A stretch of DNA of 64,000 nt from Planctomycetaceae bacterium (lineage in GTDB: Bacteria > Planctomycetota > Phycisphaerae > Phycisphaerales > SM1A02): the NCBI GenBank assembly GCA_947490615.1, contig CANLHK010000003.1, positions 248,001 through 312,000 of the forward strand. Direction: 5' to 3'. A program made the position numbers and the translations under genes. Positions 1-64,000 of the stretch are shown here, piece after piece. The notes beneath the pieces were generated by a model. The model saw nothing but the letters and a program-made list of their open reading frames with translations. It had not been told where the DNA came from and made no database searches. Numbering within the stretch: the first letter of the stretch is position 1; each line of letters opens with the position of its first letter.

Positions 1-1
1 G

Positions 2-2872
2 GGCACGTTTCCCATGCTGGGCTCGGTCGAACTGCGCTACGCACCGACGCAAGGAATCTCAACAGGCGTCACGACGGCGTCAGTCGGCGACTTCACGGAG
101 GTCGTCGCCACGAACACCAACTCGATTTTCAGCTCATGGGATCACTTGCAAGGGAAGGTCCCAGGGAGTGGCCGACTCGCCATTCGATGGTCAGGCTTCG
201 CTCCGTTCAGCTTCTCAGGAACGGCGCTCAACTTCTTGGCCGATGATCTCACGGTGACGACGACCGGTGTGACGCCGCCACTTCCGCAGAGCGGCGAGAC
301 GGTGCACTGGACCGTCGCGATGAGCCCGATCCATCTGACCAACCAACAGGTGATTCCAAACGCAGCCACGCTGGTGATCGACGCGGGTGTCGAGATCTGG
401 TTTGACTTCAACAGCGAGATGTTCACAGGGCCAGAAATCGTCGCGTTTGGCGGCACGATTCGTTTCGAAGGCACGGCGAAGAACCCCGTGCGCCTGCGAC
501 GCGGCGTGAACACGCCGAATCTTCCTTCGGTCGGCGCTGGATCTGGAACGCTTGCAACCGTTGGTACGACAGCCATGATCGATGCGAACTTTGTCGACAG
601 CGACATCTCGCTCGGAGGAGGATCGTCAGCATTTGTCCGCGTCCGCAACTCAGTCTTCCATCGCGCGGAGCCGATCGACTGGATCAGCATGACCGACTCG
701 CAGTGGCAAACACCGCGCATCGGCGGCGGAAAGTGCACCGCGCGCATCGAGAGTTGTGTCTTTCGCAACGCCATCGTGGAGCTCGATGATGCGCTGTCCA
801 TCGTTTCAGGTTGCACCTTTGACGACGCGCTTCTTCGCGTGGAACGCTTTCCCATGTCGCAGTCTCATGCGATCACGGGGAACACCTTTGTGAACTCCAC
901 CCGCTACACACCGCTGGATCTCGGCGGCTACGACTTCCATCTCGCGCAGAACACCATCGAAGGAAACCTCTGGCCCCTCTCTTTGAACGGATCGGGTCTC
1001 ACGCCTGACAGTGTGATCCCTGCTTCAGGCAACACCAACAATCGAGTTCCCTTCGGTGGCGCTTCGGGATCGGAGATCGTTGGTCCTCTGCACTTGCCAC
1101 CCATGTCTGTGCCGTATCTGATTCGTTCGCAACTCACGGCGGGAGATCAGTACGACCCCATCGTGACTTTCGAAGCGGGCAGCACCATTGAGATGGGTCC
1201 CAACTCAGGCATCCTCTTTGAAGGTGTGGCGCGCACCGAGATCCGCGGCCGTCCTGAAGCGCCCGTGCGTTTCGTGCCCGAAATCTCAGGACAACGATGG
1301 ATCACCGTCTCGACGGCAGCGAGTCCGCCGTTGACCATGCGCAACGCGGTCTTTGAGGGCGGCCGATGGGCTGCGGGCGGAGTCGACACGCTCTATTTCG
1401 TGCACGACTGCGAGTTCCGCGGCAACGAGATTGGCGTGCAGGTTGGCGACCTTTGCGGTGCGGTGATTTCGAAGTCGCGCTTCATCGACAACGGCAAGGG
1501 CTGCTTCGCGCCCTGGGCTGGCGCTTCAGGGATCGATCAAGGGATGTTCTTCCACTACGGCGCGGCGAACTTCAACTCGTTTGAAGGAACCGGTGTGGGT
1601 GCAACGACCGAACCACCGACGACGGCCTTCAGCGAGATAAAGGACGCGTGGTGGGGCGCGGTCAACGGACCGCAGCACTGGACGAATCCGAGCGGACAGG
1701 GTGCGGTCGCAGGTGAGTGGGTGCGCGTGCTTCCGTACCGCACTCAGCCCGTCGACTTCACCGACCATCCGCCTGTGGTCGATGCGATGCCCATCGCCAA
1801 GCGGCTGTTGCGCGCGGGCGACACGATCATCTTGCATTGGGATGCGACCGACGCGGGCACGGTTGTCTCGCAGCGGCTCGAGTTCCGCCCCAATCGCGGA
1901 TTCAACGACGGCATCGTCGCAGTCCGCAACATCGCGCCCACCGCGCGCAGTCTTGAGCTGGTGATTCCTGACACGCTGCACGGTGACCCCGTGCTCGGCG
2001 CAGATCTTGGACTCGCGGTCTTTCGCCTCATCGCCACCGACGACAAGGGGCAAGAGGGCTGGGACGAGTTCAGTTGGTCGCTCGCCAAGAACGCAGCCTT
2101 CGATGTCAACTTCACTGGAGATTTCACGCCCGTGCGCCGCGTCGGAGAGAATTTCGATGTGCCAGTCTCGCTCGGAGGCACGCTCGACTACAGCCTCCAT
2201 GCCGACGACATTCCAGGCGACATGCAGCTGCTCGGTACGAGTGGACTCGACAACAACGCGGGCGGACTCGCGGCGTTCCAGAACACCATGCCTGCGCTGA
2301 GCACGGATCTGGCTCGCTATGTGGCGCACTTTGCGGGCGAGGATTTCTACAGCCCGTACTTCTCCATCCGACCGCGCGCGGAGTTCGGTGACAGCGCGCC
2401 CGTAGTCGCGCTCACCTCGCCGTTGCAAGGAGCGAGCTACTCAGGCGGTGGCGTCGTGCCGATCCGCTGGACCGCGAGCGATGGCGAGGGACTTCGCGAC
2501 TTTGATCTGCAGGCGAGTTACGACGGTGGCCGAACTTGGCATCCCTTCGAGCGCGGGCTTCCTGCGAAGGCGCGCTCGTACGACTGGCAGCTGCCCGCGA
2601 GCGCGGGGATCGCCGAGGTTCGCGTCCGCGTGCTCGCACGCGACAACCGCTTTCAGGTGTCGAGTGACGGAACGACGCGCACTTTCTCGATTGTCGCGGG
2701 CCTCGGTGGTTGCCTTGCAGATCTCAACGCCAATGGCAGCGTGGATGCGACCGACCTCGCGCTCCTCCTCTCGAACTGGGGCCAGTCGGGCGTGGGCGAT
2801 CTCGATCACAATGGAGTCGTGAGTGCGACGGATCTTGCGGTGTTCCTTGCTGCGTGGGGCGCATGTCCCTGA
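2..2872 (+). CDS. Secreted beta-helix/dockerin-repeat protein, 5' partial
   Basis: The frame is open to the left edge (residues GTFP precede the Met at 14), so the true start is probably outside the window and 14 is an internal Met. The first 550 or so residues carry irregular repeats with many Asn/Gly turns and phrases such as SGCTFDDALL and NTFVNS, typical of right-handed parallel beta-helix surface proteins. A region with Ig-like or fibronectin-like character follows. The C-terminus holds two calcium-loop repeats, DLNANGSVDATDLALLLSNW and DLDHNGVVSATDLAVFLAAW, ending in GACP. This dockerin-like tail is very common in exported Phycisphaerae proteins. Role probably extracellular or surface-bound; ligand unknown. 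No other genes lie on this strand upstream within the window. Confidence 0.85.
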   Translation, partial: GTFPMLGSVELRYAPTQGISTGVTTASVGDFTEVVATNTNSIFSSWDHLQGKVPGSGRLAIRWSGFAPFSFSGTALNFLADDLTVTTTGVTPPLPQSGETVHWTVAMSPIHLTNQQVIPNAATLVIDAGVEIWFDFNSEMFTGPEIVAFGGTIRFEGTAKNPVRLRRGVNTPNLPSVGAGSGTLATVGTTAMIDANFVDSDISLGGGSSAFVRVRNSVFHRAEPIDWISMTDSQWQTPRIGGGKCTARIESCVFRNAIVELDDALSIVSGCTFDDALLRVERFPMSQSHAITGNTFVNSTRYTPLDLGGYDFHLAQNTIEGNLWPLSLNGSGLTPDSVIPASGNTNNRVPFGGASGSEIVGPLHLPPMSVPYLIRSQLTAGDQYDPIVTFEAGSTIEMGPNSGILFEGVARTEIRGRPEAPVRFVPEISGQRWITVSTAASPPLTMRNAVFEGGRWAAGGVDTLYFVHDCEFRGNEIGVQVGDLCGAVISKSRFIDNGKGCFAPWAGASGIDQGMFFHYGAANFNSFEGTGVGATTEPPTTAFSEIKDAWWGAVNGPQHWTNPSGQGAVAGEWVRVLPYRTQPVDFTDHPPVVDAMPIAKRLLRAGDTIILHWDATDAGTVVSQRLEFRPNRGFNDGIVAVRNIAPTARSLELVIPDTLHGDPVLGADLGLAVFRLIATDDKGQEGWDEFSWSLAKNAAFDVNFTGDFTPVRRVGENFDVPVSLGGTLDYSLHADDIPGDMQLLGTSGLDNNAGGLAAFQNTMPALSTDLARYVAHFAGEDFYSPYFSIRPRAEFGDSAPVVALTSPLQGASYSGGGVVPIRWTASDGEGLRDFDLQASYDGGRTWHPFERGLPAKARSYDWQLPASAGIAEVRVRVLARDNRFQVSSDGTTRTFSIVAGLGGCLADLNANGSVDATDLALLLSNWGQSGVGDLDHNGVVSATDLAVFLAAWGACP

Positions 2873-2955
2873 CAGAGGCGCGCGGCGCGTGAAGTGGGAG
2901 ACGAAATTGAGTCTCTGACTCGCGTTGGCGCTTCGTGTTCCGCCGAGCCGCGAGG

Positions 2956-2961
2956 TACGCT
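2956..2961 (+). promoter_or_regulatory. -10 box TACGCT, leaderless spacing
   Basis: TACGCT ends six bases before the ATG at 2968, so transcription would begin at about the A of the start codon. No Shine-Dalgarno sequence is present and no clear -35 box is seen. Confidence 0.5.
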
Positions 2962-2967
2962 GACGCG

Positions 2968-5178
2968 ATGCGCGTCGTTGTCCCGATTGTCCTGGCGACC
3001 ATTCTCGCAGTCGTCACTGCGCATGCAGTCGTGACGCCCGTCGCCGACACGCGAATTGTCGAGCGCGTCGACTTCGCCAACGATGTCCTGCCGATTCTCG
3101 CAGCGAATTGCTTTCGTTGCCACGGCGGCGTGCGTGAGAAGGCTGGACTGAATCTCTCTGACCCCGCGCGTGTGCGTGCACTGCTGTCGAGCGGACACAC
3201 GCCCGTGGTTCCAGGCAAGCCGAGAGAGAGCGAACTCTTCGCGCGCATCACGACGAGCGATCCTGACGAGCGCATGCCGTCGGATGGCACGCCGCTCACG
3301 CAGCGTGAGATCGGAGTCATTCGCGGGTGGATCGAAGAGGGCGCCGAGTGGGGCACGCACTGGTCGTACACGGCACTCAGCGAACCGAGCGTGCCTCGCG
3401 TCAACGCAGCGGCGGAGCAGTGGGCACGCGTGCCGTTGGACTTCATCGTCGCGGCGCTTCATGCGAAGGAGGGCGTGAAGCCTGCACCCGAAGCCGATCG
3501 CGCGTCGCTCCTGCGCCGTGTCGCCTTGGACCTCACGGGGATTCCCGCCGACGAAGCGACGCGTGCAGCGTTTCTCGCAGACGAATCGCCCGAGGCCTAC
3601 GCAAAGTTGGTCGACGCGCTTCTCGCGAGTCCCGCATATGGCGAACGCTTCGCGCGACTCTGGCTTGACCTCGGGCGGTATGCCGACACGCAGGGTTACG
3701 AGAAGGACAGTCACCGCGATATCTGGGCGTGGCGCGATTGGCTGATCGCTGCGCTGAACGCGGACATGCCCTACGACGAGTTTGCGGTGAGGCTCCTCGC
3801 TGGTGACATGCTTCCCAACGCGACCGAGGACGATCGACTCGCGACGGCGTTTCATCGCAACACCCTCACGAACTCCGAGGGCGGCACGGACAACGAAGAG
3901 TTCCGCATGGCCGCGGTGTTTGATCGGGTCTCGACAACTTGGCAGGCGTTTGGCGGCGTGACCTTTCAATGCGTGCAGTGTCACGGCCATCCCTACGAGC
4001 CGATCGCGCACGCGGAGTACTACGCCTTTCTCGCGTACCTCAACCAGACCGCGGACGCCGACAGCGACGACGATGCGCCGCGTCTGGCCGTCGAACATGC
4101 AGGCGTGAAGACGAGTGCGCCTGTGCTCGTCGAGCTCGCCGCCGAGGCCCGTCGCAGCACGCGCGTGCTGGCGCGCGGCGCGCTCTCCGCGCCTGGCGAA
4201 GTCGTCCAACCAGCGTTGCCCCGCGCGCTCTACGCGTGCGAGGCGCAACCAGCCGATCGACTCGCGATGGCGCAGTGGTTGGCCAGCACTGCCAATCCGC
4301 TCTTTGCGCGCGTCGCCGCGAATCGCGCCTGGGAAACCCTCTTTGGTCGTGGCATCGTCGAAACCAGCGAAGACTTCGGCGTCATGGGTTCTGGCGCGAG
4401 CAGTCGCGCGCTTCTCGATCATCTTGCCAGCCTGCTCGTAGCCCGCGGCTACTCGATGAAGGCCTTGCTGAGAGAGATCGTTCTGAGCGCGACCTACCGA
4501 CAATCGGTTGTCGCTTCGGCGCAGGCGCTTTCGCGCGATCCCGACAATCGGCTCTTCACGCGCTCACCGCGGGTGCGGCTCGAGGCCGAGCAGATTCGCG
4601 ATCAAGCACTCGCCGTAAGCGGGCTCTTGTCGCGCAAAGTCGGTGGTCCATCGGTCATGCCGCCACAACCCGACGGCGTGTGGCAGGTGGTCTACTCAGG
4701 CTCCGCGTGGACCACGCCCGCCAACGAAGACCGCACGCGCCGCGGTCTCTACACCTACTTGCGTCGCACCAGTCCCTATCCGTCGTTCATCGCGTTTGAT
4801 TCGACGAGTCGTGAGACTTGCACGGTGCGGCGACTGCGCACCAACACGCCACTCGCTGCGTTGGTCACGCTGAACGATCCCGTCTACCTCGAGTGTGCGC
4901 AACACTTGGCATTGGCCGCACGCGCGGAGATGGACGATGCGGCCGCGGCACGCCTGATGCTTGAGCGCGCTTTGGGTCGCAGCGCAACGCTCGAAGAAGT
5001 GGCGCGCCTCACCCAACTCATCACCAGCGAACGCGCGCGCTACAGAGGGCACGACGACCTCGCCACGCTTCTCGCAGGCAAAGCTGCAGAACACTCCACC
5101 GATCTCGCGCGTGACGCAGCGCTCGTTGCTGCAGCCAACGCGATTCTCAACCTCGACGACTTTCTCACCAAGTCCTGA
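2968..5178 (+). CDS. PSCyt1/DUF1549/DUF1553 cytochrome-type protein
   Basis: 736 residues from the chosen ATG at 2968; a GTG at 2935 is also in frame, but the later start gives a clean Sec signal peptide (MRVVVPIVLATILAVVTAHA) and a well-placed -10 box. A haem motif CFRCH (C48, C51, H52) lies in the N-terminal cytochrome-C-like PSCyt1 domain, and a second CVQCH (about residues 335-339) in DUF1549. The C-terminal half is DUF1553, with the typical NRAWETLFGRGIVETSEDFG segment. This architecture is expanded in planctomycetes and is nearly always followed by a DUF1501 gene, as here (8 bases downstream). The biochemical role is not established for the family; the haem motifs suggest periplasmic redox chemistry. 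Confidence 0.92.
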   Translation: MRVVVPIVLATILAVVTAHAVVTPVADTRIVERVDFANDVLPILAANCFRCHGGVREKAGLNLSDPARVRALLSSGHTPVVPGKPRESELFARITTSDPDERMPSDGTPLTQREIGVIRGWIEEGAEWGTHWSYTALSEPSVPRVNAAAEQWARVPLDFIVAALHAKEGVKPAPEADRASLLRRVALDLTGIPADEATRAAFLADESPEAYAKLVDALLASPAYGERFARLWLDLGRYADTQGYEKDSHRDIWAWRDWLIAALNADMPYDEFAVRLLAGDMLPNATEDDRLATAFHRNTLTNSEGGTDNEEFRMAAVFDRVSTTWQAFGGVTFQCVQCHGHPYEPIAHAEYYAFLAYLNQTADADSDDDAPRLAVEHAGVKTSAPVLVELAAEARRSTRVLARGALSAPGEVVQPALPRALYACEAQPADRLAMAQWLASTANPLFARVAANRAWETLFGRGIVETSEDFGVMGSGASSRALLDHLASLLVARGYSMKALLREIVLSATYRQSVVASAQALSRDPDNRLFTRSPRVRLEAEQIRDQALAVSGLLSRKVGGPSVMPPQPDGVWQVVYSGSAWTTPANEDRTRRGLYTYLRRTSPYPSFIAFDSTSRETCTVRRLRTNTPLAALVTLNDPVYLECAQHLALAARAEMDDAAAARLMLERALGRSATLEEVARLTQLITSERARYRGHDDLATLLAGKAAEHSTDLARDAALVAAANAILNLDDFLTKS

Positions 5179-5186
5179 TCCACTCC

Positions 5187-6662
5187 ATGCAGCCGATCGA
5201 TCCACGCATTCCTCTTGCAGCGCAGACGCGCAGGACTTTTTTGGGAGCAGGACTTGGCGCGCTTGCCAGCGGCGCGGGCGCCTTCTCTCTTGGCGGGATC
5301 GCGCTTGGAGAACTTGTGGCCAACAGTGGCGGCGTCGTCGATCCGCTTGCGCCGCGCGCGCCGCAGTTTCCCGCGCGCGCCAAGCGCGTCATCTACATCC
5401 ACCTTGCGGGCTCGCCGAGTCAACTCGAGTTGCTCGACTACAAGCCGAAGCTGGCAGAGTTTCACGGCACGCCCTGTCCTGAGGAGTACCTCAAGGGTGA
5501 GAAGTTCGCGTTCATCAAGGGGCATCCCACACTGCTCGCGCCGCAGTTCAAGTTTCAGCAGACAGGAAGCGTGGGGATGTGGACGAGCGAACTTCTCCCG
5601 CACCTTCGCACCATCGAGAAGGAAGTCTGCGTCATCAACTCGATGACGACCGACCAGTTCAATCACGCGCCCGCGCAGCTTCTGCTCCACACTGGTGAGT
5701 CGCGCTTTGGCGCCGCGAGTTTCGGATCGTGGGTCGGCTACGGACTTGGTTGCGAGACCCGCGACTTGCCTGCGTTTGTCGTACTCGTCTCAGGTGACAA
5801 GACTCCTGACGCAGGAAAGAGCGTGTGGGGAAGCGGCTTCCTGCCGAGCGTCTACCAAGGTGTGCAGTGCCGCGCCAGCGGTGAGCCCGTGCTCTATGTG
5901 AAGGACCCTGCGGGCATGATGCGCGAGACGCGACGCGCCACCATCGACGCGATCGCGGATCTTGGTCGCGCGAGTTTCGCGCGTCACGGTGATCAAGAAA
6001 CCGAGGCGCGCATCGCGCAGTATGAGCTGGCCTTTCGCATGCAGACGGCGGTGCCTGAGGCAATGGACCTCACTCGCGAAAGCCCTGCAACGCTCGAGGA
6101 ATATGGCGCGACGCCCGGTGCGCCGAGTCTCGCCAACTCCTGTCTGCTTGCGCGACGACTCGTCGAGCGCGGCGTTCGCTTTGTGCAACTGTACGACTGG
6201 GGATGGGACGGCCACGGCACGAGCCCGAGTGACGATCTCTTGACGCAGCTCCCTAAGAAGTGTCGCGAAATGGACCAGCCGGTCGCAGCACTGGTGCGCG
6301 ACCTCCGTCGTCGCGGTCTCCTCGACGAGACTCTCGTCATCTGGGGCGGCGAGTTCGGGCGCACACCCGTGGTCGAGTACCGCGATGGCAAGAAGGACTT
6401 CCTCGGACGCGATCATCACCCGCACGCCTTCACCATGTGGCTTGCAGGCGGCGGCGTGAAGGGCGGCACTGTCTACGGCGCCACCGACGAGCTTGGCTAT
6501 CGCGTCGCGCGCGAGGCTGTTCGCGTGAAGGACTTTCAGGCCACGGTGCTCCACCTTCTTGGCCTCGATCACCTGCGTCTCGGTTACACCCATGCGGGTC
6601 TCAACCACAGACTCACGGGCGTGCAAGGTGACGCGTTGGTCGTGCGTGGGCTGTTGGCGTAG
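5187..6662 (+). CDS. DUF1501 twin-arginine exported protein
   Basis: 491 residues, 8 bases after the DUF1553 gene and surely cotranscribed. The N-terminus carries a Tat-like motif (TRRTFLGAG near residue 15) followed by a hydrophobic stretch, so export in folded form is likely. Alkaline-phosphatase/sulfatase-fold signatures of DUF1501 are visible: IYIHLAGSPSQLELLDYKP near residue 70, GGEFGRTP near 387-394 and DHHPHAFTMWLAGGGVKGG beyond it. DUF1501 and DUF1549/DUF1553 proteins occur as obligate pairs in planctomycetes, suggesting a two-component periplasmic enzyme, but the substrate is unknown. Ends only 10 bases before a convergent gene. Confidence 0.92.
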   Translation: MQPIDPRIPLAAQTRRTFLGAGLGALASGAGAFSLGGIALGELVANSGGVVDPLAPRAPQFPARAKRVIYIHLAGSPSQLELLDYKPKLAEFHGTPCPEEYLKGEKFAFIKGHPTLLAPQFKFQQTGSVGMWTSELLPHLRTIEKEVCVINSMTTDQFNHAPAQLLLHTGESRFGAASFGSWVGYGLGCETRDLPAFVVLVSGDKTPDAGKSVWGSGFLPSVYQGVQCRASGEPVLYVKDPAGMMRETRRATIDAIADLGRASFARHGDQETEARIAQYELAFRMQTAVPEAMDLTRESPATLEEYGATPGAPSLANSCLLARRLVERGVRFVQLYDWGWDGHGTSPSDDLLTQLPKKCREMDQPVAALVRDLRRRGLLDETLVIWGGEFGRTPVVEYRDGKKDFLGRDHHPHAFTMWLAGGGVKGGTVYGATDELGYRVAREAVRVKDFQATVLHLLGLDHLRLGYTHAGLNHRLTGVQGDALVVRGLLA

Positions 6663-6672
6663 GCGCGTCGCC

Positions 6673-7536
6673 TCAATACGCGAGGTTGAGTCCGTCCGGA
6701 ACCAACTCCCCGCAGGGTGCGAAGCGCCAGTAACCGACCACTGCGAGCCGCTCAGTGTCTGGGGCTCGCGCGATCGCAAGATGCACCGTGGCGCGCGCGC
6801 CATCGGCGAATCGCAGCGCGACACCGATGCTGACGGTTGCCACACTCGCGTCGAAGCGCGAACCCGCGATTTCCTCGGGGAGGCAAAGCACTCGGACCCC
6901 GCTCGCGACCGACTTCGTGTGCCAGAAACCAACTCCAAACGCAGAATCGGAGCCGGCCCCGAGCACGCCCGGTTCACTCATGGTTCCTGCCGCGCAATCG
7001 ACGACAGGCTCGGAACTCCCGACCTTGGCGAGAAGTGCGTCGGCGATGTTGCGCGCCAGTTCGCCGCTGGAAAGGGCCGCGCGTGCATCTGCGAGTTCTC
7101 CCGTGGCGTACTCGTCGATCGCGGCGGTGGAGGCAATCGCTCCCCCTTGCAGACGCGAGGCGCAGTAGATCTCGCCTGTACCAAAGCAGCGAGCGGCCAC
7201 GAACTCTGCGGCAAGAGCAGCGATTTCATCGGCGTCCGCAGGAAGACTCGCGGCATCGATGCGAGCGTGGAGGGATGCGCCAATCGCATCGCGGAGCGAC
7301 TCGATCAGTGCAGGGCTCGCGAGTGTGACCGGGACAAGATCGGCCAGCTGGATTCCGCAACCGATCCCCTGCGACGCGGAGTTGCCAACGGCGCCGAAGG
7401 TAGGCCTCGGAAGCAGCAGGCTCGCCGACAGGAGCGAGGCGCCAGCCAGTGCGACTGCCAAACCGCCCATGATCCAGCGTCGACGATGCGCGGAAACTGA
7501 ACTTGGAGTGATCTCGGATGGGCGGGTCATGTTCAT
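6673..7536 (-). CDS. Unknown single-pass envelope protein
   Basis: 287 residues from the ATG at 7536, chosen because a perfect AGGAGG (7543-7548) lies six bases upstream. A short basic N-terminus (AHRRRWIMGG) is followed by one hydrophobic segment (about residues 25-43, LAVALAGASLLSASLLL), then an outward Ala-rich domain with six or so cysteines. No family is recognised. Its start codon overlaps the stop codon of the upstream gene (ATGA), so the two are translationally coupled and probably act together. Confidence 0.7.
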   Translation of the reverse strand: MNMTRPSEITPSSVSAHRRRWIMGGLAVALAGASLLSASLLLPRPTFGAVGNSASQGIGCGIQLADLVPVTLASPALIESLRDAIGASLHARIDAASLPADADEIAALAAEFVAARCFGTGEIYCASRLQGGAIASTAAIDEYATGELADARAALSSGELARNIADALLAKVGSSEPVVDCAAGTMSEPGVLGAGSDSAFGVGFWHTKSVASGVRVLCLPEEIAGSRFDASVATVSIGVALRFADGARATVHLAIARAPDTERLAVVGYWRFAPCGELVPDGLNLAY

Positions 7537-7850
7537 TGCGTTCCTCCTATGGCTTGGCAATCGGGTGCGGTCATGCATGCACACTTGAATGTGGCGGACG
7601 GCCCTTGGCCATCCTGATAGCAACAGGGACTCTCGTAAGGACTAGGACCGGTGATGACCTGCTCGCAGCGTCCCGGGCACTTCGTTCCGATCGGACCCGG
7701 CGGTGGCAAACTCGCGATGCTGCCATAGGTTGCAACTCCGCATGCCAGGATGGCCGTGATTGCGGTGGCGACGCCAGGCATGTATCGGTGCTCGCCGGCC
7801 TGAGCGCCAAGTCTCCGAGAAACCTTGAGCAGGGGGTTGCTTCTCGTCAT
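7533..7850 (-). CDS. Small Cys-rich membrane or exported protein, unknown
   Basis: 105 residues from the ATG at 7850. An in-frame ATG at 7880 is rejected because the -35/-10 promoter elements lie over and downstream of it, and the chosen ATG sits six bases after the -10 box. One hydrophobic segment (residues 26-40, containing C37) could be a membrane anchor or a poor lipobox (ILAC). The outward part contains seven Cys (58, 62, 76, 77, 90, 92, 98), including a CC pair and CAC, compatible with disulfides or metal binding. First gene of a two-gene operon with the coupled envelope protein downstream. No homologous family recognised. Confidence 0.6.
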   Translation of the reverse strand: MTRSNPLLKVSRRLGAQAGEHRYMPGVATAITAILACGVATYGSIASLPPPGPIGTKCPGRCEQVITGPSPYESPCCYQDGQGPSATFKCACMTAPDCQAIGGTQ

Positions 7851-7856
7851 TCCAGC

Positions 7857-7885
7857 AGTCTGATGTAAGTAATTCGTCATGTCAA
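7857..7885 (-). promoter_or_regulatory. Promoter TTGACA-17-CAGACT
   Basis: On the minus strand TTGACA (7885-7880) is followed by a 17-base spacer and CAGACT (7862-7857), whose last base is six bases before the ATG at 7850. This is the only start-adjacent promoter in the window with a perfect -35 box. Confidence 0.6.
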
Positions 7886-8247
7886 GCGATCCTTGAGGGA
7901 GCAGAACATTTTTTGGTGGGGGCGTGACAATCCCACATAAAAAAATGGACGCCAGGTTTTCGGTGCACCGAGGCGCCTCGGCCTAGCCTGATCCATGGGC
8001 GTCCTTCAGCGCGAAGCGGACTGTCGAACCCGCACTGCGCGCAGCCTCGAATTTCCTCGGTGAATCGCGGCGCGAACGATCGCCGAGCAACGTCAGGGCA
8101 GGAAAGGGCGCTCGATGAAGGAGGACGGCAACAAGCGCGGGGTGGTCTCGCGGCGGCCAGAGCTGCGGCGGAATTGGATAAGAGGTGAGGGCGGGAGTGC
8201 CGTCCGACGGCGTGGTGAGACACAGTGGATGAAACGGAGGATGAAGA
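7886..8247. other. Non-coding gap beside the remnant
   Basis: Apart from the terminator-like structure at 7939-8004 no gene is supported here. Short frames in this stretch lack protein character. The part from about 8200 onward (gaaacggaggatgaagatta and similar) is visibly less GC-rich than the surrounding genes, matching the foreign look of the adjacent remnant. Confidence 0.5.
7939..8004 (-). terminator. Terminator-like structure, minus direction
   Basis: Read on the minus strand, GGACGCC (8004-7998) pairs with GGCGTCC (7953-7947), enclosing CAGG/CCTG pairing and a 14-base perfect palindrome CCGAGGCGCCTCGG (7968-7981), and is followed by ATTTTTTT. It could end transcripts entering from the phage-like remnant. 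The closing stem is short, so confidence is moderate. Confidence 0.45.
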
Positions 8248-9309
8248 TTATGAGTGAAAGCCGAGCCGTCGCGACGGCCTCAAGGCGCAGGATTGGACGC
8301 AGTCGGATTGGGATGACGGCCGCGTGCGTGCATTGGGCTTTCGTGCGTCGAAACTCGGAGTGATCAGACCGTTCGCCAACCTCAGTTGCAGAGACTGCTG
8401 GAGCATCCCCCGCCACCGATTGGCGAATCCTTCAAGGGTGTCAAACCTTCCCGAGTTCGTGTGTCCATCGATGACGTTCTGCGCATCCTGGTCCGTCATG
8501 CCGGATCCGCCGTCAGGGAACAGAGGGTTGATGGTCCTCACGTACTCGTTCCGCTCATGCGCGTGTTGCGCTGTGAGGAACTGGTCCATCTCCGCGACGG
8601 TCACTCCTGCATCGAACTGGTCGCGGAGAATTCGAGCGTACTGGCGCTCCGCTTCTTGCTGCTGAGCGCCGAGACGACCTTGGAGGAGCCGAGCGCCCGT
8701 GTACGGATTCATCAGGCCGCGAGGCGCGTATCCAGCAGTCTCGTTGGCGACCCGCGTGTATCGCAGCAGCTCGTCGTACTTGTCGATGAACCGGATAGTC
8801 GCAGCGTCACGAACACCGCGCAGACCGCGGCGCATCGAGAACTGGGAATCTACTTCTCCCGTTTCATCATTGCGGCGATTTTCCGAACCATCGCGTTCCA
8901 CTCGGAGTCCGTCATCTTGTCGTTCTCCCGCTGCATCTGCTGGTCGCAACCCTCCACCTCGAAGATCGGATCGTCGGACTCGAGTTCCGGTTCCTTGGGC
9001 GGCTTCGGAGATGGCTTCTTGGATCGATTCATCGGTGATACCTCGTCGCTGGAGTTCCTTGGTCATCGCGCCGGAATAGTCTTGGCTCGTCACTCGGAGC
9101 CTAGCGCCCATGCTCTTGTACAACTCTTGTTCCGGGTACCAAATGAGCGCTTGGAAAGCGGCATTCGGTATGTCCAAATCTGCGATCTTGTTGACCTTCG
9201 ACAAGGCAAGACGCACGATCGAACGAAGATTCCTTCGTTCGCACCCAGACTTCAGGGTGTCTCTCGTCTTATCAAGACTAGACACAACGGTCTTGGCCGC
9301 GCGCACCAT
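8248..9309 (-). pseudogene. Decayed phage/mobile-element large protein fragment
   Basis: The frame reads 353 codons, but only its C-terminal two thirds looks like a protein. The stretch containing MNPYTGARLLQGRL, VTVAEMDQFLTAQHAHERN and FPDGGSGMTD resembles a segment of the giant multi-domain proteins encoded by tailed phages and conjugative elements. The central part (about codons 100-150) is Arg/Gly-rich nonsense, while the overlapping frame at 8850-9032 reads sensibly (KMTDSEWNAMVRKIAAMMKR) and then stops, indicating at least one frameshift pair or a junction between two fragments. No signal peptide, convincing start or neighbouring phage genes. Base composition is lower in GC than the surroundings. 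Best read as a prophage or element scar. Confidence 0.55.
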
Positions 9310-9447
9310 CTCTGACCGGATTCGGCGCTCCGGGCCATGATCACGAGGAGCGTGCGGAGCTCACCGCAGCGTTGCTGAAGAGGCGGGGCGCATTCGTTCA
9401 GGTGCCGACATTCTGAGGCAACGCGGTCCTCGCCAGGTTCCTGTCTT

Positions 9448-10695
9448 TCAGCGCGACTCAATCTTGGCGAACACGCCCGCGAGCGGGCTCAAGCTCTTTG
9501 CCTTTATCGCTGCACGCACCATCGACGGCCATCTTCGGAACATGAATGGTCGTTCGATGAAGGGAAACGCCAGCATGCAGCAGGCGATGGTGATCGCGGA
9601 GAACGGCAGGGCGATGAGGAGCAGGTCCTGGGTGAACTCGCCCGAGGTGAAGCGCAGGAGCAAGCGTCCAAATGCTTCGATAAAGAGCGTCTGGAAGAGG
9701 TAGATGGTGTAGCACGCACCGCCGATGGCGCTCACCAGTGGGATGGAGAGTGCGCTGCGCACCAGTCGTGACCAGAAGGTGCCGAGGCACATCAAGAGCA
9801 ATCCGCCGAGAAGAAGCGCGATGCCCCATGCGGAGTGTTCGAGCGCGTTGTACGACCAGAGCACCATGAGGGCGCCCGAGATCCACAGGAGGTCCCATGC
9901 GAGTCTTCCCACGAGGCTCTTGGTCCACGCGATCAAGAAGCGCGGCGGCGCCAGCCAGAGATCCGCAGCGAGCATGCCTGTGAGGAAGAACGCGAGCTCT
10001 GGTCCGAGCCATCGTCCATGTTGGAGCGGACCTCCGAGCGGCGCGGCTTCGACTCCGACCAATCGCGCGTTGGCGGCGTAGGCACCGAACACCGCGATGC
10101 CTGCACAGAGCGTCGCGCGTCGTAGTGGTGCAGAGCGAAGGCGATAGACCATCGCAAAGAGTGGCGCGAGCAAGTAGAACTGGATCTCAATCTCAAGACT
10201 CCACGAGACGAAGAATGGCCAGTTCTGATCGTGATAGAGGGCGTTCTTGAGATACACCGCGCCAGCGAAGTAGTGCGCAGGATCGAGGTGCTCGCGCGCA
10301 GCGAGCGTGGACGCCAAGAGGTAGATCGCCAACGCGATGAGATACGGTGGCTCGATGCGGGTAAGTCTGCGCAGGAAGAACGAGCGCAAGGTCGGAGCCG
10401 CGGAGGACGCCAACGCGGCGCGCGCAAACGGCAGCGTGACGACGAAGCCTGAGATGACGAAGAACAGTTCCACGCCGAGAAACCCGCGCGACATCAGCCA
10501 GCCCACGCCGTTCTCGAGGCTTGCTTCTTCGGTGGTGTAGCTACCGTTGGCGAGACCTTTGACCAGGAAGTATCCGAGCGCGTGGAAGAGCACGACGGGC
10601 ACAATCGCCACCGCGCGCAGTCCGTCGAGTTCCGCGATGGTCGCTCCTGAAGAGACGACGCGCCGAAAGAGGTAGGTGGGAAAGCGCATGGTCAT
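9448..10695 (-). CDS. Acyltransferase family 3 membrane protein (OafA-like)
   Basis: About 415 residues from the ATG at 10695; an ATG at 10689 and a GTG at 10716 directly after the upstream stop are alternatives. The N-terminus has the family hallmark IAELDGLRAVAIVPVVLFHA, with the catalytic-type His, followed by FLGVELFFVISGFV and roughly ten membrane segments. Such enzymes O-acetylate or otherwise acylate cell-envelope sugars and lipids using a cytoplasmic acyl donor. It is the last gene of a colinear minus-strand run that begins with TerC; spacing to the SMP-30 gene is minimal. Substrate cannot be told from sequence. Confidence 0.88.
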   Translation of the reverse strand: MTMRFPTYLFRRVVSSGATIAELDGLRAVAIVPVVLFHALGYFLVKGLANGSYTTEEASLENGVGWLMSRGFLGVELFFVISGFVVTLPFARAALASSAAPTLRSFFLRRLTRIEPPYLIALAIYLLASTLAAREHLDPAHYFAGAVYLKNALYHDQNWPFFVSWSLEIEIQFYLLAPLFAMVYRLRSAPLRRATLCAGIAVFGAYAANARLVGVEAAPLGGPLQHGRWLGPELAFFLTGMLAADLWLAPPRFLIAWTKSLVGRLAWDLLWISGALMVLWSYNALEHSAWGIALLLGGLLLMCLGTFWSRLVRSALSIPLVSAIGGACYTIYLFQTLFIEAFGRLLLRFTSGEFTQDLLLIALPFSAITIACCMLAFPFIERPFMFRRWPSMVRAAIKAKSLSPLAGVFAKIESR

Positions 10696-10716
10696 GCAGA
10701 GGCGCAAGACGCGCAC

Positions 10717-11745
10717 TTACCGCGACCGCGCGCCCTCGACATCGATCGAGTAGACGCTCTTCTGTGCCGTCACAAAGAGCGTGCGGCCTTCTTTGCCGCC
10801 GAGAGCGCAATTCGAGGGGCGCTGCGCGAAACGAATCATGCCCAGTGGCGCGCCTTCGGGCGAGAGCACGAAGACGGCTTGGCGCGCAGGAATCGTGATG
10901 AAGACATTGCCGCGCGTATCGACCGTGAGGCCGTCGCCACCAATCGTCTCACGGGTGCCGCCAGGAATCTTGTAGAAGACTTTGCCTTCGCCGAGTTTCC
11001 CAGGGCCTTCAATCGGATAGGCCATGACTTCAAGCGAGAGGTAGGGGAGCACATAGAGCGTCTTACTGTCGGGCGAGAGATGGACTCCGTTGGGCGCGAG
11101 GACTGTGTCGGAGCGGACAACTTGCACGGCTTCGCCACCTTCGATCGGGCAGTAGTAGACAGCGTCGGGCGCGTTGCCTGCTTTCTTACGACCGATCACT
11201 GGTGCGGTAAACCAGATGCCACCACTGCGATCAAGCACGAGATCGTTCACGCGACCAAGATCAATGCCCGCTGGACCTTTGTCGCAGACGACGCGCGGCT
11301 CACCTTTGACGACGCCGTTCTCGAGCGTCATCGCCACGATGCGCTGCGCTGCAGATTGGCAACCGTAGAGCGTGCCGTCTTTGCCAAAGAACAAACCGTT
11401 CATGCCCTTCGAGTCCTTCAGAGCAACCGAAGCGCCTTGCGGATCAAGGCGCACGATCGAGTTGCCAGGCACATCGGTGAAGTACATGGTGCCGTCAGGC
11501 GCACAGGCAGGGCCTTCGGTAAAGGTGTGCCCGTCGGACCAGGTGTAGATACGAGTGCCCTTGGCGACGACGCCCGCGATCTCTTCGGCAGCGGCGCCGC
11601 TGATCACCGGCCATTTCGGCGCGAGCGTCGCGTCAGGCGCGGTGGCAGGAGGAGTCGCTGCAGGAGTCGCGGGTGTCTGCTCCTGCGCGAGAGTCAGAGT
11701 TGTGGTGAAGAGAAGCGTGGTGAGAGCGAGTGCAGTGGGGCGCAT
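10717..11745 (-). CDS. SMP-30/gluconolactonase-family exported hydrolase
   Basis: 342 residues with a Sec signal peptide (cleavage probably after LTLAQ) and a Pro/Ala/Thr-rich linker to about residue 45. The beta-propeller shows the metal-site residues expected for the family: Glu in FTEGPACAPDGTMYFTD, Asn in GRVNDLVLDRSGGIWFT and Asp in GDGLTVDTRGNVFIT. These enzymes hydrolyse sugar lactones or related esters with a bound divalent cation. A weak AAGGA ribosome site precedes the ATG. It lies 24 bases after the HlyD-like gene and its stop abuts the acyltransferase gene. Confidence 0.9.
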   Translation of the reverse strand: MRPTALALTTLLFTTTLTLAQEQTPATPAATPPATAPDATLAPKWPVISGAAAEEIAGVVAKGTRIYTWSDGHTFTEGPACAPDGTMYFTDVPGNSIVRLDPQGASVALKDSKGMNGLFFGKDGTLYGCQSAAQRIVAMTLENGVVKGEPRVVCDKGPAGIDLGRVNDLVLDRSGGIWFTAPVIGRKKAGNAPDAVYYCPIEGGEAVQVVRSDTVLAPNGVHLSPDSKTLYVLPYLSLEVMAYPIEGPGKLGEGKVFYKIPGGTRETIGGDGLTVDTRGNVFITIPARQAVFVLSPEGAPLGMIRFAQRPSNCALGGKEGRTLFVTAQKSVYSIDVEGARSR

Positions 11746-11769
11746 GAGGTTCCTTCAGTGGACTCTGAC

Positions 11770-12864
11770 TTAGGGTGTCGGTTTCGCGGCGACGGCGACA
11801 TCGACGAGCATGCCTGGTTGGACGAAGGCTGGTGGATTTTCCAGCGCGTAGATCACCTGAATGACACGCGTGTCAATGCGCTCACCGTTCTCGCCCGTGA
11901 GCGTGCGCTTGGCCGCAACATCGGGAACCAGCCGCACAAAGCGCAGCGGAACTTGCGTCTTGCTTCCGCCGCGGATCGAGGCGACCGCCTTGCCCGATGC
12001 GTCGAAACGCCAACCGTCGAGTTCATCGATGTCGGTGCGAACATGGAGCGTCGAGATGTCGCCAAGTCGCAGGAGCGCCGAGGCGTTGGGTCCGGCCGAC
12101 TTGTACTCGCCGACGCGCGCATCGAGTTTCAGCACGGTCGCATCGATGGGAGCGCGCACGATGAGGAGTTCGCGCGCGACTTCGGTCTGCGCGACTTCAG
12201 CCTCGACACTCGCAAGTTCAGCTTCCGCGATGCGCACCTCGCCGCGGGCGACCGCGAGATCTTCGGGATAGGTTCCGATCTCGACGCGCGCAAACTTGGC
12301 TCGTGCGTCGGCCAGCTGTGCGATGGCGAGTGCGACGCCAAACTCCAGCGTCGGCTGTTCGTTGGCGGTCGTGCCGCGATCGGTGACCTTGAGTAAGCGC
12401 TCAAGACGACCGCGCGCATCACCGAGCGCAGCCTCGCGCGCCTCGACGAGCGCCTTGGCTTCGGCGAGATCTTCCGCGCGCGGACGGGCAACCAGTTGCG
12501 CCACGCGCGCTTCGGCAGCATCGATGCGCGCCTTCGCTGCTGCGAGCTTGCTGCGTGCTGACGCGACGCGTGCGTCGGCTTCCCGCGCATCTAACTCAAC
12601 CAGCGGTTGACCCTTGGTGACGCGTTGTCCTTCGGTGACGGCGACGCTCGCCACGACTCCACCAACCTGCGTTCCAACAAGGATCGTCTCGCTGGCTGGT
12701 TCGACGATGCCCGTTCCCGCGACGCGATCAGGAAAGGGAATCGGTGCAGGCGCGATCGGTGGTGGGCCAATCTTCGCGGCGGCGTTGAACCGAGCGATGG
12801 CGACACCCGTCAGCGCGAAGCCGCCAAGCGCGAGAAGGGGAAGGAGAATCATTCGCAACTTCAT
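11770..12864 (-). CDS. HlyD/DevB-type periplasmic adaptor of ABC exporter
   Basis: 364 residues starting at the ATG at 12864. One N-terminal membrane segment (residues 3-22) is followed by a lipoyl-like half-motif (GTGIVEPASETILVGTQVGG), an Ala/Glu/Arg-rich coiled-coil hairpin of about 150 residues, the second lipoyl half and a beta-barrel domain. This is the membrane-fusion partner that links an inner-membrane ABC exporter to an outer-membrane channel. The upstream genes encode the matching ATPase and permease. No TolC-like gene is present in the window, so the outer channel must be elsewhere. Confidence 0.88.
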   Translation of the reverse strand: MKLRMILLPLLALGGFALTGVAIARFNAAAKIGPPPIAPAPIPFPDRVAGTGIVEPASETILVGTQVGGVVASVAVTEGQRVTKGQPLVELDAREADARVASARSKLAAAKARIDAAEARVAQLVARPRAEDLAEAKALVEAREAALGDARGRLERLLKVTDRGTTANEQPTLEFGVALAIAQLADARAKFARVEIGTYPEDLAVARGEVRIAEAELASVEAEVAQTEVARELLIVRAPIDATVLKLDARVGEYKSAGPNASALLRLGDISTLHVRTDIDELDGWRFDASGKAVASIRGGSKTQVPLRFVRLVPDVAAKRTLTGENGERIDTRVIQVIYALENPPAFVQPGMLVDVAVAAKPTP

Positions 12865-12874
12865 GGTGATCTCA

Positions 12875-13573
12875 TCAGGATCGCTGCACCCGCTCCACAC
12901 TTCGAATCACGCCATCGTCCATGTGGGCGATCGTATCAGCGAGGTGAAAGATGCGGTCATCGTGGGTCACGACGATGACCGCGCGATCGGGATGGTGCGA
13001 GCGATCGCGAATGAGCGCCATGACGCGACGCCCGAGCTCCGCATCGAGTGCGCTTGTCGGCTCATCGCACACCAAGAGTGGCGGCTCGTGGATCAACGCA
13101 CGCGCGATGGCCACGCGTTGTTGTTGACCTCCCGAAAGATTCTGTGGGCCGCTCTTGCCGCGGCCCTCAAGGCCAAGAGTCTCCAAGAGCGCGTTGGCCT
13201 TGCGCACCGCCGCGCCGACCGATTCGCCTTTCAAGACCAGCGGCACCGAGACATTCTCTGCGATCGAGAGTTGCGGTACGAGATTGAACTGCTGGAAGAT
13301 GAATCCGACATGATCGCGACGCCAACGCGAGAGCGCCTCGCGTCGTAGCGCCGCGAGGTCGTGTCCGAAGACCTCGCAGCTACCCGTATCGCGCGAGAGT
13401 AAGCCTGCCAGAATCGAGATGAGGGTGGTCTTCCCGCAACCCGAAGGTCCGACGAGCATGGTGAGTTCGCCCGCAGGCACATCGAGATCGACGCCGCGCA
13501 ACGCGCGTACCGCGCTCTCACCGCGACCGAAGGTCTTCACCACAGCGCGCAGACGGATCGCCAGCGCACTCAT
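12875..13573 (-). CDS. ABC exporter ATPase, DevA/LolD/MacB type
   Basis: 232 residues from the ATG at 13573; a longer reading upstream lacks protein character. Walker A GPSGCGKT, Q-loop FIFQQFNLVPQL, signature LSGGQQQR, Walker B LLVCDEPTSALD and the switch His in VVTHD are all intact. Powers the exporter formed with the permease 67 bases upstream and the adaptor 10 bases downstream. Members of this class usually move lipids, glycolipids or peptides from the inner membrane rather than importing solutes. Confidence 0.93.
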   Translation of the reverse strand: MSALAIRLRAVVKTFGRGESAVRALRGVDLDVPAGELTMLVGPSGCGKTTLISILAGLLSRDTGSCEVFGHDLAALRREALSRWRRDHVGFIFQQFNLVPQLSIAENVSVPLVLKGESVGAAVRKANALLETLGLEGRGKSGPQNLSGGQQQRVAIARALIHEPPLLVCDEPTSALDAELGRRVMALIRDRSHHPDRAVIVVTHDDRIFHLADTIAHMDDGVIRSVERVQRS

Positions 13574-13640
13574 GGTTTCACACTCCATGGTCTCGCCCAC
13601 GCTGCGTGGTCGATTCGAAGATGGAGTTTCACGACATCCA

Positions 13641-14843
13641 TCAGGAACCCTTGAACACATCCACGGGATCGAGCCGCAGGACCTTCCACATAGAAAGCAC
13701 ACTGGCCAGGATGCAGATGATGAGGACGGCGCCCGCAGCCAGAAGCGGAATCTGCCAGAGCATCTTGAAGGCGAGCTTGCCGCCAGCTGCGTTGAGTCCA
13801 AACGCGCTCACGGCGCCGAGTCCGATGCCGAGCCCGAGCACGCCAGCCACCAACGCCTGCAGCGCGACCATGGACAAGAGCGTGAAGCTCGACGCGCCCA
13901 TCGCCTTGAAGGCGCCGAAGTAGCGCAGATTGTCGAGCGTGAAGTTGTAGAACATCTGCCCCGCAATCGCGACGCCGACAAAGAAGCCAAGCGCGATGGC
14001 GATGCCGAAGTTGATCGGAATGCCTGTCTGCGTCATCCAGTAGCCAAGCGTGCGCATCGAGTAGTCGTAGGGCGGAAGCGCTGCGTAGCCCGTCTCTGTG
14101 CGAATGCGCTGCGCAAGCACATCGACATCAGTTCCTGGTGACGCCTTCACCAAGAGCGCCGTTGTCATGCGTCGTGCGGCAGGCGCGTAGGTCTTGGCGC
14201 GCGAGTAGACGGTGTAGATGGTCGGCGCCGCGACGAAGGTCTCTGCGCAATGGACCAATCCCACGACGCGCGCGCGACGCTCGTTGAGCTCGATGACATC
14301 GCCAACTTGGACACTCCGTCGTGGTGCAGCGGCATCGAAGATCTGTCCAGGCAGAGGAGTGGCGCCGGGAGCGAGGTCAGCAGGAAATCGAAGTTGCTGC
14401 TGGCTCGAACCGACTTCGACCATCACCGCGTCGGGCTGACGGAGGTCTGCGAGTGAGCCTTCAACGACCTCAACGGGTCCGCCCGCGAGCGTGTCGTCGT
14501 CGATGCCGATGACATCGCAGACTTGGCGTGATCCGTCAGGAAGTGTCGCGACCAAGAGTCCCTTGTAGAGCGGCGCAACCCACTCGACGCCGCTTACTCC
14601 ACGCACGCGTGAGACGGCCGTTGTGCGCAGCGGCTTCTGCTCATCCACCGAGGCTTGCGTGGGATCAAACACCCAGAGATCAACATGACCGACTTCACCG
14701 ATGAACGCGAAGGTGCGGCTCATGAGTCCGACAAAGATCGACGCCTGTTGCGCGATCAAGAGCGAGGCGAAGCTGAGCCCGAGGAGAATCCCGTAGAACT
14801 TCGCGCTGTCGCCAAAGAGCATCTTGATCGCGAAGCGAAACAT
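13641..14843 (-). CDS. ABC exporter permease, DevC/FtsX-like
   Basis: 400 residues. Topology is that of MacB/DevC permeases: one N-terminal membrane helix (FYGILLGLSFASLLIAQQ), a large periplasmic domain to about residue 265, then three C-terminal helices of the FtsX type. The start MFRFAIKMLFGDSAKFYG resembles DevC proteins. Its ATG overlaps the DedA stop codon by one base (TGATG), so both are coupled. Forms the membrane core of the exporter encoded by the next two genes. Confidence 0.88.
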   Translation of the reverse strand: MFRFAIKMLFGDSAKFYGILLGLSFASLLIAQQASIFVGLMSRTFAFIGEVGHVDLWVFDPTQASVDEQKPLRTTAVSRVRGVSGVEWVAPLYKGLLVATLPDGSRQVCDVIGIDDDTLAGGPVEVVEGSLADLRQPDAVMVEVGSSQQQLRFPADLAPGATPLPGQIFDAAAPRRSVQVGDVIELNERRARVVGLVHCAETFVAAPTIYTVYSRAKTYAPAARRMTTALLVKASPGTDVDVLAQRIRTETGYAALPPYDYSMRTLGYWMTQTGIPINFGIAIALGFFVGVAIAGQMFYNFTLDNLRYFGAFKAMGASSFTLLSMVALQALVAGVLGLGIGLGAVSAFGLNAAGGKLAFKMLWQIPLLAAGAVLIICILASVLSMWKVLRLDPVDVFKGS

Positions 14844-15490
14844 CAGGTTGCCTTCGCAACCTTGCGCGCGCTCCACCAACCCCAGAGAACGGGGAGCAGG
14901 CTCAGCGCGACAATCGCCAGCACGACCTTGGTGAAGTGGCGCTCGACAAACGGAAGGTTGCCGAAGAAGTAACCCGCGCCGACAAACGCGCCGACCCACA
15001 AGAGCGCGCCAACGACGCTCGAAAGCAGGAAGCGCGGAAACGGCATCGCTCCCACGCCTGCTACGAATGGCGAGAAGGTTCGCACAATCGGTGCGAAGCG
15101 CGCGAGGATGACCGCCTTGCTTCCGTGCTTCTCGAAGAACTCCTGCGTGCGCAGCAGATGTTCGCGCTTGAGCCAGCGATACCGCCCGTTGAAGGCGCGC
15201 GGACCGATGGCGCGACCGACGCGGTAGTTCACATTGTCGCCCAAGAGCGCCGCGCAGAAGATGGTGATCGCAGCAAGCCACGGATCAAGATGACCCATCC
15301 CCGCCAGCGCGCCTGTCGCAAAGAGCAGGGAATCGCCAGGAAGAAGCGGCAGAATCACCAGTCCCGTTTCGGCGAACACGATCCCAAAGAGAATGAGATA
15401 GGTGTACGGACCAAGCGCGCCGAAGACTTCGGTGAGCACCGTCTTGGTCTCAGTGAAGCAGCGGACAAACTCGTGGAGGAGGTCAGACAT
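14843..15490 (-). CDS. DedA-family membrane protein
   Basis: 215 residues with the DedA signature: ETGLVILPLLPGDSLLFATG near residue 40 and FARFAPIVRTFSPFVAGVG-type segment (ARFAPIVRTFSPFVAG) near 128, plus four to five hydrophobic segments. DedA proteins are implicated in recycling of undecaprenyl phosphate or phospholipid translocation and in pH and drug tolerance. The start overlaps the TerC gene by eight bases. Coupling to an envelope ABC exporter fits a role in moving envelope lipids. Confidence 0.92.
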   Translation of the reverse strand: MSDLLHEFVRCFTETKTVLTEVFGALGPYTYLILFGIVFAETGLVILPLLPGDSLLFATGALAGMGHLDPWLAAITIFCAALLGDNVNYRVGRAIGPRAFNGRYRWLKREHLLRTQEFFEKHGSKAVILARFAPIVRTFSPFVAGVGAMPFPRFLLSSVVGALLWVGAFVGAGYFFGNLPFVERHFTKVVLAIVALSLLPVLWGWWSARKVAKAT

Positions 15491-16592
15491 GCGGCGTTTC
15501 GCTTGATTGTTCTGCGGGCGCGTCGCCGCCTGTTGCAGCGTGTTTCGGCGGGATCACGATCGAGAGGATCATCGTGCCCGCGATGAGTCCGACGATGACG
15601 CAGAGCGAAAGCAGGATCGGGACATGGTGGCCCTCGAAGAGGTACGGCAACGCCGTCATCTTCAGTCCAACCCAGACCAGCACCAGACCGAGTCCGTACT
15701 TGAGCAAGTGGAACTTCTGCATCGCTTCCGCCACGACGAAGAACATCGCGCGCAGTCCGAGGATCGCGCAGATGTTGGAGCCGAAGGCAATGAACGGTTC
15801 CTGCGAGATCGCCAACACTGCAGGCACCGAGTCGACCGCGAAGGCGATGTCGGTGGTCTCGACGACGACGAGCGTCACCAAGAGCGGTGTTGCCGCGACT
15901 CGGCCATTCAGTCGCGTAAAGAACTGCGTGCCGTGAAACTTCGGCGAGACGGGCAGAATCCCTGCGAGCATGCGAATGAACGGGCTCTTCTCTGGCTCGA
16001 GTTCCTTCTCTTGCCCCGTCACGAGCTTCACGCCCGTGATCATGAGGAACAGGCCCATCGCGATGAGCACCCACTGGTACTGCACGAGCGCGGAACCGAT
16101 CCCGATAAAGATCGCGCGAAACACCACTGCGCCCAGAATGCCCCAGAAGAGCACGCGATGCTGCTTGGCGTGATCGAGCGCGAAGTAGCGGAAGATCACC
16201 AGGAAGACGAAGAGGTTGTCCACCGAGAGCGAGATCTCCACGATGTACCCCGTGAGGAACTCGAGGAAGAAGGCGCGGGTCGCTGCCTCGGCGGTCATTG
16301 TGGCGTAGCGGCCACCGCTGAGTTCCAGCAGTTCCGGATGCGCCGTGAGTTCGCTGCGGGCGAACGCCTGGAATCCGTAGGCCGTTGCGAGCGCAGCTGC
16401 AACGCAGACCACGGTCCAGCCCAGCGAGACTTGAAAGCGCCGCCGAACTCCTTTCGGCGTGCGCTCCTCCTCTCGAGTGAACCGCTCAATGACAAAGAGA
16501 TCAAGCGCGAGCAGCACCGCGACCGCAGCAAGAAAGCCTGCGAGGACGGGCCAGTAGGTGATCGGTGAAAAGACGGCGGAGGCGAGCAGCAC
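15483..16592 (-). CDS. TerC-family integral membrane protein (Alx-like)
   Basis: About 369 residues from a GTG at 16592; the region upstream of it in frame (ARTGCSPTPTLRAP) is not membrane-like and covers the predicted promoter. TerC motifs are clear: FLTGYIVEISLSVDNLFVFL and VVVETTDIAFAVDSVPAVLA, with the paired Asp residues thought to bind a metal, and about nine membrane segments. TerC/Alx proteins take part in manganese export and metalation of secreted proteins, or tellurite tolerance in some hosts. First gene of the run TerC-DedA-DevCAB-SMP30-acyltransferase. Confidence 0.88.
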   Translation of the reverse strand: MLLASAVFSPITYWPVLAGFLAAVAVLLALDLFVIERFTREEERTPKGVRRRFQVSLGWTVVCVAAALATAYGFQAFARSELTAHPELLELSGGRYATMTAEAATRAFFLEFLTGYIVEISLSVDNLFVFLVIFRYFALDHAKQHRVLFWGILGAVVFRAIFIGIGSALVQYQWVLIAMGLFLMITGVKLVTGQEKELEPEKSPFIRMLAGILPVSPKFHGTQFFTRLNGRVAATPLLVTLVVVETTDIAFAVDSVPAVLAISQEPFIAFGSNICAILGLRAMFFVVAEAMQKFHLLKYGLGLVLVWVGLKMTALPYLFEGHHVPILLSLCVIVGLIAGTMILSIVIPPKHAATGGDAPAEQSSETPHV

Positions 16593-16620
16593 GAGTGTCG
16601 GAGTCCTTGTTGGGGCGCGC

Positions 16621-16626
16621 AGTGTA
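16621..16626 (-). promoter_or_regulatory. -10 box TACACT upstream of the TerC operon
   Basis: TACACT on the minus strand lies 28 bases before the GTG chosen for the TerC gene, giving a short leader. A weak AAGGA occurs in that leader. Confidence 0.4.
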
Positions 16627-16732
16627 GGGGTGGGCGAGCACCCCGTTCGGGCCACAACGATCAAGCAGGATGAAGTGTCCGACTTTCACCGTCGATGGCT
16701 CGGCGTGGTCTGTGAAGGCCCCACTAGGAGGC

Positions 16733-18169
16733 ATGATGCTTGAGTTCCGATTTGATCCGCGCAGTGTGTTCGTTCATCAGCGATTCGCGCAAGTGTCCGC
16801 AGTCCTTGCAGCGTGTGCTGCGGCTGCGACGGTACAGACGGTCGCTGGTCAGCTGGCCAATTTCGACGATCCGCAGGTTGCAGGTGTCGGCGAATCGTCC
16901 GACGCGGCCGAACTTGTCCCGAGTGCAGCCGCTGCGCTTCCGCCCATTCTCCCTGGTCAGGAACCAGGTGCGCGAGAGAAACCGAAAGCGGTGCCTGCAC
17001 CGACAAGCGGCGTGGCGCGCGAGTGGTTCGGTCACGCGCCCTGCTGTGGATGGACGCACGCGACGGGCGATTGGAACGAAGCACGCACCGCGCTCTCCGA
17101 CGCAGGATTTGCCCTGAATGGCTCCTACATCGGCGAATGGGCGGATGTCGTGCGTGGCGGAATCTCCGACAAGAGTGCGTATCGATTTCTGCTCGACCTC
17201 AATCTCACCATCGACCTCGATGTGATCGCCAAGGTCAAGGGCGGCAGCGTGTTCGTCGACTTTCAAACGGCGGGCACGCCCGTCGGCGATCTCTACACCG
17301 GCGCGTTTCAGGCGTATTCCAACATCGCCATCACTGGCAGCATCACCCAGATTTCACAGGCGTATTACCAGCAGTGGTTGCTCGACGACACGCTGCGCCT
17401 CAAGATCGGCAAGGTCGATGCGAACACGGAGTTCGCGTTTATCCCTGCGGCTGCGGGCTTCATCAACGCCAGCTCGGGCTACACGCCGACGATTCTCCCT
17501 TTTCCAACCTATCCCAATCCTGCGTCGAGCGCGACAGCGTTCGTCTATCCCAACGAGCACTTCTATGTGGGCGCAGGCATCTACCACGGACTGAGTGAGG
17601 CCACCGACGATTGGTTCACCATCGCCGAAGCGGGCCTCAACCTCGACACCATTGGTCCATTGGATCAAGCCCGCATCGCTGTTGGTGGTTGGTGGCACTC
17701 GGGCGACTTCGCGCGCTTTGACGGTGGCACCGACGAGGGCACGGGTGGCTTCTACGCGTTGGCGCAAGCACGCGCGTGGCATCCAGCGTGCGATGACGAA
17801 GCTGAGGAGGCGGCGGGCGAAGCCTGCGACGAAGACGAGAGCTGCGGACTCTGGTTCTTCCTGCAATACGGCAGCGCCGATCCAGCGGTGAGTGCAGCGG
17901 CGCAACAGTTCGGCTTCGGCTCTTCGCTCAAGGGAACCTTTGGTGATCGCTGCAACGACTCGCTCGGCGTCTACTTCTCCCTTATCGACTTCAGCAGCGA
18001 GCCCGCTGCGGGATTCACCTCGAACGAATTGGCCATCGAACTCTATTACGACTTCGCTGTGACGCCGTCGTTTCATGTGAAGCCCGATCTCCAGTGGTTT
18101 GGCAATCCTGGCGGCGTCGATGCTGACAACGCCGTCGTCGCAGCAGTGCGCTGCACCATCACTTTCTGA
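16733..18169 (+). CDS. OprB-like carbohydrate-selective porin
   Basis: 478 residues; ATGATG at 16733/16736 follows a TAGGAGG site, so either Met may start. The signal peptide ends near VQTVAGQ. The mature part matches OprB porins: an N-terminal [21 protein letters not shown] segment with a conserved Trp, alternating beta-strand pattern throughout, and a C-terminus ending in aromatic Phe (CTITF), the usual outer-membrane barrel signal. Predicted to let sugars or other small solutes cross the outer membrane. Divergent from the TerC operon; no sugar transporter adjoins it. An acidic insert ([18 protein letters not shown], about residue 355) is unusual. Confidence 0.88.
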
Positions 18170-18231
18170 TCCCTGTCGGATTCGCTTCTAGGTCGCGACC
18201 GCCAACACTTCAACCCTCAGGCAGTTTCATC

Positions 18232-20154
18232 ATGCGCATCTCGACAAGACTCTCCTTCGGCTTCGCGATCTCTGGTGTGCTCGTCCTTGCCTGCGTGGGC
18301 GCTGGATGGTGGGGGCTTCAACGGGTCAGTGATGGTCTTGCTTTGGCAACAGGTCCCGCATGGAACATTTCGAGCGAGGCCTCGAGCGGCTCAACCAGCG
18401 TGGCGTCGGAAATGCGCCTTGTCGCGGAAATGTTGGCGCAGGGCTCGAGTGACGCGACCGCGATCGAGAAGCGTCACGAAGAGTCGCGCGCGCTTCTGGC
18501 CGCTGCAGCCGCCCGCGGTATCGTCTCCGACGCACTCGCCGACGCGCTCAAGGACTCGCTGATTCAGTATGACCGCGAGATGCGCGAGCTCGTGTCGGTG
18601 CAGCAGGAGTGGGCCAAGGTGCGCGGACAGTTCGACACAGCCACGAGCGCCTTCGTGGCGTTTGGTCGCGAAGTCGAAGTCATCGGTGACGGGCAGGTCG
18701 AGAAGATCGAAGGGAACCCCGATCAAGCGTTCACCTGGAACGGTGGACTTGGCCGCTCCTGGGCAGCGGCCGACGGCGGCATGGAATCCAACATCGGATT
18801 GCTCACGGCGCTCTATCACCTCCAGCGCTTTATCGCGGGTGAGGATGCTGCGTCGTGTCGCGCTGGAATTGACGAAGGACTCGGCTTCCAGACGGAAGCC
18901 TCCGACTCCATGCTCGGCACTGGAGCGTTTGACATTCCGTGCGCCGACGACGCCGCGACGACCATGAGCAGCCGCTACCGCACCATGTTCATCGGCTTCA
19001 AGGCAGGACTCGAATCGCTCCACGCTGCGACGGCCACGCGGCGGGTTTCGCAGGCGAGCTATCGAACTTCGGCGCTCGCGCTTCTCAAGAGCCTCGCGGA
19101 GTTCGAGGAAGCGGCCACGGCGCGCATGGAAGCCGCAGCAACCGCCGCAACCCGCTCCGCCTCCTCCGCCGTCACAGGGATCATGACCATCGGATTCGCC
19201 GCGGTCGTGCTCTGCGCCATCGCAGCAGCGTGGATCACTCGCTCGATCAACCGGCCTGTGGCGGTGTTGAACGTCGCGATGAAAGACCTCGCGTCGGGCA
19301 ATGGCGACTTGGGTCGTCGTCTCGATGCATCAGGTGGCGATGAGCTCGCAGAGGTCGCCAGCCACTTCAACGCGTTCGCCGCCAAGATCGGCAAGAGCGT
19401 CGAAGAGGTTCGAACCCAGGCCGTTGAGCTCTCCAGTGGCGCCACGCGTATCAATGAAACCAGTCGCACCATCGCGACCGATGCCTCCAAACAAGCTGCC
19501 ACGCTGCAACAGGTCACCGCCAGCATCGAGGAGCTCGCGTCGATGGTCGGCAAGACCGCAGAACACTCGACGAGCGCCGCGACATTGGCCGAGCGCGCGC
19601 GCACCGACGCGGACGCCGGTGCTGCTCGCATGAAGGAACTCGTTTCAGCCATGGACGGCATCCGAACTTCGAGTGGCAAGATCGCCAGCATCATTCGTGT
19701 GATCGACGAGATTGCGTTTCAGACCAATCTTCTCGCACTGAACGCTGCCGTCGAAGCCGCGCGCGCGGGCGATGCGGGTCGTGGATTTGCCGTGGTTGCG
19801 CAGGAAGTCCGCAGTCTTGCGATGCGCTCGGCCGAGGCCGCACGCGACACCGCGGCGTTGATCGATGAGTCCGGTGCGCGCGCCGACACGGGCGTCAAAC
19901 TCGTGGGCGATGTCGAGGAAGACTTCAGCCGCATCGTGGGCGGATCGCGCGAGGTCGCCGAACTGCTCACGGCCATTTCGGGCGCGAGTCGCGATCAATC
20001 GTCCGCAATCAAGGGTGTGTCGAGCAGCATGTCCGAAATCGGACAGACCACGCAGGACAACGCCGCCGCAAGCGAGGAACTGGCAGCGACGGCCACCTTG
20101 ACGAGCGAGCAAGTCAGTTCGATCAAGACGACGCTCGCGCAATTCCGCACCTGA
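18232..20154 (+). CDS. Methyl-accepting chemotaxis protein
   Basis: 640 residues. First membrane helix at 8-30, a four-helix-type periplasmic sensor of about 280 residues, second helix around 312-340, HAMP linker to about 395, then the cytoplasmic signalling domain with the highly conserved hairpin tip ([20 protein letters not shown], about residues 492-511) that contacts CheA and CheW. Ala/Ser/Thr/Glu-rich methylation helices flank the tip. The last residues (KTTLAQFRT) give no CheR-tethering pentapeptide. No che genes are nearby, so it is an orphan receptor; ligand unknown. Confidence 0.95.
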
Positions 20155-20159
20155 GTGCT

Positions 20160-20948
20160 TCAGGCCCGTCGTATCCAGCGCGCGAGCAGGACGCGGCTCG
20201 TCAGGCTCACCATGCCAAAGAGCAGGAAGCCGACGCACGCCGCAAGCAGGACCGCGACAAAGACGCGCGCCGTGGCGAAACTTCGCATCGCAATCATGAT
20301 TTGCAAGCCGAGCGGCGTGCGGGTGCCACTCTCCGCGGCGAGGAATTCGCCGCTGATGGTGCCAATGGTGGCAAGCCCTGCGGCAATGCGCAGCCCCGTG
20401 ACCATCGACGGCACCGCGGACGGCAGTGCGAGTTTCCACCAACGATCGAAGCGCCCAGCGCCCAATGTGGCAAAGAGCTCATCGAGTTGCGGATCACGAC
20501 CGCGCAAACCCGCGAGCGTGCTGGCGATCACAGGAAAGATCGAGACCACGACGGTGCTCGCGACAATCGCGGGTCGTCCGTAGCCAAACCAGATCACCAA
20601 GAGCGGCGCGACCGCGACCAACGGCACCATCTGAAAGAGCAGCGTCATCGGGTAGACGCTGCGCTCGACGCGGGTCGAGAGCGAAAGCAGACTGCCGACA
20701 AGGACGCCACCAAACGCTGCAAACAAGAACCCCAGCGCGGCACTCATCGTGGTCTCGAGCATCCCGCCAAGAAACACCGTTGGCTCGCTGAGAAACTCGC
20801 GCAACACCGCCAACGGCGAAGGCAGCACGAAGTCCTGCACGCCAAAGGCCGACTTGAAGATCGCCCACCCTGCGATCGCACACGCGACCACGACGAGCGG
20901 ACCAACCGCGCTGCGTGCAGTGCCACGGATGGTGATTCGTGTGCTCAT
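20160..20948 (-). CDS. ABC transporter permease, SsuC/TauC/ThiX type
   Basis: 262 residues from the ATG at 20948, which overlaps the ATPase stop codon (ATGA). About six membrane segments and the permease EAA-type loop (STLAGLRGRDPQLDELFATLGA) typical of the nitrate/sulfonate/taurine/pyrimidine importer group. Works with the ATPase immediately upstream and very probably with the substrate-binding lipoprotein transcribed divergently. Confidence 0.92.
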   Translation of the reverse strand: MSTRITIRGTARSAVGPLVVVACAIAGWAIFKSAFGVQDFVLPSPLAVLREFLSEPTVFLGGMLETTMSAALGFLFAAFGGVLVGSLLSLSTRVERSVYPMTLLFQMVPLVAVAPLLVIWFGYGRPAIVASTVVVSIFPVIASTLAGLRGRDPQLDELFATLGAGRFDRWWKLALPSAVPSMVTGLRIAAGLATIGTISGEFLAAESGTRTPLGLQIMIAMRSFATARVFVAVLLAACVGFLLFGMVSLTSRVLLARWIRRA

Positions 20949-21715
20949 CGTCGCGCCTCTTCGATGGCGTGCAGCAACGCGGTGCTGGCCTCGCGCGCGC
21001 ACGAGGTCAGCGCGTCGCTCGTCCATGCGGCGGCATCGCGTGCGCAGGCGGGCGTCACGAGGTCTGCAGCAATCCGCGCAGGCTGCGGGGTAAAGACCAC
21101 AACACGCTCCGCGAGGAAGACCGCTTCCGGTATCGAATGGGTGATGAGCACCGTCGTGCATCGCTCGCGTTCCCACAGCGCTCGCAGATCAGCGTCGAGT
21201 TCGTGGCGAGTGATCTCGTCGAGTGCGCTGAACGGTTCGTCGAGCAACAAGAGAGTGGGGCGCGAGATCAACGCCCGAGCGATCGAGGCGCGCATCTGCA
21301 TGCCGCCTGAAAGTTGATGGGGAAACCGCGTGTGCGCGTCGCTGAGGTGGACGAGTTCCAGCGTTTCCGCCGCGCGCGCGAGTCGTTCTTCGCGCGGGAC
21401 ACCAACGAGCTCCAAAGGGAGCGCGACATTCTCAAGGAGCGTGCGCCACGGAAGCAGGCGCGGCTCTTGAAAGCAGAAACTCACGGTGCCTTCGCTGCGG
21501 ATGATCTCGCCCGACGACGGTTGATCGAGCGCGCCCATCATGCGCAGCACGGTAGTCTTGCCGCAGCCTGATGGCCCCACAAGCGCCGTGAACGACGCAG
21601 CGGGAATCGTCAGGTCGAGTCGATCGACCACAGGCACTGACCCGAACCGTCGATGGACGCCGCGCAGCTCGAGCTTGCGAGTGGAACCACGCGGGCTGGT
21701 GGATGAGTCGTTCAT
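20945..21715 (-). CDS. ABC importer ATPase, SsuB/TauB/ThiZ type
   Basis: 256 residues from the ATG at 21715. An earlier in-frame ATG at 21742 directly abuts the predicted -10 box, so transcripts would start downstream of it. Walker A GPSGCGKT, Q-loop CFQEPRLLPW, signature LSGGMQMR, Walker B LLLLDEPFSALD and the H-loop His in LITHSIPEA are present. LLPW and signature are characteristic of the sulfonate/taurine/nitrate importer branch. First gene of the two-gene minus-strand operon. Confidence 0.93.
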   Translation of the reverse strand: MNDSSTSPRGSTRKLELRGVHRRFGSVPVVDRLDLTIPAASFTALVGPSGCGKTTVLRMMGALDQPSSGEIIRSEGTVSFCFQEPRLLPWRTLLENVALPLELVGVPREERLARAAETLELVHLSDAHTRFPHQLSGGMQMRASIARALISRPTLLLLDEPFSALDEITRHELDADLRALWERERCTTVLITHSIPEAVFLAERVVVFTPQPARIAADLVTPACARDAAAWTSDALTSCAREASTALLHAIEEARR

Positions 21716-21742
21716 CGTGAAGGGGCGAGCGCGTCGCGGCAT

Positions 21743-21752
21743 ACCTTACACT
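21743..21752. promoter_or_regulatory. Overlapping divergent -10 boxes
   Basis: TACACT (21747-21752, plus) lies nine bases before the ATG at 21762, and TAAGGT (21748-21743, minus) lies 27 bases before the ATG at 21715. The two hexamers share two bases, so only one direction can be occupied by polymerase at a time. Confidence 0.5.
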
Positions 21753-21761
21753 CCAACGATC

Positions 21762-22823
21762 ATGGGCACCGTTTTCACCATCGTCTCTCGCGCCCCGATC
21801 GCGCGTCGCCTCGGCCTCCTCGCGTTGTGGACGGCGTCGGTCGCGGCGCTCGGTTCATGTGGCGACGACGGCAAGTCCAACACCACGAGCGGATCGGGCG
21901 CCTCAGGCACCGCCGCACCAACCCTTCGCGCGGTGAAGCTTCAGCTGAATTGGGTTGCAGAGCCTGAGTTTGGCGGGTTTTTTGCGGCGCAGCAGCGAGG
22001 GCTCTTCGAAAGTGAAGGCATCAAGCTCGAGCTCGTGCAAGGCGGACCCGATGTCCCCGCGCCGCAATTGGTCGCGAGCGGCAAGGTCGATCTCGCGGTC
22101 ATCGCGGGCACGCAGGCGATTGAAATCAACGAGCAGGGCGGACAGTTGGTCGCGCTCTATGCGGTCTACCAAAGCAATCCGATGGGCGTGATGGTGCACG
22201 CGTCCTCGCCCTACAACACGCTCATGGAGTTGTGGGAATCGGACACCACGCTCTCAATCGCAGAGGGCCTCGCCGACTACAAATGGCTCACCGCGAAGTT
22301 TCCTGGCGGCAAGCGGACCATCGTGCCGTATTCGTCCAATCTCGCGCAGTTTGCCGCGCAGCCGAATCTCGCGTCGCAGTGTTTCGTCCCGTCCGAACCC
22401 ATCGCTCTCGAACTTCAAGGCATCAAGACGCGGGTCTTCTCCATGAGTGAGGCAGGGTTTGATCCGTACAACTGCGTCGTCGTCACCACGCGCTCGTACT
22501 TCGACGCGAACCGCGATCTCTGTCGGCGCTTTGTCCGCGCCGCCGCCGGGGGTTGGCGTGCCTATCTGAACGACCCCGCCCCGACCAACCAAGTCATGGC
22601 GAAACTGAATCCCGCGATGAGCGTCGAAGCGATGGCGCTCGGCGCCAAGGCGCAGCGTTCGCTGATTGAGACCGAAGAGACCAAGCGCATCGGTCTCGGC
22701 GGCATGCGTTACGCGCGCTGGGAAGAAATGGGCTCGCAGCTGCTCGAACTCGGTCTCATCAAGAAGAAGCCCGACGCGACCACGCTCTTCGAATGGGACA
22801 CCGAGTCGGGTTCAGCGCGATGA
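21762..22823 (+). CDS. NMT1/ThiY-like substrate-binding lipoprotein
   Basis: 353 residues with a lipoprotein signal (lipobox LGSC near residue 27) and a Ser/Gly/Thr linker. The body matches the NMT1/THI5-like binding-protein family: KLQLNWVAEPEFGGFFAAQQ, GLFESEGIKLELVQGGPDVP and AGTQAIEINEQG. The W-x-E-x-E-F-G-G-F pattern fits binding proteins for hydroxymethylpyrimidine-type thiamine precursors more than those for sulfonates, but substrate is inferred. The importer permease and ATPase lie divergently. The stop codon overlaps the start of dinB (ATGA), an unexpected partner. Confidence 0.88.
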   Translation: MGTVFTIVSRAPIARRLGLLALWTASVAALGSCGDDGKSNTTSGSGASGTAAPTLRAVKLQLNWVAEPEFGGFFAAQQRGLFESEGIKLELVQGGPDVPAPQLVASGKVDLAVIAGTQAIEINEQGGQLVALYAVYQSNPMGVMVHASSPYNTLMELWESDTTLSIAEGLADYKWLTAKFPGGKRTIVPYSSNLAQFAAQPNLASQCFVPSEPIALELQGIKTRVFSMSEAGFDPYNCVVVTTRSYFDANRDLCRRFVRAAAGGWRAYLNDPAPTNQVMAKLNPAMSVEAMALGAKAQRSLIETEETKRIGLGGMRYARWEEMGSQLLELGLIKKKPDATTLFEWDTESGSAR

Positions 22824-23977
22824 CCACCCGCGCGGCCAGCGCGCAAGCTCAGCGAGTCATCTTGCATGTCGACATGGACGCCTTCTATGCGTCGGTCGAG
22901 CAGCGTGACGATCGAACGCTGCGCGGCAAGCCAGTGCTCGTGGGGTCGAAGGAGGCGCGCAGCGTGGTCTGTGCAGCAAGCTACGAAGCGCGCGTGTTTG
23001 GCTGTCGCAGCGCGATGCCCGTGTCGCAAGCGCTTCGACTCTGTCCGCACGCCGTCGTGGTCAAGCCGCGCATCGAGGCCTACGCCGCAGTCTCGCGCAC
23101 GATCCACGAGATCTTCGATCGCTATTCGCCTGAGATCGAGCCGCTCTCTCTCGATGAGGCATTCATCGATGTGACCGCGTCGTTGGCTCTGTTCGGTTCT
23201 GGTCGCGCCATCGGCGAAGCGATTCGTGGCGCAGTCCGCAGCGAACTCGAGCTCACCTGTTCGGTCGGCATCGCGCCCAACAAGTTCTGCGCGAAGATCG
23301 CCAGTGACCTGCGTAAGCCCGATGCGCTGGTGGAGTTTGATGCGGCCACGCTCGCGCTCACACTCGCGCCGCTCGAGATCGAGCGCATGTGGGGCGTGGG
23401 TCCTGTCGCAGCGGCGCAACTCCACGAGCGCGGCTACGCGACCTTTGGCGATCTGCAGCGCGCGGGAGGCGCACGCTTGAGCCAGGAGTTTGGCGACGCA
23501 GGAGTGCACTGGCATCGACTGAGCCACGGCATCGATGATCGCGCCGTCGAAACCGATCGCGCTGCGAAGTCATTCGGTGACGAGGAGACCTTCGTAGAGG
23601 ACATCGTGAGTGTGCCGCTGATTGAGGCGAAGCTCCTCACGCAGGCCGACGAAGTTGGACGGCGCTTGCGTGAGCAGCATCTGCACGCGCGCACGGTCAC
23701 GATCAAGATTCGTTTCGCGGACTTCTCGACGCACACCCACGCCCGCACCCTCGCGACGCCCACGAACCACACTCATGAATTGCGTGACGCAGCCCGCGCC
23801 CTGTTGGCGGAGTTTGCGGCAAAAATGCCGTGGCGATCCGTCCGACTCTGCGGTTTCAGCGCGAGCCGCCTGAGTACGGCCGAAGGTCAGTTGCCGCTGT
23901 TTGAGGCAGGGAAACGCGCGAAGTTGGCCACGCTTGATGGACTGCGCGACAAGATCCGCGCGCGCTTTGACGCGTGA
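22820..23977 (+). CDS. dinB: DNA polymerase IV (Y family)
   Basis: 385 residues from the ATG at 22820, which overlaps the upstream stop by four bases. Catalytic motifs are intact: HVDMDAFYASVE (D18, D20) and LSLDEAFIDV (D112, E113), with CAASYEARVFGCRSAMP for nucleotide contact and helix-hairpin-helix and little-finger domains after. A beta-clamp-binding motif is likely in the C-terminal segment around EGQLPLFEAG, which contains QLPLF, the canonical clamp pentapeptide. Performs translesion synthesis past damaged bases. No LexA-like operator was seen, and the coupling to a transporter lipoprotein gene means it shares that promoter. Confidence 0.96.
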   Translation: MTTRAASAQAQRVILHVDMDAFYASVEQRDDRTLRGKPVLVGSKEARSVVCAASYEARVFGCRSAMPVSQALRLCPHAVVVKPRIEAYAAVSRTIHEIFDRYSPEIEPLSLDEAFIDVTASLALFGSGRAIGEAIRGAVRSELELTCSVGIAPNKFCAKIASDLRKPDALVEFDAATLALTLAPLEIERMWGVGPVAAAQLHERGYATFGDLQRAGGARLSQEFGDAGVHWHRLSHGIDDRAVETDRAAKSFGDEETFVEDIVSVPLIEAKLLTQADEVGRRLREQHLHARTVTIKIRFADFSTHTHARTLATPTNHTHELRDAARALLAEFAAKMPWRSVRLCGFSASRLSTAEGQLPLFEAGKRAKLATLDGLRDKIRARFDA

Positions 23978-24005
23978 GGCACCGTGTTGTGTCGTGGCGT
24001 GCAAC

Positions 24006-24845
24006 TCAGCCGCGCGGATCAAGCAACTTGAGAAGGTCGGTCGCGGTGGCGATACCCAGCGGCACTTCATCGGCGGCGCCGTGCTCGGTCACGATCACCG
24101 CTTCGAGGCGCGGATTGCGCGTCCACAAGGCCAGCGCCTGCTCGACGGTCGCGTCACGAGCCATGAGCGCGAACTCATCACGACGATGATCGCGCGAGAG
24201 AACCTCACCGACCGTCACCGAAGAGATCGTGCAAATGATCCGCTCGTCGCCGCGCGCTCCGGCCGTCGCATCCAAGGCGCCAACCTTGGCACGACCGCCG
24301 CGCGCACTTGACGGAATGTCGCAGGCATCGGTGTCGTGTGAAGCGATCCATCGCACCACGCCCGAGGCGGTGAGAAGCGCGACAATCCGCCCATCACGAC
24401 GAACGGGAAAGCGCACATGGCCTTTGTCCTTCACCAACGCAAGGACGCGCGCGACGCGATCGGTGACATCAAGCATCGCGACTTCCTTGGCGTAGAGTGA
24501 ACGCAGCGCCAGCGGCTTGCGCAACTCCTCGTCGATCGACTCGATCTTGGCAACCGTCGCCAGCGTGGGAACGGCGATGTACTCCACCGCGCCAAAGCGG
24601 TTGTGGATGAGTGCGTTGCGCAATTCGCCTGCTTCAAGCATGAAGTCGAGGTGGCGACCAAAGTGGCGTCGCTCGGCGGCGATCTGTCGCAACGCGCTGG
24701 CGAAGCCGCGGCGACGACCTTCGCGCGGCTCGTCAAGAAGACGCTGCAGTTCGCGGTCGATGCGGTTGTAGGCAGCTTCGAAGCGATCGATGCGGTCGCG
24801 CTCGTCGGCGGGTGCGCTGGTGGCTGGCGTCGGTTCGTTGGTCAT
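24006..24845 (-). CDS. CBS-pair-like regulatory protein
   Basis: 279 residues. A charged helical N-terminus (residues 10-100) is followed by two regions resembling CBS motifs: AKEVAMLDVTDRVARVLALVKDKGHVRFPV RRDGRIVALLTASGVVRW at about 118-166 and VGEVLSRDHRRDEFALMARDATVEQALALW with EAVIVTEHG and GIATATDLLKLL at the end. CBS pairs usually bind adenine nucleotides and gate partner proteins. Its ATG overlaps the stop of the 857-residue gene (ATGA), making it the last member of the vWA/ExbB/ExbD operon. Confidence 0.75.
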   Translation of the reverse strand: MTNEPTPATSAPADERDRIDRFEAAYNRIDRELQRLLDEPREGRRRGFASALRQIAAERRHFGRHLDFMLEAGELRNALIHNRFGAVEYIAVPTLATVAKIESIDEELRKPLALRSLYAKEVAMLDVTDRVARVLALVKDKGHVRFPVRRDGRIVALLTASGVVRWIASHDTDACDIPSSARGGRAKVGALDATAGARGDERIICTISSVTVGEVLSRDHRRDEFALMARDATVEQALALWTRNPRLEAVIVTEHGAADEVPLGIATATDLLKLLDPRG

Positions 24846-27415
24846 GGAGCGGGCCTTTCGCTGCGGCCCGCATTCTCGCTCAGTTTCGCGCGCAGTGCTT
24901 TGAAGCGTTGCGCGAGAGCGGCGCCTCCGAACACCGCGCTCTTGCTGGGCGAGGTTGCGGGATTCCCGTCAAGCTCAGCGAGGCGATTGATGCGGGCCAG
25001 GAGCTCCAGGCGGCGCGCAGGCGTGATCTTGGGATCCTGCTCGAGCATTTCGAGTTGCGCCAGTTGCGCACGCCACCAGAGGCGATCTCGGTTGGACTCT
25101 CCAGGAAGTGCGACTTCCCGAAGCAGCGTGAATGCCTCGATGCGAAACGAAGGATCCGTCGTTAGGTTGGCGCGCAGACTTTCGGCGAGGAGGAATTGAA
25201 GCCTGCGATCGGTCGGCCAGCGCGCACTGGCTGCACGCGCCTGTGTGAGCGCGTTGACGGCGCTGCCGCGTGCGAGTTCGTTCAGCACGGCCGCAGCGGC
25301 GTTGGTCGCGTTCTCTTGGCTTGGCAGAGTCCGCGAGATGCTGGTCAAGGACGCGAGTCGGAGACGCGCAAGTTCAGCGGCGCCCTTCCTGTCCTGTGCA
25401 TCGAGTGCTGCTGCGACGCACTCGTGTGCTTGTTCGAGTCGATCCTCAAGAGCCGTCGAAACGCTTGCTTCGCGCACCATGAGTTCCGCGAGTGCCTTCG
25501 GTGGATCACTGGTATCGCCCGTGAGCGCCGTGCTGGTGAGCCAGAGCGTGGCGGCGCGCGCGGCGATGGCGTCGTCAAGGTTGGGGTCATTGAGCGCAGC
25601 GCGTGCAGCGCGCTCGGCGTCCGCAGGTTTTTCGGCCAACAACGACGCGCGGGCGCGCACCAACGCTGCCCGCGGCGCGAGCAGGCTTTCTGTGATCAAC
25701 GCAGCGTCCTTGGCGATGGCAAGTGCGGCCTCGATGCGTGCAGCGGGCGCACGCGGCGGTGTCACTTCGAGGCGTGTGCAACGGATCTCAAGATGGCGCA
25801 CGATGCGAGCCTCGTGCAAGAGTTCCGTGTCTCGCACCAACAGAAGAAGTTCCTCCGCGCGATCGAGTGCGGGCGGCGACCAGCGCGAACTCAACGCGAG
25901 ATCGACGCGCTCGAGCTGCCACCGATCCACGGCGATCGGGTCCTCGATGCGCCGCGCTGCAGTGAGAAGCGCAGCGTCGAGGGCGCGTTCGTCTTCGACG
26001 CTTTCAGCGGCGTGAACGCGGCGAATCCCGAGCGCGATCTCCATCGCGTTGCGCGCCATCGCCAGTCCATCGACGGTGTCGACCATCGCTTGGAGCGTCG
26101 CGGCTGCGTCGCGTGAAGCACCGTCAGCCCGCATGGAACTCGCCAGAGGAACGGAGAGCCACGATGCGATGAGCGTTTGGCTCGCTGCGACTCGAAGAAC
26201 ATCCCGCCGCTCGCGCAGCAGCGCAGAGCCGCGCGGATGGAGCGCTGCGAGCGCGACCAAGAGTGGCGGAGCATCCTCTTGGGCAGCTCTCGTGAGAAGG
26301 CTGATGTTGAACCGTGACGAAAGATCAAGCGCGAGAGCGCGAACGCGTTCGGTGCGCACGGTTGCATCGCCGTCGGAAGCCGCGGCGCCGCGTAAGAGTG
26401 CATGAAATGGCACGGCAATCAGCGCCGAGCTCTCGCCACGCTCGTCGCGGGCACGGGCCTCGGCGCAAGCCGCGAGAACTCGCAGCGTCGGCTCGGTCGT
26501 TGTTGGAAACGCCACGGCCGTTGGAGCACGATTGGACTTCCACTCTTGACAACGCGCCACGAAGGCATTCGTGCTGTCCGCACTTTCTTGCGCAAGTTGC
26601 AGGAGTCGTGCGCGCAGGTTGCGATCATTGGTCGCGCGTGCACGAGCCAGAGCGACGAGGCATTTCATAGCTGACGGCAGCGGAAGCTCGGAAAGTGCCG
26701 CACGCGAAAGAAGCGTGTCGGCGCGCGCGAGAGACTCTGCCACCGACGCTGCGTTGGCGCGAGGTTCTGTGCCGTTGGCCGCGGCGGCCGCTTCAACCTC
26801 GCCATGCGCGAGTGCTGCGAGACCCGCGAGAACACAGGCGCGAAACGCTGTCGCATCGGTCGCACTCTCGGCCGTCGCTGAGAGCGCTGGAGTAAGAAGC
26901 GGGGAGTTCAGATGGTCTTCGGCGCGCACGAGAAGAGCACGCGCGGCCGTGACATCGTCTCTGGTGCAAAGTCCAACGGCGAAGGTCGCGTCACTGCGAT
27001 CGGCGGGGAAGAGGCGTAACAGCAGATCCTCGGCACACTCGAGGCGAAGCTCGCGCGCGCACGCGGGCTGGCTGGCCTCAAGTTGTTGTGCCATCGCGGA
27101 GCGACGAAGTTCGAGTGCATCTTCCGTTGCGCGAAGCTCCCATGCAGAGGTCGCACTTGATCGTGCGCGCATGGATTCCTTAGCGAGCGCTGCGCGCGCT
27201 TTGAGAAGTTCTCCGCTTCGCTCCACCTGTTCGAGCGCGGCGGGAGTGCCCGAAAGTTCCGCAGCGCGCAGTTGGCGCATGGTTTCGAGAAGTGGATCGC
27301 CTTCCTGATGAGGACGCACGGTGGACTGCGTCGTTGCCGGAGCAGGCGCGCTCGGATCTCGCGCCATGAATCGACCCGCGTCGAGCAGCAACAGCGCGAG
27401 CAGCAGCGCGCGCAT
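24842..27415 (-). CDS. Large exported helical (TPR-like) protein, unknown
   Basis: 857 residues from the ATG at 27415 (TGATG overlap with the upstream exbD). A short signal or anchor (MRALLLALLLLDAGRFMA) precedes an Ala/Leu/Arg-rich, almost entirely helical body with repeated pairs of amphipathic helices, as in TPR or Sel1-like solenoids, although no canonical TPR motif could be aligned by eye. Likely periplasmic. Being the longest product of an operon with a proton-driven ExbB/ExbD motor and a vWA protein, it is a candidate scaffold or effector for that complex. No family name can be given. Confidence 0.75.
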   Translation of the reverse strand: MRALLLALLLLDAGRFMARDPSAPAPATTQSTVRPHQEGDPLLETMRQLRAAELSGTPAALEQVERSGELLKARAALAKESMRARSSATSAWELRATEDALELRRSAMAQQLEASQPACARELRLECAEDLLLRLFPADRSDATFAVGLCTRDDVTAARALLVRAEDHLNSPLLTPALSATAESATDATAFRACVLAGLAALAHGEVEAAAAANGTEPRANAASVAESLARADTLLSRAALSELPLPSAMKCLVALARARATNDRNLRARLLQLAQESADSTNAFVARCQEWKSNRAPTAVAFPTTTEPTLRVLAACAEARARDERGESSALIAVPFHALLRGAAASDGDATVRTERVRALALDLSSRFNISLLTRAAQEDAPPLLVALAALHPRGSALLRERRDVLRVAASQTLIASWLSVPLASSMRADGASRDAAATLQAMVDTVDGLAMARNAMEIALGIRRVHAAESVEDERALDAALLTAARRIEDPIAVDRWQLERVDLALSSRWSPPALDRAEELLLLVRDTELLHEARIVRHLEIRCTRLEVTPPRAPAARIEAALAIAKDAALITESLLAPRAALVRARASLLAEKPADAERAARAALNDPNLDDAIAARAATLWLTSTALTGDTSDPPKALAELMVREASVSTALEDRLEQAHECVAAALDAQDRKGAAELARLRLASLTSISRTLPSQENATNAAAAVLNELARGSAVNALTQARAASARWPTDRRLQFLLAESLRANLTTDPSFRIEAFTLLREVALPGESNRDRLWWRAQLAQLEMLEQDPKITPARRLELLARINRLAELDGNPATSPSKSAVFGGAALAQRFKALRAKLSENAGRSERPAP

Positions 27416-27894
27416 CACTCGCGGCTCCCAAACGCCACCGAGCGATAGCCTGCACCAACCACAGCGTTGAACGCCGCCACCACATCGTTCCACGGCACAT
27501 CATGCCCAGGAGCGATTCGAACGGGATGACTCTCCGCGAACAAACCCTGCGGTCTATCGGGCGCGATCATGGCGTCATGCAGAATCGCTTCCAATCCGCG
27601 CACATCGATTGGTTGCGCGAGTCCTCCCGTGAGCGAAAGGCGCGTCTGCGCGTCGACGCGATCAAGTCGTACGACGATCGGCTCGGTGTCCAACACCAGT
27701 CGATCGCTGGTCTGCACGGCGTCCTCAAGGGGTGCGCCTTCGGTGCGCAACAGTCGCTCCTGCGAAGTGAATCCTGTGGTGAGCAGGAAGTACACCAACA
27801 GCAGAAACACGACATCGATCATCGGCGCGATGGCGACGGGTAAGCGCGCGCGTGCGACGACTCCGCGCAGGGCGCGTCGATGCTCACGAGGCAT
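27415..27894 (-). CDS. ExbD/TolR-family protein, second copy
   Basis: 159 residues from the ATG at 27894, overlapping the preceding exbD by eleven bases. One membrane segment containing the motor Asp (IAPMIDVVFLLLVYFLL, Asp near residue 27) and a periplasmic domain of about 110 residues. The Asp carries protons in ExbD and TolR. A non-identical partner to the ExbD encoded directly upstream, so a heteromeric motor is possible. Confidence 0.9.
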   Translation of the reverse strand: MPREHRRALRGVVARARLPVAIAPMIDVVFLLLVYFLLTTGFTSQERLLRTEGAPLEDAVQTSDRLVLDTEPIVVRLDRVDAQTRLSLTGGLAQPIDVRGLEAILHDAMIAPDRPQGLFAESHPVRIAPGHDVPWNDVVAAFNAVVGAGYRSVAFGSRE

Positions 27895-28372
27895 GAGGTG
27901 TCTCCTCCACGATTTCTTCCACCACAAGATCGAGTCGCGGCAGCGCGCCGCCGCCTGCGAGTCGTGCGGCAGTGCTCACGGCGCGCATCGCTGGTTCGAC
28001 CCACTCAAAGTGTGTCGAGCGATCGGCGCGCAACCGCACGCTAAGTTTCGGGTTCTCGCGATACGCCTCGGCCAGACGCTCGGCCAACGCAGCGATCCCT
28101 TCGGGTGTCGCAGAAAATTGACGCGCTGCGACGGTGTAGCCAATGGCGATGCCGTCCTCACCAGGAAGCACATTCACGACGATCCGCGCGTCTTCCTCGG
28201 CACGCACCGCGCTGCCTGCAGCAACGCTGGGAAGTGCCAGCGCGGCCTGCTCGGCATCACCGATACGCGAGACCAGCACAAAGAACACCACGAGGAGAAA
28301 CGACACATCGATAAGCGGTGTGAGGTTCGCTTCGACCGTGGCGAGTTCTTGGTTGCGCCTTCGTCGTGCCAT
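27884..28372 (-). CDS. ExbD/TolR-family protein, first copy
   Basis: 162 residues. Basic cytoplasmic tip (MARRRRNQELATVEANLT), a single membrane helix with the conserved Asp (LTPLIDVSFLLVVFFVL) and a periplasmic domain. The ATG is directly next to the ExbB stop (TAGATG). With the ExbB-like protein it should form a proton-driven rotary or stator-type motor in the inner membrane. Confidence 0.93.
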   Translation of the reverse strand: MARRRRNQELATVEANLTPLIDVSFLLVVFFVLVSRIGDAEQAALALPSVAAGSAVRAEEDARIVVNVLPGEDGIAIGYTVAARQFSATPEGIAALAERLAEAYRENPKLSVRLRADRSTHFEWVEPAMRAVSTAARLAGGGALPRLDLVVEEIVEETPHAS

Positions 28373-29056
28373 CTACACGGCCCCCGGGCATGGGCCTGCG
28401 CTCGTGCTCGTGCTCGTCGTCGGGGCTGCGAGTTCCACGAGATCTTCTACGCGCGCGAGTGCTTCGTCGGACGCAGCGATGGTGCGGTTGCGCAGCATCG
28501 CGTAGGCAGTCGTCGCGGGAATCGCGATGAGCAGTCCCCAGAAGGTCGTCACCAACGCGGTGCCAATGCCGCCCGCGAGCATGGCCGGATCCGCTGCGCC
28601 ACCTGTACTGGCGATGGTTCGAAACGCCACGATCATGCCGTAGACGGTTCCAAACAATCCGATCATTGGCGCGATCTGTCCGAGCACATTGAGCCGTTCG
28701 AGTCCGCGCAGCCGCGTGGCCAGCAGTTCATCGGCCGATTGTTCCGCTGCGCGCGTCATCGCCTCGGCGCCTTCAGTGGCGTGCTCGAACGCGCGCACCA
28801 CCATGCGCGAGAAATCATCGGCTCCACGCGCTGCCGCTTGCACGCCATCCTTGGTGCGTCCGCTGGCAAACGCGCGGCGTAACTCGGCCACGCTCTGGTC
28901 AGGAAGCAGGCGATACCGCGCGTTCTCTCGCGCACCCATCGTGATGAGCACGATGTTGGCCACCGAGAGCACTAGGAGCACCCAGATCATCAGGCTGCCG
29001 ATGAGTTCGAGCGAGCCGTCGGCGTTCAGCGAGTAGAAGAAGATGTCACCGTTCAT
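28373..29056 (-). CDS. MotA/TolQ/ExbB proton-channel protein
   Basis: 227 residues from the ATG at 29056. Three membrane segments: LIGSLMIWVLLVLSVANIV near 15-35, VLGQIAPMIGLFGTVYGMIV near 120-140 and GIGTALVTTFWGLLIAIPAT near 160-182, with the family signature region between the last two. Forms the channel part of the motor with the two ExbD proteins downstream. Starts 14 bases after the vWA gene. Confidence 0.94.
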   Translation of the reverse strand: MNGDIFFYSLNADGSLELIGSLMIWVLLVLSVANIVLITMGARENARYRLLPDQSVAELRRAFASGRTKDGVQAAARGADDFSRMVVRAFEHATEGAEAMTRAAEQSADELLATRLRGLERLNVLGQIAPMIGLFGTVYGMIVAFRTIASTGGAADPAMLAGGIGTALVTTFWGLLIAIPATTAYAMLRNRTIAASDEALARVEDLVELAAPTTSTSTSAGPCPGAV

Positions 29057-29070
29057 GCGTGGGCTCCGAC

Positions 29071-30144
29071 TCAGGGTCGTGAATGGGGGTCGTGATTGAG
29101 ATCGTGTGTGGCGTCGAGTGTCGTGGCACTGCGGGGAATGAAGCGGAAACCGTTCTCGCCGTAGTGTTCGGCCGCGATCGCCTGCAGCGTCTGGCCAGGA
29201 TCGGGTTCGAGAAACTGAATGCACTGAATCGTCACCCGTCGCGCGCCGCTCTCGGCGTCGCGCGGGTTGAGACGGTCGAGCATCGCCAACATCGAGTCAC
29301 GGTCGAGCTCATGACTGCCAGGACCTGTTTGCGTGGTCGAGAGCAGAAACACGCAGTCGGCACCCGAACCCAGTGCGAGTGCGAGTGCCTTGAGCGGACT
29401 CGATCGACCTGCGGGGACGACGCGTTCGCGCAGCCAACGCACGGCGTTCTCTCGCGCCGCCTGACTTGCAGCGCGCAGCGACGCATCGCCCTGCAGAGGA
29501 AGCGCGCCGTCCTTCAAAAAGCAGATGACCGTGAACGACTGCGTGGGTTCGAGGCGTTGGAGCGACCGCTCGACTTCATCGATGAGCGCGGGAAAACTGC
29601 CAAGCATCGAGCCCGACGCATCAACGACATAGGCGACGCGCGTCGCGTTTCCCGCGAACAGCCCTGCGAAACTCGCGCCGACGCGCGCGCGATCGGCCGA
29701 GGCAAGGCTCGAGGCCGCGTCACTGTTCGCGTTCGCCGCTTCGAGCGCACCAAACCGTCGCGCCAGTGCGTCCATGGCAGGATTCGCGGCGCTCTGTTGT
29801 TCAAGTTGCCGGAGTTGCGCGTCAAGCGAGGCGGTCGCGCTGGCGCGCTCGGCCTTCTTGGAGGAGTCTTCTCGAGCCGACGCCGCGAAGGCATCGTCGG
29901 GCACAGGCGTGAGTGTCGCGGCGTGCGGTGCTGGCGCAAAGAAGTCAGCCGTCAGCACCACAATCGGCGCGCGCTCACGCACGGCCGCCACGCCGATGGC
30001 AGTCCCAAGGATCGCTGCGGCGATCGCGCCGTGAATCGCCAGCGAAACCAGCAGGCCACGCACGACATCGACACGGCGCTGTCGCAGCAGCGTGTCGGAA
30101 CGCGGGGTCGATTGCAGTGGGGCTCGCGGAGCGTCCGTCGCCAT
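29071..30144 (-). CDS. Membrane-anchored vWA-domain protein
   Basis: 357 residues from the second ATG (30144); the first ATG at 30153 overlaps the predicted -10 box. A cytoplasmic Arg-rich tip, one membrane helix (residues 30-55), a coiled-coil-like stretch (SLDAQLRQLEQQ, about 107-118) and a vWA domain with an intact metal-ion-dependent adhesion site D-x-S-x-S (D175, S177, S179 in VVDASGSM). vWA domains bind protein partners through the metal. The N-terminal layout is TonB-like in topology, but no TonB C-terminal box is seen. First gene of a six-gene coupled operon with the ExbB/ExbD motor. Confidence 0.85.
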   Translation of the reverse strand: MATDAPRAPLQSTPRSDTLLRQRRVDVVRGLLVSLAIHGAIAAAILGTAIGVAAVRERAPIVVLTADFFAPAPHAATLTPVPDDAFAASAREDSSKKAERASATASLDAQLRQLEQQSAANPAMDALARRFGALEAANANSDAASSLASADRARVGASFAGLFAGNATRVAYVVDASGSMLGSFPALIDEVERSLQRLEPTQSFTVICFLKDGALPLQGDASLRAASQAARENAVRWLRERVVPAGRSSPLKALALALGSGADCVFLLSTTQTGPGSHELDRDSMLAMLDRLNPRDAESGARRVTIQCIQFLEPDPGQTLQAIAAEHYGENGFRFIPRSATTLDATHDLNHDPHSRP

Positions 30145-30151
30145 GCGCTGC

Positions 30152-30157
30152 ATCGTA
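30152..30157 (-). promoter_or_regulatory. -10 box TACGAT of the vWA/ExbB/ExbD operon
   Basis: TACGAT on the minus strand ends seven bases before the ATG at 30144. No Shine-Dalgarno sequence, so a leaderless or near-leaderless operon transcript is predicted. Confidence 0.45.
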
Positions 30158-30187
30158 AGTCACGACGCGGCGCTGCACGACAACGCG

Positions 30188-30823
30188 CTAGTGTCCCGCG
30201 GCCTTCTCAGGACTCGCCTTGCCGCCGCGACGGAAGATCATCGCGTCGAGACTGAACGCTCCTGCGCCGTTGAAGGCAATTCCGAGTGCGAGCGTCGCAA
30301 TGGCCACGAGGCTCAGCATGCTGGCCCGCGCGGGAACTGTGCTCGTCCACAAGTCGCCCCACGCGCTTCCAGGAAGTCCAGCAAGGCCAAAGAGCGCGAT
30401 CGCCCAGAAGGCCACGCCGACGGCCCAGATTCGACTGAAGAGTCCGACGAGGAGGAGCCCGCCACCGATGAGTTCAAACACCGAGACGATCCACGCTGCA
30501 ATCGTCGGCTCTGGCACTCCCTTGCCGTCAAACTGCAGCGTCAGCTCATGAAGCGAGCGCGCCTGTAAGACCGAAGTGAACTCGCTGGCGCTCGGAGTTG
30601 CAGGAGGAGGCGCCGCCGATTGTTCTTGGTGGACGACGAGCTCGCCACTGGTGGCGGTGAGCGCCGAAGTCACGCCGAGAGTCCGCAGCCGCTCTGCTTG
30701 CGCGCCTTGGAATTCCGTCCATTCCATCGCGTGGTGCCAGCCCGAGGGGACAAACGCCAAGCAGAGGAGGATCCGCGCGAGGAGCGGGACCGCATTCGAG
30801 GTGAAGTGGTGAAAGAGCTTCAT
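30188..30823 (-). CDS. DoxX-family membrane protein
   Basis: 211 residues from the ATG at 30823. Four membrane segments with the DoxX pattern (LLARILLCLAFVPSGWHHAM first; VSVFELIGGGLLLVGLFSRIW later). Between the first and second helices is a periplasmic insert of about 70 residues, rich in Ala/Pro/Ser, longer than in typical DoxX proteins. DoxX-like proteins are linked to quinone-dependent redox or membrane stress tolerance in various bacteria. Divergent from the tRNA-Leu gene; 43 bases before the next minus-strand operon. Confidence 0.85.
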   Translation of the reverse strand: MKLFHHFTSNAVPLLARILLCLAFVPSGWHHAMEWTEFQGAQAERLRTLGVTSALTATSGELVVHQEQSAAPPPATPSASEFTSVLQARSLHELTLQFDGKGVPEPTIAAWIVSVFELIGGGLLLVGLFSRIWAVGVAFWAIALFGLAGLPGSAWGDLWTSTVPARASMLSLVAIATLALGIAFNGAGAFSLDAMIFRRGGKASPEKAAGH

Positions 30824-30913
30824 CGTGCGTGGATCGATGCGGGGTTGGCGACTCCATTGCGAAACCTTCGAGGCGAGTCGTTGGAGTTGGATCGGCTCGA
30901 AGACCGAAATCCG

Positions 30914-30919
30914 TACAAT
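30914..30919 (+). promoter_or_regulatory. -10 box TACAAT of tRNA-Leu
   Basis: TACAAT ends ten bases before the first base of the tRNA. No clear -35 element at the usual distance. Confidence 0.55.
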
Positions 30920-30929
30920 CTCGGCCTCC

Positions 30930-31013
30930 GCGGGCGTGGCGGAACTGGCAGACGCGCGGGATTTAGGTTCCCGTGGGGTAACACCCGTGCAGGTTCGATT
31001 CCTGTCGCCCGCA
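30930..31013 (+). tRNA. tRNA-Leu (anticodon UAG)
   Basis: An 84-base class II tRNA. Acceptor GCGGGCG (30930-30936) pairs with CGCCCGC (31006-31012) and the discriminator is A (31013). Anticodon stem CGGGA/TCCCG encloses the loop TTTAGGT, giving anticodon TAG. A long variable arm (TGGGGTAACACCC) and T-arm GCAGG-TTCGATT-CCTGT follow. The discriminator A73 and long variable arm fit leucine identity. CCA is not encoded. Confidence 0.95.
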
Positions 31014-31080
31014 TTGGTTGGGGTCGTGGGAAGCGGGGCCGAGCCAAGAGCCGTGGCTCCCCTTCGCAGCGTGGTATTCC

Positions 31081-31086
31081 TACCCT
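31081..31086 (+). promoter_or_regulatory. -10 box TACCCT before DAHP synthase
   Basis: TACCCT ends eight bases before the ATG at 31095. Read-through from the tRNA promoter is also possible, since no terminator is seen between. Confidence 0.35.
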
Positions 31087-31094
31087 CTCTCCCC

Positions 31095-32498
31095 ATGTCG
31101 GCTTCGAACCGCCCTTCCAACACACCCGCAAGCTCCATCCCATCCACGGGGGCGTGGTCGGTGCAGAGTTGGAAGTCCTTCCCGAGCGTGCAACAGCCGC
31201 TCTATCCAGACCAAACCGCGCTGGCGCAGGCACTTTCGCAGCTCTCGTCGCTTCCGCCCTTGGTCACGAGTTACGAGATCGAGTCGCTCAAGACGCAGTT
31301 TGCAGAAGCATCGCGCGGTGAGCGCTTCATCTTGTGGGGCGGCGATTGCGCGGAGAACTTCTCCGATTGCACTTCCGCCGCCATCGCGTCGAAGCTCAAG
31401 ATCCTCTTGCAGATGAGTCTCGTCCTCGTGCACGGGACGCGCAAGCGGATCACGCGCATTGGGCGTTTCGCGGGGCAGTACGCCAAGCCGCGCAGCACCG
31501 CGACCGAGGTCCGCGACGGCGTGGAACTGCCGAGTTTTCGCGGCGACAATGTCAATCGGCCAGAGTTCACGCTGGCCGCGCGCACGCCCGATCCGCTGCT
31601 TCTTCTGCGCGGCTACGAGCGCAGCGCGCTCACGCTGAACTTCATTCGCGCGCTTGTCGATGGCGGCTTCGCGGACTTGCACCATCCTGAGAACTGGGAT
31701 CTCTCCTTCGTCGCGCATTCGCCGTTGGCCGCTGACTACCAGCGCATGGTCGATTCGATCGGCGAAAGCCTGCGTTTCATGGAGACGCTTGCGGGCGGCA
31801 CCATCACTCAGATGCAGCGCGTCGACTTCTACACCAGTCACGAGTTGCTCCTGCTTGATTACGAAGCAGCGCTCACGCGACAGGTTCCGCGACGCGAAGG
31901 CTGGTTCAATCTCTCGACGCATCTGCCGTGGATCGGGATGCGCACCAACGCCGTCGATGGCGCGCACATCGAGTTTTGCAGGGGAATCCGCAATCCCATC
32001 GGCGTGAAGGTCGGACCCGACACCGTCCCCGAAGTGCTGCTTCGAACGGTGCGCACGCTCTCGCCTGACAACGAGCCAGGTCGTGTGGTGCTCGCTTCGC
32101 GCTTTGGTGCGCACGCGATTGGTCGCGGACTGCCGCCCTTGGTTCGCGCGGTGCGCGACGCGGGCTTGCGCGTCGCGTGGGTCTGCGATCCGATGCATGG
32201 CAACACCGAAACCGTGGTGCCGACGACAGGCGCGTGGGCAGGCAAGAGTGTCAAGACCCGCAAGTTTGGGCATGTGCTTGCAGAAGTCGAACAGGCGTTT
32301 GAGGTGCATCGCCAAGAAGGCACGATTCTCGCGGGCGCACACATCGAACTCACGGGTGAAGATGTCACCGAATGCACGGGTGGCGCGCGGGGATTGACCG
32401 ATGAGGACCTCTCGCGCAGCTACCGCTCACAGGTCGATCCGCGGCTGAATTACGAGCAAGCGCTGGAACTGGCCATGCTCATCGCGCGACGGGCCTGA
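31095..32498 (+). CDS. aroG: 3-deoxy-7-phosphoheptulonate synthase, class II
   Basis: 467 residues, the normal length for the plant/actinobacterial class II enzyme, from the ATG at 31095. Condenses phosphoenolpyruvate with erythrose 4-phosphate, the first step of the shikimate pathway. Signature segments: RFILWGGDCAENFSDC, RIGRFAGQYAKPRS, TDPHMPW-like region replaced here by STHLPWIGMRTN, GVKVGPD, WVCDPMHGNT and GAHIELTGEDVTEC with the metal-binding residues. The gene symbol follows common usage for class II synthases in bacteria and should be treated as provisional (aroG/aroH naming varies). Lies directly after the tRNA-Leu. Confidence 0.95.
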   Translation: MSASNRPSNTPASSIPSTGAWSVQSWKSFPSVQQPLYPDQTALAQALSQLSSLPPLVTSYEIESLKTQFAEASRGERFILWGGDCAENFSDCTSAAIASKLKILLQMSLVLVHGTRKRITRIGRFAGQYAKPRSTATEVRDGVELPSFRGDNVNRPEFTLAARTPDPLLLLRGYERSALTLNFIRALVDGGFADLHHPENWDLSFVAHSPLAADYQRMVDSIGESLRFMETLAGGTITQMQRVDFYTSHELLLLDYEAALTRQVPRREGWFNLSTHLPWIGMRTNAVDGAHIEFCRGIRNPIGVKVGPDTVPEVLLRTVRTLSPDNEPGRVVLASRFGAHAIGRGLPPLVRAVRDAGLRVAWVCDPMHGNTETVVPTTGAWAGKSVKTRKFGHVLAEVEQAFEVHRQEGTILAGAHIELTGEDVTECTGGARGLTDEDLSRSYRSQVDPRLNYEQALELAMLIARRA

Positions 32499-32561
32499 TC
32501 GCACGCGCGATCGTGCATGGTTCGTGGAGTTCAAGCGGATCATCCGACTTCCCATTCGGGC

Positions 32562-32567
32562 TACACT
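32562..32567 (+). promoter_or_regulatory. -10 box TACACT before first ketosynthase
   Basis: TACACT ends nine bases before the ATG at 32577; no Shine-Dalgarno sequence in between. Confidence 0.5.
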
Positions 32568-32576
32568 CCGCGCCCT

Positions 32577-33920
32577 ATGTCGCGCCGTCGTGTCGTCATC
32601 ACTGGCCTTGGGCCCGTCTCCGCCCATGGCCTCGGGATCGAGCCATTGTGGGCCGCACTCTGTGAGGGTCGCTCGGCGCTCGCGCCGATTCGCGCGTTTG
32701 ACGCCCGCGGATTCGCAGCGGCATCTGCAGGAGAGCTCCCCGAAGGATTCGATGTCAAAGAGCTCGTTCCTAAGAGTTACCGCAAGGGAACCAAGGTCAT
32801 GGCGCGCGACATCGAGATCGCCGTCGGTGGCGCCGTCACCGCGGTAAAAGACGCAGGTCTCTCGACGCGCGGCACCGATGCCGATCATCCACCGACCATT
32901 GCGCCCGACCGTTTTGGTTGTCACATCGGTGCTGGACTTATTGCAGCCAATGTCGACGAACTCACCGCCGCGTTGGCGACCTCCACCAAGAAGGATGGTC
33001 CTGACGCTGGCCGCTTTGATCCAGCTGCGTGGGGCGCACAAGGGATGCAGGAACTCACGCCACTCTGGCTGCTGAAGTACCTGCCCAACATGCTCGCCTG
33101 TCATGTGACGATCATCCATGATTGTCAGGGACCCTCGAACACGATCACCTGTAACGAAGCGTCGAGCGGGCTTTCGCTGGCGGAATCGCAGCGGGTCATC
33201 GAGCGCGGTGCCGCGGACGCGTGTCTGTCGGGCGGCGCGGACAGCAAGATCAACCTCATGGGCTATCTGCGGCAAGAGCTCGCGGGTCGTTCGGCGCCAT
33301 GCACCGTGGACGAAGACGCCACCAAGAAGATCAAGCCGTTTGATCCCACTTCGCCCGGCACGCTCGTGGGTGAAGGTGGCGGAATCCTCGTGCTTGAAGC
33401 CGAAGAAACCGCTCGCGCACGGGGCGCGCGCGTCCATGCGCTGCTTGCAGGCACGGGTGCGTCGCAGAGTTGGTGTGACGACACCGTCGGCATCGTGCCC
33501 GATCCAACTGGTGAATCACTCGCGGACGCCATTGAGTCAGCCTTGCGCGACGCAGGCATGACTGCCCGCGACATCGACGCAGTGATTCCCTACGGCTGCG
33601 GCATTCCCGAACTTGACGCACTTGAAGCCAACGCACTCAAGCTCGTGTTCGGCGACGCGCTGTCGGCGAAACCCATCGTCACACTCGCGCCCTCGATTGG
33701 CGCGTGCGTCGCGGGATTTGGCATCATCGCCGTGAGTGTCGCGGTGAAGTGCCTCGCCGAGCAACGCCTTCCTGCGCGCCTCAACGCCGTCAACACGCAA
33801 GGTCTTCTCGCGACGGCGGCCCCAAGCCAAGCCTGCGCGCTGCGCAACATCCTCGTCTGCACGCCGAGCCTTGGCGGACAGAACAGCGCGGTCGTCATCT
33901 CTCGCGCGCCGTCGGCGTAA
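32577..33920 (+). CDS. Ketosynthase-fold protein with degenerate active site
   Basis: 447 residues, clearly of the FabF/KAS II fold (RRRVVITGLGPVSAHGLGIE at the N-terminus). The nucleophile Cys is kept (C192 in TITCNEASSG), but the first catalytic His, normally in HGTGT, is replaced by PYGCG (Tyr339), and the second, normally in GHxxGAAG, by SIGACVAG (Ala376). Without both His it should not catalyse normal decarboxylative condensation. It lies 24 bases upstream of a complete ketosynthase, so it probably acts as a partner subunit like the chain-length factor of type II polyketide synthases, though those usually lose the Cys instead. Start supported by the -10 box. Confidence 0.85.
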   Translation: MSRRRVVITGLGPVSAHGLGIEPLWAALCEGRSALAPIRAFDARGFAAASAGELPEGFDVKELVPKSYRKGTKVMARDIEIAVGGAVTAVKDAGLSTRGTDADHPPTIAPDRFGCHIGAGLIAANVDELTAALATSTKKDGPDAGRFDPAAWGAQGMQELTPLWLLKYLPNMLACHVTIIHDCQGPSNTITCNEASSGLSLAESQRVIERGAADACLSGGADSKINLMGYLRQELAGRSAPCTVDEDATKKIKPFDPTSPGTLVGEGGGILVLEAEETARARGARVHALLAGTGASQSWCDDTVGIVPDPTGESLADAIESALRDAGMTARDIDAVIPYGCGIPELDALEANALKLVFGDALSAKPIVTLAPSIGACVAGFGIIAVSVAVKCLAEQRLPARLNAVNTQGLLATAAPSQACALRNILVCTPSLGGQNSAVVISRAPSA

Positions 33921-33944
33921 CGCCCTTTGAACTCTCTGAGTCCC

Positions 33945-35303
33945 ATGACCTCGACGAACACCTCTGCAACAGCTCTCTTGAACGCGCACGGACAGCGACG
34001 CGTGGTGGTCACTGGGATGGGCTGGATCACGCCGCTCGGTCATGACATCGACGGCGTGTGGCGACGACTCCTGAACTCCGAGAGCGGCATGGGGCCGACC
34101 ACGCGCTTTGACGCGCGGACTTTCCCCACGAGTTTCAGCGCCGAAGTGCGCAATTACACGATTGACCGCTTCGTGAAGGACGCTCGCGTGCACAAGACCG
34201 CGGGGCTGAACTCGCAATTCGCGCTCGGCGCTGCCTGTCAGGCGTGGAAGCAGTCGGGGCTTGAACAGTGTGCGACGCTCAATCGCAAACGCGTCGGGCT
34301 GTACCTCGGCGCTGGTGAAGGCGTGTTGGATTTCGACAACTACGCCGCTGCGAATCTTGCGGGATGGAACAAGGACACGCAGCGCGTCGATGGGCAACCT
34401 TGGTCGCGTACGGCCTACCAAGTGCTTGATCGCATGTGTGAAGTCGAGCAGGAACCAAACATGCCGCTCGCGCATCTCGCGCGCGAGTTTGGCATTCGCG
34501 GTCCAGCGCTCAACTGTCTCACCGCCTGCGCGGCGAGCACCCAGGCCATCGGCGAGGCTTACTCGCTCATCCAGCGTGGTGACGCCGATGTGATGATCTC
34601 GGGCGGCACGCACACGATGATCCATGTCCTCGGCGTGACGGGCTTCAATCGTTTGACCGCGCTCTCGACTTCCAAGGGCGATCCGACCAAGGCCTCTCGT
34701 CCCTTTGACGCGACGCGCGATGGCTTTGTCATGGGCGAAGGCTCAGGCATGATTGTCCTCGAGAGTCTCGAGCACGCGCACGCGCGCGGCGCCACACCGT
34801 TGGCAGAAATCGCTGGCTATGGCTCGAGCGCCGACGCGTTTCGAATCACCGACATCCATCCTGAGGGACGCGGTGGCGCGGCCTCGATGGGCGCGGCGCT
34901 GCGTCAAGCGGGGATCGATCCCTTGGGGCGTCGCGCCGATGGACGCGCGGCACTTGACTACATCAGCGCGCACGGCACGGGCACGAAAGAGAACGACTCC
35001 ATCGAAACCCGCGGCGTGAAGCGAGTCTTTGGCGCCAACGCCAAGGACATCCCCATGAGTTCGATCAAAGGCATGATGGGTCACCTCATCGCCGCAGCGG
35101 GCGCGGTCGAACTCATCACCTGCATTCTGGCGATTCGTGATGGCATGCTGCCGCCCACGATCAACTACGGCACGCCTGATCCTGATCTCGACCTTGACTA
35201 TGTGCCCAACACGGCGCGCGCGGCCAAGGTCGATGTCTGCCTGTCAAACTCCTTTGGTTTCGGCGGGCAGAACGACACGCTGGTGGTCAAGCGCTTTGTG
35301 TGA
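33945..35303 (+). CDS. Beta-ketoacyl-ACP synthase, FabF type
   Basis: 452 residues from the ATG at 33945 (a TTG at 33927 is in frame). The catalytic triad is intact: C195 in CLTACAASTQ, H343 in SAHGTGTKEND and H380 in KGMMGHLIAAAGA. Condenses malonyl-ACP with an acyl-ACP. The N-terminal RRVVVTGMGWITPLGHD is canonical. No acyl carrier protein, ketoreductase or dehydratase genes adjoin, so whether it belongs to primary fatty-acid synthesis or to a special pathway with its degenerate neighbour cannot be settled from this window. Confidence 0.93.
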   Translation: MTSTNTSATALLNAHGQRRVVVTGMGWITPLGHDIDGVWRRLLNSESGMGPTTRFDARTFPTSFSAEVRNYTIDRFVKDARVHKTAGLNSQFALGAACQAWKQSGLEQCATLNRKRVGLYLGAGEGVLDFDNYAAANLAGWNKDTQRVDGQPWSRTAYQVLDRMCEVEQEPNMPLAHLAREFGIRGPALNCLTACAASTQAIGEAYSLIQRGDADVMISGGTHTMIHVLGVTGFNRLTALSTSKGDPTKASRPFDATRDGFVMGEGSGMIVLESLEHAHARGATPLAEIAGYGSSADAFRITDIHPEGRGGAASMGAALRQAGIDPLGRRADGRAALDYISAHGTGTKENDSIETRGVKRVFGANAKDIPMSSIKGMMGHLIAAAGAVELITCILAIRDGMLPPTINYGTPDPDLDLDYVPNTARAAKVDVCLSNSFGFGGQNDTLVVKRFV

Positions 35304-35334
35304 GCCGTGTCGTCGCTGGTGACGCGTCGGCGAG

Positions 35335-35340
35335 TACCGT
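35335..35340 (+). promoter_or_regulatory. -10 box TACCGT, leaderless spacing
   Basis: TACCGT ends six bases before the GTG at 35347, again without a Shine-Dalgarno sequence. Confidence 0.4.
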
Positions 35341-35346
35341 GCGCGC

Positions 35347-36009
35347 GTGAACGCGCCCACTGAAACTCCTCCGCGCAGGTCACGGCACTGGATCGCGGTG
35401 GCCCTGATGGTTCTTGTTGGTGCTGCGCTGGCGGCGTTGGTGCTTGCTGCGATGCCTCCGCGGCTGCGCGGAAGGCTGCCGCTTGATCCCGTCGCGCGCG
35501 GCGAAGCTTTTGAGCAGGCGCTTGCCGCGGCCCTTACGCAGATTCGTCCCGCAGGTGAAGAGTGGGCCATCGCCATCGACCCCACCGACTTCAACGCGTG
35601 GCTCGCCACGCGGCTTCCCAAGTGGATCGAGCACGATCCGACGCTGGCCTCGCTCGCACCTGCGTGTGCGCTGCGCTTTGCGGCGATGGCCGACGAACTT
35701 CTCGTCGAGCAAGAAGAGAGCGCGCGCGGCGCAATACTCTTCACGGTTCCGCTGACCCCCACGATTGTCGATGGTCGACTGCAACTGATCATCGGAACCG
35801 CGCGCATCGGACGACTTCCCGTGCCATGGTCTGCGTCGGCGATCACGATGCTGCTTGAGGGCGCGCTCGAGCAACTCGCTTCTGGACCCGCGCAATTCCG
35901 CCTTTCCGATGGTCGTCGTGTCGAGGTCCGTGAGGTCGCGTGCACGAGTCGGCAGATCCGACTGCTCTTCACCACGCTTCCCGCAGCAGTTCCTTCGGCC
36001 TCCCCCTGA
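35347..36009 (+). CDS. Membrane-anchored protein of unknown function
   Basis: 220 residues from a GTG. Basic N-terminus (PPRRSRHW) and one membrane helix (residues 15-36), then an exported domain with a lipid-transfer-like beta-rich pattern: AIDPTDFNAWLATRLPKW followed by long strands (ILFTVPLTPTIVDGRLQLIIGT). The phrase about residue choice resembles small planctomycete proteins found near respiratory genes, but no named family can be assigned. It is followed 29 bases later by nuoG, which has its own promoter box. Confidence 0.7.
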   Translation: MNAPTETPPRRSRHWIAVALMVLVGAALAALVLAAMPPRLRGRLPLDPVARGEAFEQALAAALTQIRPAGEEWAIAIDPTDFNAWLATRLPKWIEHDPTLASLAPACALRFAAMADELLVEQEESARGAILFTVPLTPTIVDGRLQLIIGTARIGRLPVPWSASAITMLLEGALEQLASGPAQFRLSDGRRVEVREVACTSRQIRLLFTTLPAAVPSASP

Positions 36010-36022
36010 TCGCAGCCTGCGA

Positions 36023-36028
36023 TACACT
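36023..36028 (+). promoter_or_regulatory. -10 box TACACT before nuoG
   Basis: TACACT ends ten bases before the ATG at 36039; a C-rich spacer (cgcgccccct) contains no ribosome-binding site. Confidence 0.5.
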
Positions 36029-36038
36029 CGCGCCCCCT

Positions 36039-37709
36039 ATGCCAGAGCTCACGATCAACGGCAAGAAGCACTCGTTCAAGCCAGGCCAAACCATCCTGCA
36101 GGCCGCGCTTGATGAGGGCGTCGAGGTTCCGCACTACTGCTACCACCCGGGACTCTCGGTGGTCGCCAACTGCCGCATCTGTCTTGGCGAAGTCTGGGCG
36201 CCCAATCCACGCTCAGGCAAGCTCGAGGCCTTTCCGAAACTGGTTCCGACCTGTCAGCAGGCCGCGTCGGAGGGCATGGTGGTCTACACCGACAGCCCCA
36301 AGGCCGTGGCAAACCAGAAGTCGGTGATGGAGTTTCTCCTCATCAACCATCCCGTCGATTGCCCAGTCTGCGATCAAGCGGGCGAGTGCCATCTGCAGGA
36401 CTACAGCTACCAGTACGGTCGCAGTCAGACCCGCTTTCAAGAGGCGAAAAACAAGCAGCCCAAGAAGGATGTCGGCCCCAATGTGTTGCTCTACAGCGAC
36501 CGCTGCATCATGTGCACCCGCTGCGTGCGCTTCACCCGTGAAGTGACGGGCACCAACGAACTCATGGTCGATGGTCGTGGTTCGACGGAGCAGATCGACA
36601 TCTTCCCTGGTGTGGCGCTCAACAACGAACTCTCGGGCAATGTGGTCGACCTCTGCCCCGTCGGCGCGCTGCTCGACAAGGACTTCCTCTTCCAGCAGCG
36701 GGTTTGGTTTCTCAAGAAGACCGCCTCGATCGATGGCATCACTTCCTCGGGCGACAACATCTCGGTCGAACACAACGAGGGTCGCGTCTACCGCGTGAAG
36801 CCGCGCACCAACGAAGCGGTCAACAAGTGGTGGATCACCGACGAGGTGCGCTACGGCTGGAAGTTCGTCCACTCCGACGCGCGCCTGACCATGCCGTCGA
36901 TCAAGGGCAAGCCTGCGTTTGATGCGCTCAAGCCAATGCAGGCATGGAGCGAGTCCTACGCCGCGGTGGACGCCGCGCTCAAGAGTGCGCGAAGCGCGAA
37001 GAAGCACCTCGCGTTGCTGGTGAGTCCGATGCTCTCCTGCGAAGACGCCTTCCATCTCGCGCAGTACGCGCTCGCGCACGATCCTGACGCGCTGCTGGCG
37101 ATTGGTCCTGTGCCCTTTCATGGCGAGGACAAGTCGTTTCCTGGGGGTTTCACCATTCGTGCCGAGAAGGCGCCCAACGCGCGCGGTGTGCGTCGCGTGC
37201 TCGAAGCGCTTGCGCACGGCAAGCCTGTTGCCAATGCGCAAGGGTTTGAGAGCGCGCTGGCGTCGGGCAGTTACGGCGTTGCGTTGGTGACAGGAAACTA
37301 CCCATCCGATTGGGTGACTCCGTCGCTGCTCAAGGCACTTAGTTCCGTCCAAGCGGTGATCGCGATGGACACGCTTTCCAACGCGCTCACCGCGATGGCC
37401 ACGATCGTGCTGCCTGGTGCAGTGTGGGTCGAGAAGGCTGGCTCCTTCGAGAATGCCAACGGCCGACTGCAGTCCTTTGAGCGGGCGATCGAGCCGCTCG
37501 AGCACGCGCGCAGCGAATCGCAGATCGCGCTTGACCTCCTGGCGTTGCACACGGCGTTGCACACGGGGAAGCACACCGCAATCGCTTGCGCGAGCACGAC
37601 CCGCGCCGACATGGCCCGAATCGCAGGTCTCGAAGGCATGTCCAACGCGCTCTACACGCCCGAGCAAGTGGAGACGGTCGAGAGCGACATGCAGTTTGTG
37701 GAGTTGTAG
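36039..37709 (+). CDS. nuoG: NADH-quinone oxidoreductase subunit G-like
   Basis: 556 residues. N-terminal 2Fe-2S domain with C34, C45, C48 and C72; His-Cys3 4Fe-4S site H104, C108, C111, C117 in HPVDCPVCDQAGEC; second 4Fe-4S site C156, C159, C162 and C206 (CIMCTRC, CPVGA). The molybdopterin-oxidoreductase-like C-terminal region is present but short, making the protein far smaller than the 700-900 residues of typical NuoG. It transfers electrons between NADH-side clusters and the membrane arm of complex I. No other nuo genes are in the window, so it is separated from the main operon or belongs to a variant complex. Confidence 0.88.
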   Translation: MPELTINGKKHSFKPGQTILQAALDEGVEVPHYCYHPGLSVVANCRICLGEVWAPNPRSGKLEAFPKLVPTCQQAASEGMVVYTDSPKAVANQKSVMEFLLINHPVDCPVCDQAGECHLQDYSYQYGRSQTRFQEAKNKQPKKDVGPNVLLYSDRCIMCTRCVRFTREVTGTNELMVDGRGSTEQIDIFPGVALNNELSGNVVDLCPVGALLDKDFLFQQRVWFLKKTASIDGITSSGDNISVEHNEGRVYRVKPRTNEAVNKWWITDEVRYGWKFVHSDARLTMPSIKGKPAFDALKPMQAWSESYAAVDAALKSARSAKKHLALLVSPMLSCEDAFHLAQYALAHDPDALLAIGPVPFHGEDKSFPGGFTIRAEKAPNARGVRRVLEALAHGKPVANAQGFESALASGSYGVALVTGNYPSDWVTPSLLKALSSVQAVIAMDTLSNALTAMATIVLPGAVWVEKAGSFENANGRLQSFERAIEPLEHARSESQIALDLLALHTALHTGKHTAIACASTTRADMARIAGLEGMSNALYTPEQVETVESDMQFVEL

Positions 37710-37775
37710 AGGGCAGGTCCTTGACTCACTCCCGAGTCCCGCGTGCCATCGGTTTCTCAGGAGTCGCATTCGCGG

Positions 37776-37781
37776 TAGGAT
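37776..37781 (+). promoter_or_regulatory. -10 box TAGGAT of mntA-hepT
   Basis: TAGGAT ends six bases before the ATG at 37788, giving a leaderless antitoxin-toxin message. Confidence 0.5.
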
Positions 37782-37787
37782 GAAGCG

Positions 37788-38081
37788 ATGGTCACGCTGT
37801 CGCAGGCTCTCGACGGACTTCGGCGACTTGCACCGGAATTGCGAGAGCGCCATGTCACGCGCGTGGGTGTCTTCGGTTCGCTGGCGCGCGGTGAGGCGAC
37901 GCCGAATTCGGACATTGATGTGCTGGTAGAACTGACCGACGAAGGCGATCTGTTCGACCTGGTCGCCATCAAGAATCTGCTCGAGCGCGCGTTCGGAAGG
38001 CCTGTCGATGTTGTTCCGATCGGCGGTTTGAAGCCAGATGTGCGTGAGGCGGTCCTCCGGGAAGTCCGCTATGCCGCGTGA
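37788..38081 (+). CDS. mntA: MNT-type nucleotidyltransferase antitoxin
   Basis: 97 residues. Minimal nucleotidyltransferase with FGSLARGEATPNSDIDVLVE: G30-S31 and the paired metal-binding D42/D44. MntA antitoxins inactivate the HepT ribonuclease by adding AMP units to its active-site Tyr. The next gene, overlapping by eleven bases, encodes the HepT partner. Together a type VII toxin-antitoxin pair. Confidence 0.92.
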   Translation: MVTLSQALDGLRRLAPELRERHVTRVGVFGSLARGEATPNSDIDVLVELTDEGDLFDLVAIKNLLERAFGRPVDVVPIGGLKPDVREAVLREVRYAA

Positions 38082-38403
38082 TGACGCGGCGCGCGTGCGC
38101 GATATCGTCGAGGCGTGCGACCGAATCGGCAAGGCGATCGCGGGACTTGAGTGCGCGGCATTCAAGGCGAATGACCTGGTGGTTCGAGCGGTTCTCTATG
38201 ATTTTGCGGTGATCGGTGAAGCCGCGAAGGGCGTGTCCACCGCGATGCGGATTTCACAGCCTGACATCCCGTGGTCGGACATGGCGGGGATGCGCGATGT
38301 GGTGATCCATCAGTACTTCGGCGTCGATGCGGCGCTCGTCTGGCGCGCAGCAACCGTGAGCGTCCCGCGCCTCGCGGCGCAATTGCGAGGGATCGCGACC
38401 TGA
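38071..38403 (+). CDS. hepT: HepT-like (DUF86) ribonuclease toxin
   Basis: 110 residues, four-helix HEPN fold. The RNase motif R-x4-H-x-Y is intact (R75, H80, Y82 in RDVVIHQYFG), with Tyr82 as the expected AMPylation site. Start at 38071 overlaps mntA by eleven bases; an earlier in-frame start gives a non-protein-like N-terminus. Toxic RNase unless modified by MntA. Confidence 0.92.
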   Translation: MPRDDAARVRDIVEACDRIGKAIAGLECAAFKANDLVVRAVLYDFAVIGEAAKGVSTAMRISQPDIPWSDMAGMRDVVIHQYFGVDAALVWRAATVSVPRLAAQLRGIAT

Positions 38404-38480
38404 CAGCCTCGCAGCGGCCCGCGGTCGTCGGGCCACTCTGGCGCAGAGGTTCGTGTCCATCCCCTTCTCCCATCCACGAC

Positions 38481-38510
38481 AAGAGCCGCCTCGAACTCAA
38501 GGCGGCTCTT
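38481..38510. terminator. Perfect 10-bp stem-loop between convergent genes
   Basis: AAGAGCCGCC (38481-38490) pairs perfectly with GGCGGCTCTT (38501-38510) around a ten-base loop. It sits between hepT and the end of the convergent lipoprotein gene. There is no long T-tract on either side, but the stem itself ends in TT on both strands, so a bidirectional terminator or transcript-end stabiliser is likely. Confidence 0.5.
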
Positions 38511-38668
38511 CATGCAAGTTCCACTCTGCAGAGCGCCGCGTGCCACAAGGCAACTTGACGCGGAGTCAGGGGGAAAGGTCCGTTCGAGAGAGGCACCCCT
38601 CATCCGTCCAACTCAACCGAAGTTTGGAGCATGGCGCGCTGCGCGAACTTCCACGCGTCCTGCACGCG

Positions 38669-39148
38669 TTAGGACGGCTTTGGCACCTTTCCGCGCTTGA
38701 CTCTTTCCATCGTGATATGAGCGTTCGACATGGTGATGCGTCCCCAATTCGCCAACAACTTTCTGTCTCGCGGAGCGGCATCGAGGCAGCGTCGCACCAC
38801 GCTGCCTCGGGGCATATTGAGTGCAACGAACTGGTCAGTGATCCTCGTGAGTTGCTCAAGCAGGTAATAGTCCGTGGTGATCTCAGCCAAGGTTGACGGC
38901 TCGATGATGTCGGTCATGGCCGCTGCGAGCTGCTCGAAGCCCACGCTCAGTTGTGCGCAGTCGTCTGCCTTCAAGGCGGCTGCAACGATGGCCCACGCGT
39001 CGTCGACGGCGTGGATCTTGGAGACGCTTGAGATGTAGAGCGGGCCGCCGCTCGATCCGCCGCTCGATCCGTCGCACCCGGCGAAGGTCGCTGGCGCAAG
39101 GACCGCCGCGAAGAACACGGTGGAATGGAAACATCGCTGTGTGCGCAT
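38669..39148 (-). CDS. Small lipoprotein, unknown function
   Basis: 159 residues from the ATG at 39148, which has a GGAG site eight bases upstream. Signal peptide with lipobox FAGC (near residue 23) and a Gly/Ser linker (GSSGGSSGG) show a lipoprotein. The remaining 120 residues are mostly helical, with DDCAQLSVGFEQLAAAM and a basic C-terminus (ERVKRGKVPKPS). No family recognised. Divergent from the MATE transporter gene. Confidence 0.7.
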   Translation of the reverse strand: MRTQRCFHSTVFFAAVLAPATFAGCDGSSGGSSGGPLYISSVSKIHAVDDAWAIVAAALKADDCAQLSVGFEQLAAAMTDIIEPSTLAEITTDYYLLEQLTRITDQFVALNMPRGSVVRRCLDAAPRDRKLLANWGRITMSNAHITMERVKRGKVPKPS

Positions 39149-39218
39149 GTCTTGCTCCAAAGAAGGTTGGTGCACTCTCACGCGGGCAGTCGTCGACAGG
39201 GAGCTTCGCGATTGCCCG

Positions 39219-39224
39219 TATCTT
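39219..39224 (+). promoter_or_regulatory. -10 box TATCTT, leaderless spacing
   Basis: TATCTT ends six bases before the ATG at 39231 of the MATE gene. Confidence 0.5.
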
Positions 39225-39230
39225 TCCCGA

Positions 39231-40637
39231 ATGCTACCTCGCCGCGCTGACATCCGTGAAGTCTGGTTGCAAGCGTGGCCGACGGTCATCGCGATGCTCA
39301 GTTACACCTCGATGCAATTTGTCGATTGCCTCATGGTGTCGGTGCTTGGGCCGCTGGAAGTCGCGGCGCAGGGCAATGGCGGCAGTTGGACCTGGGTCTC
39401 GATCGCGTTTGGCTTTGGGTTGCTTTCGCTGGTGAACACGCTGGTGGCGCAACGGGTTGGAGCGGGGCGCACCGAGGAGATCGCGCGGTACGGTTGGGCA
39501 GGAGTGTGGATCAGCGTGGGCTACTGGCTCATCGTGCTCGTGCCCTACGGACTCCTCATCGGTTGGCTCTTTGCATCGATGGGACACGAGCCGCGCCTCG
39601 TCGAACTTGAAACGGGCTACGCGCAGGTGCTGCTCTTTACGGGCGTCATCACCATCGGCGGCAAAGCGCTCTCGAACTTCTTCTTTGGTTTGCAGCGCCC
39701 CAAGGTCGTGACCGTGGGCGCGATTGCGGGCAACATCGCCAATGTGCTCTCGAACTATGTGTTGATCTACGGCGAGCGCGGACTGCCCGAACTTGGATTG
39801 CCTGGAATCCCAGGGGTTCCGCAGTACGGCGTGGTGGGTGCGGCCATTGGCACTGCCATCGGAACGGCCGTCGAACTCGCGGTGCCGCTGACGGTCTGTC
39901 TCTCAGCGCGACTCGATCGCGAGTTGCAGATCCGTCGCGCGTGGCGGCCCGACTGGCATGCGATTCGTGAAGTGCTCCGACTCGGTTGGCCCGCAGGTTT
40001 GCAACTCGGTAATGAGATGGTCTGCTGGGCGATCTTCATGACCGTGCTGGCGGGCGGCTTCGGAAGCGAACACATGACCGCGGGTTGGTCAGCGATGCGC
40101 TTCGTCCATGTGTCCTTCATGCCCGCCTTGGGGCTTTCGATCGCTGCGACGAGCCTTGTCGGCAAACACATCGGTGAAGGTGACCTTGAGCGCGCGGGCC
40201 GCTCGGCCCACGCGTCAGTCGGCATTGCCGTGGTGTGGATGAGTTGCTGCGCGGCGATCTTCATTCTCTTTCGAAACGAACTCACCGCGGTCTTCATCGA
40301 TGCCGACACGCCGCTTGATTCGGCGATGCGCATTCGAGCCATCGGCGCGGAGCTCTTCATTTGCGCAGCGATCTTTCAGACGCTCGACGCGCTCGGCACG
40401 GTTTACGCAGGAGCATTGCGCGGCGCGGGTGACACCTTTGTTCCTGGCATGGCGACCGTGGTCCTGTCGTGGGTGGTGATCGTCGCGGGAGGCTTCGCGA
40501 TGACGCGGCTCTTTCCCGAGTTCGCCTCGACGGGACCGTGGATGGCCGCGACGGCGTACATCATGATCTATGGGGTTTTTGTAGCGCTGCGCTTCGAGCG
40601 GGGCGGTTGGAAGCGTCTGCACCTCCTCGAGAAGTAG
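39231..40637 (+). CDS. MATE-family efflux transporter
   Basis: 468 residues from the ATG at 39231, supported by the -10 box; upstream in-frame codons are not protein-like. Twelve membrane segments in two homologous bundles, with NorM-like segments (QFVDCLMVSVLGPLEVAAQG near 30 and FVHVSFMPALGLSIAATSLVG in the second half). MATE proteins export organic cations, drugs or lipid-linked compounds using sodium or proton gradients. Substrate unknown. Confidence 0.93.
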   Translation: MLPRRADIREVWLQAWPTVIAMLSYTSMQFVDCLMVSVLGPLEVAAQGNGGSWTWVSIAFGFGLLSLVNTLVAQRVGAGRTEEIARYGWAGVWISVGYWLIVLVPYGLLIGWLFASMGHEPRLVELETGYAQVLLFTGVITIGGKALSNFFFGLQRPKVVTVGAIAGNIANVLSNYVLIYGERGLPELGLPGIPGVPQYGVVGAAIGTAIGTAVELAVPLTVCLSARLDRELQIRRAWRPDWHAIREVLRLGWPAGLQLGNEMVCWAIFMTVLAGGFGSEHMTAGWSAMRFVHVSFMPALGLSIAATSLVGKHIGEGDLERAGRSAHASVGIAVVWMSCCAAIFILFRNELTAVFIDADTPLDSAMRIRAIGAELFICAAIFQTLDALGTVYAGALRGAGDTFVPGMATVVLSWVVIVAGGFAMTRLFPEFASTGPWMAATAYIMIYGVFVALRFERGGWKRLHLLEK

Positions 40638-40740
40638 GGCGCAGTGAGCGTGCTGTCACGGGTGGTTATGGGAGGCCGCACACCGCAAGAGGCTGGTTTC
40701 GCCGCGGGTTCAGGCGTTTCCGCACTTGGGCGCGCGCGGC

Positions 40741-40746
40741 TACACT
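40741..40746 (+). promoter_or_regulatory. -10 box TACACT with 86-base leader
   Basis: TACACT lies 86 bases before the ATG at 40833. Unlike most genes here this predicts a real 5' untranslated region; no Shine-Dalgarno sequence is obvious. Confidence 0.4.
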
Positions 40747-40832
40747 CGGCGCCCTTCGCGGCAGCCGCGGAGCGACCCTCGACGCGCGCGAGCGATGGAT
40801 CGCGCAAGAACCCGAACGAAAGAATCTGAACG

Positions 40833-41753
40833 ATGAGCGGACTCGACACGGTGATCGGTGGCAAGGCAGGGAACCCTGAGTTGGTCAAGAAGCACCTCGC
40901 CGAGGCGGCACGCCTTGAGTCGGGGCGCGATCGCGAGGGCGCGATCCGTGAACTCCGCGGCGCCCGCGAGCTCAGCGACGATCCCAACATCACCTTCAAG
41001 CTCGCTTACCTCCTCGACCTCTGCGGCGAAGAGAACGAGTGCGTCGCGCTCTACACCGAGATCACCAGCGTCAAGAAGCCGCACATCAATGCGTTGGTCA
41101 ACCTCGCGGTCATCCTCGAAGACCGCGGCGAGTTTGGTCGCGCCGAGCGTCTGCTGACGCAGGTCGTCGACACCGATCCCAACCACCCGCGCGCGCGCCT
41201 CTTCCTGCGCGATGTGCAGGCGAGCAAGGACATGAAGGTCGACAGCGAGCCCAGCGCGATTGGCCCTGGCAACGCGATCCTCGACACGCCCGTCACCGAC
41301 TTCGAACTCTCGGTTCGCGCGCGAAATTGCCTCAAGAAGATGCAGATTCGCACGCTTGGTGACCTGCTCAAGATCACCGAGGCCGAGCTGCTCAGCTACA
41401 AGAACTTTGGCGAGCAATCGCTCGTCGAGATCAAGGCGATGCTGTCGAGCAAGGGACTTCGCCTTGGGCAAGGTCTCGAGGGTCCTGGCGGCCGCCCTGG
41501 TGTGCGCAAGGACATTCTCGACGAGCTCAAGGCGATGGTTCCAGAGGCGACGCTCAACAAGCCGATCTCCGCACTGGAACTCTCGGTCCGCGCCCGCAAG
41601 GCTCTGCAGCTCTTGAACATTGCCACTCTCGGCGAACTTGCCTCGCGCACCGAGGCGGAGCTCATGGGAGTCAAGAACTTCGGCGCCACCAGCTTGCACG
41701 AGATTCGTGAGCGTCTGCAGCAGAATGGATTGACGCTGCGCCAGCTGAGCTGA
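40833..41753 (+). CDS. TPR protein with two RNA polymerase alpha C-terminal domains
   Basis: 306 residues. Residues 15-135 form TPR-like helical repeats (HLAEAARLESGRDREGAIRE and following). Residues about 153-215 and 244-306 are two alpha-CTD helix-hairpin-helix domains, each with the L-S-V-R-A-R core and a K/N-F-G-x-x-S-L-x-E-I motif. Copy 1 keeps the residues equivalent to E. coli Arg265, Asn268, Cys269, Leu270, Gly296, Ser299 and Glu302, with Lys298 replaced by Gln. Copy 2 keeps Arg265, Leu270, Gly296, Ser299 and Glu302 but has Lys, Ala and Thr at 268, 269 and 298. There is no alpha N-terminal domain, so it cannot replace the polymerase subunit. Possibly a DNA-binding transcription factor or polymerase accessory protein. 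Confidence 0.9.
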   Translation: MSGLDTVIGGKAGNPELVKKHLAEAARLESGRDREGAIRELRGARELSDDPNITFKLAYLLDLCGEENECVALYTEITSVKKPHINALVNLAVILEDRGEFGRAERLLTQVVDTDPNHPRARLFLRDVQASKDMKVDSEPSAIGPGNAILDTPVTDFELSVRARNCLKKMQIRTLGDLLKITEAELLSYKNFGEQSLVEIKAMLSSKGLRLGQGLEGPGGRPGVRKDILDELKAMVPEATLNKPISALELSVRARKALQLLNIATLGELASRTEAELMGVKNFGATSLHEIRERLQQNGLTLRQLS

Positions 41754-41801
41754 GCCGCATTTCACAGGAGCCCGCTGCTCCACAAATCGAAAGGGTGCTG
41801 C

Positions 41802-43280
41802 ATGGAACCGCAGGCCTTCGACAGGACAAGGCGTTTGTTCATTCTCGCATCGGCCGTTGCGGCCGCTGGCACTGTCGCCGTGGTTGGCTGCGACTCACCG
41901 CAAGGGATGCGCACGCCGCGCAATACCTCGGTGCCAGGTGCGGGAACGCGCCAAGGGCAGAATCCTGTGGGGACCCAAGGCGCGCCCGACGCCTCGCCGC
42001 CGCCGAGTCCGCCGACCAAGCCAACTCCCGCGACCACCGAGGGGCAAGCAAAGCCGCCATCGGTCGAGCGGCCTGAGCCGCCAACCAAAGAGCCGGCTAT
42101 CCGCATCAAGACCAAGGAAGTCCCGCCAAGTAAGCCCTTCGTGACGATCAGTGGTCACGGCCCCAAGGTGTGGATCGTGGAGAAGGGCTCTGGTCGCGGC
42201 GGAGTTCTCGCGCAAGGTCCCGTCGAGTTCCGCTTGGTTTCTGGGCAATGGCGCATCACCGAAGCGCTCGGCACTCGCGCTGCGCGCGCAGTGGACTATC
42301 CGTCGCGTGGCACGCTTGATGTCACTTGCCTCTCCAACGAACCCGCGTCGATCACCCTCGACGGCAGCGCTTGGCCTGGCTCGGTGCGGTTGGTTCCTGC
42401 AGGCGCGCTCTTCGATGTCGTGCACGAAGTGCCGATGGAGACTTATCTCTCGGGCGTGATCGCGAAAGAACTCATCAACAGTTGGGCGGTCGAAACCCAT
42501 CGCGCGCAAGCGATCGCCGCGCGCAGCTACGGCCTCTGCGAGATGGCGATCTGGCGTTCGCAGCGACATTACGATGTGGTCGCCGACGAGCGCAGCCAAG
42601 CGTGGATCGGAACCACAACGCACCGTAAGAGTCTCGACGCCGTGCGCGACACCGCTGGACAAGTGCTGGTGTTTGAAGAGCGCGTCGTTCCCGCGTATTA
42701 CTCGAGCTGCTGTGGCGGCGCCCGCGCGAGTGCGCAGGACACGATCTCGAGCGAGATTCATCACGACATCGCGCCGCTGCGCGCGGCGAGTGGTCACAAG
42801 GGTTGCGCCTGCACGACTTTTTCAAAGCACGCCAAGTGGGAGATGGCCCTCGCGGTGCCGACGATTTCCCGTGTCCTTCCCAAGTGGGCGCGGCTGGAGG
42901 GCTACCCCTCACTCGCGCGCATCGGCGAAGTGAGGCGGGTTGAGGTCGTCGCGCGCAATGTGCAAGGTCGGCCCGTTCGCGTGCGCATCGTCGACGCTGC
43001 AGGCTGGCGTTGTGAACTCTCCGCCGAGCGTCTGCGCTGGGCGCTCAGCGCGAGCCCTGCGAATCCCGCTGTGAAACTGCCCGTGAACGAGCGGGTGAAG
43101 AGCGCCTACTTCGAGCCGATGGTTCGTGGTGACGAGCTTCTCTTGAAGGGCTGCGGCTACGGGCATGGAGTCGGACTCTGCCAATACGGCTCCGAAGCCA
43201 TGGCGAAATCGGGCGTGAAAGCCGCTGCGATCCTCGCGAACTTCTATCCAAGCGCTCAGCTGGTGCAGACCTACAGCTAA
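41802..43280 (+). CDS. SpoIID/LytB-domain lipoprotein
   Basis: 492 residues. N-terminal RRLFILASAVAAAGTVAVVGC is a Tat-like or Sec lipoprotein signal (Cys30), followed by a Pro/Thr/Lys-rich linker to about residue 110. The SpoIID core follows: VPMETYLSGVIAKEL with the catalytic-type Glu, AQAIAARSYGL, YYSSCCGGARAS with conserved Cys, and GYGHGVGLCQYG. SpoIID enzymes are lytic transglycosylases acting on denuded peptidoglycan; homologues in non-sporulating bacteria act in cell-wall remodelling. Presence of a wall-lytic enzyme fits a planctomycete with peptidoglycan. Confidence 0.9.
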   Translation: MEPQAFDRTRRLFILASAVAAAGTVAVVGCDSPQGMRTPRNTSVPGAGTRQGQNPVGTQGAPDASPPPSPPTKPTPATTEGQAKPPSVERPEPPTKEPAIRIKTKEVPPSKPFVTISGHGPKVWIVEKGSGRGGVLAQGPVEFRLVSGQWRITEALGTRAARAVDYPSRGTLDVTCLSNEPASITLDGSAWPGSVRLVPAGALFDVVHEVPMETYLSGVIAKELINSWAVETHRAQAIAARSYGLCEMAIWRSQRHYDVVADERSQAWIGTTTHRKSLDAVRDTAGQVLVFEERVVPAYYSSCCGGARASAQDTISSEIHHDIAPLRAASGHKGCACTTFSKHAKWEMALAVPTISRVLPKWARLEGYPSLARIGEVRRVEVVARNVQGRPVRVRIVDAAGWRCELSAERLRWALSASPANPAVKLPVNERVKSAYFEPMVRGDELLLKGCGYGHGVGLCQYGSEAMAKSGVKAAAILANFYPSAQLVQTYS

Positions 43281-43310
43281 ACCCACGCGCGACGCCGCGG
43301 CGTGGACGGG

Positions 43311-43316
43311 TACATT
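43311..43316 (+). promoter_or_regulatory. -10 box TACATT, leaderless spacing
   Basis: TACATT ends six bases before the ATG at 43323. Confidence 0.55.
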
Positions 43317-43322
43317 CCCCGC

Positions 43323-44195
43323 ATGCAGACAAAGCACCAGGGCGCGAAGCTCCGCGCATTGATGGATCGCGGCACCGTGTTCGTCCCAGGCGCGTTCAAC
43401 GCGTTGGTGGCACGATCGGTGGCGCGCGCAGGCTTTGACGCGACCTACATCTCTGGTGGAGCCACTGCGAATGTCGCGGGCTATCCCGACATCGGCTTGA
43501 TCACGCTCACGGAGATGTGCCGCACCATCCGCGAAATCAGCGACGCCTCAGGCATTCCCGTGATTGCCGACGCCGACACGGGCTACGGCGAGGTCGAGTG
43601 TTGCGTGCGCACCGTCGTGGAGTACGAGCGCGCGGGCGCAGCGGCGTTGCATCTCGAAGACCAGGTCTTCCCGAAGCGCTGCGGGCATCTCGAGGGCAAG
43701 GACCTGATCAGCGCGCAACAGATGGCCGACAAGGTCGCCGCGATGGTTTCCCATCGCGTCTCACCCGACTTTGTGATCATCGCGCGAACCGATGCGCGTC
43801 ATGTCTCGGGGTTTGATGACCTCATCGCGCGCGCGAATCTCTACCGCGCCGCGGGCGCCGATGTGATCTTTCCTGAAGGCCTGCATGATGCCGACGAGTT
43901 CGCACGCTTCATGAAGGCCTCACCAGGAAAGACTCTCGCGAACATGACCGAGTTTGGTAAGACCCGCGCCATCACCAGCGCCGAGTTCAGCGCGCTGGGC
44001 GTTTCGCTGGTGATCTACCCGCTCTCACTCATGCGCCTAGCGATGAAGTCCGTCGAGGACGGACTGCGTGCGCTGCGCAACGACGGCGGTTTTCACGGCA
44101 CACTTGAGGCGATGCAGAGCCGCAAAGAGCTCTACGAGTTGCTTGAGTACACGCCGGGGAAGCAGTGGGACTTTCCCAGTTCCGCCAAGCGCTAA
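43323..44195 (+). CDS. prpB: Methylisocitrate lyase-like (ICL/PEPM family)
   Basis: 290 residues. The active-site loop KRCGHLEGK (near residue 119) with the catalytic Cys, ADADTGYGE for metal binding and IIARTDAR identify the methylisocitrate lyase branch rather than phosphonopyruvate hydrolase. It splits 2-methylisocitrate to pyruvate and succinate in propionate breakdown. A PrpC-like synthase lies 4.4 kb downstream, but no PrpD is in the window, so related lyase activities remain possible. The 3' end overlaps the convergent kinase gene by four bases. Confidence 0.88.
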   Translation: MQTKHQGAKLRALMDRGTVFVPGAFNALVARSVARAGFDATYISGGATANVAGYPDIGLITLTEMCRTIREISDASGIPVIADADTGYGEVECCVRTVVEYERAGAAALHLEDQVFPKRCGHLEGKDLISAQQMADKVAAMVSHRVSPDFVIIARTDARHVSGFDDLIARANLYRAAGADVIFPEGLHDADEFARFMKASPGKTLANMTEFGKTRAITSAEFSALGVSLVIYPLSLMRLAMKSVEDGLRALRNDGGFHGTLEAMQSRKELYELLEYTPGKQWDFPSSAKR

Positions 44196-45742
44196 TCCGC
44201 GAACAGCCACCACCACACCAGCGAGATCAGCCCGAGTGCACCGAGCGAAGCGAAGAGCACCGCGATCGGTGGACCGAGGCCGCGGCGCGCTTGCGCAGGA
44301 ATCGCTGCGGGAAGCGGGCGCACCGAGACCATCGCGTAGCCGCCAGTCCACCAGCGGGTGATGCGGATCTTTGGCCGCGCGTTGGTGCGCGCATCGGGTG
44401 GTGGTGGCGGGGACAACGCGGACACCAACTCAGTGGACTCGACTGCATCGGACTCGCCGCTCTCAACACGCATCGACGGAAGGTCGGCGGGGCGCACCGC
44501 AGCAGGGTCGCCACCAGCAATCGCGCGATCGAGATCGCGCAGCATCTCTTCTGCACTGGCGTAGCGCCGCGCAAAGTCGGCCATCGCGCGGCGCGCAATC
44601 CAACGCAGCGACTCAGGACTCGGCTTGCGAAAGCCACTCAAGACTCCGTGCGCGGGAAAGGTGCCCTCGAGCACGAAGTGGAGCACCGCGCCTGCGCCGT
44701 AGATATCAAAGCGCGCTGCGTCGACCTCGGAGACCCGCGCGCCGCGCAAGGCTTCTCGCACCATTTCGGGATCGCGAAAGTACTCGGTTCCATGCGTCGT
44801 GAGCGTCATCTGCGAGGCGAGTGGCGTCACAAGTCCTAGGTCGATGAGCGTGGCGCGCCCGTCGAGCACGATGACATTCTCAGGCTTCACATCTTTGTGC
44901 CAGAGACCCGCAGCGTGCCAATCGCGCAGTGTCGCCACCAGATCACGCACCAACGCCGCAATCAGCACGAACCGCTCGCGATCAAGGCCTTCGTCGCCCG
45001 CGGCGTCATGCATGCGCCGCGCGAACTTTCCGAGGTCAAGTCCTTCGTGGTAGCGCATCACATAGTGAAAGCGGCGCTCGGAACTCTCGTGGTCGAGGAT
45101 CAACCCGAGCTTGCGTGCGGCTTCGAGTGAGCGGGACTCGCGGAGCATTTCCGCCAGATGCGTGCCGTCATCGAAGTCGAAACTCTTGATGACGACGAAG
45201 CCACTGCCAAGGCCAATGCGCACTCGTGTTCGCGCGTCAGGTTCGCAGACATAGACGCGCGCGCCTGAGCCGCCGCGTTGCAGTTCGCGCAGCACCGCGT
45301 AGCCTTCAAATGCTGCGCGCGCGGTACGCGGCGGACTCGACGCTTGCGGTTCGTTGGCTAGGACAGCGGGGAGGCGACGCTCGACATGACTGAGCACCGC
45401 TCGCATTCCGATGAGACGCAGCGGTTGCACCAAGAGCAGTCCGTACAACGCCGAGAAGGTCGCGCGGGCTTCCTGCCAACTCGACGCCAACGCCTGGCGC
45501 GCTGGCGCAGGTTTCCACAGGACGACACACACGAGAGCAACGAGGAGGGTGACGAGCGTGACCGTGATTCCGCCAAGGAACTGCACGGCGTCGCGCCCCA
45601 TCTGCGCGAAACAACGCGAGACATGTCCGCCGAGCATGCCGCCGAGTACGCCAAGTCGACCGAGAGCCAGGCCTGCTGCAATGAGTGCGGCGCCCGCGGC
45701 CACTCCAGCGAGCGCCGTGAGCACCCATTGCACTCCGTTCAC
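44192..45742 (-). CDS. Membrane Ser/Thr protein kinase
   Basis: 516 residues. Two N-terminal membrane helices (residues 5-35 and 53-76) precede the kinase domain (about 147-415) and a third helix lies at the extreme C-terminus. Gly-loop RGGSGARVYV, Lys186 in VVIKSF, catalytic HKDVKPEN (Asp284) and DLG (Asp301) in place of DFG are present; the HRD Arg is Lys. So catalytically plausible. The start overlaps the sigma-factor stop by four bases (ATGA), placing it in one operon with the ECF factor and the peptidase. Likely controls the sigma factor by phosphorylation or shares its signal. Confidence 0.9.
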   Translation of the reverse strand: MNGVQWVLTALAGVAAGAALIAAGLALGRLGVLGGMLGGHVSRCFAQMGRDAVQFLGGITVTLVTLLVALVCVVLWKPAPARQALASSWQEARATFSALYGLLLVQPLRLIGMRAVLSHVERRLPAVLANEPQASSPPRTARAAFEGYAVLRELQRGGSGARVYVCEPDARTRVRIGLGSGFVVIKSFDFDDGTHLAEMLRESRSLEAARKLGLILDHESSERRFHYVMRYHEGLDLGKFARRMHDAAGDEGLDRERFVLIAALVRDLVATLRDWHAAGLWHKDVKPENVIVLDGRATLIDLGLVTPLASQMTLTTHGTEYFRDPEMVREALRGARVSEVDAARFDIYGAGAVLHFVLEGTFPAHGVLSGFRKPSPESLRWIARRAMADFARRYASAEEMLRDLDRAIAGGDPAAVRPADLPSMRVESGESDAVESTELVSALSPPPPPDARTNARPKIRITRWWTGGYAMVSVRPLPAAIPAQARRGLGPPIAVLFASLGALGLISLVWWWLFAD

Positions 45743-46539
45743 GAGCGGCCTCGTGGGTCGCGCGCCGCATTGGCTGCGCGTTGCGCTTGCAGGTCGAGCG
45801 CAAGGATCTCTTCCTGCGCGCGCCAGATCTCTCCGAGTGCGTCGTCAAACGAAGCGTCTTCGGCCGCGAGACCCGCGCGCTCGGGCTCGTGACGCTCGTC
45901 GTCGGTGAAGCACCACTGTTCGATCGCGCTGCGCAACTCCTCGCGCAGCGCATCGCGCACGCGCTGGCAATGACGCGTGACCGTCGGCTCGCTCACGCCC
46001 AACAACACGCCGATCTCGCGTCCGCCGCGACTCTCCAAGACGCGCAAGCGATACGCCTCGAAGTGGACGAACTCCGAGCGCTTCTGCGCTGAGCGAATCG
46101 CGGCATGGACCTTGGCGGACATGACGCGGCGCTCGTACAACTCGTCGGGCTGCGCCTCGCGCGCCTGCCCCATCCACGAGTCGTCGAGGCTGATGCCGCG
46201 CTTGCCGCTGCCGCGCTTCTGCGCGTAGCGTCGATCCATCTCATCACCGAGGACATGCTTGGCAATCGCAAGAAGCCAGGTCGAGAAGCGCACGCCTCGC
46301 TGCGGATCGAAGCGTTCGATGGAGTCGGTCAGCGCGGCCAGCGTGTCCTGCGTGAGATCGCGCAGCGTCTCTTCGCCGAGGCGACCGTTGCCCCAGCGAT
46401 AGAGCGTGCCGCGCACGACAGGTCCAAACGCTTCCCAGAGCTCAAACCACGCGCGTTCTTCGCGGGCGCGCAATCGTCGAAGGAATGCGGTGTCGACCTG
46501 ATGCATGGTGGTGGAGAGCGCGCTCACGGCGCGGACCAT
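45739..46539 (-). CDS. ECF-family RNA polymerase sigma factor
   Basis: 266 residues from the ATG at 46539; an ATG twelve codons later (MHQVDTAFL) is an alternative. Region 2 (WFELWEAFGPVVRGTLYRW, DLTQDTLAALTDSIERFDPQRGVRFSTWLLAIAKHV) and region 4 (GREIGVLLGVSEPTVTRHCQRVRDALREEL) are clear. A C-terminal extension of about 60 acidic residues follows. Planctomycete ECF factors of this kind are commonly paired with Ser/Thr kinases instead of classical anti-sigma factors, and the next gene is such a kinase. Confidence 0.9.
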   Translation of the reverse strand: MVRAVSALSTTMHQVDTAFLRRLRAREERAWFELWEAFGPVVRGTLYRWGNGRLGEETLRDLTQDTLAALTDSIERFDPQRGVRFSTWLLAIAKHVLGDEMDRRYAQKRGSGKRGISLDDSWMGQAREAQPDELYERRVMSAKVHAAIRSAQKRSEFVHFEAYRLRVLESRGGREIGVLLGVSEPTVTRHCQRVRDALREELRSAIEQWCFTDDERHEPERAGLAAEDASFDDALGEIWRAQEEILALDLQAQRAANAARDPRGRS

Positions 46540-46552
46540 TGGGAAAGGCGCG

Positions 46553-47935
46553 CTAGTCTTTCGCGGGCGTCTTGGGTGAACTCGGCTTGGTGTCGGACTT
46601 CTTGACGGCGGGAGCCTTGGGCGCGGGTGGAGCGATCTTGGGCGACTCAATCTCGTAGTCGAAACCGCCTGCGCGTTGTCGTGTCCACTTGAGGACCAGT
46701 TCGCGCGGTTCAAGCCCGCGCGTCGTGATCGAAGGCGGCGTGGGATGTTCGGCTTCCCGCTTGCGATCCGCCGTCGTCTGTCGTCCGAGCTTGGGAGGAA
46801 GCAGATCGAAGACTGGTCGCACCTTCGCCAGCGCGTCCTGAGGGATCTCGAGGATGGCGGGGCTCGCTTCGATACTCGCGCTGCGGCCGTGCACGCTGAC
46901 CTCGGTCTTGAAGTTGCGTTCGCGAAGCTTGGCGATGAGGTCGTCGAGGCTCTCGACCTTGATACCCGCCTCGGAGAGCTCAGTCATGCCTTCGGCGAGG
47001 AAGGTCAAGCGCATCGCCGCGGTGCCGAGTGAAGAAGGCGTCGACGCGCGCGCCCAGGCTTTCCAGGTGTTCTCGAAACTCTTCACATCGTTGGTTTCAA
47101 ACGCCTCAACGAACGCGCGCTCGCTGGGCATGCCTGCGTGAATGCGACGGAGGTATCCCTCAAAAGCGCCTGCGTAGCGGCTGTTCTCTGCCCAACTCAG
47201 AAACTGCACCATCGACCAGGACTGCATGTACTGCACCGCCGCGCTGCCTGCGCGCACATTGGCATTCCACTCGTCGCTGGTCATGGTGAGGAGGCGAAGG
47301 AAGTCAATCGTCGTGCCCGCTTCGATGGCGGCTTTGATCGCTGCGACGGGCTCGGGGCTTGCTTGTCCCACGATGAGTCGACCGTCGATGACCAGCGCTT
47401 CACCGAAGTACTCGGCGAGTCCTTCATTGAGCCATGGAGGAAGCGTGCCGACAAACCGACTGTGCGCGTATTGGTGGAAGCCCTCGTGCTGCACCACATG
47501 AAAGACGCGCGATCGCGGCAATCCCTCGATGAAGAACGCCAGCGCCGCACCTTCGGGCGTGATGAAGAACATGCCGCCGCTCCCGGTGGCGTTGACGCCG
47601 TAGGTGTTGCGCAGCACGCTGAGGTAGTCCTGCTCCTTCGCGAACATCAAGACAAAGGGAATCTCAGGCGCGCGCTGCGCAAGGCTCGAAAGTCGTCGCG
47701 CGTACTCCTCGTAGATGAGATCCAGGTGCGCGCAGTAGACGCGCGACTCGTCCTGCGAGAGATCGCTGAGAATGCGGTAGTGCTTACTCCGAAGTTCGGC
47801 GCTAGGGCGCCAGCGCACCTCGCGCGGCGCGGACTGCTGCATGGCGGAAGAATCCCTGTTCGCGCTGAACGGCAGCGCGATGGTGACCATCCCGAGCAGG
47901 AGCCGAAGCAGGATCGAGGCAACGCGAGGAAACAT
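46553..47935 (-). CDS. DUF1570-like zinc metallopeptidase, exported
   Basis: 460 residues with a Sec signal (residues 1-25). Gluzincin active site H150-E151-x-x-H154 (HEGFH) and a downstream Glu in NEGLAEYFGE (E171 or E175) match peptidase MA-like/DUF1570 proteins of planctomycetes. The C-terminal 60 residues are Lys/Pro/Ala-rich (APPAPKAPAVKKSDTKPSSP), probably disordered or wall-associated. First gene of the operon with the ECF sigma factor (13 bases apart) and the kinase. Substrate unknown; the operon suggests a link to signalling. Confidence 0.85.
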   Translation of the reverse strand: MFPRVASILLRLLLGMVTIALPFSANRDSSAMQQSAPREVRWRPSAELRSKHYRILSDLSQDESRVYCAHLDLIYEEYARRLSSLAQRAPEIPFVLMFAKEQDYLSVLRNTYGVNATGSGGMFFITPEGAALAFFIEGLPRSRVFHVVQHEGFHQYAHSRFVGTLPPWLNEGLAEYFGEALVIDGRLIVGQASPEPVAAIKAAIEAGTTIDFLRLLTMTSDEWNANVRAGSAAVQYMQSWSMVQFLSWAENSRYAGAFEGYLRRIHAGMPSERAFVEAFETNDVKSFENTWKAWARASTPSSLGTAAMRLTFLAEGMTELSEAGIKVESLDDLIAKLRERNFKTEVSVHGRSASIEASPAILEIPQDALAKVRPVFDLLPPKLGRQTTADRKREAEHPTPPSITTRGLEPRELVLKWTRQRAGGFDYEIESPKIAPPAPKAPAVKKSDTKPSSPKTPAKD

Positions 47936-47941
47936 GGCGGC

Positions 47942-47947
47942 AGTCTA
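47942..47947 (-). promoter_or_regulatory. -10 box TAGACT of the peptidase/sigma/kinase operon
   Basis: TAGACT on the minus strand ends exactly six bases before the ATG at 47935. Confidence 0.55.
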
Positions 47948-48099
47948 AAGGACCGTCGGCCTTGGACTTGCTCAAGTTGCTCCTCGAAGCCCCGTCAACG
48001 GGCGCGTCTTCACCCCATAACTCGACCGCAGCAAAGACAGACGGCGAGCGAGCTTGGAAAATTCTCGAAATCCCGTTCTGCACGCCACACAGGAGGGCG

Positions 48100-48428
48100 A
48101 ATGGCGGAACAATGACGGTGTCGTCGAAAGTCGACACCACGGGCGAAGTTAGGGACTCGCTCGTGTTCGCAGGCCTTTGGGTTGAGGGACCTGAAGGCAG
48201 GCGGAGGTAAAAAGGGACAGCGATTCGATTCGTCGAATCGCTCGTGAACGGCGGAAAGGGAACCCGCCGCTCACAGACTCACTCGCGAGGAAACTCGCGG
48301 ATGAAGTCGGAGGGTATCGAGCCTCGGAAACGAGCTCGAGACAAGGGACGCTGGCTTGCTGGGAAGCTCGTCAGTGAAACAAAGGGGTCCAACGGCGCAC
48401 CGTAAAGGGGGCGCCGTTGGTCGTTTTT
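48100..48428 (+). ncRNA. Candidate structured small RNA, novel
   Basis: Six stem-loops follow one another on the plus strand: GGTGTCG/CGACACC (48117-48138); AGCGATTCGA/TCGAATCGCT with a TTCG tetraloop (48219-48242); GTGA-A-CGGCGG paired with CCGCCG-C-TCAC (48244-48274); CGCGAG/CTCGCG with a GAAA loop (48284-48299); a nine-pair stem with one bulged C and a GAAA loop (48317-48339); then the intrinsic terminator at 48389-48428. Fourteen GGA trinucleotides occur between 48091 and 48363, several in hairpin loops, and AGGGAC recurs four times between stems. The 5' end is a guess. It does not match tmRNA, RNase P, SRP RNA or 6S RNA by eye. Confidence 0.5.
48389..48428 (+). terminator. Intrinsic terminator
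   Basis: CCAACGGCGC (48389-48398) pairs perfectly with GCGCCGTTGG (48411-48420), twelve-base loop, then TCGTTTTT. The best intrinsic terminator in the window, yet no plus-strand protein gene precedes it, which is the main argument for an RNA gene upstream. Confidence 0.85.
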
Positions 48429-48541
48429 AGGCAGTGCTTTTTCGGGGCGCCGCTGCGTGATGCGCTGCACACGGCTCGAGCGAGCGAAGCATCACCGATG
48501 CACGCTTGCCTTCGGATCGGCTTGAGCTCGCGTCATGCGAG

Positions 48542-48547
48542 TAGACT
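48542..48547 (+). promoter_or_regulatory. -10 box TAGACT upstream of the PrpC-like gene
   Basis: TAGACT lies 59 bases before the ATG at 48607; a weak TTGAGC lies 14 bases further upstream. The message would have a conventional leader ending in AAGGAG (48595-48600), six bases before the ATG. Confidence 0.45.
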
Positions 48548-48606
48548 CAACGCTCACGCTCGGCCGTCGCCGCGCGTTCCACGCTTGAGTCGCCAAGGAG
48601 CCCTCG

Positions 48607-49773
48607 ATGAGCACCGCGCCCGCAGCCGTTCCGTCCCCGAAGCCTGTTGATACGCGCGGCCTCGCCGGACAGACCGTCGGCGAGACCTCGATTTGCGCGG
48701 TGACGCAGACGGAACTCATCTACCGCGGCTACGAGATCGCTGATCTTGCCGAACACGCGAGCTTTGAAGAAGTCGCCTTCCTGCTTCTCGTCGGACACAA
48801 GCCAACCACCGCAGAGCTCAGCGCCTTCAAGACTGAAGTCGCTTCGATGCGCGCGATTCCGACAAGCGTGCGTGACGCCATCGTGCGCGTCGCCAAGGAG
48901 AGCCCCAAGGCGCACCCGATGTCGATCCTGCGCACGGGCGTTTCGCTCTTGTCGCATCTCGATCCTGACTGCGAGGACAACTCGCCCGCTGCAGGCTTGC
49001 GAAAGTCCAAGCGGCTTCTCGCGCAGATTCCCACCATCATCGGTGCGTGTCAGCGCACGCTCGATGGCGCGTCGCCTGTCGAACCCGACGCGTCGCTGGG
49101 ACATTCTGCGAATCTGCTCTGGGCGATCACGGGCAAGAAGCCCGACGAGCTCGCCGCGCGCATCATGGATGTTTCGCTCGTGCTCTACGCCGAGCACGAC
49201 TTCAACGCGAGCACCTTCTCTTGCCGCACCATCGCCTCGACCGAGACCGACATGCACAGCGCGGTCTGCGGCGGCATCGGCGCGCTCAAGGGTCCGCTGC
49301 ACGGTGGAGCCAACGAGATGGCGATGGAGATGCTCAAGGACATCGACCGCGATTGCGCAGGCGGAAAGCTGACCGTCGACGCGTGGATGCAGCGCGCGTT
49401 TGTCGAGAAGCGCAAGCTCATGGGCTTTGGTCACCGCGTCTACAAGAACGGCGATCACCGCGCGGGGATCCTCCGCCGCTGGGGTCTCAAACTCGCCGAA
49501 CAGCAGGGGCCATCGAGTAAGAAGTGGTTTGACATGGGCGACGCGGTGCAGGCGATCATGCTGCGCGACAAGAACATCCATCCCAATGTCGACTTCCCCT
49601 GCGGCATGACCTACTTCATCATGGGCATCCCCGTGCCGCAGTACACGCCGATCTTCGTGGCCAGCCGCATCACCGGTTGGTGCGCGCACATCATGGAGCA
49701 GCACGCGAGCAATCGCATCATCCGTCCGCTTGCTGAGTATCGCGGGCCGATGGGTCTCACCTGGAACGGGTGA
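48607..49773 (+). CDS. prpC: 2-methylcitrate/citrate synthase
   Basis: 388 residues with a clear AAGGAG ribosome site. The small citrate-synthase type (about 380 residues) shared with methylcitrate synthases: LIYRGYEIADLAEHASFEEV at the start, ending near residue 65, GGIGALKGPLHGGANE with the first active-site His, MGFGHRVYKNGDHRA with the second, and the Asp region near YTPIFVASRITGW. Joins oxaloacetate with propionyl-CoA or acetyl-CoA. The PrpB-like gene nearby favours the methylcitrate role, but the dual-specificity alternative cannot be excluded by sequence. Confidence 0.88.
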   Translation: MSTAPAAVPSPKPVDTRGLAGQTVGETSICAVTQTELIYRGYEIADLAEHASFEEVAFLLLVGHKPTTAELSAFKTEVASMRAIPTSVRDAIVRVAKESPKAHPMSILRTGVSLLSHLDPDCEDNSPAAGLRKSKRLLAQIPTIIGACQRTLDGASPVEPDASLGHSANLLWAITGKKPDELAARIMDVSLVLYAEHDFNASTFSCRTIASTETDMHSAVCGGIGALKGPLHGGANEMAMEMLKDIDRDCAGGKLTVDAWMQRAFVEKRKLMGFGHRVYKNGDHRAGILRRWGLKLAEQQGPSSKKWFDMGDAVQAIMLRDKNIHPNVDFPCGMTYFIMGIPVPQYTPIFVASRITGWCAHIMEQHASNRIIRPLAEYRGPMGLTWNG

Positions 49774-49805
49774 GAGGAAGAACAGAACGCAACCAACGCG
49801 CGCGC

Positions 49806-50264
49806 TCACCCCTGCGCGGTTTCTTCCGCGTGCTGCTTGATCGCTTCGAGGTCTCCGACGAGCATCTTGCGGATGCTTCCCGTCATCAGTGGTGCCATGA
49901 GTGTCCCCATGATCCGCGCCAAGATCGTGACGGGTGTGGCGCCGAACTCAAACTCGACGCGGCAACCGCGGGATTGCGGCACAACGCGGATGATGGAGCG
50001 GTAGACGCAGCCATGATTCGCGGCGGTCACGGCGTACTCGCGCGGCGGTCGCCACTCGGTGATCTCGAGGGTCTCGGTGGCTTCCTTACCGAACATGACG
50101 CGCGTCTCGCGCCAGCGCAGGCCCAGTCCTGATTTCTTGTCGCCAAGGATCTCGATCGCCTTGATGCCAGGAATGAACTCGTGCGCGTGCTCGATGTCGG
50201 TGATGAGATCCCACACTCTCGCGGCGGGGGCGTTGACCTCGACGGAGCAGGTAAGCGTCTTCAT
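49806..50264 (-). CDS. SRPBCC (START-like) family protein
   Basis: 152 residues from the ATG at 50264. The N-terminal pattern TLTCSVEVNAPAARVWDLIT D and the C-terminal long helix (ILARIMGTLMAPLMTGSIRK) are typical of polyketide-cyclase/dehydrase and START-like lipid-binding folds. No catalytic residues can be assigned, so ligand binding is the safest call. Convergent with the PrpC-like gene and divergent from the dehydrogenase gene. Confidence 0.85.
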   Translation of the reverse strand: MKTLTCSVEVNAPAARVWDLITDIEHAHEFIPGIKAIEILGDKKSGLGLRWRETRVMFGKEATETLEITEWRPPREYAVTAANHGCVYRSIIRVVPQSRGCRVEFEFGATPVTILARIMGTLMAPLMTGSIRKMLVGDLEAIKQHAEETAQG

Positions 50265-50270
50265 GCGCGG

Positions 50271-50276
50271 ATTGTT
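50271..50276 (-). promoter_or_regulatory. -10-like box AACAAT, leaderless spacing
   Basis: AACAAT on the minus strand ends six bases before the ATG at 50264; it differs from TACAAT at one base. Confidence 0.35.
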
Positions 50277-50338
50277 GCGCTTCGTGCGGTGGTTGTCGAG
50301 CATGCACTGCCGACTGTTTGCTGCACCAGACGCGCTGC

Positions 50339-50344
50339 TACATT
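50339..50344 (+). promoter_or_regulatory. -10 box TACATT, leaderless spacing
   Basis: TACATT ends six bases before the ATG at 50351; a weak TTTGCT lies 16 bases upstream of it. Confidence 0.55.
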
Positions 50345-50350
50345 CCCACC

Positions 50351-51226
50351 ATGTCCACTTCAGCGCCCAGCGTTCGGTCTATCGCAGTCATCGGTGCAGG
50401 CACCATGGGGTCGGGAATTGCCCTCACCGCAGCCCAATCAGGAATCACCGCGGTTCAGATCGATGTGAGCCAGCCCGCGCTCGACAAAGCCAAGGCGAGT
50501 CACGCCAAGAGCCTCGCGCGCCTCGTTGAGAAGGGCAAGATCCAGCAGGCCGACGCCGATGCGGCGCTGTCGCGGCTCTCGTACGCCACGAGTATGGGCG
50601 ACGCCAAGGCGAGCGATTGGGTCGTCGAAGCCGCCACCGAGAATGTCGAGCTCAAGAAGAAGATCTTCAAGGAGATGCAGGCGACATTTCGGGACGATGT
50701 CGTGCTGGCCACCAACACCTCGAGCATCTCGATCACCGATCTCGCCAGCGCGGTCGGCAAGGATGCGTCCCGCGTCATTGGGATGCACTTCTTCAACCCC
50801 GTGCCGATCATGAAGCTTGTCGAGGTCATCAAGGGTCTCGCCACGAGCGACGAGACGACTGCGCGCACCATCGCGTTGGCAACGGCGATGGGTAAGACCG
50901 CCGTGCCCGCCAACGATCGCGCGGGCTTCGTCTCGAATCGCGTGCTGATGCCGATGATCAACGAGGCGTTCTACGCGTGGATGGAGGGCGTTGCCGAGCC
51001 CAAGGACATTGACCAGATCATGCTGCTGGGCTGCAATTTCCCGATGGGGCCGTTGCGTCTCGCGGACTTCATCGGACTCGATGTCTGCCACGACATCATG
51101 ATGGTGCTCTACCGCGAACTCGGGAATCCCAAGTTCTTCCCCTGTCCGCGTCTTCGGCAACTCGTGCAAGCGGGGCGTCTCGGCGACAAGTCGGGACACG
51201 GCGTCTTTCAGTATCCCGCCAAGTAA
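50351..51226 (+). CDS. 3-hydroxybutyryl/3-hydroxyacyl-CoA dehydrogenase
   Basis: 291 residues, the usual size for the short Hbd/PaaH type. N-terminal Rossmann motif IAVIGAGTMGSGIALTAAQ, catalytic-type His in GMHFFNPVPIMKLVEVIKG, followed by the NDRAGFVSNRVLMPMINEA and C-terminal DFIGLDVCHDIMMVLY segments. Oxidises 3-hydroxyacyl-CoA with NAD(P). Fits fatty-acid or branched-chain acyl-CoA breakdown alongside the propionate-type genes. An in-frame TTG upstream (50318) is rejected because it precedes the -10 box. Confidence 0.93.
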   Translation: MSTSAPSVRSIAVIGAGTMGSGIALTAAQSGITAVQIDVSQPALDKAKASHAKSLARLVEKGKIQQADADAALSRLSYATSMGDAKASDWVVEAATENVELKKKIFKEMQATFRDDVVLATNTSSISITDLASAVGKDASRVIGMHFFNPVPIMKLVEVIKGLATSDETTARTIALATAMGKTAVPANDRAGFVSNRVLMPMINEAFYAWMEGVAEPKDIDQIMLLGCNFPMGPLRLADFIGLDVCHDIMMVLYRELGNPKFFPCPRLRQLVQAGRLGDKSGHGVFQYPAK

Positions 51227-51278
51227 CCAGCTGCGGTGTTGGAGCGCAACGCCAACGACCTCTTGATCGGAACTCTTC

Positions 51279-52499
51279 ATGTCTCACACCAACTTCGCGC
51301 CCGATCATGCAGCGCAGCGACGCCCCGTCGCTCTCTCGATGCAGCGGTGGGACTCACTTCTTTCGAATTCGCTGCGTGCCTCCATGACGGTGGGACTGCT
51401 GCTCGTTGCGGGTTGCCAAGGCGGCGGCGGCGGAGCGGCCGACGACGCGGGCGTGACCAAGCTCGCCATCATTTTTGATGAGACGATGGGCCAAGCCTCG
51501 CTCGGCTCCGAAGCCAAGCGCGGCGCGATGCTCGCCGTCGAAGAGCGCGGCGCGGACTTTCGTGCGGTCTATGTCGGTGACTCGGGCGCTGCCGACGCCG
51601 CGCGCGATGCGGTCATCGCGGTGGGGTTCACTGACAGCGATGAGTTGCGCCTTGTGTTCCCCGCGTTTGCTGCTGCGGGCACGCCGATCATGATCGCGGG
51701 CGCGACCGATCCCTGTCTGCTCACGATGCCAGGCTCGGATCTGCTCGGGTTCGTCTGCTTCTCTGACCCAATGCAAGGCGCAGCGATGGCGGAGTTCGCG
51801 CACGAGCGACTCGCCGCGCGCGAGACCGTGGTGCTCTTCGATGCGACGAGCGAATTCGCCAGCGCCGTGGGTGCGGCGTTCACCACGGCGATGCGCGGAT
51901 TGCCCGACGGCAAGGCTTCGGTCGTCGCGTTCTCCCGCGATGTCGAGGGAGCTGTCGCGACCGTCATGCAGAAGTCGCCGAGCGCGGTCTACCTCGCGGC
52001 ACTGCCACAGGACGGACCGAGGGTGATTCAGGCATTGCGCGCCCACGGATTCAAGGGCGCGGTGCTCGGCCCTGATTCGTTTGACGAGCCCGCCATCTTT
52101 GCGGCGAAGGACCTTGGCCTCGTCTACTACTCCACGCATGCGTGGCTTGCGGGCAAAGGCGAACCCGCCGTCGACGCGTTTGTTGGCCGCTACCGCAAGC
52201 GCTACGACGGAGCCGAACCGACGGCGTTTGCAGCACTCGGCTACGACGCCACCCGTGTCGCGATCCTTGCCTTGGCGCGCGCGCAATCTCAAGGTGTCAT
52301 TTCGCGCGCCACTGTGGCGCGGGCACTTGGTGAGCGCGCTGCGTTTGACGGTGTTTCGGGCACGATCGCGCTGACCAATCAAGAGCGATTCCCGCGCAAG
52401 AGCGTGTGGATCATCGAGGCCAACGCAGGCAAGCGGCAACTCGCGTCGCGTTGGGAACCTGTGAAGGTTCCCGAGGCGGGCTGCGGCGAACGCCGCTAA
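51279..52499 (+). CDS. LivJ-type periplasmic binding lipoprotein
   Basis: 406 residues. Lipobox VAGC near residue 46 after an unusually long N-terminal leader; Met21 or Met36 would give more normal signal peptides, so the start is uncertain. A Gly-rich linker (GGGGG) precedes a type I periplasmic-binding-protein fold (KLAIIFDETMGQASLGSEAK, VFPAFAAAGTPIMIAGATDP, GLVYYSTHAWLAGKGEPAVD). Resembles branched-chain amino-acid binding proteins, but no permease or ATPase gene is adjacent, so it may be an orphan sensor or transporter subunit. Ends overlapping the convergent helicase gene by four bases. Confidence 0.85.
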   Translation: MSHTNFAPDHAAQRRPVALSMQRWDSLLSNSLRASMTVGLLLVAGCQGGGGGAADDAGVTKLAIIFDETMGQASLGSEAKRGAMLAVEERGADFRAVYVGDSGAADAARDAVIAVGFTDSDELRLVFPAFAAAGTPIMIAGATDPCLLTMPGSDLLGFVCFSDPMQGAAMAEFAHERLAARETVVLFDATSEFASAVGAAFTTAMRGLPDGKASVVAFSRDVEGAVATVMQKSPSAVYLAALPQDGPRVIQALRAHGFKGAVLGPDSFDEPAIFAAKDLGLVYYSTHAWLAGKGEPAVDAFVGRYRKRYDGAEPTAFAALGYDATRVAILALARAQSQGVISRATVARALGERAAFDGVSGTIALTNQERFPRKSVWIIEANAGKRQLASRWEPVKVPEAGCGERR

Positions 52500-55400
52500 G
52501 AGTGCGTGCGTGCGGCCGCGTCGATGCGATCGACGACCTTCTTTGGGTCGCGCAGCCAATCCATGCAAGAGACGCGGATGATCTGCCAGCCCAATGCGCT
52601 CAGTACGCCATCGCGCACCACTTCGCGATCGATGCTTGTGGGCGCTGCGGCGTAGAAGGCTCCATCGAGTTCAACACCAAGCACCCAGCGCTCGGGTGCG
52701 GTGCGTTTTGCCAGACCGAGACTCACGCGATACTCGCGCGATCGACCAACATGGAGATCGACCTTCCAGCCGCGCGCTTCAAGCGCACTCGCCAGCGCGC
52801 GTTCGACGGCCGACACATCAATCTCGCGTGGCGGCGTGCCTGACTCGCGCGCGGTCGGCACCGTGCCGAACTCTGCAAACGCGAGGTAATCGCGGAGATC
52901 CTGCGCCCCCTTGGAGATGCACTTCGCGGGATCGAGTTCGCTCGCGCGAATCGAGCTGAAGAGCATGACCTTCTCTCGTGCGCGGGTGACGGCGACATTG
53001 AGGCGTCGCTCGCCGCCCGAGAGATTGAGCGGACCGAAGTTGTGGTAGAGCGCGCCCGAGGCGTCGCGTCCGTAACAGATCGAGAAGAGCATCGTGGCGC
53101 GTTCGTCGCCTTGGACATTCTCGAGGTTCTTGATGAACACACCGTCGCCAAGTGCGGCGGCTTCGGCCACGCGCTCGCGGAGTTTGCCATCCTTGTCGAC
53201 CGCTTCGTCGAAGAGGTCCTGCACCAGAGTCTGTTGCGCCTCACTGAAGGTCACCACGCCGATCGAACGATTGGCTGTGCAGGCGTCGTCATCGAGCAAG
53301 CGCCGGACCAATTCCGCCACGACTGCTTCGGCCTCGGCGCGATTGGTTGCCGTGCCGCCGCGGTCGTAGACGCCTGAAACAAAGCGGAACTCGACGCCAA
53401 GATTTGGATGCGCCGCATGAGGCGAGGGGAAAGTCTGCAAGCGCCCGCCGTAACTCTTGCGGTTGGAAAACTCGATCAGGCGCTCGTCGCGCGAGCGGTA
53501 ATGCCAGAGCAGACTCCGTTGGGGGATGCCTGAGGCGATCGACTCTTCAAGCACGCTGTCGAGGGGTTCGAGCGCATCCGCGAGTGCGGCTTCGTTCGAC
53601 GCTGCGTCACCTTCGCCTGAGTCTTTGCGATCAAAGAAGTTCGTCGGCGGAAGTTGCTTGGAGTCTCCAACGATGACGCTCGCCTTGCCGCGGGAGATCG
53701 CGCAGGCCGCGTCCCAGACAGGCACCTGGCTGGCTTCATCAAAGACCACGAGATCAAACAGGGGAAACTCAGCAGGGAGAAGCGTGGTGGCCGAGAGCGG
53801 ACTCGCCAACACAATCGGTTTGATGGCGGCGATTGCTGCGGCTCCTTCGAGCATGACCCTGCGAATCGGCCGACGAATCGTGGTCAGCGCGCGAAGTTCT
53901 TGCACGGTGCGCAGCGCGCGGCGCATGCCTTCGTCGTCGTCGGCTGCATCGAGCGCTGCCCGCGCGCGATCGCGCACTTGGGTGGCCACCGCATCGGCCG
54001 CGCCCTTGCGGTACTCGCTGATACTCGTCAGGAGTGTCTTACGAAGCGCGTCCATCTTGTCCGAGGCGCACTCGGAAAGTCCGATCTCTTCGCGCAGACG
54101 AGAGCGCGTCCAGGCCAGCAGCAACGCGGCCTCGGTGGCGTGCTCGGCCGCCTGTGTTGAAAGTGCGCCACTGAAGAGCGCGTTCACCACGGCGGCGAGT
54201 CCCTGTTCGTTGGCCGCCGCGCGCGCGACGGTGCAAGCACTCCATGCGGGAAGTTCGGCGGCGTGCGCGGCCAGTCGGTCGAGTCGTTCACGCACTGCCG
54301 AAAGCTCGACGCCCTTGGCCAAAAACGCGGGAGTTCCAGTGATGGTCCGCTCGAGCTCCTGCACGCGCTGCTCAAAGAGTTCAAGCGGTGTGGCAAGCGC
54401 GTCGACCACCGCAGGCAGCGTCGACTGCGCGACGGCGTTGGGGGCGTGGCTTGCGATCGATGCGCTGTCATTGGGGAAGTTGCTGCGCATCAACGCCGCC
54501 GCGGCATCGGCGCGAACGGTCGCTGCTTCGATGGCCTTGAAGTCCACGCGTCCATCGGGTTGCGCGAAGCGTGTGAGTGTTGCAGCGTGTGGCGCACCAA
54601 GGCGAATCGCTTCGGCCAAACGATGGAGACGCTCCAACTCGTCGAGCACGGCCTGGTGGCCACGCGGCGGCGCGCTCTTGGAAACACGCACGAGTTCAGC
54701 GCGGGCCTTTCGCGCACTGAGCCAACGGAACAGCACGAATTTCTCGCGTGTGGCGCGCAGGTCGCCCATGAGCGTCGCAAGCGGAAGATCGACAACGGCG
54801 CGGTCGTAGGCAGCGGACAACTCCGTCTCGGCACTGGCGGAAGCCGCGCACGCGCTGAGCGCCGTGCGCAGTTGCGACTGTCGTTGCGCATGATCGCTGG
54901 CCAACGCGCATTCCACGAGAAATGCCGCGCTCGGCACGGAGTTCGCGCCCGCGCCGCTCCCCTCGGTCTCAAGCAGCGCGCGCGCCAACGCGAGCAGTTG
55001 GCTCATCAAGGTGATGGTGCGCGGAGGCGTCACGCCAAGCATCGCGGCCAAGGCAGTGCAGGATCTTGCCGCCGCCGCAGCGTGCTGTGAGGCTTCCTGC
55101 GCGAGCTCGCGCGATGCCGTGGCCACTTCAGCGGTGCAAGGTGCGCGCAGTGAGAAGTCACCAAGATGCGTGAGGGTTCCCTCAGCGAGTTCGTCGATGC
55201 GTCCCGCCAACGCGGCGACGGCATCGAGTCGCAATTCAATCGCCTTGGCGGTCAGCTCTGCGGGCAGCACGCCATCAAGTGCGGTGGCGAGTAGTTGCTC
55301 CGTGGTGAGTGCGGCCTCCTCGCCGCCGCGGTGCCATTGCGCTTGAACGCAGCGTTCAATGGCGTCCTGCGCGGTCATGCCGTTGCCGCGAGCTCCATGC

Positions 55401-57742
55401 AGCGCTGCGCAGGCTCGCGTGAGTCGTTCGCGCACTTGGTCGAGCGCCGCTGCGACTTCGCTGAATTGCCGCGACCGCGGCGCAGCGCGCGCCTCGAGTT
55501 CATCGAGGGACTGCTTGATCTGCGCTACGAAACTCGGCTTCGTCGCGTGATCGGCGTGGAGATCGAGCGCGAAGGATCCGAGCCCGACTTTGCGAAGGCG
55601 CTCAGACACGACTTCAAGCGCCGCGCTCTTCTCAGCGATGAAGAGCACGCGCTGTCCACGCGCAAGACTCTCGCAGAGAAGGTTGGTGATGGTCTGACTC
55701 TTGCCTGTTCCTGGTGGGCCTTGCAACACGAAGGTCGCGCCCGCTGCTGCCGACACAATGGCGGCAATCTGCGAGGAATCCGCGGCAAGCGGCAGGCGAA
55801 CGCTCTTGAACGGCGCAGCCTTCTCGACCTCTTCTGGTGCGATCAAGCGGGCGCGACGGATCGACTCCGACGCGCTTCGATCAAGCAGCGAGCGCACGAC
55901 GGGATGTTGGAGGAGCGGCGTGGCGCGCGCGCGCATCTCCTCGAAGATCGGGAGCTTCTTGAAGGAGTAGTTGCCCAGTTTCGCCGTCGCCAGCACGCGC
56001 GCACCTGGCACATCGACGACGGCTTTGCGCACGCGTGCGAGGAGCATGGGCACATCGATGCCGTGCTCGTCCTCAGAAATCGCGGCGGCCAAAGCAAGGT
56101 CGAGGCCGTGGTTGTCGCGCAGGTACTCGACAAGCGCAGCGTTGGGCACGGTGTCTTCGGCAACGGGCACGACGCGAAAGCCTTCGCTGCGGGAGATGCG
56201 TTCCATCTCAACGGGCACCAGGAGAAGCGGGGCCTGCAGGTGTTTGGACGGATCGGCGTCGCGGTACTCGAGGAAACCCACCGCGACATAGAGCGAGCGC
56301 GCGCCCGTCTCTTCGAGTGAGCTCTTGCCGTCGCGGTAGGCCTTGGTCGCGCGCTTGAAGAGCTCGGCCTCTTCGTGCGTCGAGCGCATCCAGCCGCGTT
56401 CGAGTTCGGCGATGGAGGCGCCAGCCTCAGCTCCGCGCGTTGAACCACGCGCCACGAGCTTCATCGGCTTCTCGTTCCACAGCAGATCCTCCAGCGTTGC
56501 CAGCGCGGTCTCATTCTCGATGAGGAGTCCGATGCCTGATTTCTCGCGATCATTCAAGAGGCGATTGCGACGCGTCAGATCGAGCAGTCGTTTGCGCCAG
56601 CCTTCGAGACGCAGTTCATGCGCGGTGCGCTTCGGTTTTGGAAGCGGCGGAAGTCCCGTGGGTTGCACGACGCGAAACTCACGGCTCTCAACGGTGCGGC
56701 GCGTGGTGTGGACGCGCTGCTGTCCTGCTTCAAGCCGCTCAGGAAGCGGATGAAATCCTGCGCGCCGCGCCGCAGCGACATCAAGGACCCGCAATGACTC
56801 GGTCGCCTCGCGGACAAAGCGCTCGCCCGAAGCCAACGCGTCACCAAACGACAAGCGCGCTGCGCAGGCGCCTGTGGCTTCGATCACACGAAACTCACCA
56901 AGCTCGATGCGATTCACCAGCCGCGACGGTCCGTCGTGCACGGCGTCGGCAAAGTCATCGTCCCCTGTCGCAAAGCCAACAACAGCGTGGGCATCACCAA
57001 GCGCGATGACCGTCGAGAGCCCCGCGCTTTCCAGCATCGCTGCCAGCGTGACTGAGAGATCGAGGCAGTTTCCCGCGCCATCACCCAAGACATCCGCCGC
57101 CATGCGCACCTTCTGACCAGCCTCTTCGAAACTCGGCATCGCAAGGATGTAGGTGATGTTGCGTTCGGCGAGTGCTTCGTAACAAGCTTCGGCGATGCGC
57201 TGCACGCGCTCAGGGTTTCGTGAGATGCAGCCGTCGAGCGCGCCGTTTCCTGTGCGCTTCTCGAGCCGCGCCGACGCCGCAAGCAGAAGCGTCCGCAGCG
57301 CAGGCGAGTTGGGCGTGACGAACGACGCGAGTGCCTCGCAGGCGGCCGTCAGTCCGCACCAATGCGAGGCGGGAACGACGACCAATCGATGGTGTCCAGT
57401 GGCGAGGATGCGTCCATCGGCGTGTTGCAGTGTCGCGACGAGATCAATCGATTCGCGTTCCGTCGAGCGATTGAGGATCGGCACAGGAAGGACGAAGGCC
57501 GAAGTGTCGACGGCGAGCGAACTGCCCGCGGCCATCGTTTCGATTCCTTGCGCGTAGGGAAGCGTGGACTGCCCATCGATGGTGAGATGCAGCACGGTGC
57601 CGTGCAGGCGTTCGTACGCGCGCACGATCACGGCGCGAACGCACGGAACTCCATTGAGCTCGAGCGACGCCGCGGTGGTCGCAGCGGCATCGAAACTCAA
57701 CTCCGCAGCGCGGGCGGTTCCCGTGGTCAAGACTTCTTCCAT
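52496..57742 (-). CDS. DUF4011 SF1 helicase with nuclease-like C-terminus (Hhe-like)
   Basis: 1748 residues. Residues about 215-260 look transglutaminase-like (GAGNCLDLS and GDAHAVVG giving a Cys/His pair). DUF4011 begins near 380 (KRLLDLTRRNRLLN). The SF1 helicase is split by a long helical insert: Walker A GPPGTGKSQTI near 675, Walker B VVFDEASQVP near 1333, VGDSKQLPPTNFF, and motif VI NVAVTRAREKVMLFSS near 1585. The last 110 residues resemble the Vsr/MTES_1575 restriction-like fold (GVELDGAFYAA, RDGVLSALGWQIIRV, DWLRDPKKVV); the Asp expected in the strand before GVELDG appears to be Ser. This order matches the single-gene DUF4011-helicase-Vsr (Hhe) antiphage system. No other defence genes adjoin. 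Confidence 0.88.
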   Translation of the reverse strand: MEEVLTTGTARAAELSFDAAATTAASLELNGVPCVRAVIVRAYERLHGTVLHLTIDGQSTLPYAQGIETMAAGSSLAVDTSAFVLPVPILNRSTERESIDLVATLQHADGRILATGHHRLVVVPASHWCGLTAACEALASFVTPNSPALRTLLLAASARLEKRTGNGALDGCISRNPERVQRIAEACYEALAERNITYILAMPSFEEAGQKVRMAADVLGDGAGNCLDLSVTLAAMLESAGLSTVIALGDAHAVVGFATGDDDFADAVHDGPSRLVNRIELGEFRVIEATGACAARLSFGDALASGERFVREATESLRVLDVAAARRAGFHPLPERLEAGQQRVHTTRRTVESREFRVVQPTGLPPLPKPKRTAHELRLEGWRKRLLDLTRRNRLLNDREKSGIGLLIENETALATLEDLLWNEKPMKLVARGSTRGAEAGASIAELERGWMRSTHEEAELFKRATKAYRDGKSSLEETGARSLYVAVGFLEYRDADPSKHLQAPLLLVPVEMERISRSEGFRVVPVAEDTVPNAALVEYLRDNHGLDLALAAAISEDEHGIDVPMLLARVRKAVVDVPGARVLATAKLGNYSFKKLPIFEEMRARATPLLQHPVVRSLLDRSASESIRRARLIAPEEVEKAAPFKSVRLPLAADSSQIAAIVSAAAGATFVLQGPPGTGKSQTITNLLCESLARGQRVLFIAEKSAALEVVSERLRKVGLGSFALDLHADHATKPSFVAQIKQSLDELEARAAPRSRQFSEVAAALDQVRERLTRACAALHGARGNGMTAQDAIERCVQAQWHRGGEEAALTTEQLLATALDGVLPAELTAKAIELRLDAVAALAGRIDELAEGTLTHLGDFSLRAPCTAEVATASRELAQEASQHAAAAARSCTALAAMLGVTPPRTITLMSQLLALARALLETEGSGAGANSVPSAAFLVECALASDHAQRQSQLRTALSACAASASAETELSAAYDRAVVDLPLATLMGDLRATREKFVLFRWLSARKARAELVRVSKSAPPRGHQAVLDELERLHRLAEAIRLGAPHAATLTRFAQPDGRVDFKAIEAATVRADAAAALMRSNFPNDSASIASHAPNAVAQSTLPAVVDALATPLELFEQRVQELERTITGTPAFLAKGVELSAVRERLDRLAAHAAELPAWSACTVARAAANEQGLAAVVNALFSGALSTQAAEHATEAALLLAWTRSRLREEIGLSECASDKMDALRKTLLTSISEYRKGAADAVATQVRDRARAALDAADDDEGMRRALRTVQELRALTTIRRPIRRVMLEGAAAIAAIKPIVLASPLSATTLLPAEFPLFDLVVFDEASQVPVWDAACAISRGKASVIVGDSKQLPPTNFFDRKDSGEGDAASNEAALADALEPLDSVLEESIASGIPQRSLLWHYRSRDERLIEFSNRKSYGGRLQTFPSPHAAHPNLGVEFRFVSGVYDRGGTATNRAEAEAVVAELVRRLLDDDACTANRSIGVVTFSEAQQTLVQDLFDEAVDKDGKLRERVAEAAALGDGVFIKNLENVQGDERATMLFSICYGRDASGALYHNFGPLNLSGGERRLNVAVTRAREKVMLFSSIRASELDPAKCISKGAQDLRDYLAFAEFGTVPTARESGTPPREIDVSAVERALASALEARGWKVDLHVGRSREYRVSLGLAKRTAPERWVLGVELDGAFYAAAPTSIDREVVRDGVLSALGWQIIRVSCMDWLRDPKKVVDRIDAAARTHS

Positions 57743-57749
57743 GGCGCGC

Positions 57750-57755
57750 AGTATG
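57750..57755 (-). promoter_or_regulatory. -10-like box CATACT of the helicase gene
   Basis: CATACT on the minus strand ends seven bases before the ATG at 57742; no ribosome-binding site. Confidence 0.4.
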
Positions 57756-57889
57756 CCGTGCCTCGCGGCGCGTGCGATGCGATGGAGGGGTTATCCGCGC
57801 GGAGAAATGGGGAGTGCGGCAGCGCGCGACGGCGCGTTTCGCTCGTGCGGAACCGTGTCGTTGCAGGCGGAGTTGGTGGTATTCTCTCG

Positions 57890-57895
57890 CGTTGG
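57890..57895 (+). promoter_or_regulatory. -10 box TATTCT upstream of the mutase gene
   Basis: TATTCT lies 38 bases before the ATG at 57934. A weak AGGA occurs in the leader. Confidence 0.35.
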
Positions 57896-57933
57896 ATTCG
57901 ACGCCCGACCGCGCTTCCCTAGGACTCTTGCCG

Positions 57934-59667
57934 ATGACCACCGCGAATTCCGCAGCCAACACTGGAACCAACACTGGAACCAACACGGGATCCAACACGG
58001 GAACCAACTCGGGAACCACGACCGGCGCCACCACCACGCCGCGCGTCGACCCTGAGACCGTCACCATCTCGGGCTACGCCGTGGCCGAGCGCTACGGACC
58101 CGATTCGGTGCAGACCGTCGATCCGTCAGATCCTACGAAAGCGCATGCGCGCATCGGTGAGGCGGGTCAGTATCCATTTACGCGCGGCGTGCACAAGACG
58201 ATGTATCGCTCGCGGCTTTGGACCATGCGTCAGTTTGCGGGCTTCGGCTCGGCCGACGACACCAACAAGCGCTTCAAGTATCTGCTCAGTAACGCCAAGG
58301 GCACCAAGGCCAACACGGGTCTCTCGACGGCGTTCGACTTGCCGACGCTCATGGGTCGCGACTCCGACGATGCACTGAGCTCGGGCGAGGTTGGCCGTTG
58401 CGGCGTCGCCATCGCCTCGATCGAGGACATGCATCGTCTTTATGCCGACATTCCAATCGGCGAGGTCACGGTCTCGCAGACGATCAACGCGCCCGCCGCG
58501 GTGATCTGGGGCATGTATCTCGCGCATGCACAGGAGCGCAACATTCCGTGGACGGCGCTCGGCGGCACGCTGCAGAACGACATCCTCAAGGAATTCCACG
58601 CGCAGAACGAGTTCATCTATCCGCCCGAGCCGCATGTGAAGCTCGTGGTCGACACGATTGAGTTCGCGTCGCAACACTTGCCCAAGTGGAACTCGGTGTC
58701 GATCTCGGGTTACCACATTCGTGAGGCGGGTTCCAACGCGACCCAAGAGCTCGCTTTCACGCTTCGTGACGGCATGGAGTATGTGGAAGAGTGCATCAAG
58801 CGCGGCCTCGATGTCGACGGCTTCGGCCCGCGGCTCTCGTTCTTCTTCAACAGCCACAACGAGTTCTTCGAGGAAATCTGCAAGCTCCGCGCCGCGCGCC
58901 GCATCTGGGCCAAGGCGATGAAGGAGCGTTACGGCGCCAAGAACGAGCGCTCGCTGCTCATGCGCACCCATGTGCAGACCGCGGGTTGCTCGCTCACCGA
59001 GCAGCAGCCGCTCAACAACATCGTGCGCGTCGCGCTGCAGGCGATGGCGGGAGTGCTCGGTGGTTGCCAGAGTCTCCACACCGATTCGATGGACGAGACG
59101 CTTGGACTTCCGACTGAGCAAGCGGTGCGCGTTGCGTTGCGAACCCAGCAGATCATCGCCCATGAGTCGGGTGTGCATCGCACCATTGATCCGCTTGGCG
59201 GCTCGTGGTTCGTTGAGGCGCTCACCGACCAGATGGAGAAGGACGCCAACGCGATCATCAAAGAGATCGACGACATGGGCGGTGTGGTCGCGGGTGTGCA
59301 CAAGGGGTACTTCCGTCGCTCGATCGCCGAGGCGAGCTATCGCTTTGGCCAGGAGATGGAGGCGGGCGACCGCATCGTCGTCGGCATGAACGCCTATCCC
59401 GAGGGCAACGACGAGAAGCAAGTCGACATCCTTGAGATCCCGCACACCGTCGAGACTGAGCAGAACGCGCGTCTGGCCAAGATGCGCGCCGCGCGCTCGA
59501 ACGACGAGGTCAAGCGTGCGCTGGCCGCGATTCGCGATGCGGCACGCAAGGGCGAGAATGTGATGCCCTCACTCGTCGCGGCCTCGCTGGTGCGTTGCAC
59601 CCTCGGCGAGCAAGTCCAAGCGATGGCCGATGTCTATGGGCGCTACTCGGGTGGGCCTGAGTGGTGA
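57934..59667 (+). CDS. Acyl-CoA mutase large subunit (methylmalonyl/isobutyryl type)
   Basis: 577 residues from the ATG at 57934. TIM-barrel mutase with [43 protein letters not shown] (His261) and [19 protein letters not shown]. The C-terminal cobalamin-binding domain is absent, so a separate B12-binding subunit is required; none is in the window. The Tyr of TMY (Tyr91) is as in methylmalonyl-CoA mutase, but the substrate-carboxylate Arg position reads Gln224 (KEFHAQNEF), as in isobutyryl-CoA mutases. Residues 9-32 are a Thr/Asn/Gly low-complexity tail encoded by 12-base tandem repeats. Substrate therefore uncertain. Confidence 0.9.
57958..58029 (+). repeat. 12-base tandem repeat, about six copies, in frame
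   Basis: AACACTGGAACC occurs twice exactly (57958-57981), then drifts (AACACGGGATCC, AACACGGGAACC, AACTCGGGAACC, ACGACCGGCGCC). Each unit encodes N-T-G-T or a variant inside the mutase N-terminus. Being a multiple of three, copy changes keep the frame. Confidence 0.9.
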
Positions 59668-59694
59668 GCTCGTCGGTGCGTCCTGGCAATGCGT

Positions 59695-59700
59695 TAGCAT
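59695..59700 (+). promoter_or_regulatory. -10 box TAGCAT, leaderless spacing
   Basis: TAGCAT ends six bases before the ATG at 59707. Confidence 0.45.
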
Positions 59701-59706
59701 GCCGCC

Positions 59707-60321
59707 ATGCGCCACCTCATCACAGCTCTCGTGGCCGCCATCGCCGTGTTCATGTGGGGATTTATCGCGTGGGCCGCTGTTGGGCTCTATGACTTCGCTA
59801 CCCCGACGACTCCCAACGACGCGAAGATCGTTGCCGCGCTTGATGAGCATCTGAACACCGAGGGCGCGTACTTCCTCCCTTCCATGCCCACGGGTTACGG
59901 AGCCGAGCCGAAGGACGAGGCGCAGAAAGCTGTCTTCGACGACTTCGAGACGCGATTGCGCAAGGGTCCCGTCGCATTGGTGTTCTTCCATCCCAGTGGC
60001 ATGGAGCCGATGGAGCCGAGCGAGTTGGTCAAGGGCTTCATCATCGAGTTCGCCTCGGCGCTCCTGCTGAGTTGCGTGCTCTCGGCGGTTGTTGGTGGAG
60101 TGAAGCGAAAGCTCATGGTCGGTTTCACCATCGCGCTCTTTGCAGCGACGGCGGCCCACGGCGTGATGGGCAACTTCATGCACATTCCAACGCTCTTTAC
60201 CCTCGCGATGTGGATGGATGTCGTGATCGCGTGGACCATCGCCTCGGCGGTGATCGCCAACATGCTTGTCTGCTGCGACAAGAAGTGCGCCGCCAAGAAA
60301 TCGGCTGCGGCGGCGGCGTAG
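59707..60321 (+). CDS. Small polytopic membrane protein, unknown
   Basis: 204 residues. First hydrophobic segment at residues 4-27 (ALVAAIAVFMWGFIAWAAVG), a soluble loop of about 80 residues rich in Pro/Glu, then three C-terminal membrane segments and a Cys/Lys-rich tail (CCDKKCAAKKSAAAAA). The loop phrase ALVFFHPSGMEPMEPSEL is distinctive but matches no family I can name. Lies between the mutase and hisS, each with its own promoter box. Confidence 0.75.
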   Translation: MRHLITALVAAIAVFMWGFIAWAAVGLYDFATPTTPNDAKIVAALDEHLNTEGAYFLPSMPTGYGAEPKDEAQKAVFDDFETRLRKGPVALVFFHPSGMEPMEPSELVKGFIIEFASALLLSCVLSAVVGGVKRKLMVGFTIALFAATAAHGVMGNFMHIPTLFTLAMWMDVVIAWTIASAVIANMLVCCDKKCAAKKSAAAAA

Positions 60322-60342
60322 GCGATCAACGGAAGGGTGCGT

Positions 60343-60348
60343 TACGCT
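60343..60348 (+). promoter_or_regulatory. -10 box TACGCT before hisS
   Basis: TACGCT ends nine bases before the ATG at 60358. Confidence 0.45.
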
Positions 60349-60357
60349 CCGCGCTCC

Positions 60358-61689
60358 ATGTCGACCCATTCGTTTCAGGCCCCCAAGGGCACGCGTGATT
60401 TCTATCCAGCCGATCTTGGTGTGCGCAGGCACATCGAAGCGGCGTGGCGCAGCGCGTCGATCGATTGTGGCTTTGACGAGATCGAGGGGCCGACCTTTGA
60501 GCACCTCGAGTTGTTCACCGCGAAGTCGGGTGAGGGCATCGTCAATGAGCTCTTCAGCTTTCGTCGCGCGGGCGGCGAGAACGATTACGCCTTGCGGCCT
60601 GAGTTCACGCCCACGCTTGCGCGCATGGTCGCCGCGCGCGCGGGCTCGCTGCCTGTGCCTGTGAAGTGGTTCGCCATTCCCAACATGTTCCGCGCCGAGC
60701 GTCCGCAGCGCGGCAGACTGCGCGAGTTTGTCCAGTGGAACATCGACACCTGTGGCGTCGAAGGCGCTGCGACGGATGTCGATGTCATCGCTGTGGCGAT
60801 CCTCGCGCTCGAGCGACTTGGTCTGACTCCCAACGATGTGCAGGTGCGCCTCTCGCACCGTGCCGCGATCGCGCGGGTGCTCGGCGCGTTGGGCGTTCCA
60901 GCCGAGAAAGCCGCGGACGCGATGACGCTCCTCGATCGTCGCGACAAACTCAAGCCCGAAGAGTTCGCGCAGCGCGCTGAGGCACTCGGACTTTCTGCCG
61001 AGGGCGTGGCGCGCTTTGACGCAGCTGCACGCGCGACGCAGCGCCTGAGTGAACCGCTCGCGGCGTTGGCCGCGCGCATCGGCGTACCTGTCGAAGAGTT
61101 CGCAGCGCTCGATGAGGTTCGCACCGCAGCGTCTCGTGCGGGCATCCTCGATTGGTGCACCGTCGACATCGGCATCGTGCGCGGACTCGCCTACTACACG
61201 GGCACTGTGTTTGAGGTCCACGAGACTTCAGGCGCCGAGCGCGCGGTGGCGGGGGGCGGCCGCTACGACGGACTCGTCGAACTCTTCGGCGGACCGAAGA
61301 TGCCCGCCTGTGGCTTTGGCATGGGCGATGTCGTCCTGGCCAATGTCCTGCGTGATCGCAAGCTGCTTCCTGATGATGGCGCGACGCTCTTGCCGCGTCC
61401 TGACGCGTTTGTGATTTCTGCGGGCGGCGAACTCGCCGAGGCGGAGTTGCCACGCCTCGTCATGGAGTTGCGCCGCGCGGGGCTTCATGTGCGCACGAGT
61501 TCCAAGGCCACGCGCAATGTTGGAAAGCTCCTCGGCGATGCGGGCAAAAACCGCGCGCGCACCGCAGTCATCCTCGGAAACGAATTGGCCGAGGGCAGCG
61601 TCGCGCTCAAGAATCTTGACGCGGGCTCGCAGCTGGTCACGCCGCTCATTGGCCTAGCGGACGCTGTGAAGGCCATCGTCCGCGGCTGA
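60358..61689 (+). CDS. hisS: Histidyl-tRNA synthetase
   Basis: 443 residues. Class II synthetase: motif 2 with MFRAERPQRGRLREFVQWNI, the HisA motif DIGIVRGLAYYTGTVFEV, and motif 3 near GGGRYDGLVELFGG. A C-terminal anticodon-binding domain (from about residue 340) is complete. Charges tRNA-His with histidine in the cytoplasm. An in-frame GTG at 60337 lies over the -10 box and is rejected. Confidence 0.96.
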   Translation: MSTHSFQAPKGTRDFYPADLGVRRHIEAAWRSASIDCGFDEIEGPTFEHLELFTAKSGEGIVNELFSFRRAGGENDYALRPEFTPTLARMVAARAGSLPVPVKWFAIPNMFRAERPQRGRLREFVQWNIDTCGVEGAATDVDVIAVAILALERLGLTPNDVQVRLSHRAAIARVLGALGVPAEKAADAMTLLDRRDKLKPEEFAQRAEALGLSAEGVARFDAAARATQRLSEPLAALAARIGVPVEEFAALDEVRTAASRAGILDWCTVDIGIVRGLAYYTGTVFEVHETSGAERAVAGGGRYDGLVELFGGPKMPACGFGMGDVVLANVLRDRKLLPDDGATLLPRPDAFVISAGGELAEAELPRLVMELRRAGLHVRTSSKATRNVGKLLGDAGKNRARTAVILGNELAEGSVALKNLDAGSQLVTPLIGLADAVKAIVRG

Positions 61690-61855
61690 GCGCCCGATTA
61701 TCAGGTGACTTCCCTTTCAAGTCGGTCTGCACGGAGGAGTTCGACGCCATCGTCGGACTTCTCGGTCGCGCGGCTCACTTCACCCCATTTTCCTGCCGAT
61801 CACGGGGCGTCCGAACAAGTGCTCGGATGTGTTTTGTCGCTCTGGAGGTTTCGCG

Positions 61856-63124
61856 ATGCCCTTCGGCATGTTCCGCTCGAACTACTCACCGATTCTCGCC
61901 GACTTTGGCAGCTCTGGCGTGAAGCTGGTGCAGTCGACCGTGGGTGATCTGCCCACGATCGCGGCTGCCGCGTTTCTTCCGTTCAACGATGAGATGCGCA
62001 CGCGCCCCATTGAGGAGCGCTTTGAGTTTCTTGGCCGCGAGCTTCCTGAGGTGTTGCGCGAGAATCATTTTCGCGGCAACCGTCTCGTGGTCGCGCCCTT
62101 CTCGCAGCACATGCTTGTGCAGCACATCGGCGTTCCTGCTGCCGACGCCGAGCGCGCCGAGAGCGTGATTCGCCTGCAAATTGCCATTGGTCTTGGTTGT
62201 GATCCCGATGCGCTCATCGTGCGGACCAACCATGTCTGCGAAACCAACCGCGATGGATCGCCCAAGGTTGAGCACATCGCCTTTGCGATGTCGCGCGATG
62301 ATGTGATGCGCTATGTGAGCCTGGCCCGCCGCGCCAAGTTGGGCGTCGTGGGTGTGCATGGCGAGATCTCCGCCTTGGTGCACGCGTTTGACCATGTGAA
62401 TCGTCGCGGCGAAGACGACAACATCGCCACGATGTACATCGATCTTGGCTACGGCGGAACCAAGGTCGCCATCTGCCACGGCTCGAAGCTGGTCTTTGCC
62501 AAGTCGATCACCATCGCTGGTCGCAGCATTGATGCGCGTCTTTCCGAACTCCGTCGCTGCACCGTGGCCGAAGCTCGCGCAGCGCGCTTGGCTGAAGGCA
62601 TCAAGCCGATGCGCATCGGCGTGCCGACTTCCCTTCCATCGGCGGGCGCGATGTCGGCTGATGTCGACAACGGTATGGCGATGCTTCGCGTCGCCACCGC
62701 GCGCGCCGAGAGCGACAACAACAGCGTTGCAGCGATGGCGGCCACAGCGGTGGATCGTCGCGGCGCTGGCAATGCGCCCGCCTTGGGTGCGGCGCTTCCT
62801 GCGGATACCGCGCGCAGCGTGACCATGGAGTCGCGCGAGACCGTCGAAAATCTCGCCGATGAGTTGAGCATGTGCGCGCGCTACCACGGCGCGCTCTTCC
62901 GCGATCGCCGCATTGACCGCGTGGTCTTTCTTGGCGGCGAATCGCGCGACACGGGTCTCTGCCAGTCGCTTGCCTCGGGCCTGCGCCTTCCTGCCAAGGT
63001 CGGCGATCCGATGGCGCGCTTCCTTGTGAACGGTGCGGCTCCTAAGGGCCTGCCCGATGCTCAATCGTCTCACCCAGGATGGGCCGTCGCGTGCGGCCTT
63101 GCCTCTTCACCCACCGATCTCTGA
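61856..63124 (+). CDS. pilM: Type IV pilus/secretion assembly protein PilM-like
   Basis: 422 residues from the ATG at 61856, which has GGAGG eight bases upstream. Actin/FtsA-like fold: N-terminal ILADFGSSGVKLVQS, TMYIDLGYGGTKVAICHGSK for phosphate binding and VVFLGGESRDTGLCQSLASG near the end. A long disordered insert (about residues 265-335). PilM sits in the cytoplasm and binds the N-terminus of PilN at the inner membrane. The next gene is a PilN-like protein. One of the few genes here with a strong ribosome site. Confidence 0.9.
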   Translation: MPFGMFRSNYSPILADFGSSGVKLVQSTVGDLPTIAAAAFLPFNDEMRTRPIEERFEFLGRELPEVLRENHFRGNRLVVAPFSQHMLVQHIGVPAADAERAESVIRLQIAIGLGCDPDALIVRTNHVCETNRDGSPKVEHIAFAMSRDDVMRYVSLARRAKLGVVGVHGEISALVHAFDHVNRRGEDDNIATMYIDLGYGGTKVAICHGSKLVFAKSITIAGRSIDARLSELRRCTVAEARAARLAEGIKPMRIGVPTSLPSAGAMSADVDNGMAMLRVATARAESDNNSVAAMAATAVDRRGAGNAPALGAALPADTARSVTMESRETVENLADELSMCARYHGALFRDRRIDRVVFLGGESRDTGLCQSLASGLRLPAKVGDPMARFLVNGAAPKGLPDAQSSHPGWAVACGLASSPTDL

Positions 63125-63157
63125 TCAGCAACAGACCTCTCAACGATGAGGAACACC

Positions 63158-64000
63158 ATGTCTAGCAAGAAGAGCTTTCTCCCTGAGGATTATGTGCGCG
63201 ACGCGCGTGAACGGCGCAGCGGCATCTTTGCACTCGCGCTGTTTGTGGTCGTGATGGGCGCGGTGTTCTCCGCGTTCCTCGTGACCAATCGGCAGTGGGC
63301 CGCGGTGCGCGCAGCGCAGACCTCGATCAACGACGAGACCGAGAAGGCCGCCAAGGAAATCGCCGAGATGAAGCGTCTCGAAGCGATGCGCGCGCAGATG
63401 GTCGAGAAGGCCGAGCTCGCGCGCGGTCTCATCGAGCCGATTCCGCGTTCGGTCTTGCTCGCCTGCCTCGTGAACACGATGCCAGCGGATCTCTCGCTGC
63501 TCGAGTTTGAAATGAAGAGCGAGGAAATCAAGAGCGCGCGCCAGAGTGGTGCGCAAGCCAAGGACGCAGCGAAGGCGCGTCGCATGACCAAGGGCAAGGA
63601 GCCCGAGGCGCCAGCGAAGCCCGAAGCGGTGCGTCGTCGCGTGAATGTCCTCTTGACGGGCGTTGCGCCCAACGATCTTGATGTGAGCCGTTGGATGGGT
63701 GCGCTGAACACGCTGCCCTTCCTCACGAGCATCCACCTTGAAGTCAGCGAAGAGAAGGAACTCAAGGGCATGCACATGCGGCAGTTCAAGATCTCCATGA
63801 AGATCGAGCCCGACGCCGATGTGCGCGGCTGGCCTGGTCTGCAGGATCTCCGCACGCCGACTGATCCGATTGACCGTGGCACCTTCGATGGCGCCAAGAT
63901 CATGACCAACGCCCCCGAGGCGAAGGTCGAGCCTACGGAGGTCAATGCGGCCCCCGCGCTCAAGACCGACGAACCAGTTCAGGAAAGCGGCGCCGCTTCG
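63158..64000 (+). CDS. pilN: PilN-like assembly protein, 3' partial
   Basis: 281 codons to the window edge with no stop. A short cytoplasmic N-terminus (MSSKKSFLPEDYVRDARERR) with the PilM-binding position, one membrane helix (residues 23-44), then a coiled coil (residues 50-90, ETEKAAKEIAEMKRLEAMRA) and a ferredoxin-like periplasmic domain. The Lys-rich insert KARRMTKGKEPEAPAKPE is unusual. Follows pilM by 33 bases with a weak GAGGA site. Works with PilM, PilO and PilP in the alignment complex; the rest of the operon should lie beyond the edge. Confidence 0.85.
   Translation, partial: MSSKKSFLPEDYVRDARERRSGIFALALFVVVMGAVFSAFLVTNRQWAAVRAAQTSINDETEKAAKEIAEMKRLEAMRAQMVEKAELARGLIEPIPRSVLLACLVNTMPADLSLLEFEMKSEEIKSARQSGAQAKDAAKARRMTKGKEPEAPAKPEAVRRRVNVLLTGVAPNDLDVSRWMGALNTLPFLTSIHLEVSEEKELKGMHMRQFKISMKIEPDADVRGWPGLQDLRTPTDPIDRGTFDGAKIMTNAPEAKVEPTEVNAAPALKTDEPVQESGAAS

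Follow-up and report, generated by a model that had tools for sequence, protein, structure and literature searches.

What does the gap between a minus-strand gene (46553-47935) and gltA (48607-49773) encode in the 64,000-nucleotide stretch of DNA analysed here, referred to as the window? The original prediction, made from the letters alone, placed in this gap a chain of stem-loops closed by an intrinsic terminator and proposed a candidate novel sRNA, possibly a sponge of the CsrA type. By comparison among relatives, the gap holds a structured RNA restricted to one genus of uncultured planctomycetes, with its own terminator and a repeated AGGGA(C) motif, referred to below as the AGGGA-loop RNA.

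A chain of hairpins between a DUF1570 gene and gltA

The gap spans 671 bases, in agreement with the roughly 670 first noted. The minus-strand gene on one side matches Pfam DUF1570 above the cut-off and a peptidase family below it, and gltA, on the other side, is the citrate synthase gene. The description of the gap as free of plus-strand protein genes needs qualifying: plus-strand open reading frames (e.g. 47138-48115 and 47962-48210) extend mechanically into it, and none of those reaching in gives any sign of being a real gene. A homologue of the DUF1570 gene lies upstream of the RNA in 16/16 genomes, with an identity of 30% in one and 56-73% in the other relatives, and gltA is present on the same fetched locus as the RNA in 12 genomes. 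In four genomes (G003, G004, G011 and G013) an open frame on the opposite strand, 224-245 aa long and starting like a lipoprotein, separates the RNA from gltA.

The region 48091-48428 has a minimum free energy of -162.6 kcal/mol, compared with -121.3 +/- 5.3 for dinucleotide shuffles (z -7.8), and none of 100 shuffles folds as well. The chain of hairpins is as first described in kind, if not in number, since the predicted fold comprises eight hairpins plus the terminator rather than six hairpins. The features are as follows.

48108-48113, plus strand: putative -10 promoter element AACAAT; -10-like hexamers lie ahead of H1 in 16 copies
48114-48428, plus strand: the sRNA (AGGGA-loop RNA), about 310 nt here, delimited by fold, genus conservation and terminal T-run
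48117-48138, plus strand: hairpin H1, the 5' hairpin, variable in stem and loop sequence
48139-48164, plus strand: hairpin H2, whose loop contains an invariant TTAGGGA
48166-48205, plus strand: hairpin H3, a long stem with an invariant GGTTGAGGGACC at its tip
48206-48218, plus strand: linker GGTAAAAAGGGAC, invariant in 16/16 copies
48219-48242, plus strand: hairpin H4, variable in stem sequence and free of AGGGA
48244-48274, plus strand: hairpin H5, with the nine-base loop AAAGGGAAC, almost invariant
48276-48308, plus strand: hairpin H6, with the loop GGAA here and mostly GGGGACG or GAGGACG in relatives
48314-48342, plus strand: hairpin H7, part of the 3' extension, in long forms only
48349-48376, plus strand: hairpin H8, part of the 3' extension, with a TGGGAA tip here and pairs that covary
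48389-48428, plus strand: intrinsic terminator, with a ten-pair outer stem and T-tract

The terminator retains the ten pairs attributed to it, as an outer stem within 48389-48420 followed by TCGTTTTT; it is not perfect, having internal mismatches and a larger apex. A simple terminator scan, whose rule accepts loops of 3-8 only, does not list this mismatched, large-apex structure. The only site that it lists is on the minus strand, against 2.3 to be expected by chance over the scanned stretch; H4 plus the linker, read on the minus strand (48219-48242), resembles a terminator of this kind. All 16 copies, as delimited by eye, end in a terminator-like hairpin with a T-run of 4-7, at differing hairpins. 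The RNA is modular at its 3' end: it stops at H6 in four genomes (G004, G005, G007 and G015), where that hairpin is itself the terminator, continues for one more hairpin in G010, and has a long 3' extension in eleven. As delimited in this analysis, the relatives' copies measure 196-354 nt.

The -10-like element before H1 reads AACAAT, AAGAAT, AATAAT, GAGAAT or GACAAT across the 16 copies, and a strict sigma-70 promoter scan found no promoter for the RNA. The 5' end of the transcript probably lies at about 48117-48121, directly 3' of AACAAT, in which case 48091-48116 would be the promoter. The plus strand is assigned as the RNA because 90 of the 717 cells of the pair table (added up by hand) are G-U and would turn into A-C on the opposite strand; the T-tract also lies 3' of the last hairpin on the plus strand. 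The opposite strand folds well too (z -8.7). Judged from these sequence signals, the RNA would be transcribed on its own.

Conservation and covariation within one genus

A blastn search found the RNA in 16 of 61 genomes, namely all 16 of the genus, our own included, and no homologue in the 45 other relatives. A covariance model built on the core H3-H6 likewise finds one copy per genome in 16/16 genus genomes. With stricter filters, under which weak matches are lost, it finds none in 165 other genomes of the family and matches 2 of 392 genomes in a sample of the phylum, both of them genus members (0/390 others). An exact pattern gave 16 matches in a named genome collection, most labelled planctomycete or uncultured bacterium and some labelled oddly. 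The match labelled Deltaproteobacteria (L075) lacks the neighbouring RNA and looks like chance; three RNA-carrying public contigs labelled Candidatus Kuenenia or Limnohabitans (L071, L073 and L080) are probably mislabelled or chimeric MAGs.

Over 45 core pairs and 16 sequences, 97.6% of cells are paired. The original prediction had looked to covariation and conservation among relatives, and both are found: besides the presence of the RNA throughout the genus, 20 of the 45 core pairs, located in H3, H4 and H6, show changes on both sides, a count of non-independent events given that the 16 copies are related. None of 500 shuffles is as high on any of five covariation measures, and slid versions of the alignment all score far lower. 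Changes on both sides occur in 3/14 pairs of H3, 7/10 of H4 and 10/11 of H6. In H5, 8/10 pairs never vary and none changes on both sides; this hairpin hardly varies and therefore offers no covariation evidence either way. Compensatory changes in the aligned sequences thus support three of the four core helices. In the full alignment at least one double change occurs in 47 of 81 predicted pairs, including six of six predicted pairs of H2, where some cells are broken. Amid the variable stems, TTAGGGA (H2), GGTTGAGGGACC (H3), GGTAAAAAGGGAC (linker) and CGGCGGAAAGGGAACC (H5) are invariant. An extra helix proposed by RNAalifold, pairing GGAGGT beside the linker with the 3' side of H6, was omitted from the model.

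At the gathering threshold, Rfam 15 reports only a tRNA (30930-31013) in the whole window, and the AGGGA-loop RNA matches no known family, the other outcome on which its novelty hung. Searches at E up to 5 return snoZ206, sX2, sraL and sobemo_FSE, all below their gathering scores and ascribed to chance. The comparative evidence indicates that the AGGGA-loop RNA is real; it defines a structured family that is well supported and absent from Rfam, and whose function we infer. The proposal of a candidate novel sRNA thus holds up on conservation, covariation, the promoter-like element, the terminator and the lack of an Rfam family at threshold.

AGGGA rather than GGA is the enriched element

Counting confirms the 14 GGA and four AGGGAC reported at 48091-48428. 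The GGA excess of about twice chance does not survive, since dinucleotide shuffles of 48114-48428 average 10.7 GGA and the sequence itself has 12 (P 0.35). Across the 16 copies, P is below 0.05 in five and 0.054-0.056 in two more. The GGA density is about 2.6 times the genome-sample average (12 vs 4.6 per 315 nt) because of local composition. AGGGA is in excess: the window's copy has 5 against 0.7 expected, a count reached by 0/500 shuffles, and P does not exceed 0.002 in any of the 16 copies. The five sites of the window's copy are listed here.

48151-48155, plus strand: AGGGA element 1, in the H2 loop, identified by enrichment; its complement GUCCCU is enriched in PEP-CTERM-like leaders
48185-48189, plus strand: AGGGA in H3
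48213-48217, plus strand: AGGGA in the linker after H3
48257-48261, plus strand: AGGGA in H5
48344-48348, plus strand: AGGGA in the linker between H7 and H8

AGGGA occupies four invariant places in 16/16 copies, the tips of two hairpins, a linker and another loop each presenting AGGGA(C); the longer 3' extensions carry extra copies, for a range of four to eight AGGGA per RNA. The placement of GGA in loops proved correct, as the AGGGA of H2, H3, H5 and the linkers have unpaired probabilities of 0.61-0.98 in the window's copy, and that of H5 reaches 0.97-0.98 in the four copies computed.

A pattern of three AGGGA spaced by 10-40 nt gives 8 overlapping matches in our own genome, which reduce to just four sites: the AGGGA-loop RNA itself, one region below the flagellin genes, and two positions antisense to leaders of PEP-CTERM-like genes. 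Across the genus, 7 of 30 triple-AGGGA loci fetched, among the matches listed, are antisense to PEP-CTERM-like leaders, including loci of G006 and G011; the built-in control of this search is uninformative, since the pattern reads identically backwards. Among the matches listed, 35 triple-AGGGA matches fall in G004 and 1-19 in each of the other 15 genomes; its contigs C46, C47 and C13 hold tandem arrays of units containing AGGGAC or AGGGAA. A further cluster in the sample, L126, likewise lies antisense to the leader of a PEP-CTERM-like gene. Because triple AGGGA lies antisense to such leaders, the leaders themselves carry repeated GUCCCU, the exact complement of AGGGAC.

The complement of the repeat in PEP-CTERM-like leaders

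PEP-CTERM-like genes were collected with Pfam PF07589 at permissive E-values, 22 of the 98 places lying above the curated cut-off, and their start codons were picked by a score. RNA-bearing genomes gave 20 (G000), 26 (G013) and 17 (G001) matches, and two RNA-lacking genomes from two genera gave 23 (G024) and 12 (G034). When all hexamers are counted in 54 leaders of the three RNA-bearing genomes, with the last 18 nt removed, GTCCCT comes out on top (32 vs 5.0, z 12). It remains on top without the three leaders that gave rise to the idea (24 vs 4.2 in 51 leaders) and in G001 plus G013 alone (22 vs 3.1 in 37 leaders).

Over 150 nt, the RNA-bearing genomes have 12 GTCCCT in 17 leaders, 6 in 14 and 18 in 23, whereas the RNA-lacking ones have 0 in 21 and 1 in 11. 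In terms of leaders, GTCCCT is present in 21/53 RNA-bearing and 1/32 RNA-lacking cases (Fisher P 1e-4), a comparison confounded by phylogeny because the RNA-lacking side consists of two genomes only. The contrast persists without the idea-giving leaders (18/50, P 4e-4), with the strict C-terminal motif only (21/52 vs 1/32) and with genes above the Pfam cut-off only (6/12 vs 0/8, P 0.04). By comparison, 387 non-PEP leaders of our own genome, taken from crude gene calls (long open frames), contain 11 GTCCCT. The sites lie less than 100 nt from the start codon in 33 of 36 cases, and the unpaired probability is higher at 58 TCCCT sites (0.67) than over the leaders containing them (0.45). Among 20 pairs of ortholog leaders, some of which share a member, TCCCT is found in both partners in 7, in one in 4 and in neither in 9.

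The best predicted duplexes with exposed segments of the sRNA set PEP-CTERM leaders only weakly apart from the other leaders of our own genome (P 0.05), and G034, which lacks the RNA, reaches energies as good as those of the RNA-bearing genomes. Perfect complements of at least 7 occur in 7/17, 6/14 and 10/23 RNA-bearing leaders, and in 2/21 and, for G034, 3/11 RNA-lacking ones. The top hexamer of the 11 G034 leaders (at loci among L213-L281) is TCTCTC (20 vs 2.1), for which reason C/U-rich leaders may be a habit of this family, with lineage-specific letters and no sRNA partner. GTCCCT is absent from 32/53 RNA-bearing leaders.

AGGGA itself appears in 13/53 RNA-bearing and 3/32 RNA-lacking leaders (P 0.10), a modest enrichment (11 vs 5.3, z 2.4), and the final 25 nt before the start codon contain 13 sites over 54 leaders. 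Of 53 leaders, 22 carry TCCCT only, 11 AGGGA only, 2 both and 18 neither; the AGGGA-carrying leaders are left unexplained by pairing. Some leaders (in L198, L209, L250 and L159) have AGGGA linkers and CGGGAA hairpins and resemble the sRNA at H8. NNGGAN hexaloops show no clear enrichment, with 7/54 PEP-CTERM-like leaders against 26/387 others; three of the seven are CGGGAA.

Proposed function of the AGGGA-loop RNA

Based on the above data, we propose that the AGGGA-loop RNA may act as a multivalent base-pairing sRNA for PEP-CTERM mRNAs, a reading whose chances we consider evenly balanced. Its AGGGAC would pair with GUCCCU in the leaders of PEP-CTERM-like (exosortase-sorted) surface proteins of the same genus, each target leader offering one to several copies of GUCCCU, mostly less than 100 nt from the start codon. 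Individually weak pairings of 6-9 bp might then, in combination, control the translation or stability of these mRNAs, and either repression or activation would be possible. Both the pairing and the regulation of PEP-CTERM mRNAs are what we infer from the leader sequences.

If this is true, a repeat-to-repeat code lets one sRNA co-ordinate a family of sorted surface proteins, and control of the PEP-CTERM secretion system becomes testable with reporters. In the literature searched, which subscription papers largely fall outside, we found neither an sRNA regulator of PEP-CTERM proteins nor a planctomycete study of such an RNA. Even with the wrong partner, the RNA is a structured family that is well supported and offers a clean, testable motif.

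Alternative readings

The sponge first suggested, in which AGGGA loops and linkers titrate CsrA dimers away from mRNAs in the manner of CsrB or RsmY/Z, is possible and not favoured; we regard it as unlikely. It draws on the two csrA genes that the genome proved to contain when checked (84.9 and 51.9 bits), one beside fliW and flagellin genes and the other beside mraZ; the csrA-1 protein contains VHRKE, which we take to correspond to the R44 region of E. coli CsrA. The minimal core of a CsrA site is ANGGA, and AGGGA fits it. The RNA does present GGA in loops, among them the CGGGAA hexaloop of H8, with GGA at loop positions 3-5, in 10/11 long forms (all but this copy), and AGGGA lies near the start codon of some PEP-CTERM-like leaders, some of which combine AGGGA linkers with a CGGGAA hairpin.

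Against these points stand the lack of a GGA excess in this copy and the kind of site that the RNA carries. In 14 csrA leaders and 26 flagellin leaders, whose status as targets is presumed, likely CsrA sites can be recognized just before the gene. A hairpin GGGC-A(C/T)GGA(T/A)-GCCC directly precedes the csrA start in 13/14 genomes (e.g. L018, upstream of 1656 (-)), and its conservation suggests autoregulation of csrA by CsrA in the genus. The flagellin leaders carry TCAAGGAGGATT in 14/14 and TCACGGAGGACA in 12/12 before the start, with AAGGAGG and ACGGAGG as the likely sites. Both sets presumably fit the CsrA/RsmA consensus. None of these likely sites has G as the N of ANGGA, whereas G takes this place in 89/93 ANGGA of the 16 RNAs, which as related copies are non-independent, and it is on this ground that we rank the sponge below the pairing model. 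Moreover, csrA occurs in 60/61 relatives, including 44 of the 45 without the RNA by blastn, and FliW (Pfam PF02623) is encoded beside csrA; FliW is reported to be anti-correlated with CsrB/C RNAs (PMC4894983). The Csr/Rsm models of Rfam give no match at the gathering score and are not among the four matches up to E 5. The sponge also leaves the GUCCCU enrichment unexplained, and at the level of sequence the exact hexamer is better explained by base pairing. A single sRNA can nevertheless both pair and bind CsrA, as the LhrC paper (PMC4132741) cites for McaS.

Nowhere in the 464 kb sampled is AGGGA more densely clustered than in the region below the flagellin genes. This region was considered as a second sponge, which it may or may not be, as on alignment it proves to hold a small gene whose leader and 3' part are rich in AGGGA. 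This small open frame (L113:13420-14200 (-), corresponding to G000:C1 ~73420-74200) lies below fliW-csrA-fliC1-fliC2 and encodes 133 aa here and 139-191 aa in the five relatives translated, with no Pfam match. Its leader GGAGGGAGGG(A/T)CCCTC...AGGGAGAGA recurs in nine genomes and, in part, in G015, and its 3' part is AGGGA-rich in five.

It is somewhat less likely again that the RNA serves as a scaffold or sponge for some other protein, one that would bind AGGGA both here and in the AGGGA-type PEP-CTERM-like leaders. The AGGGA linkers and occasional CGGGAA hairpins common to the sRNA and some of these leaders would be accounted for, as would the AGGGA clusters below flagellar genes; on the other side, no candidate protein can be named, and the enrichment of AGGGA in the leaders is modest, as given above. 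No more probable than this scaffold is a two-sided switch, in which the AGGGA loops would either pair with GUCCCU leaders or compete for a factor (CsrA or another) recognizing AGGGA in leaders. The two sets of PEP-CTERM mRNAs, which overlap little, would then be driven oppositely. If such a switch exists, the exosortase/PEP-CTERM system would have an sRNA regulator whose multivalent pairing is inverted in polarity.

We consider it improbable that the RNA is an unrelated structured RNA (e.g. a ribozyme, or one associated with the ribosome or polymerase) its AGGGA repeats serving the fold and its match to GUCCCU being fortuitous. In favour of this reading, sequence conservation in the H3 tip, linker and H5 is strong and goes beyond AGGGA; against it, the top hexamer at other loci, from a count of all hexamers, is the exact complement of the repeated one. 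Finally, a cis-acting gltA leader (riboswitch or attenuator), to which the shared strand, the position upstream of gltA in the 12 genomes with both on the locus and the separation of 178 bases here could point, is largely refuted and was rejected as most improbable, given a gap to gltA of about 112 to 1382 bases over those 12 genomes, the terminator-like end in 16/16 copies and the opposite-strand frame of at least 224 aa that intervenes in four of the 12.

Comparison with known systems

The pairing model can be set beside several known RNAs, as the cited papers describe them. One is sX13 of Xanthomonas, which has stable stems and a repeated motif in several loops, whose complementary motif is enriched near target start codons, in several copies in some targets, and which is reported to act without Hfq (PMC3771888). 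The AGGGA-loop RNA likewise repeats one motif in several loops and linkers, and the complement GTCCCT is the top hexamer of the PEP-CTERM-like leaders, its predicted targets. The polarity differs, sX13 having C-rich loops and G-rich targets, while the AGGGA-loop RNA is G-rich and its proposed targets are C-rich (GUCCCU). In addition, sX13 has been demonstrated experimentally and the AGGGA-loop RNA is known from sequence, the two being compared by description plus Rfam scans.

In LhrC of Listeria the redundant motifs lie partly in loops and partly in an unpaired segment that joins stems (PMC4132741), an arrangement that the AGGGA-loop RNA shares in its loops and inter-stem linker. In LhrC, however, three UCCC motifs face a G-rich site and the RNA exists in five copies, whereas each genome has the AGGGA-loop RNA once, and the RNA bears four to eight AGGGA. 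RepG of Helicobacter pylori is aimed at a G-repeat in an mRNA leader (PMC8295292); the resemblance lies in an sRNA directed at a leader repeat, and the difference in that the repeat proposed here is C-rich and found in many leaders. CsrB/CsrC and RsmX/Y/Z consist of hairpins with GGA in loops and single-stranded stretches (PMC7652899), as GGA is placed in the hairpin loops and linkers of the AGGGA-loop RNA. The latter differs from them in having no Rfam match, no GGA excess in this copy and sites that are nearly all AGGGA, and in coming from a different phylum with FliW present.
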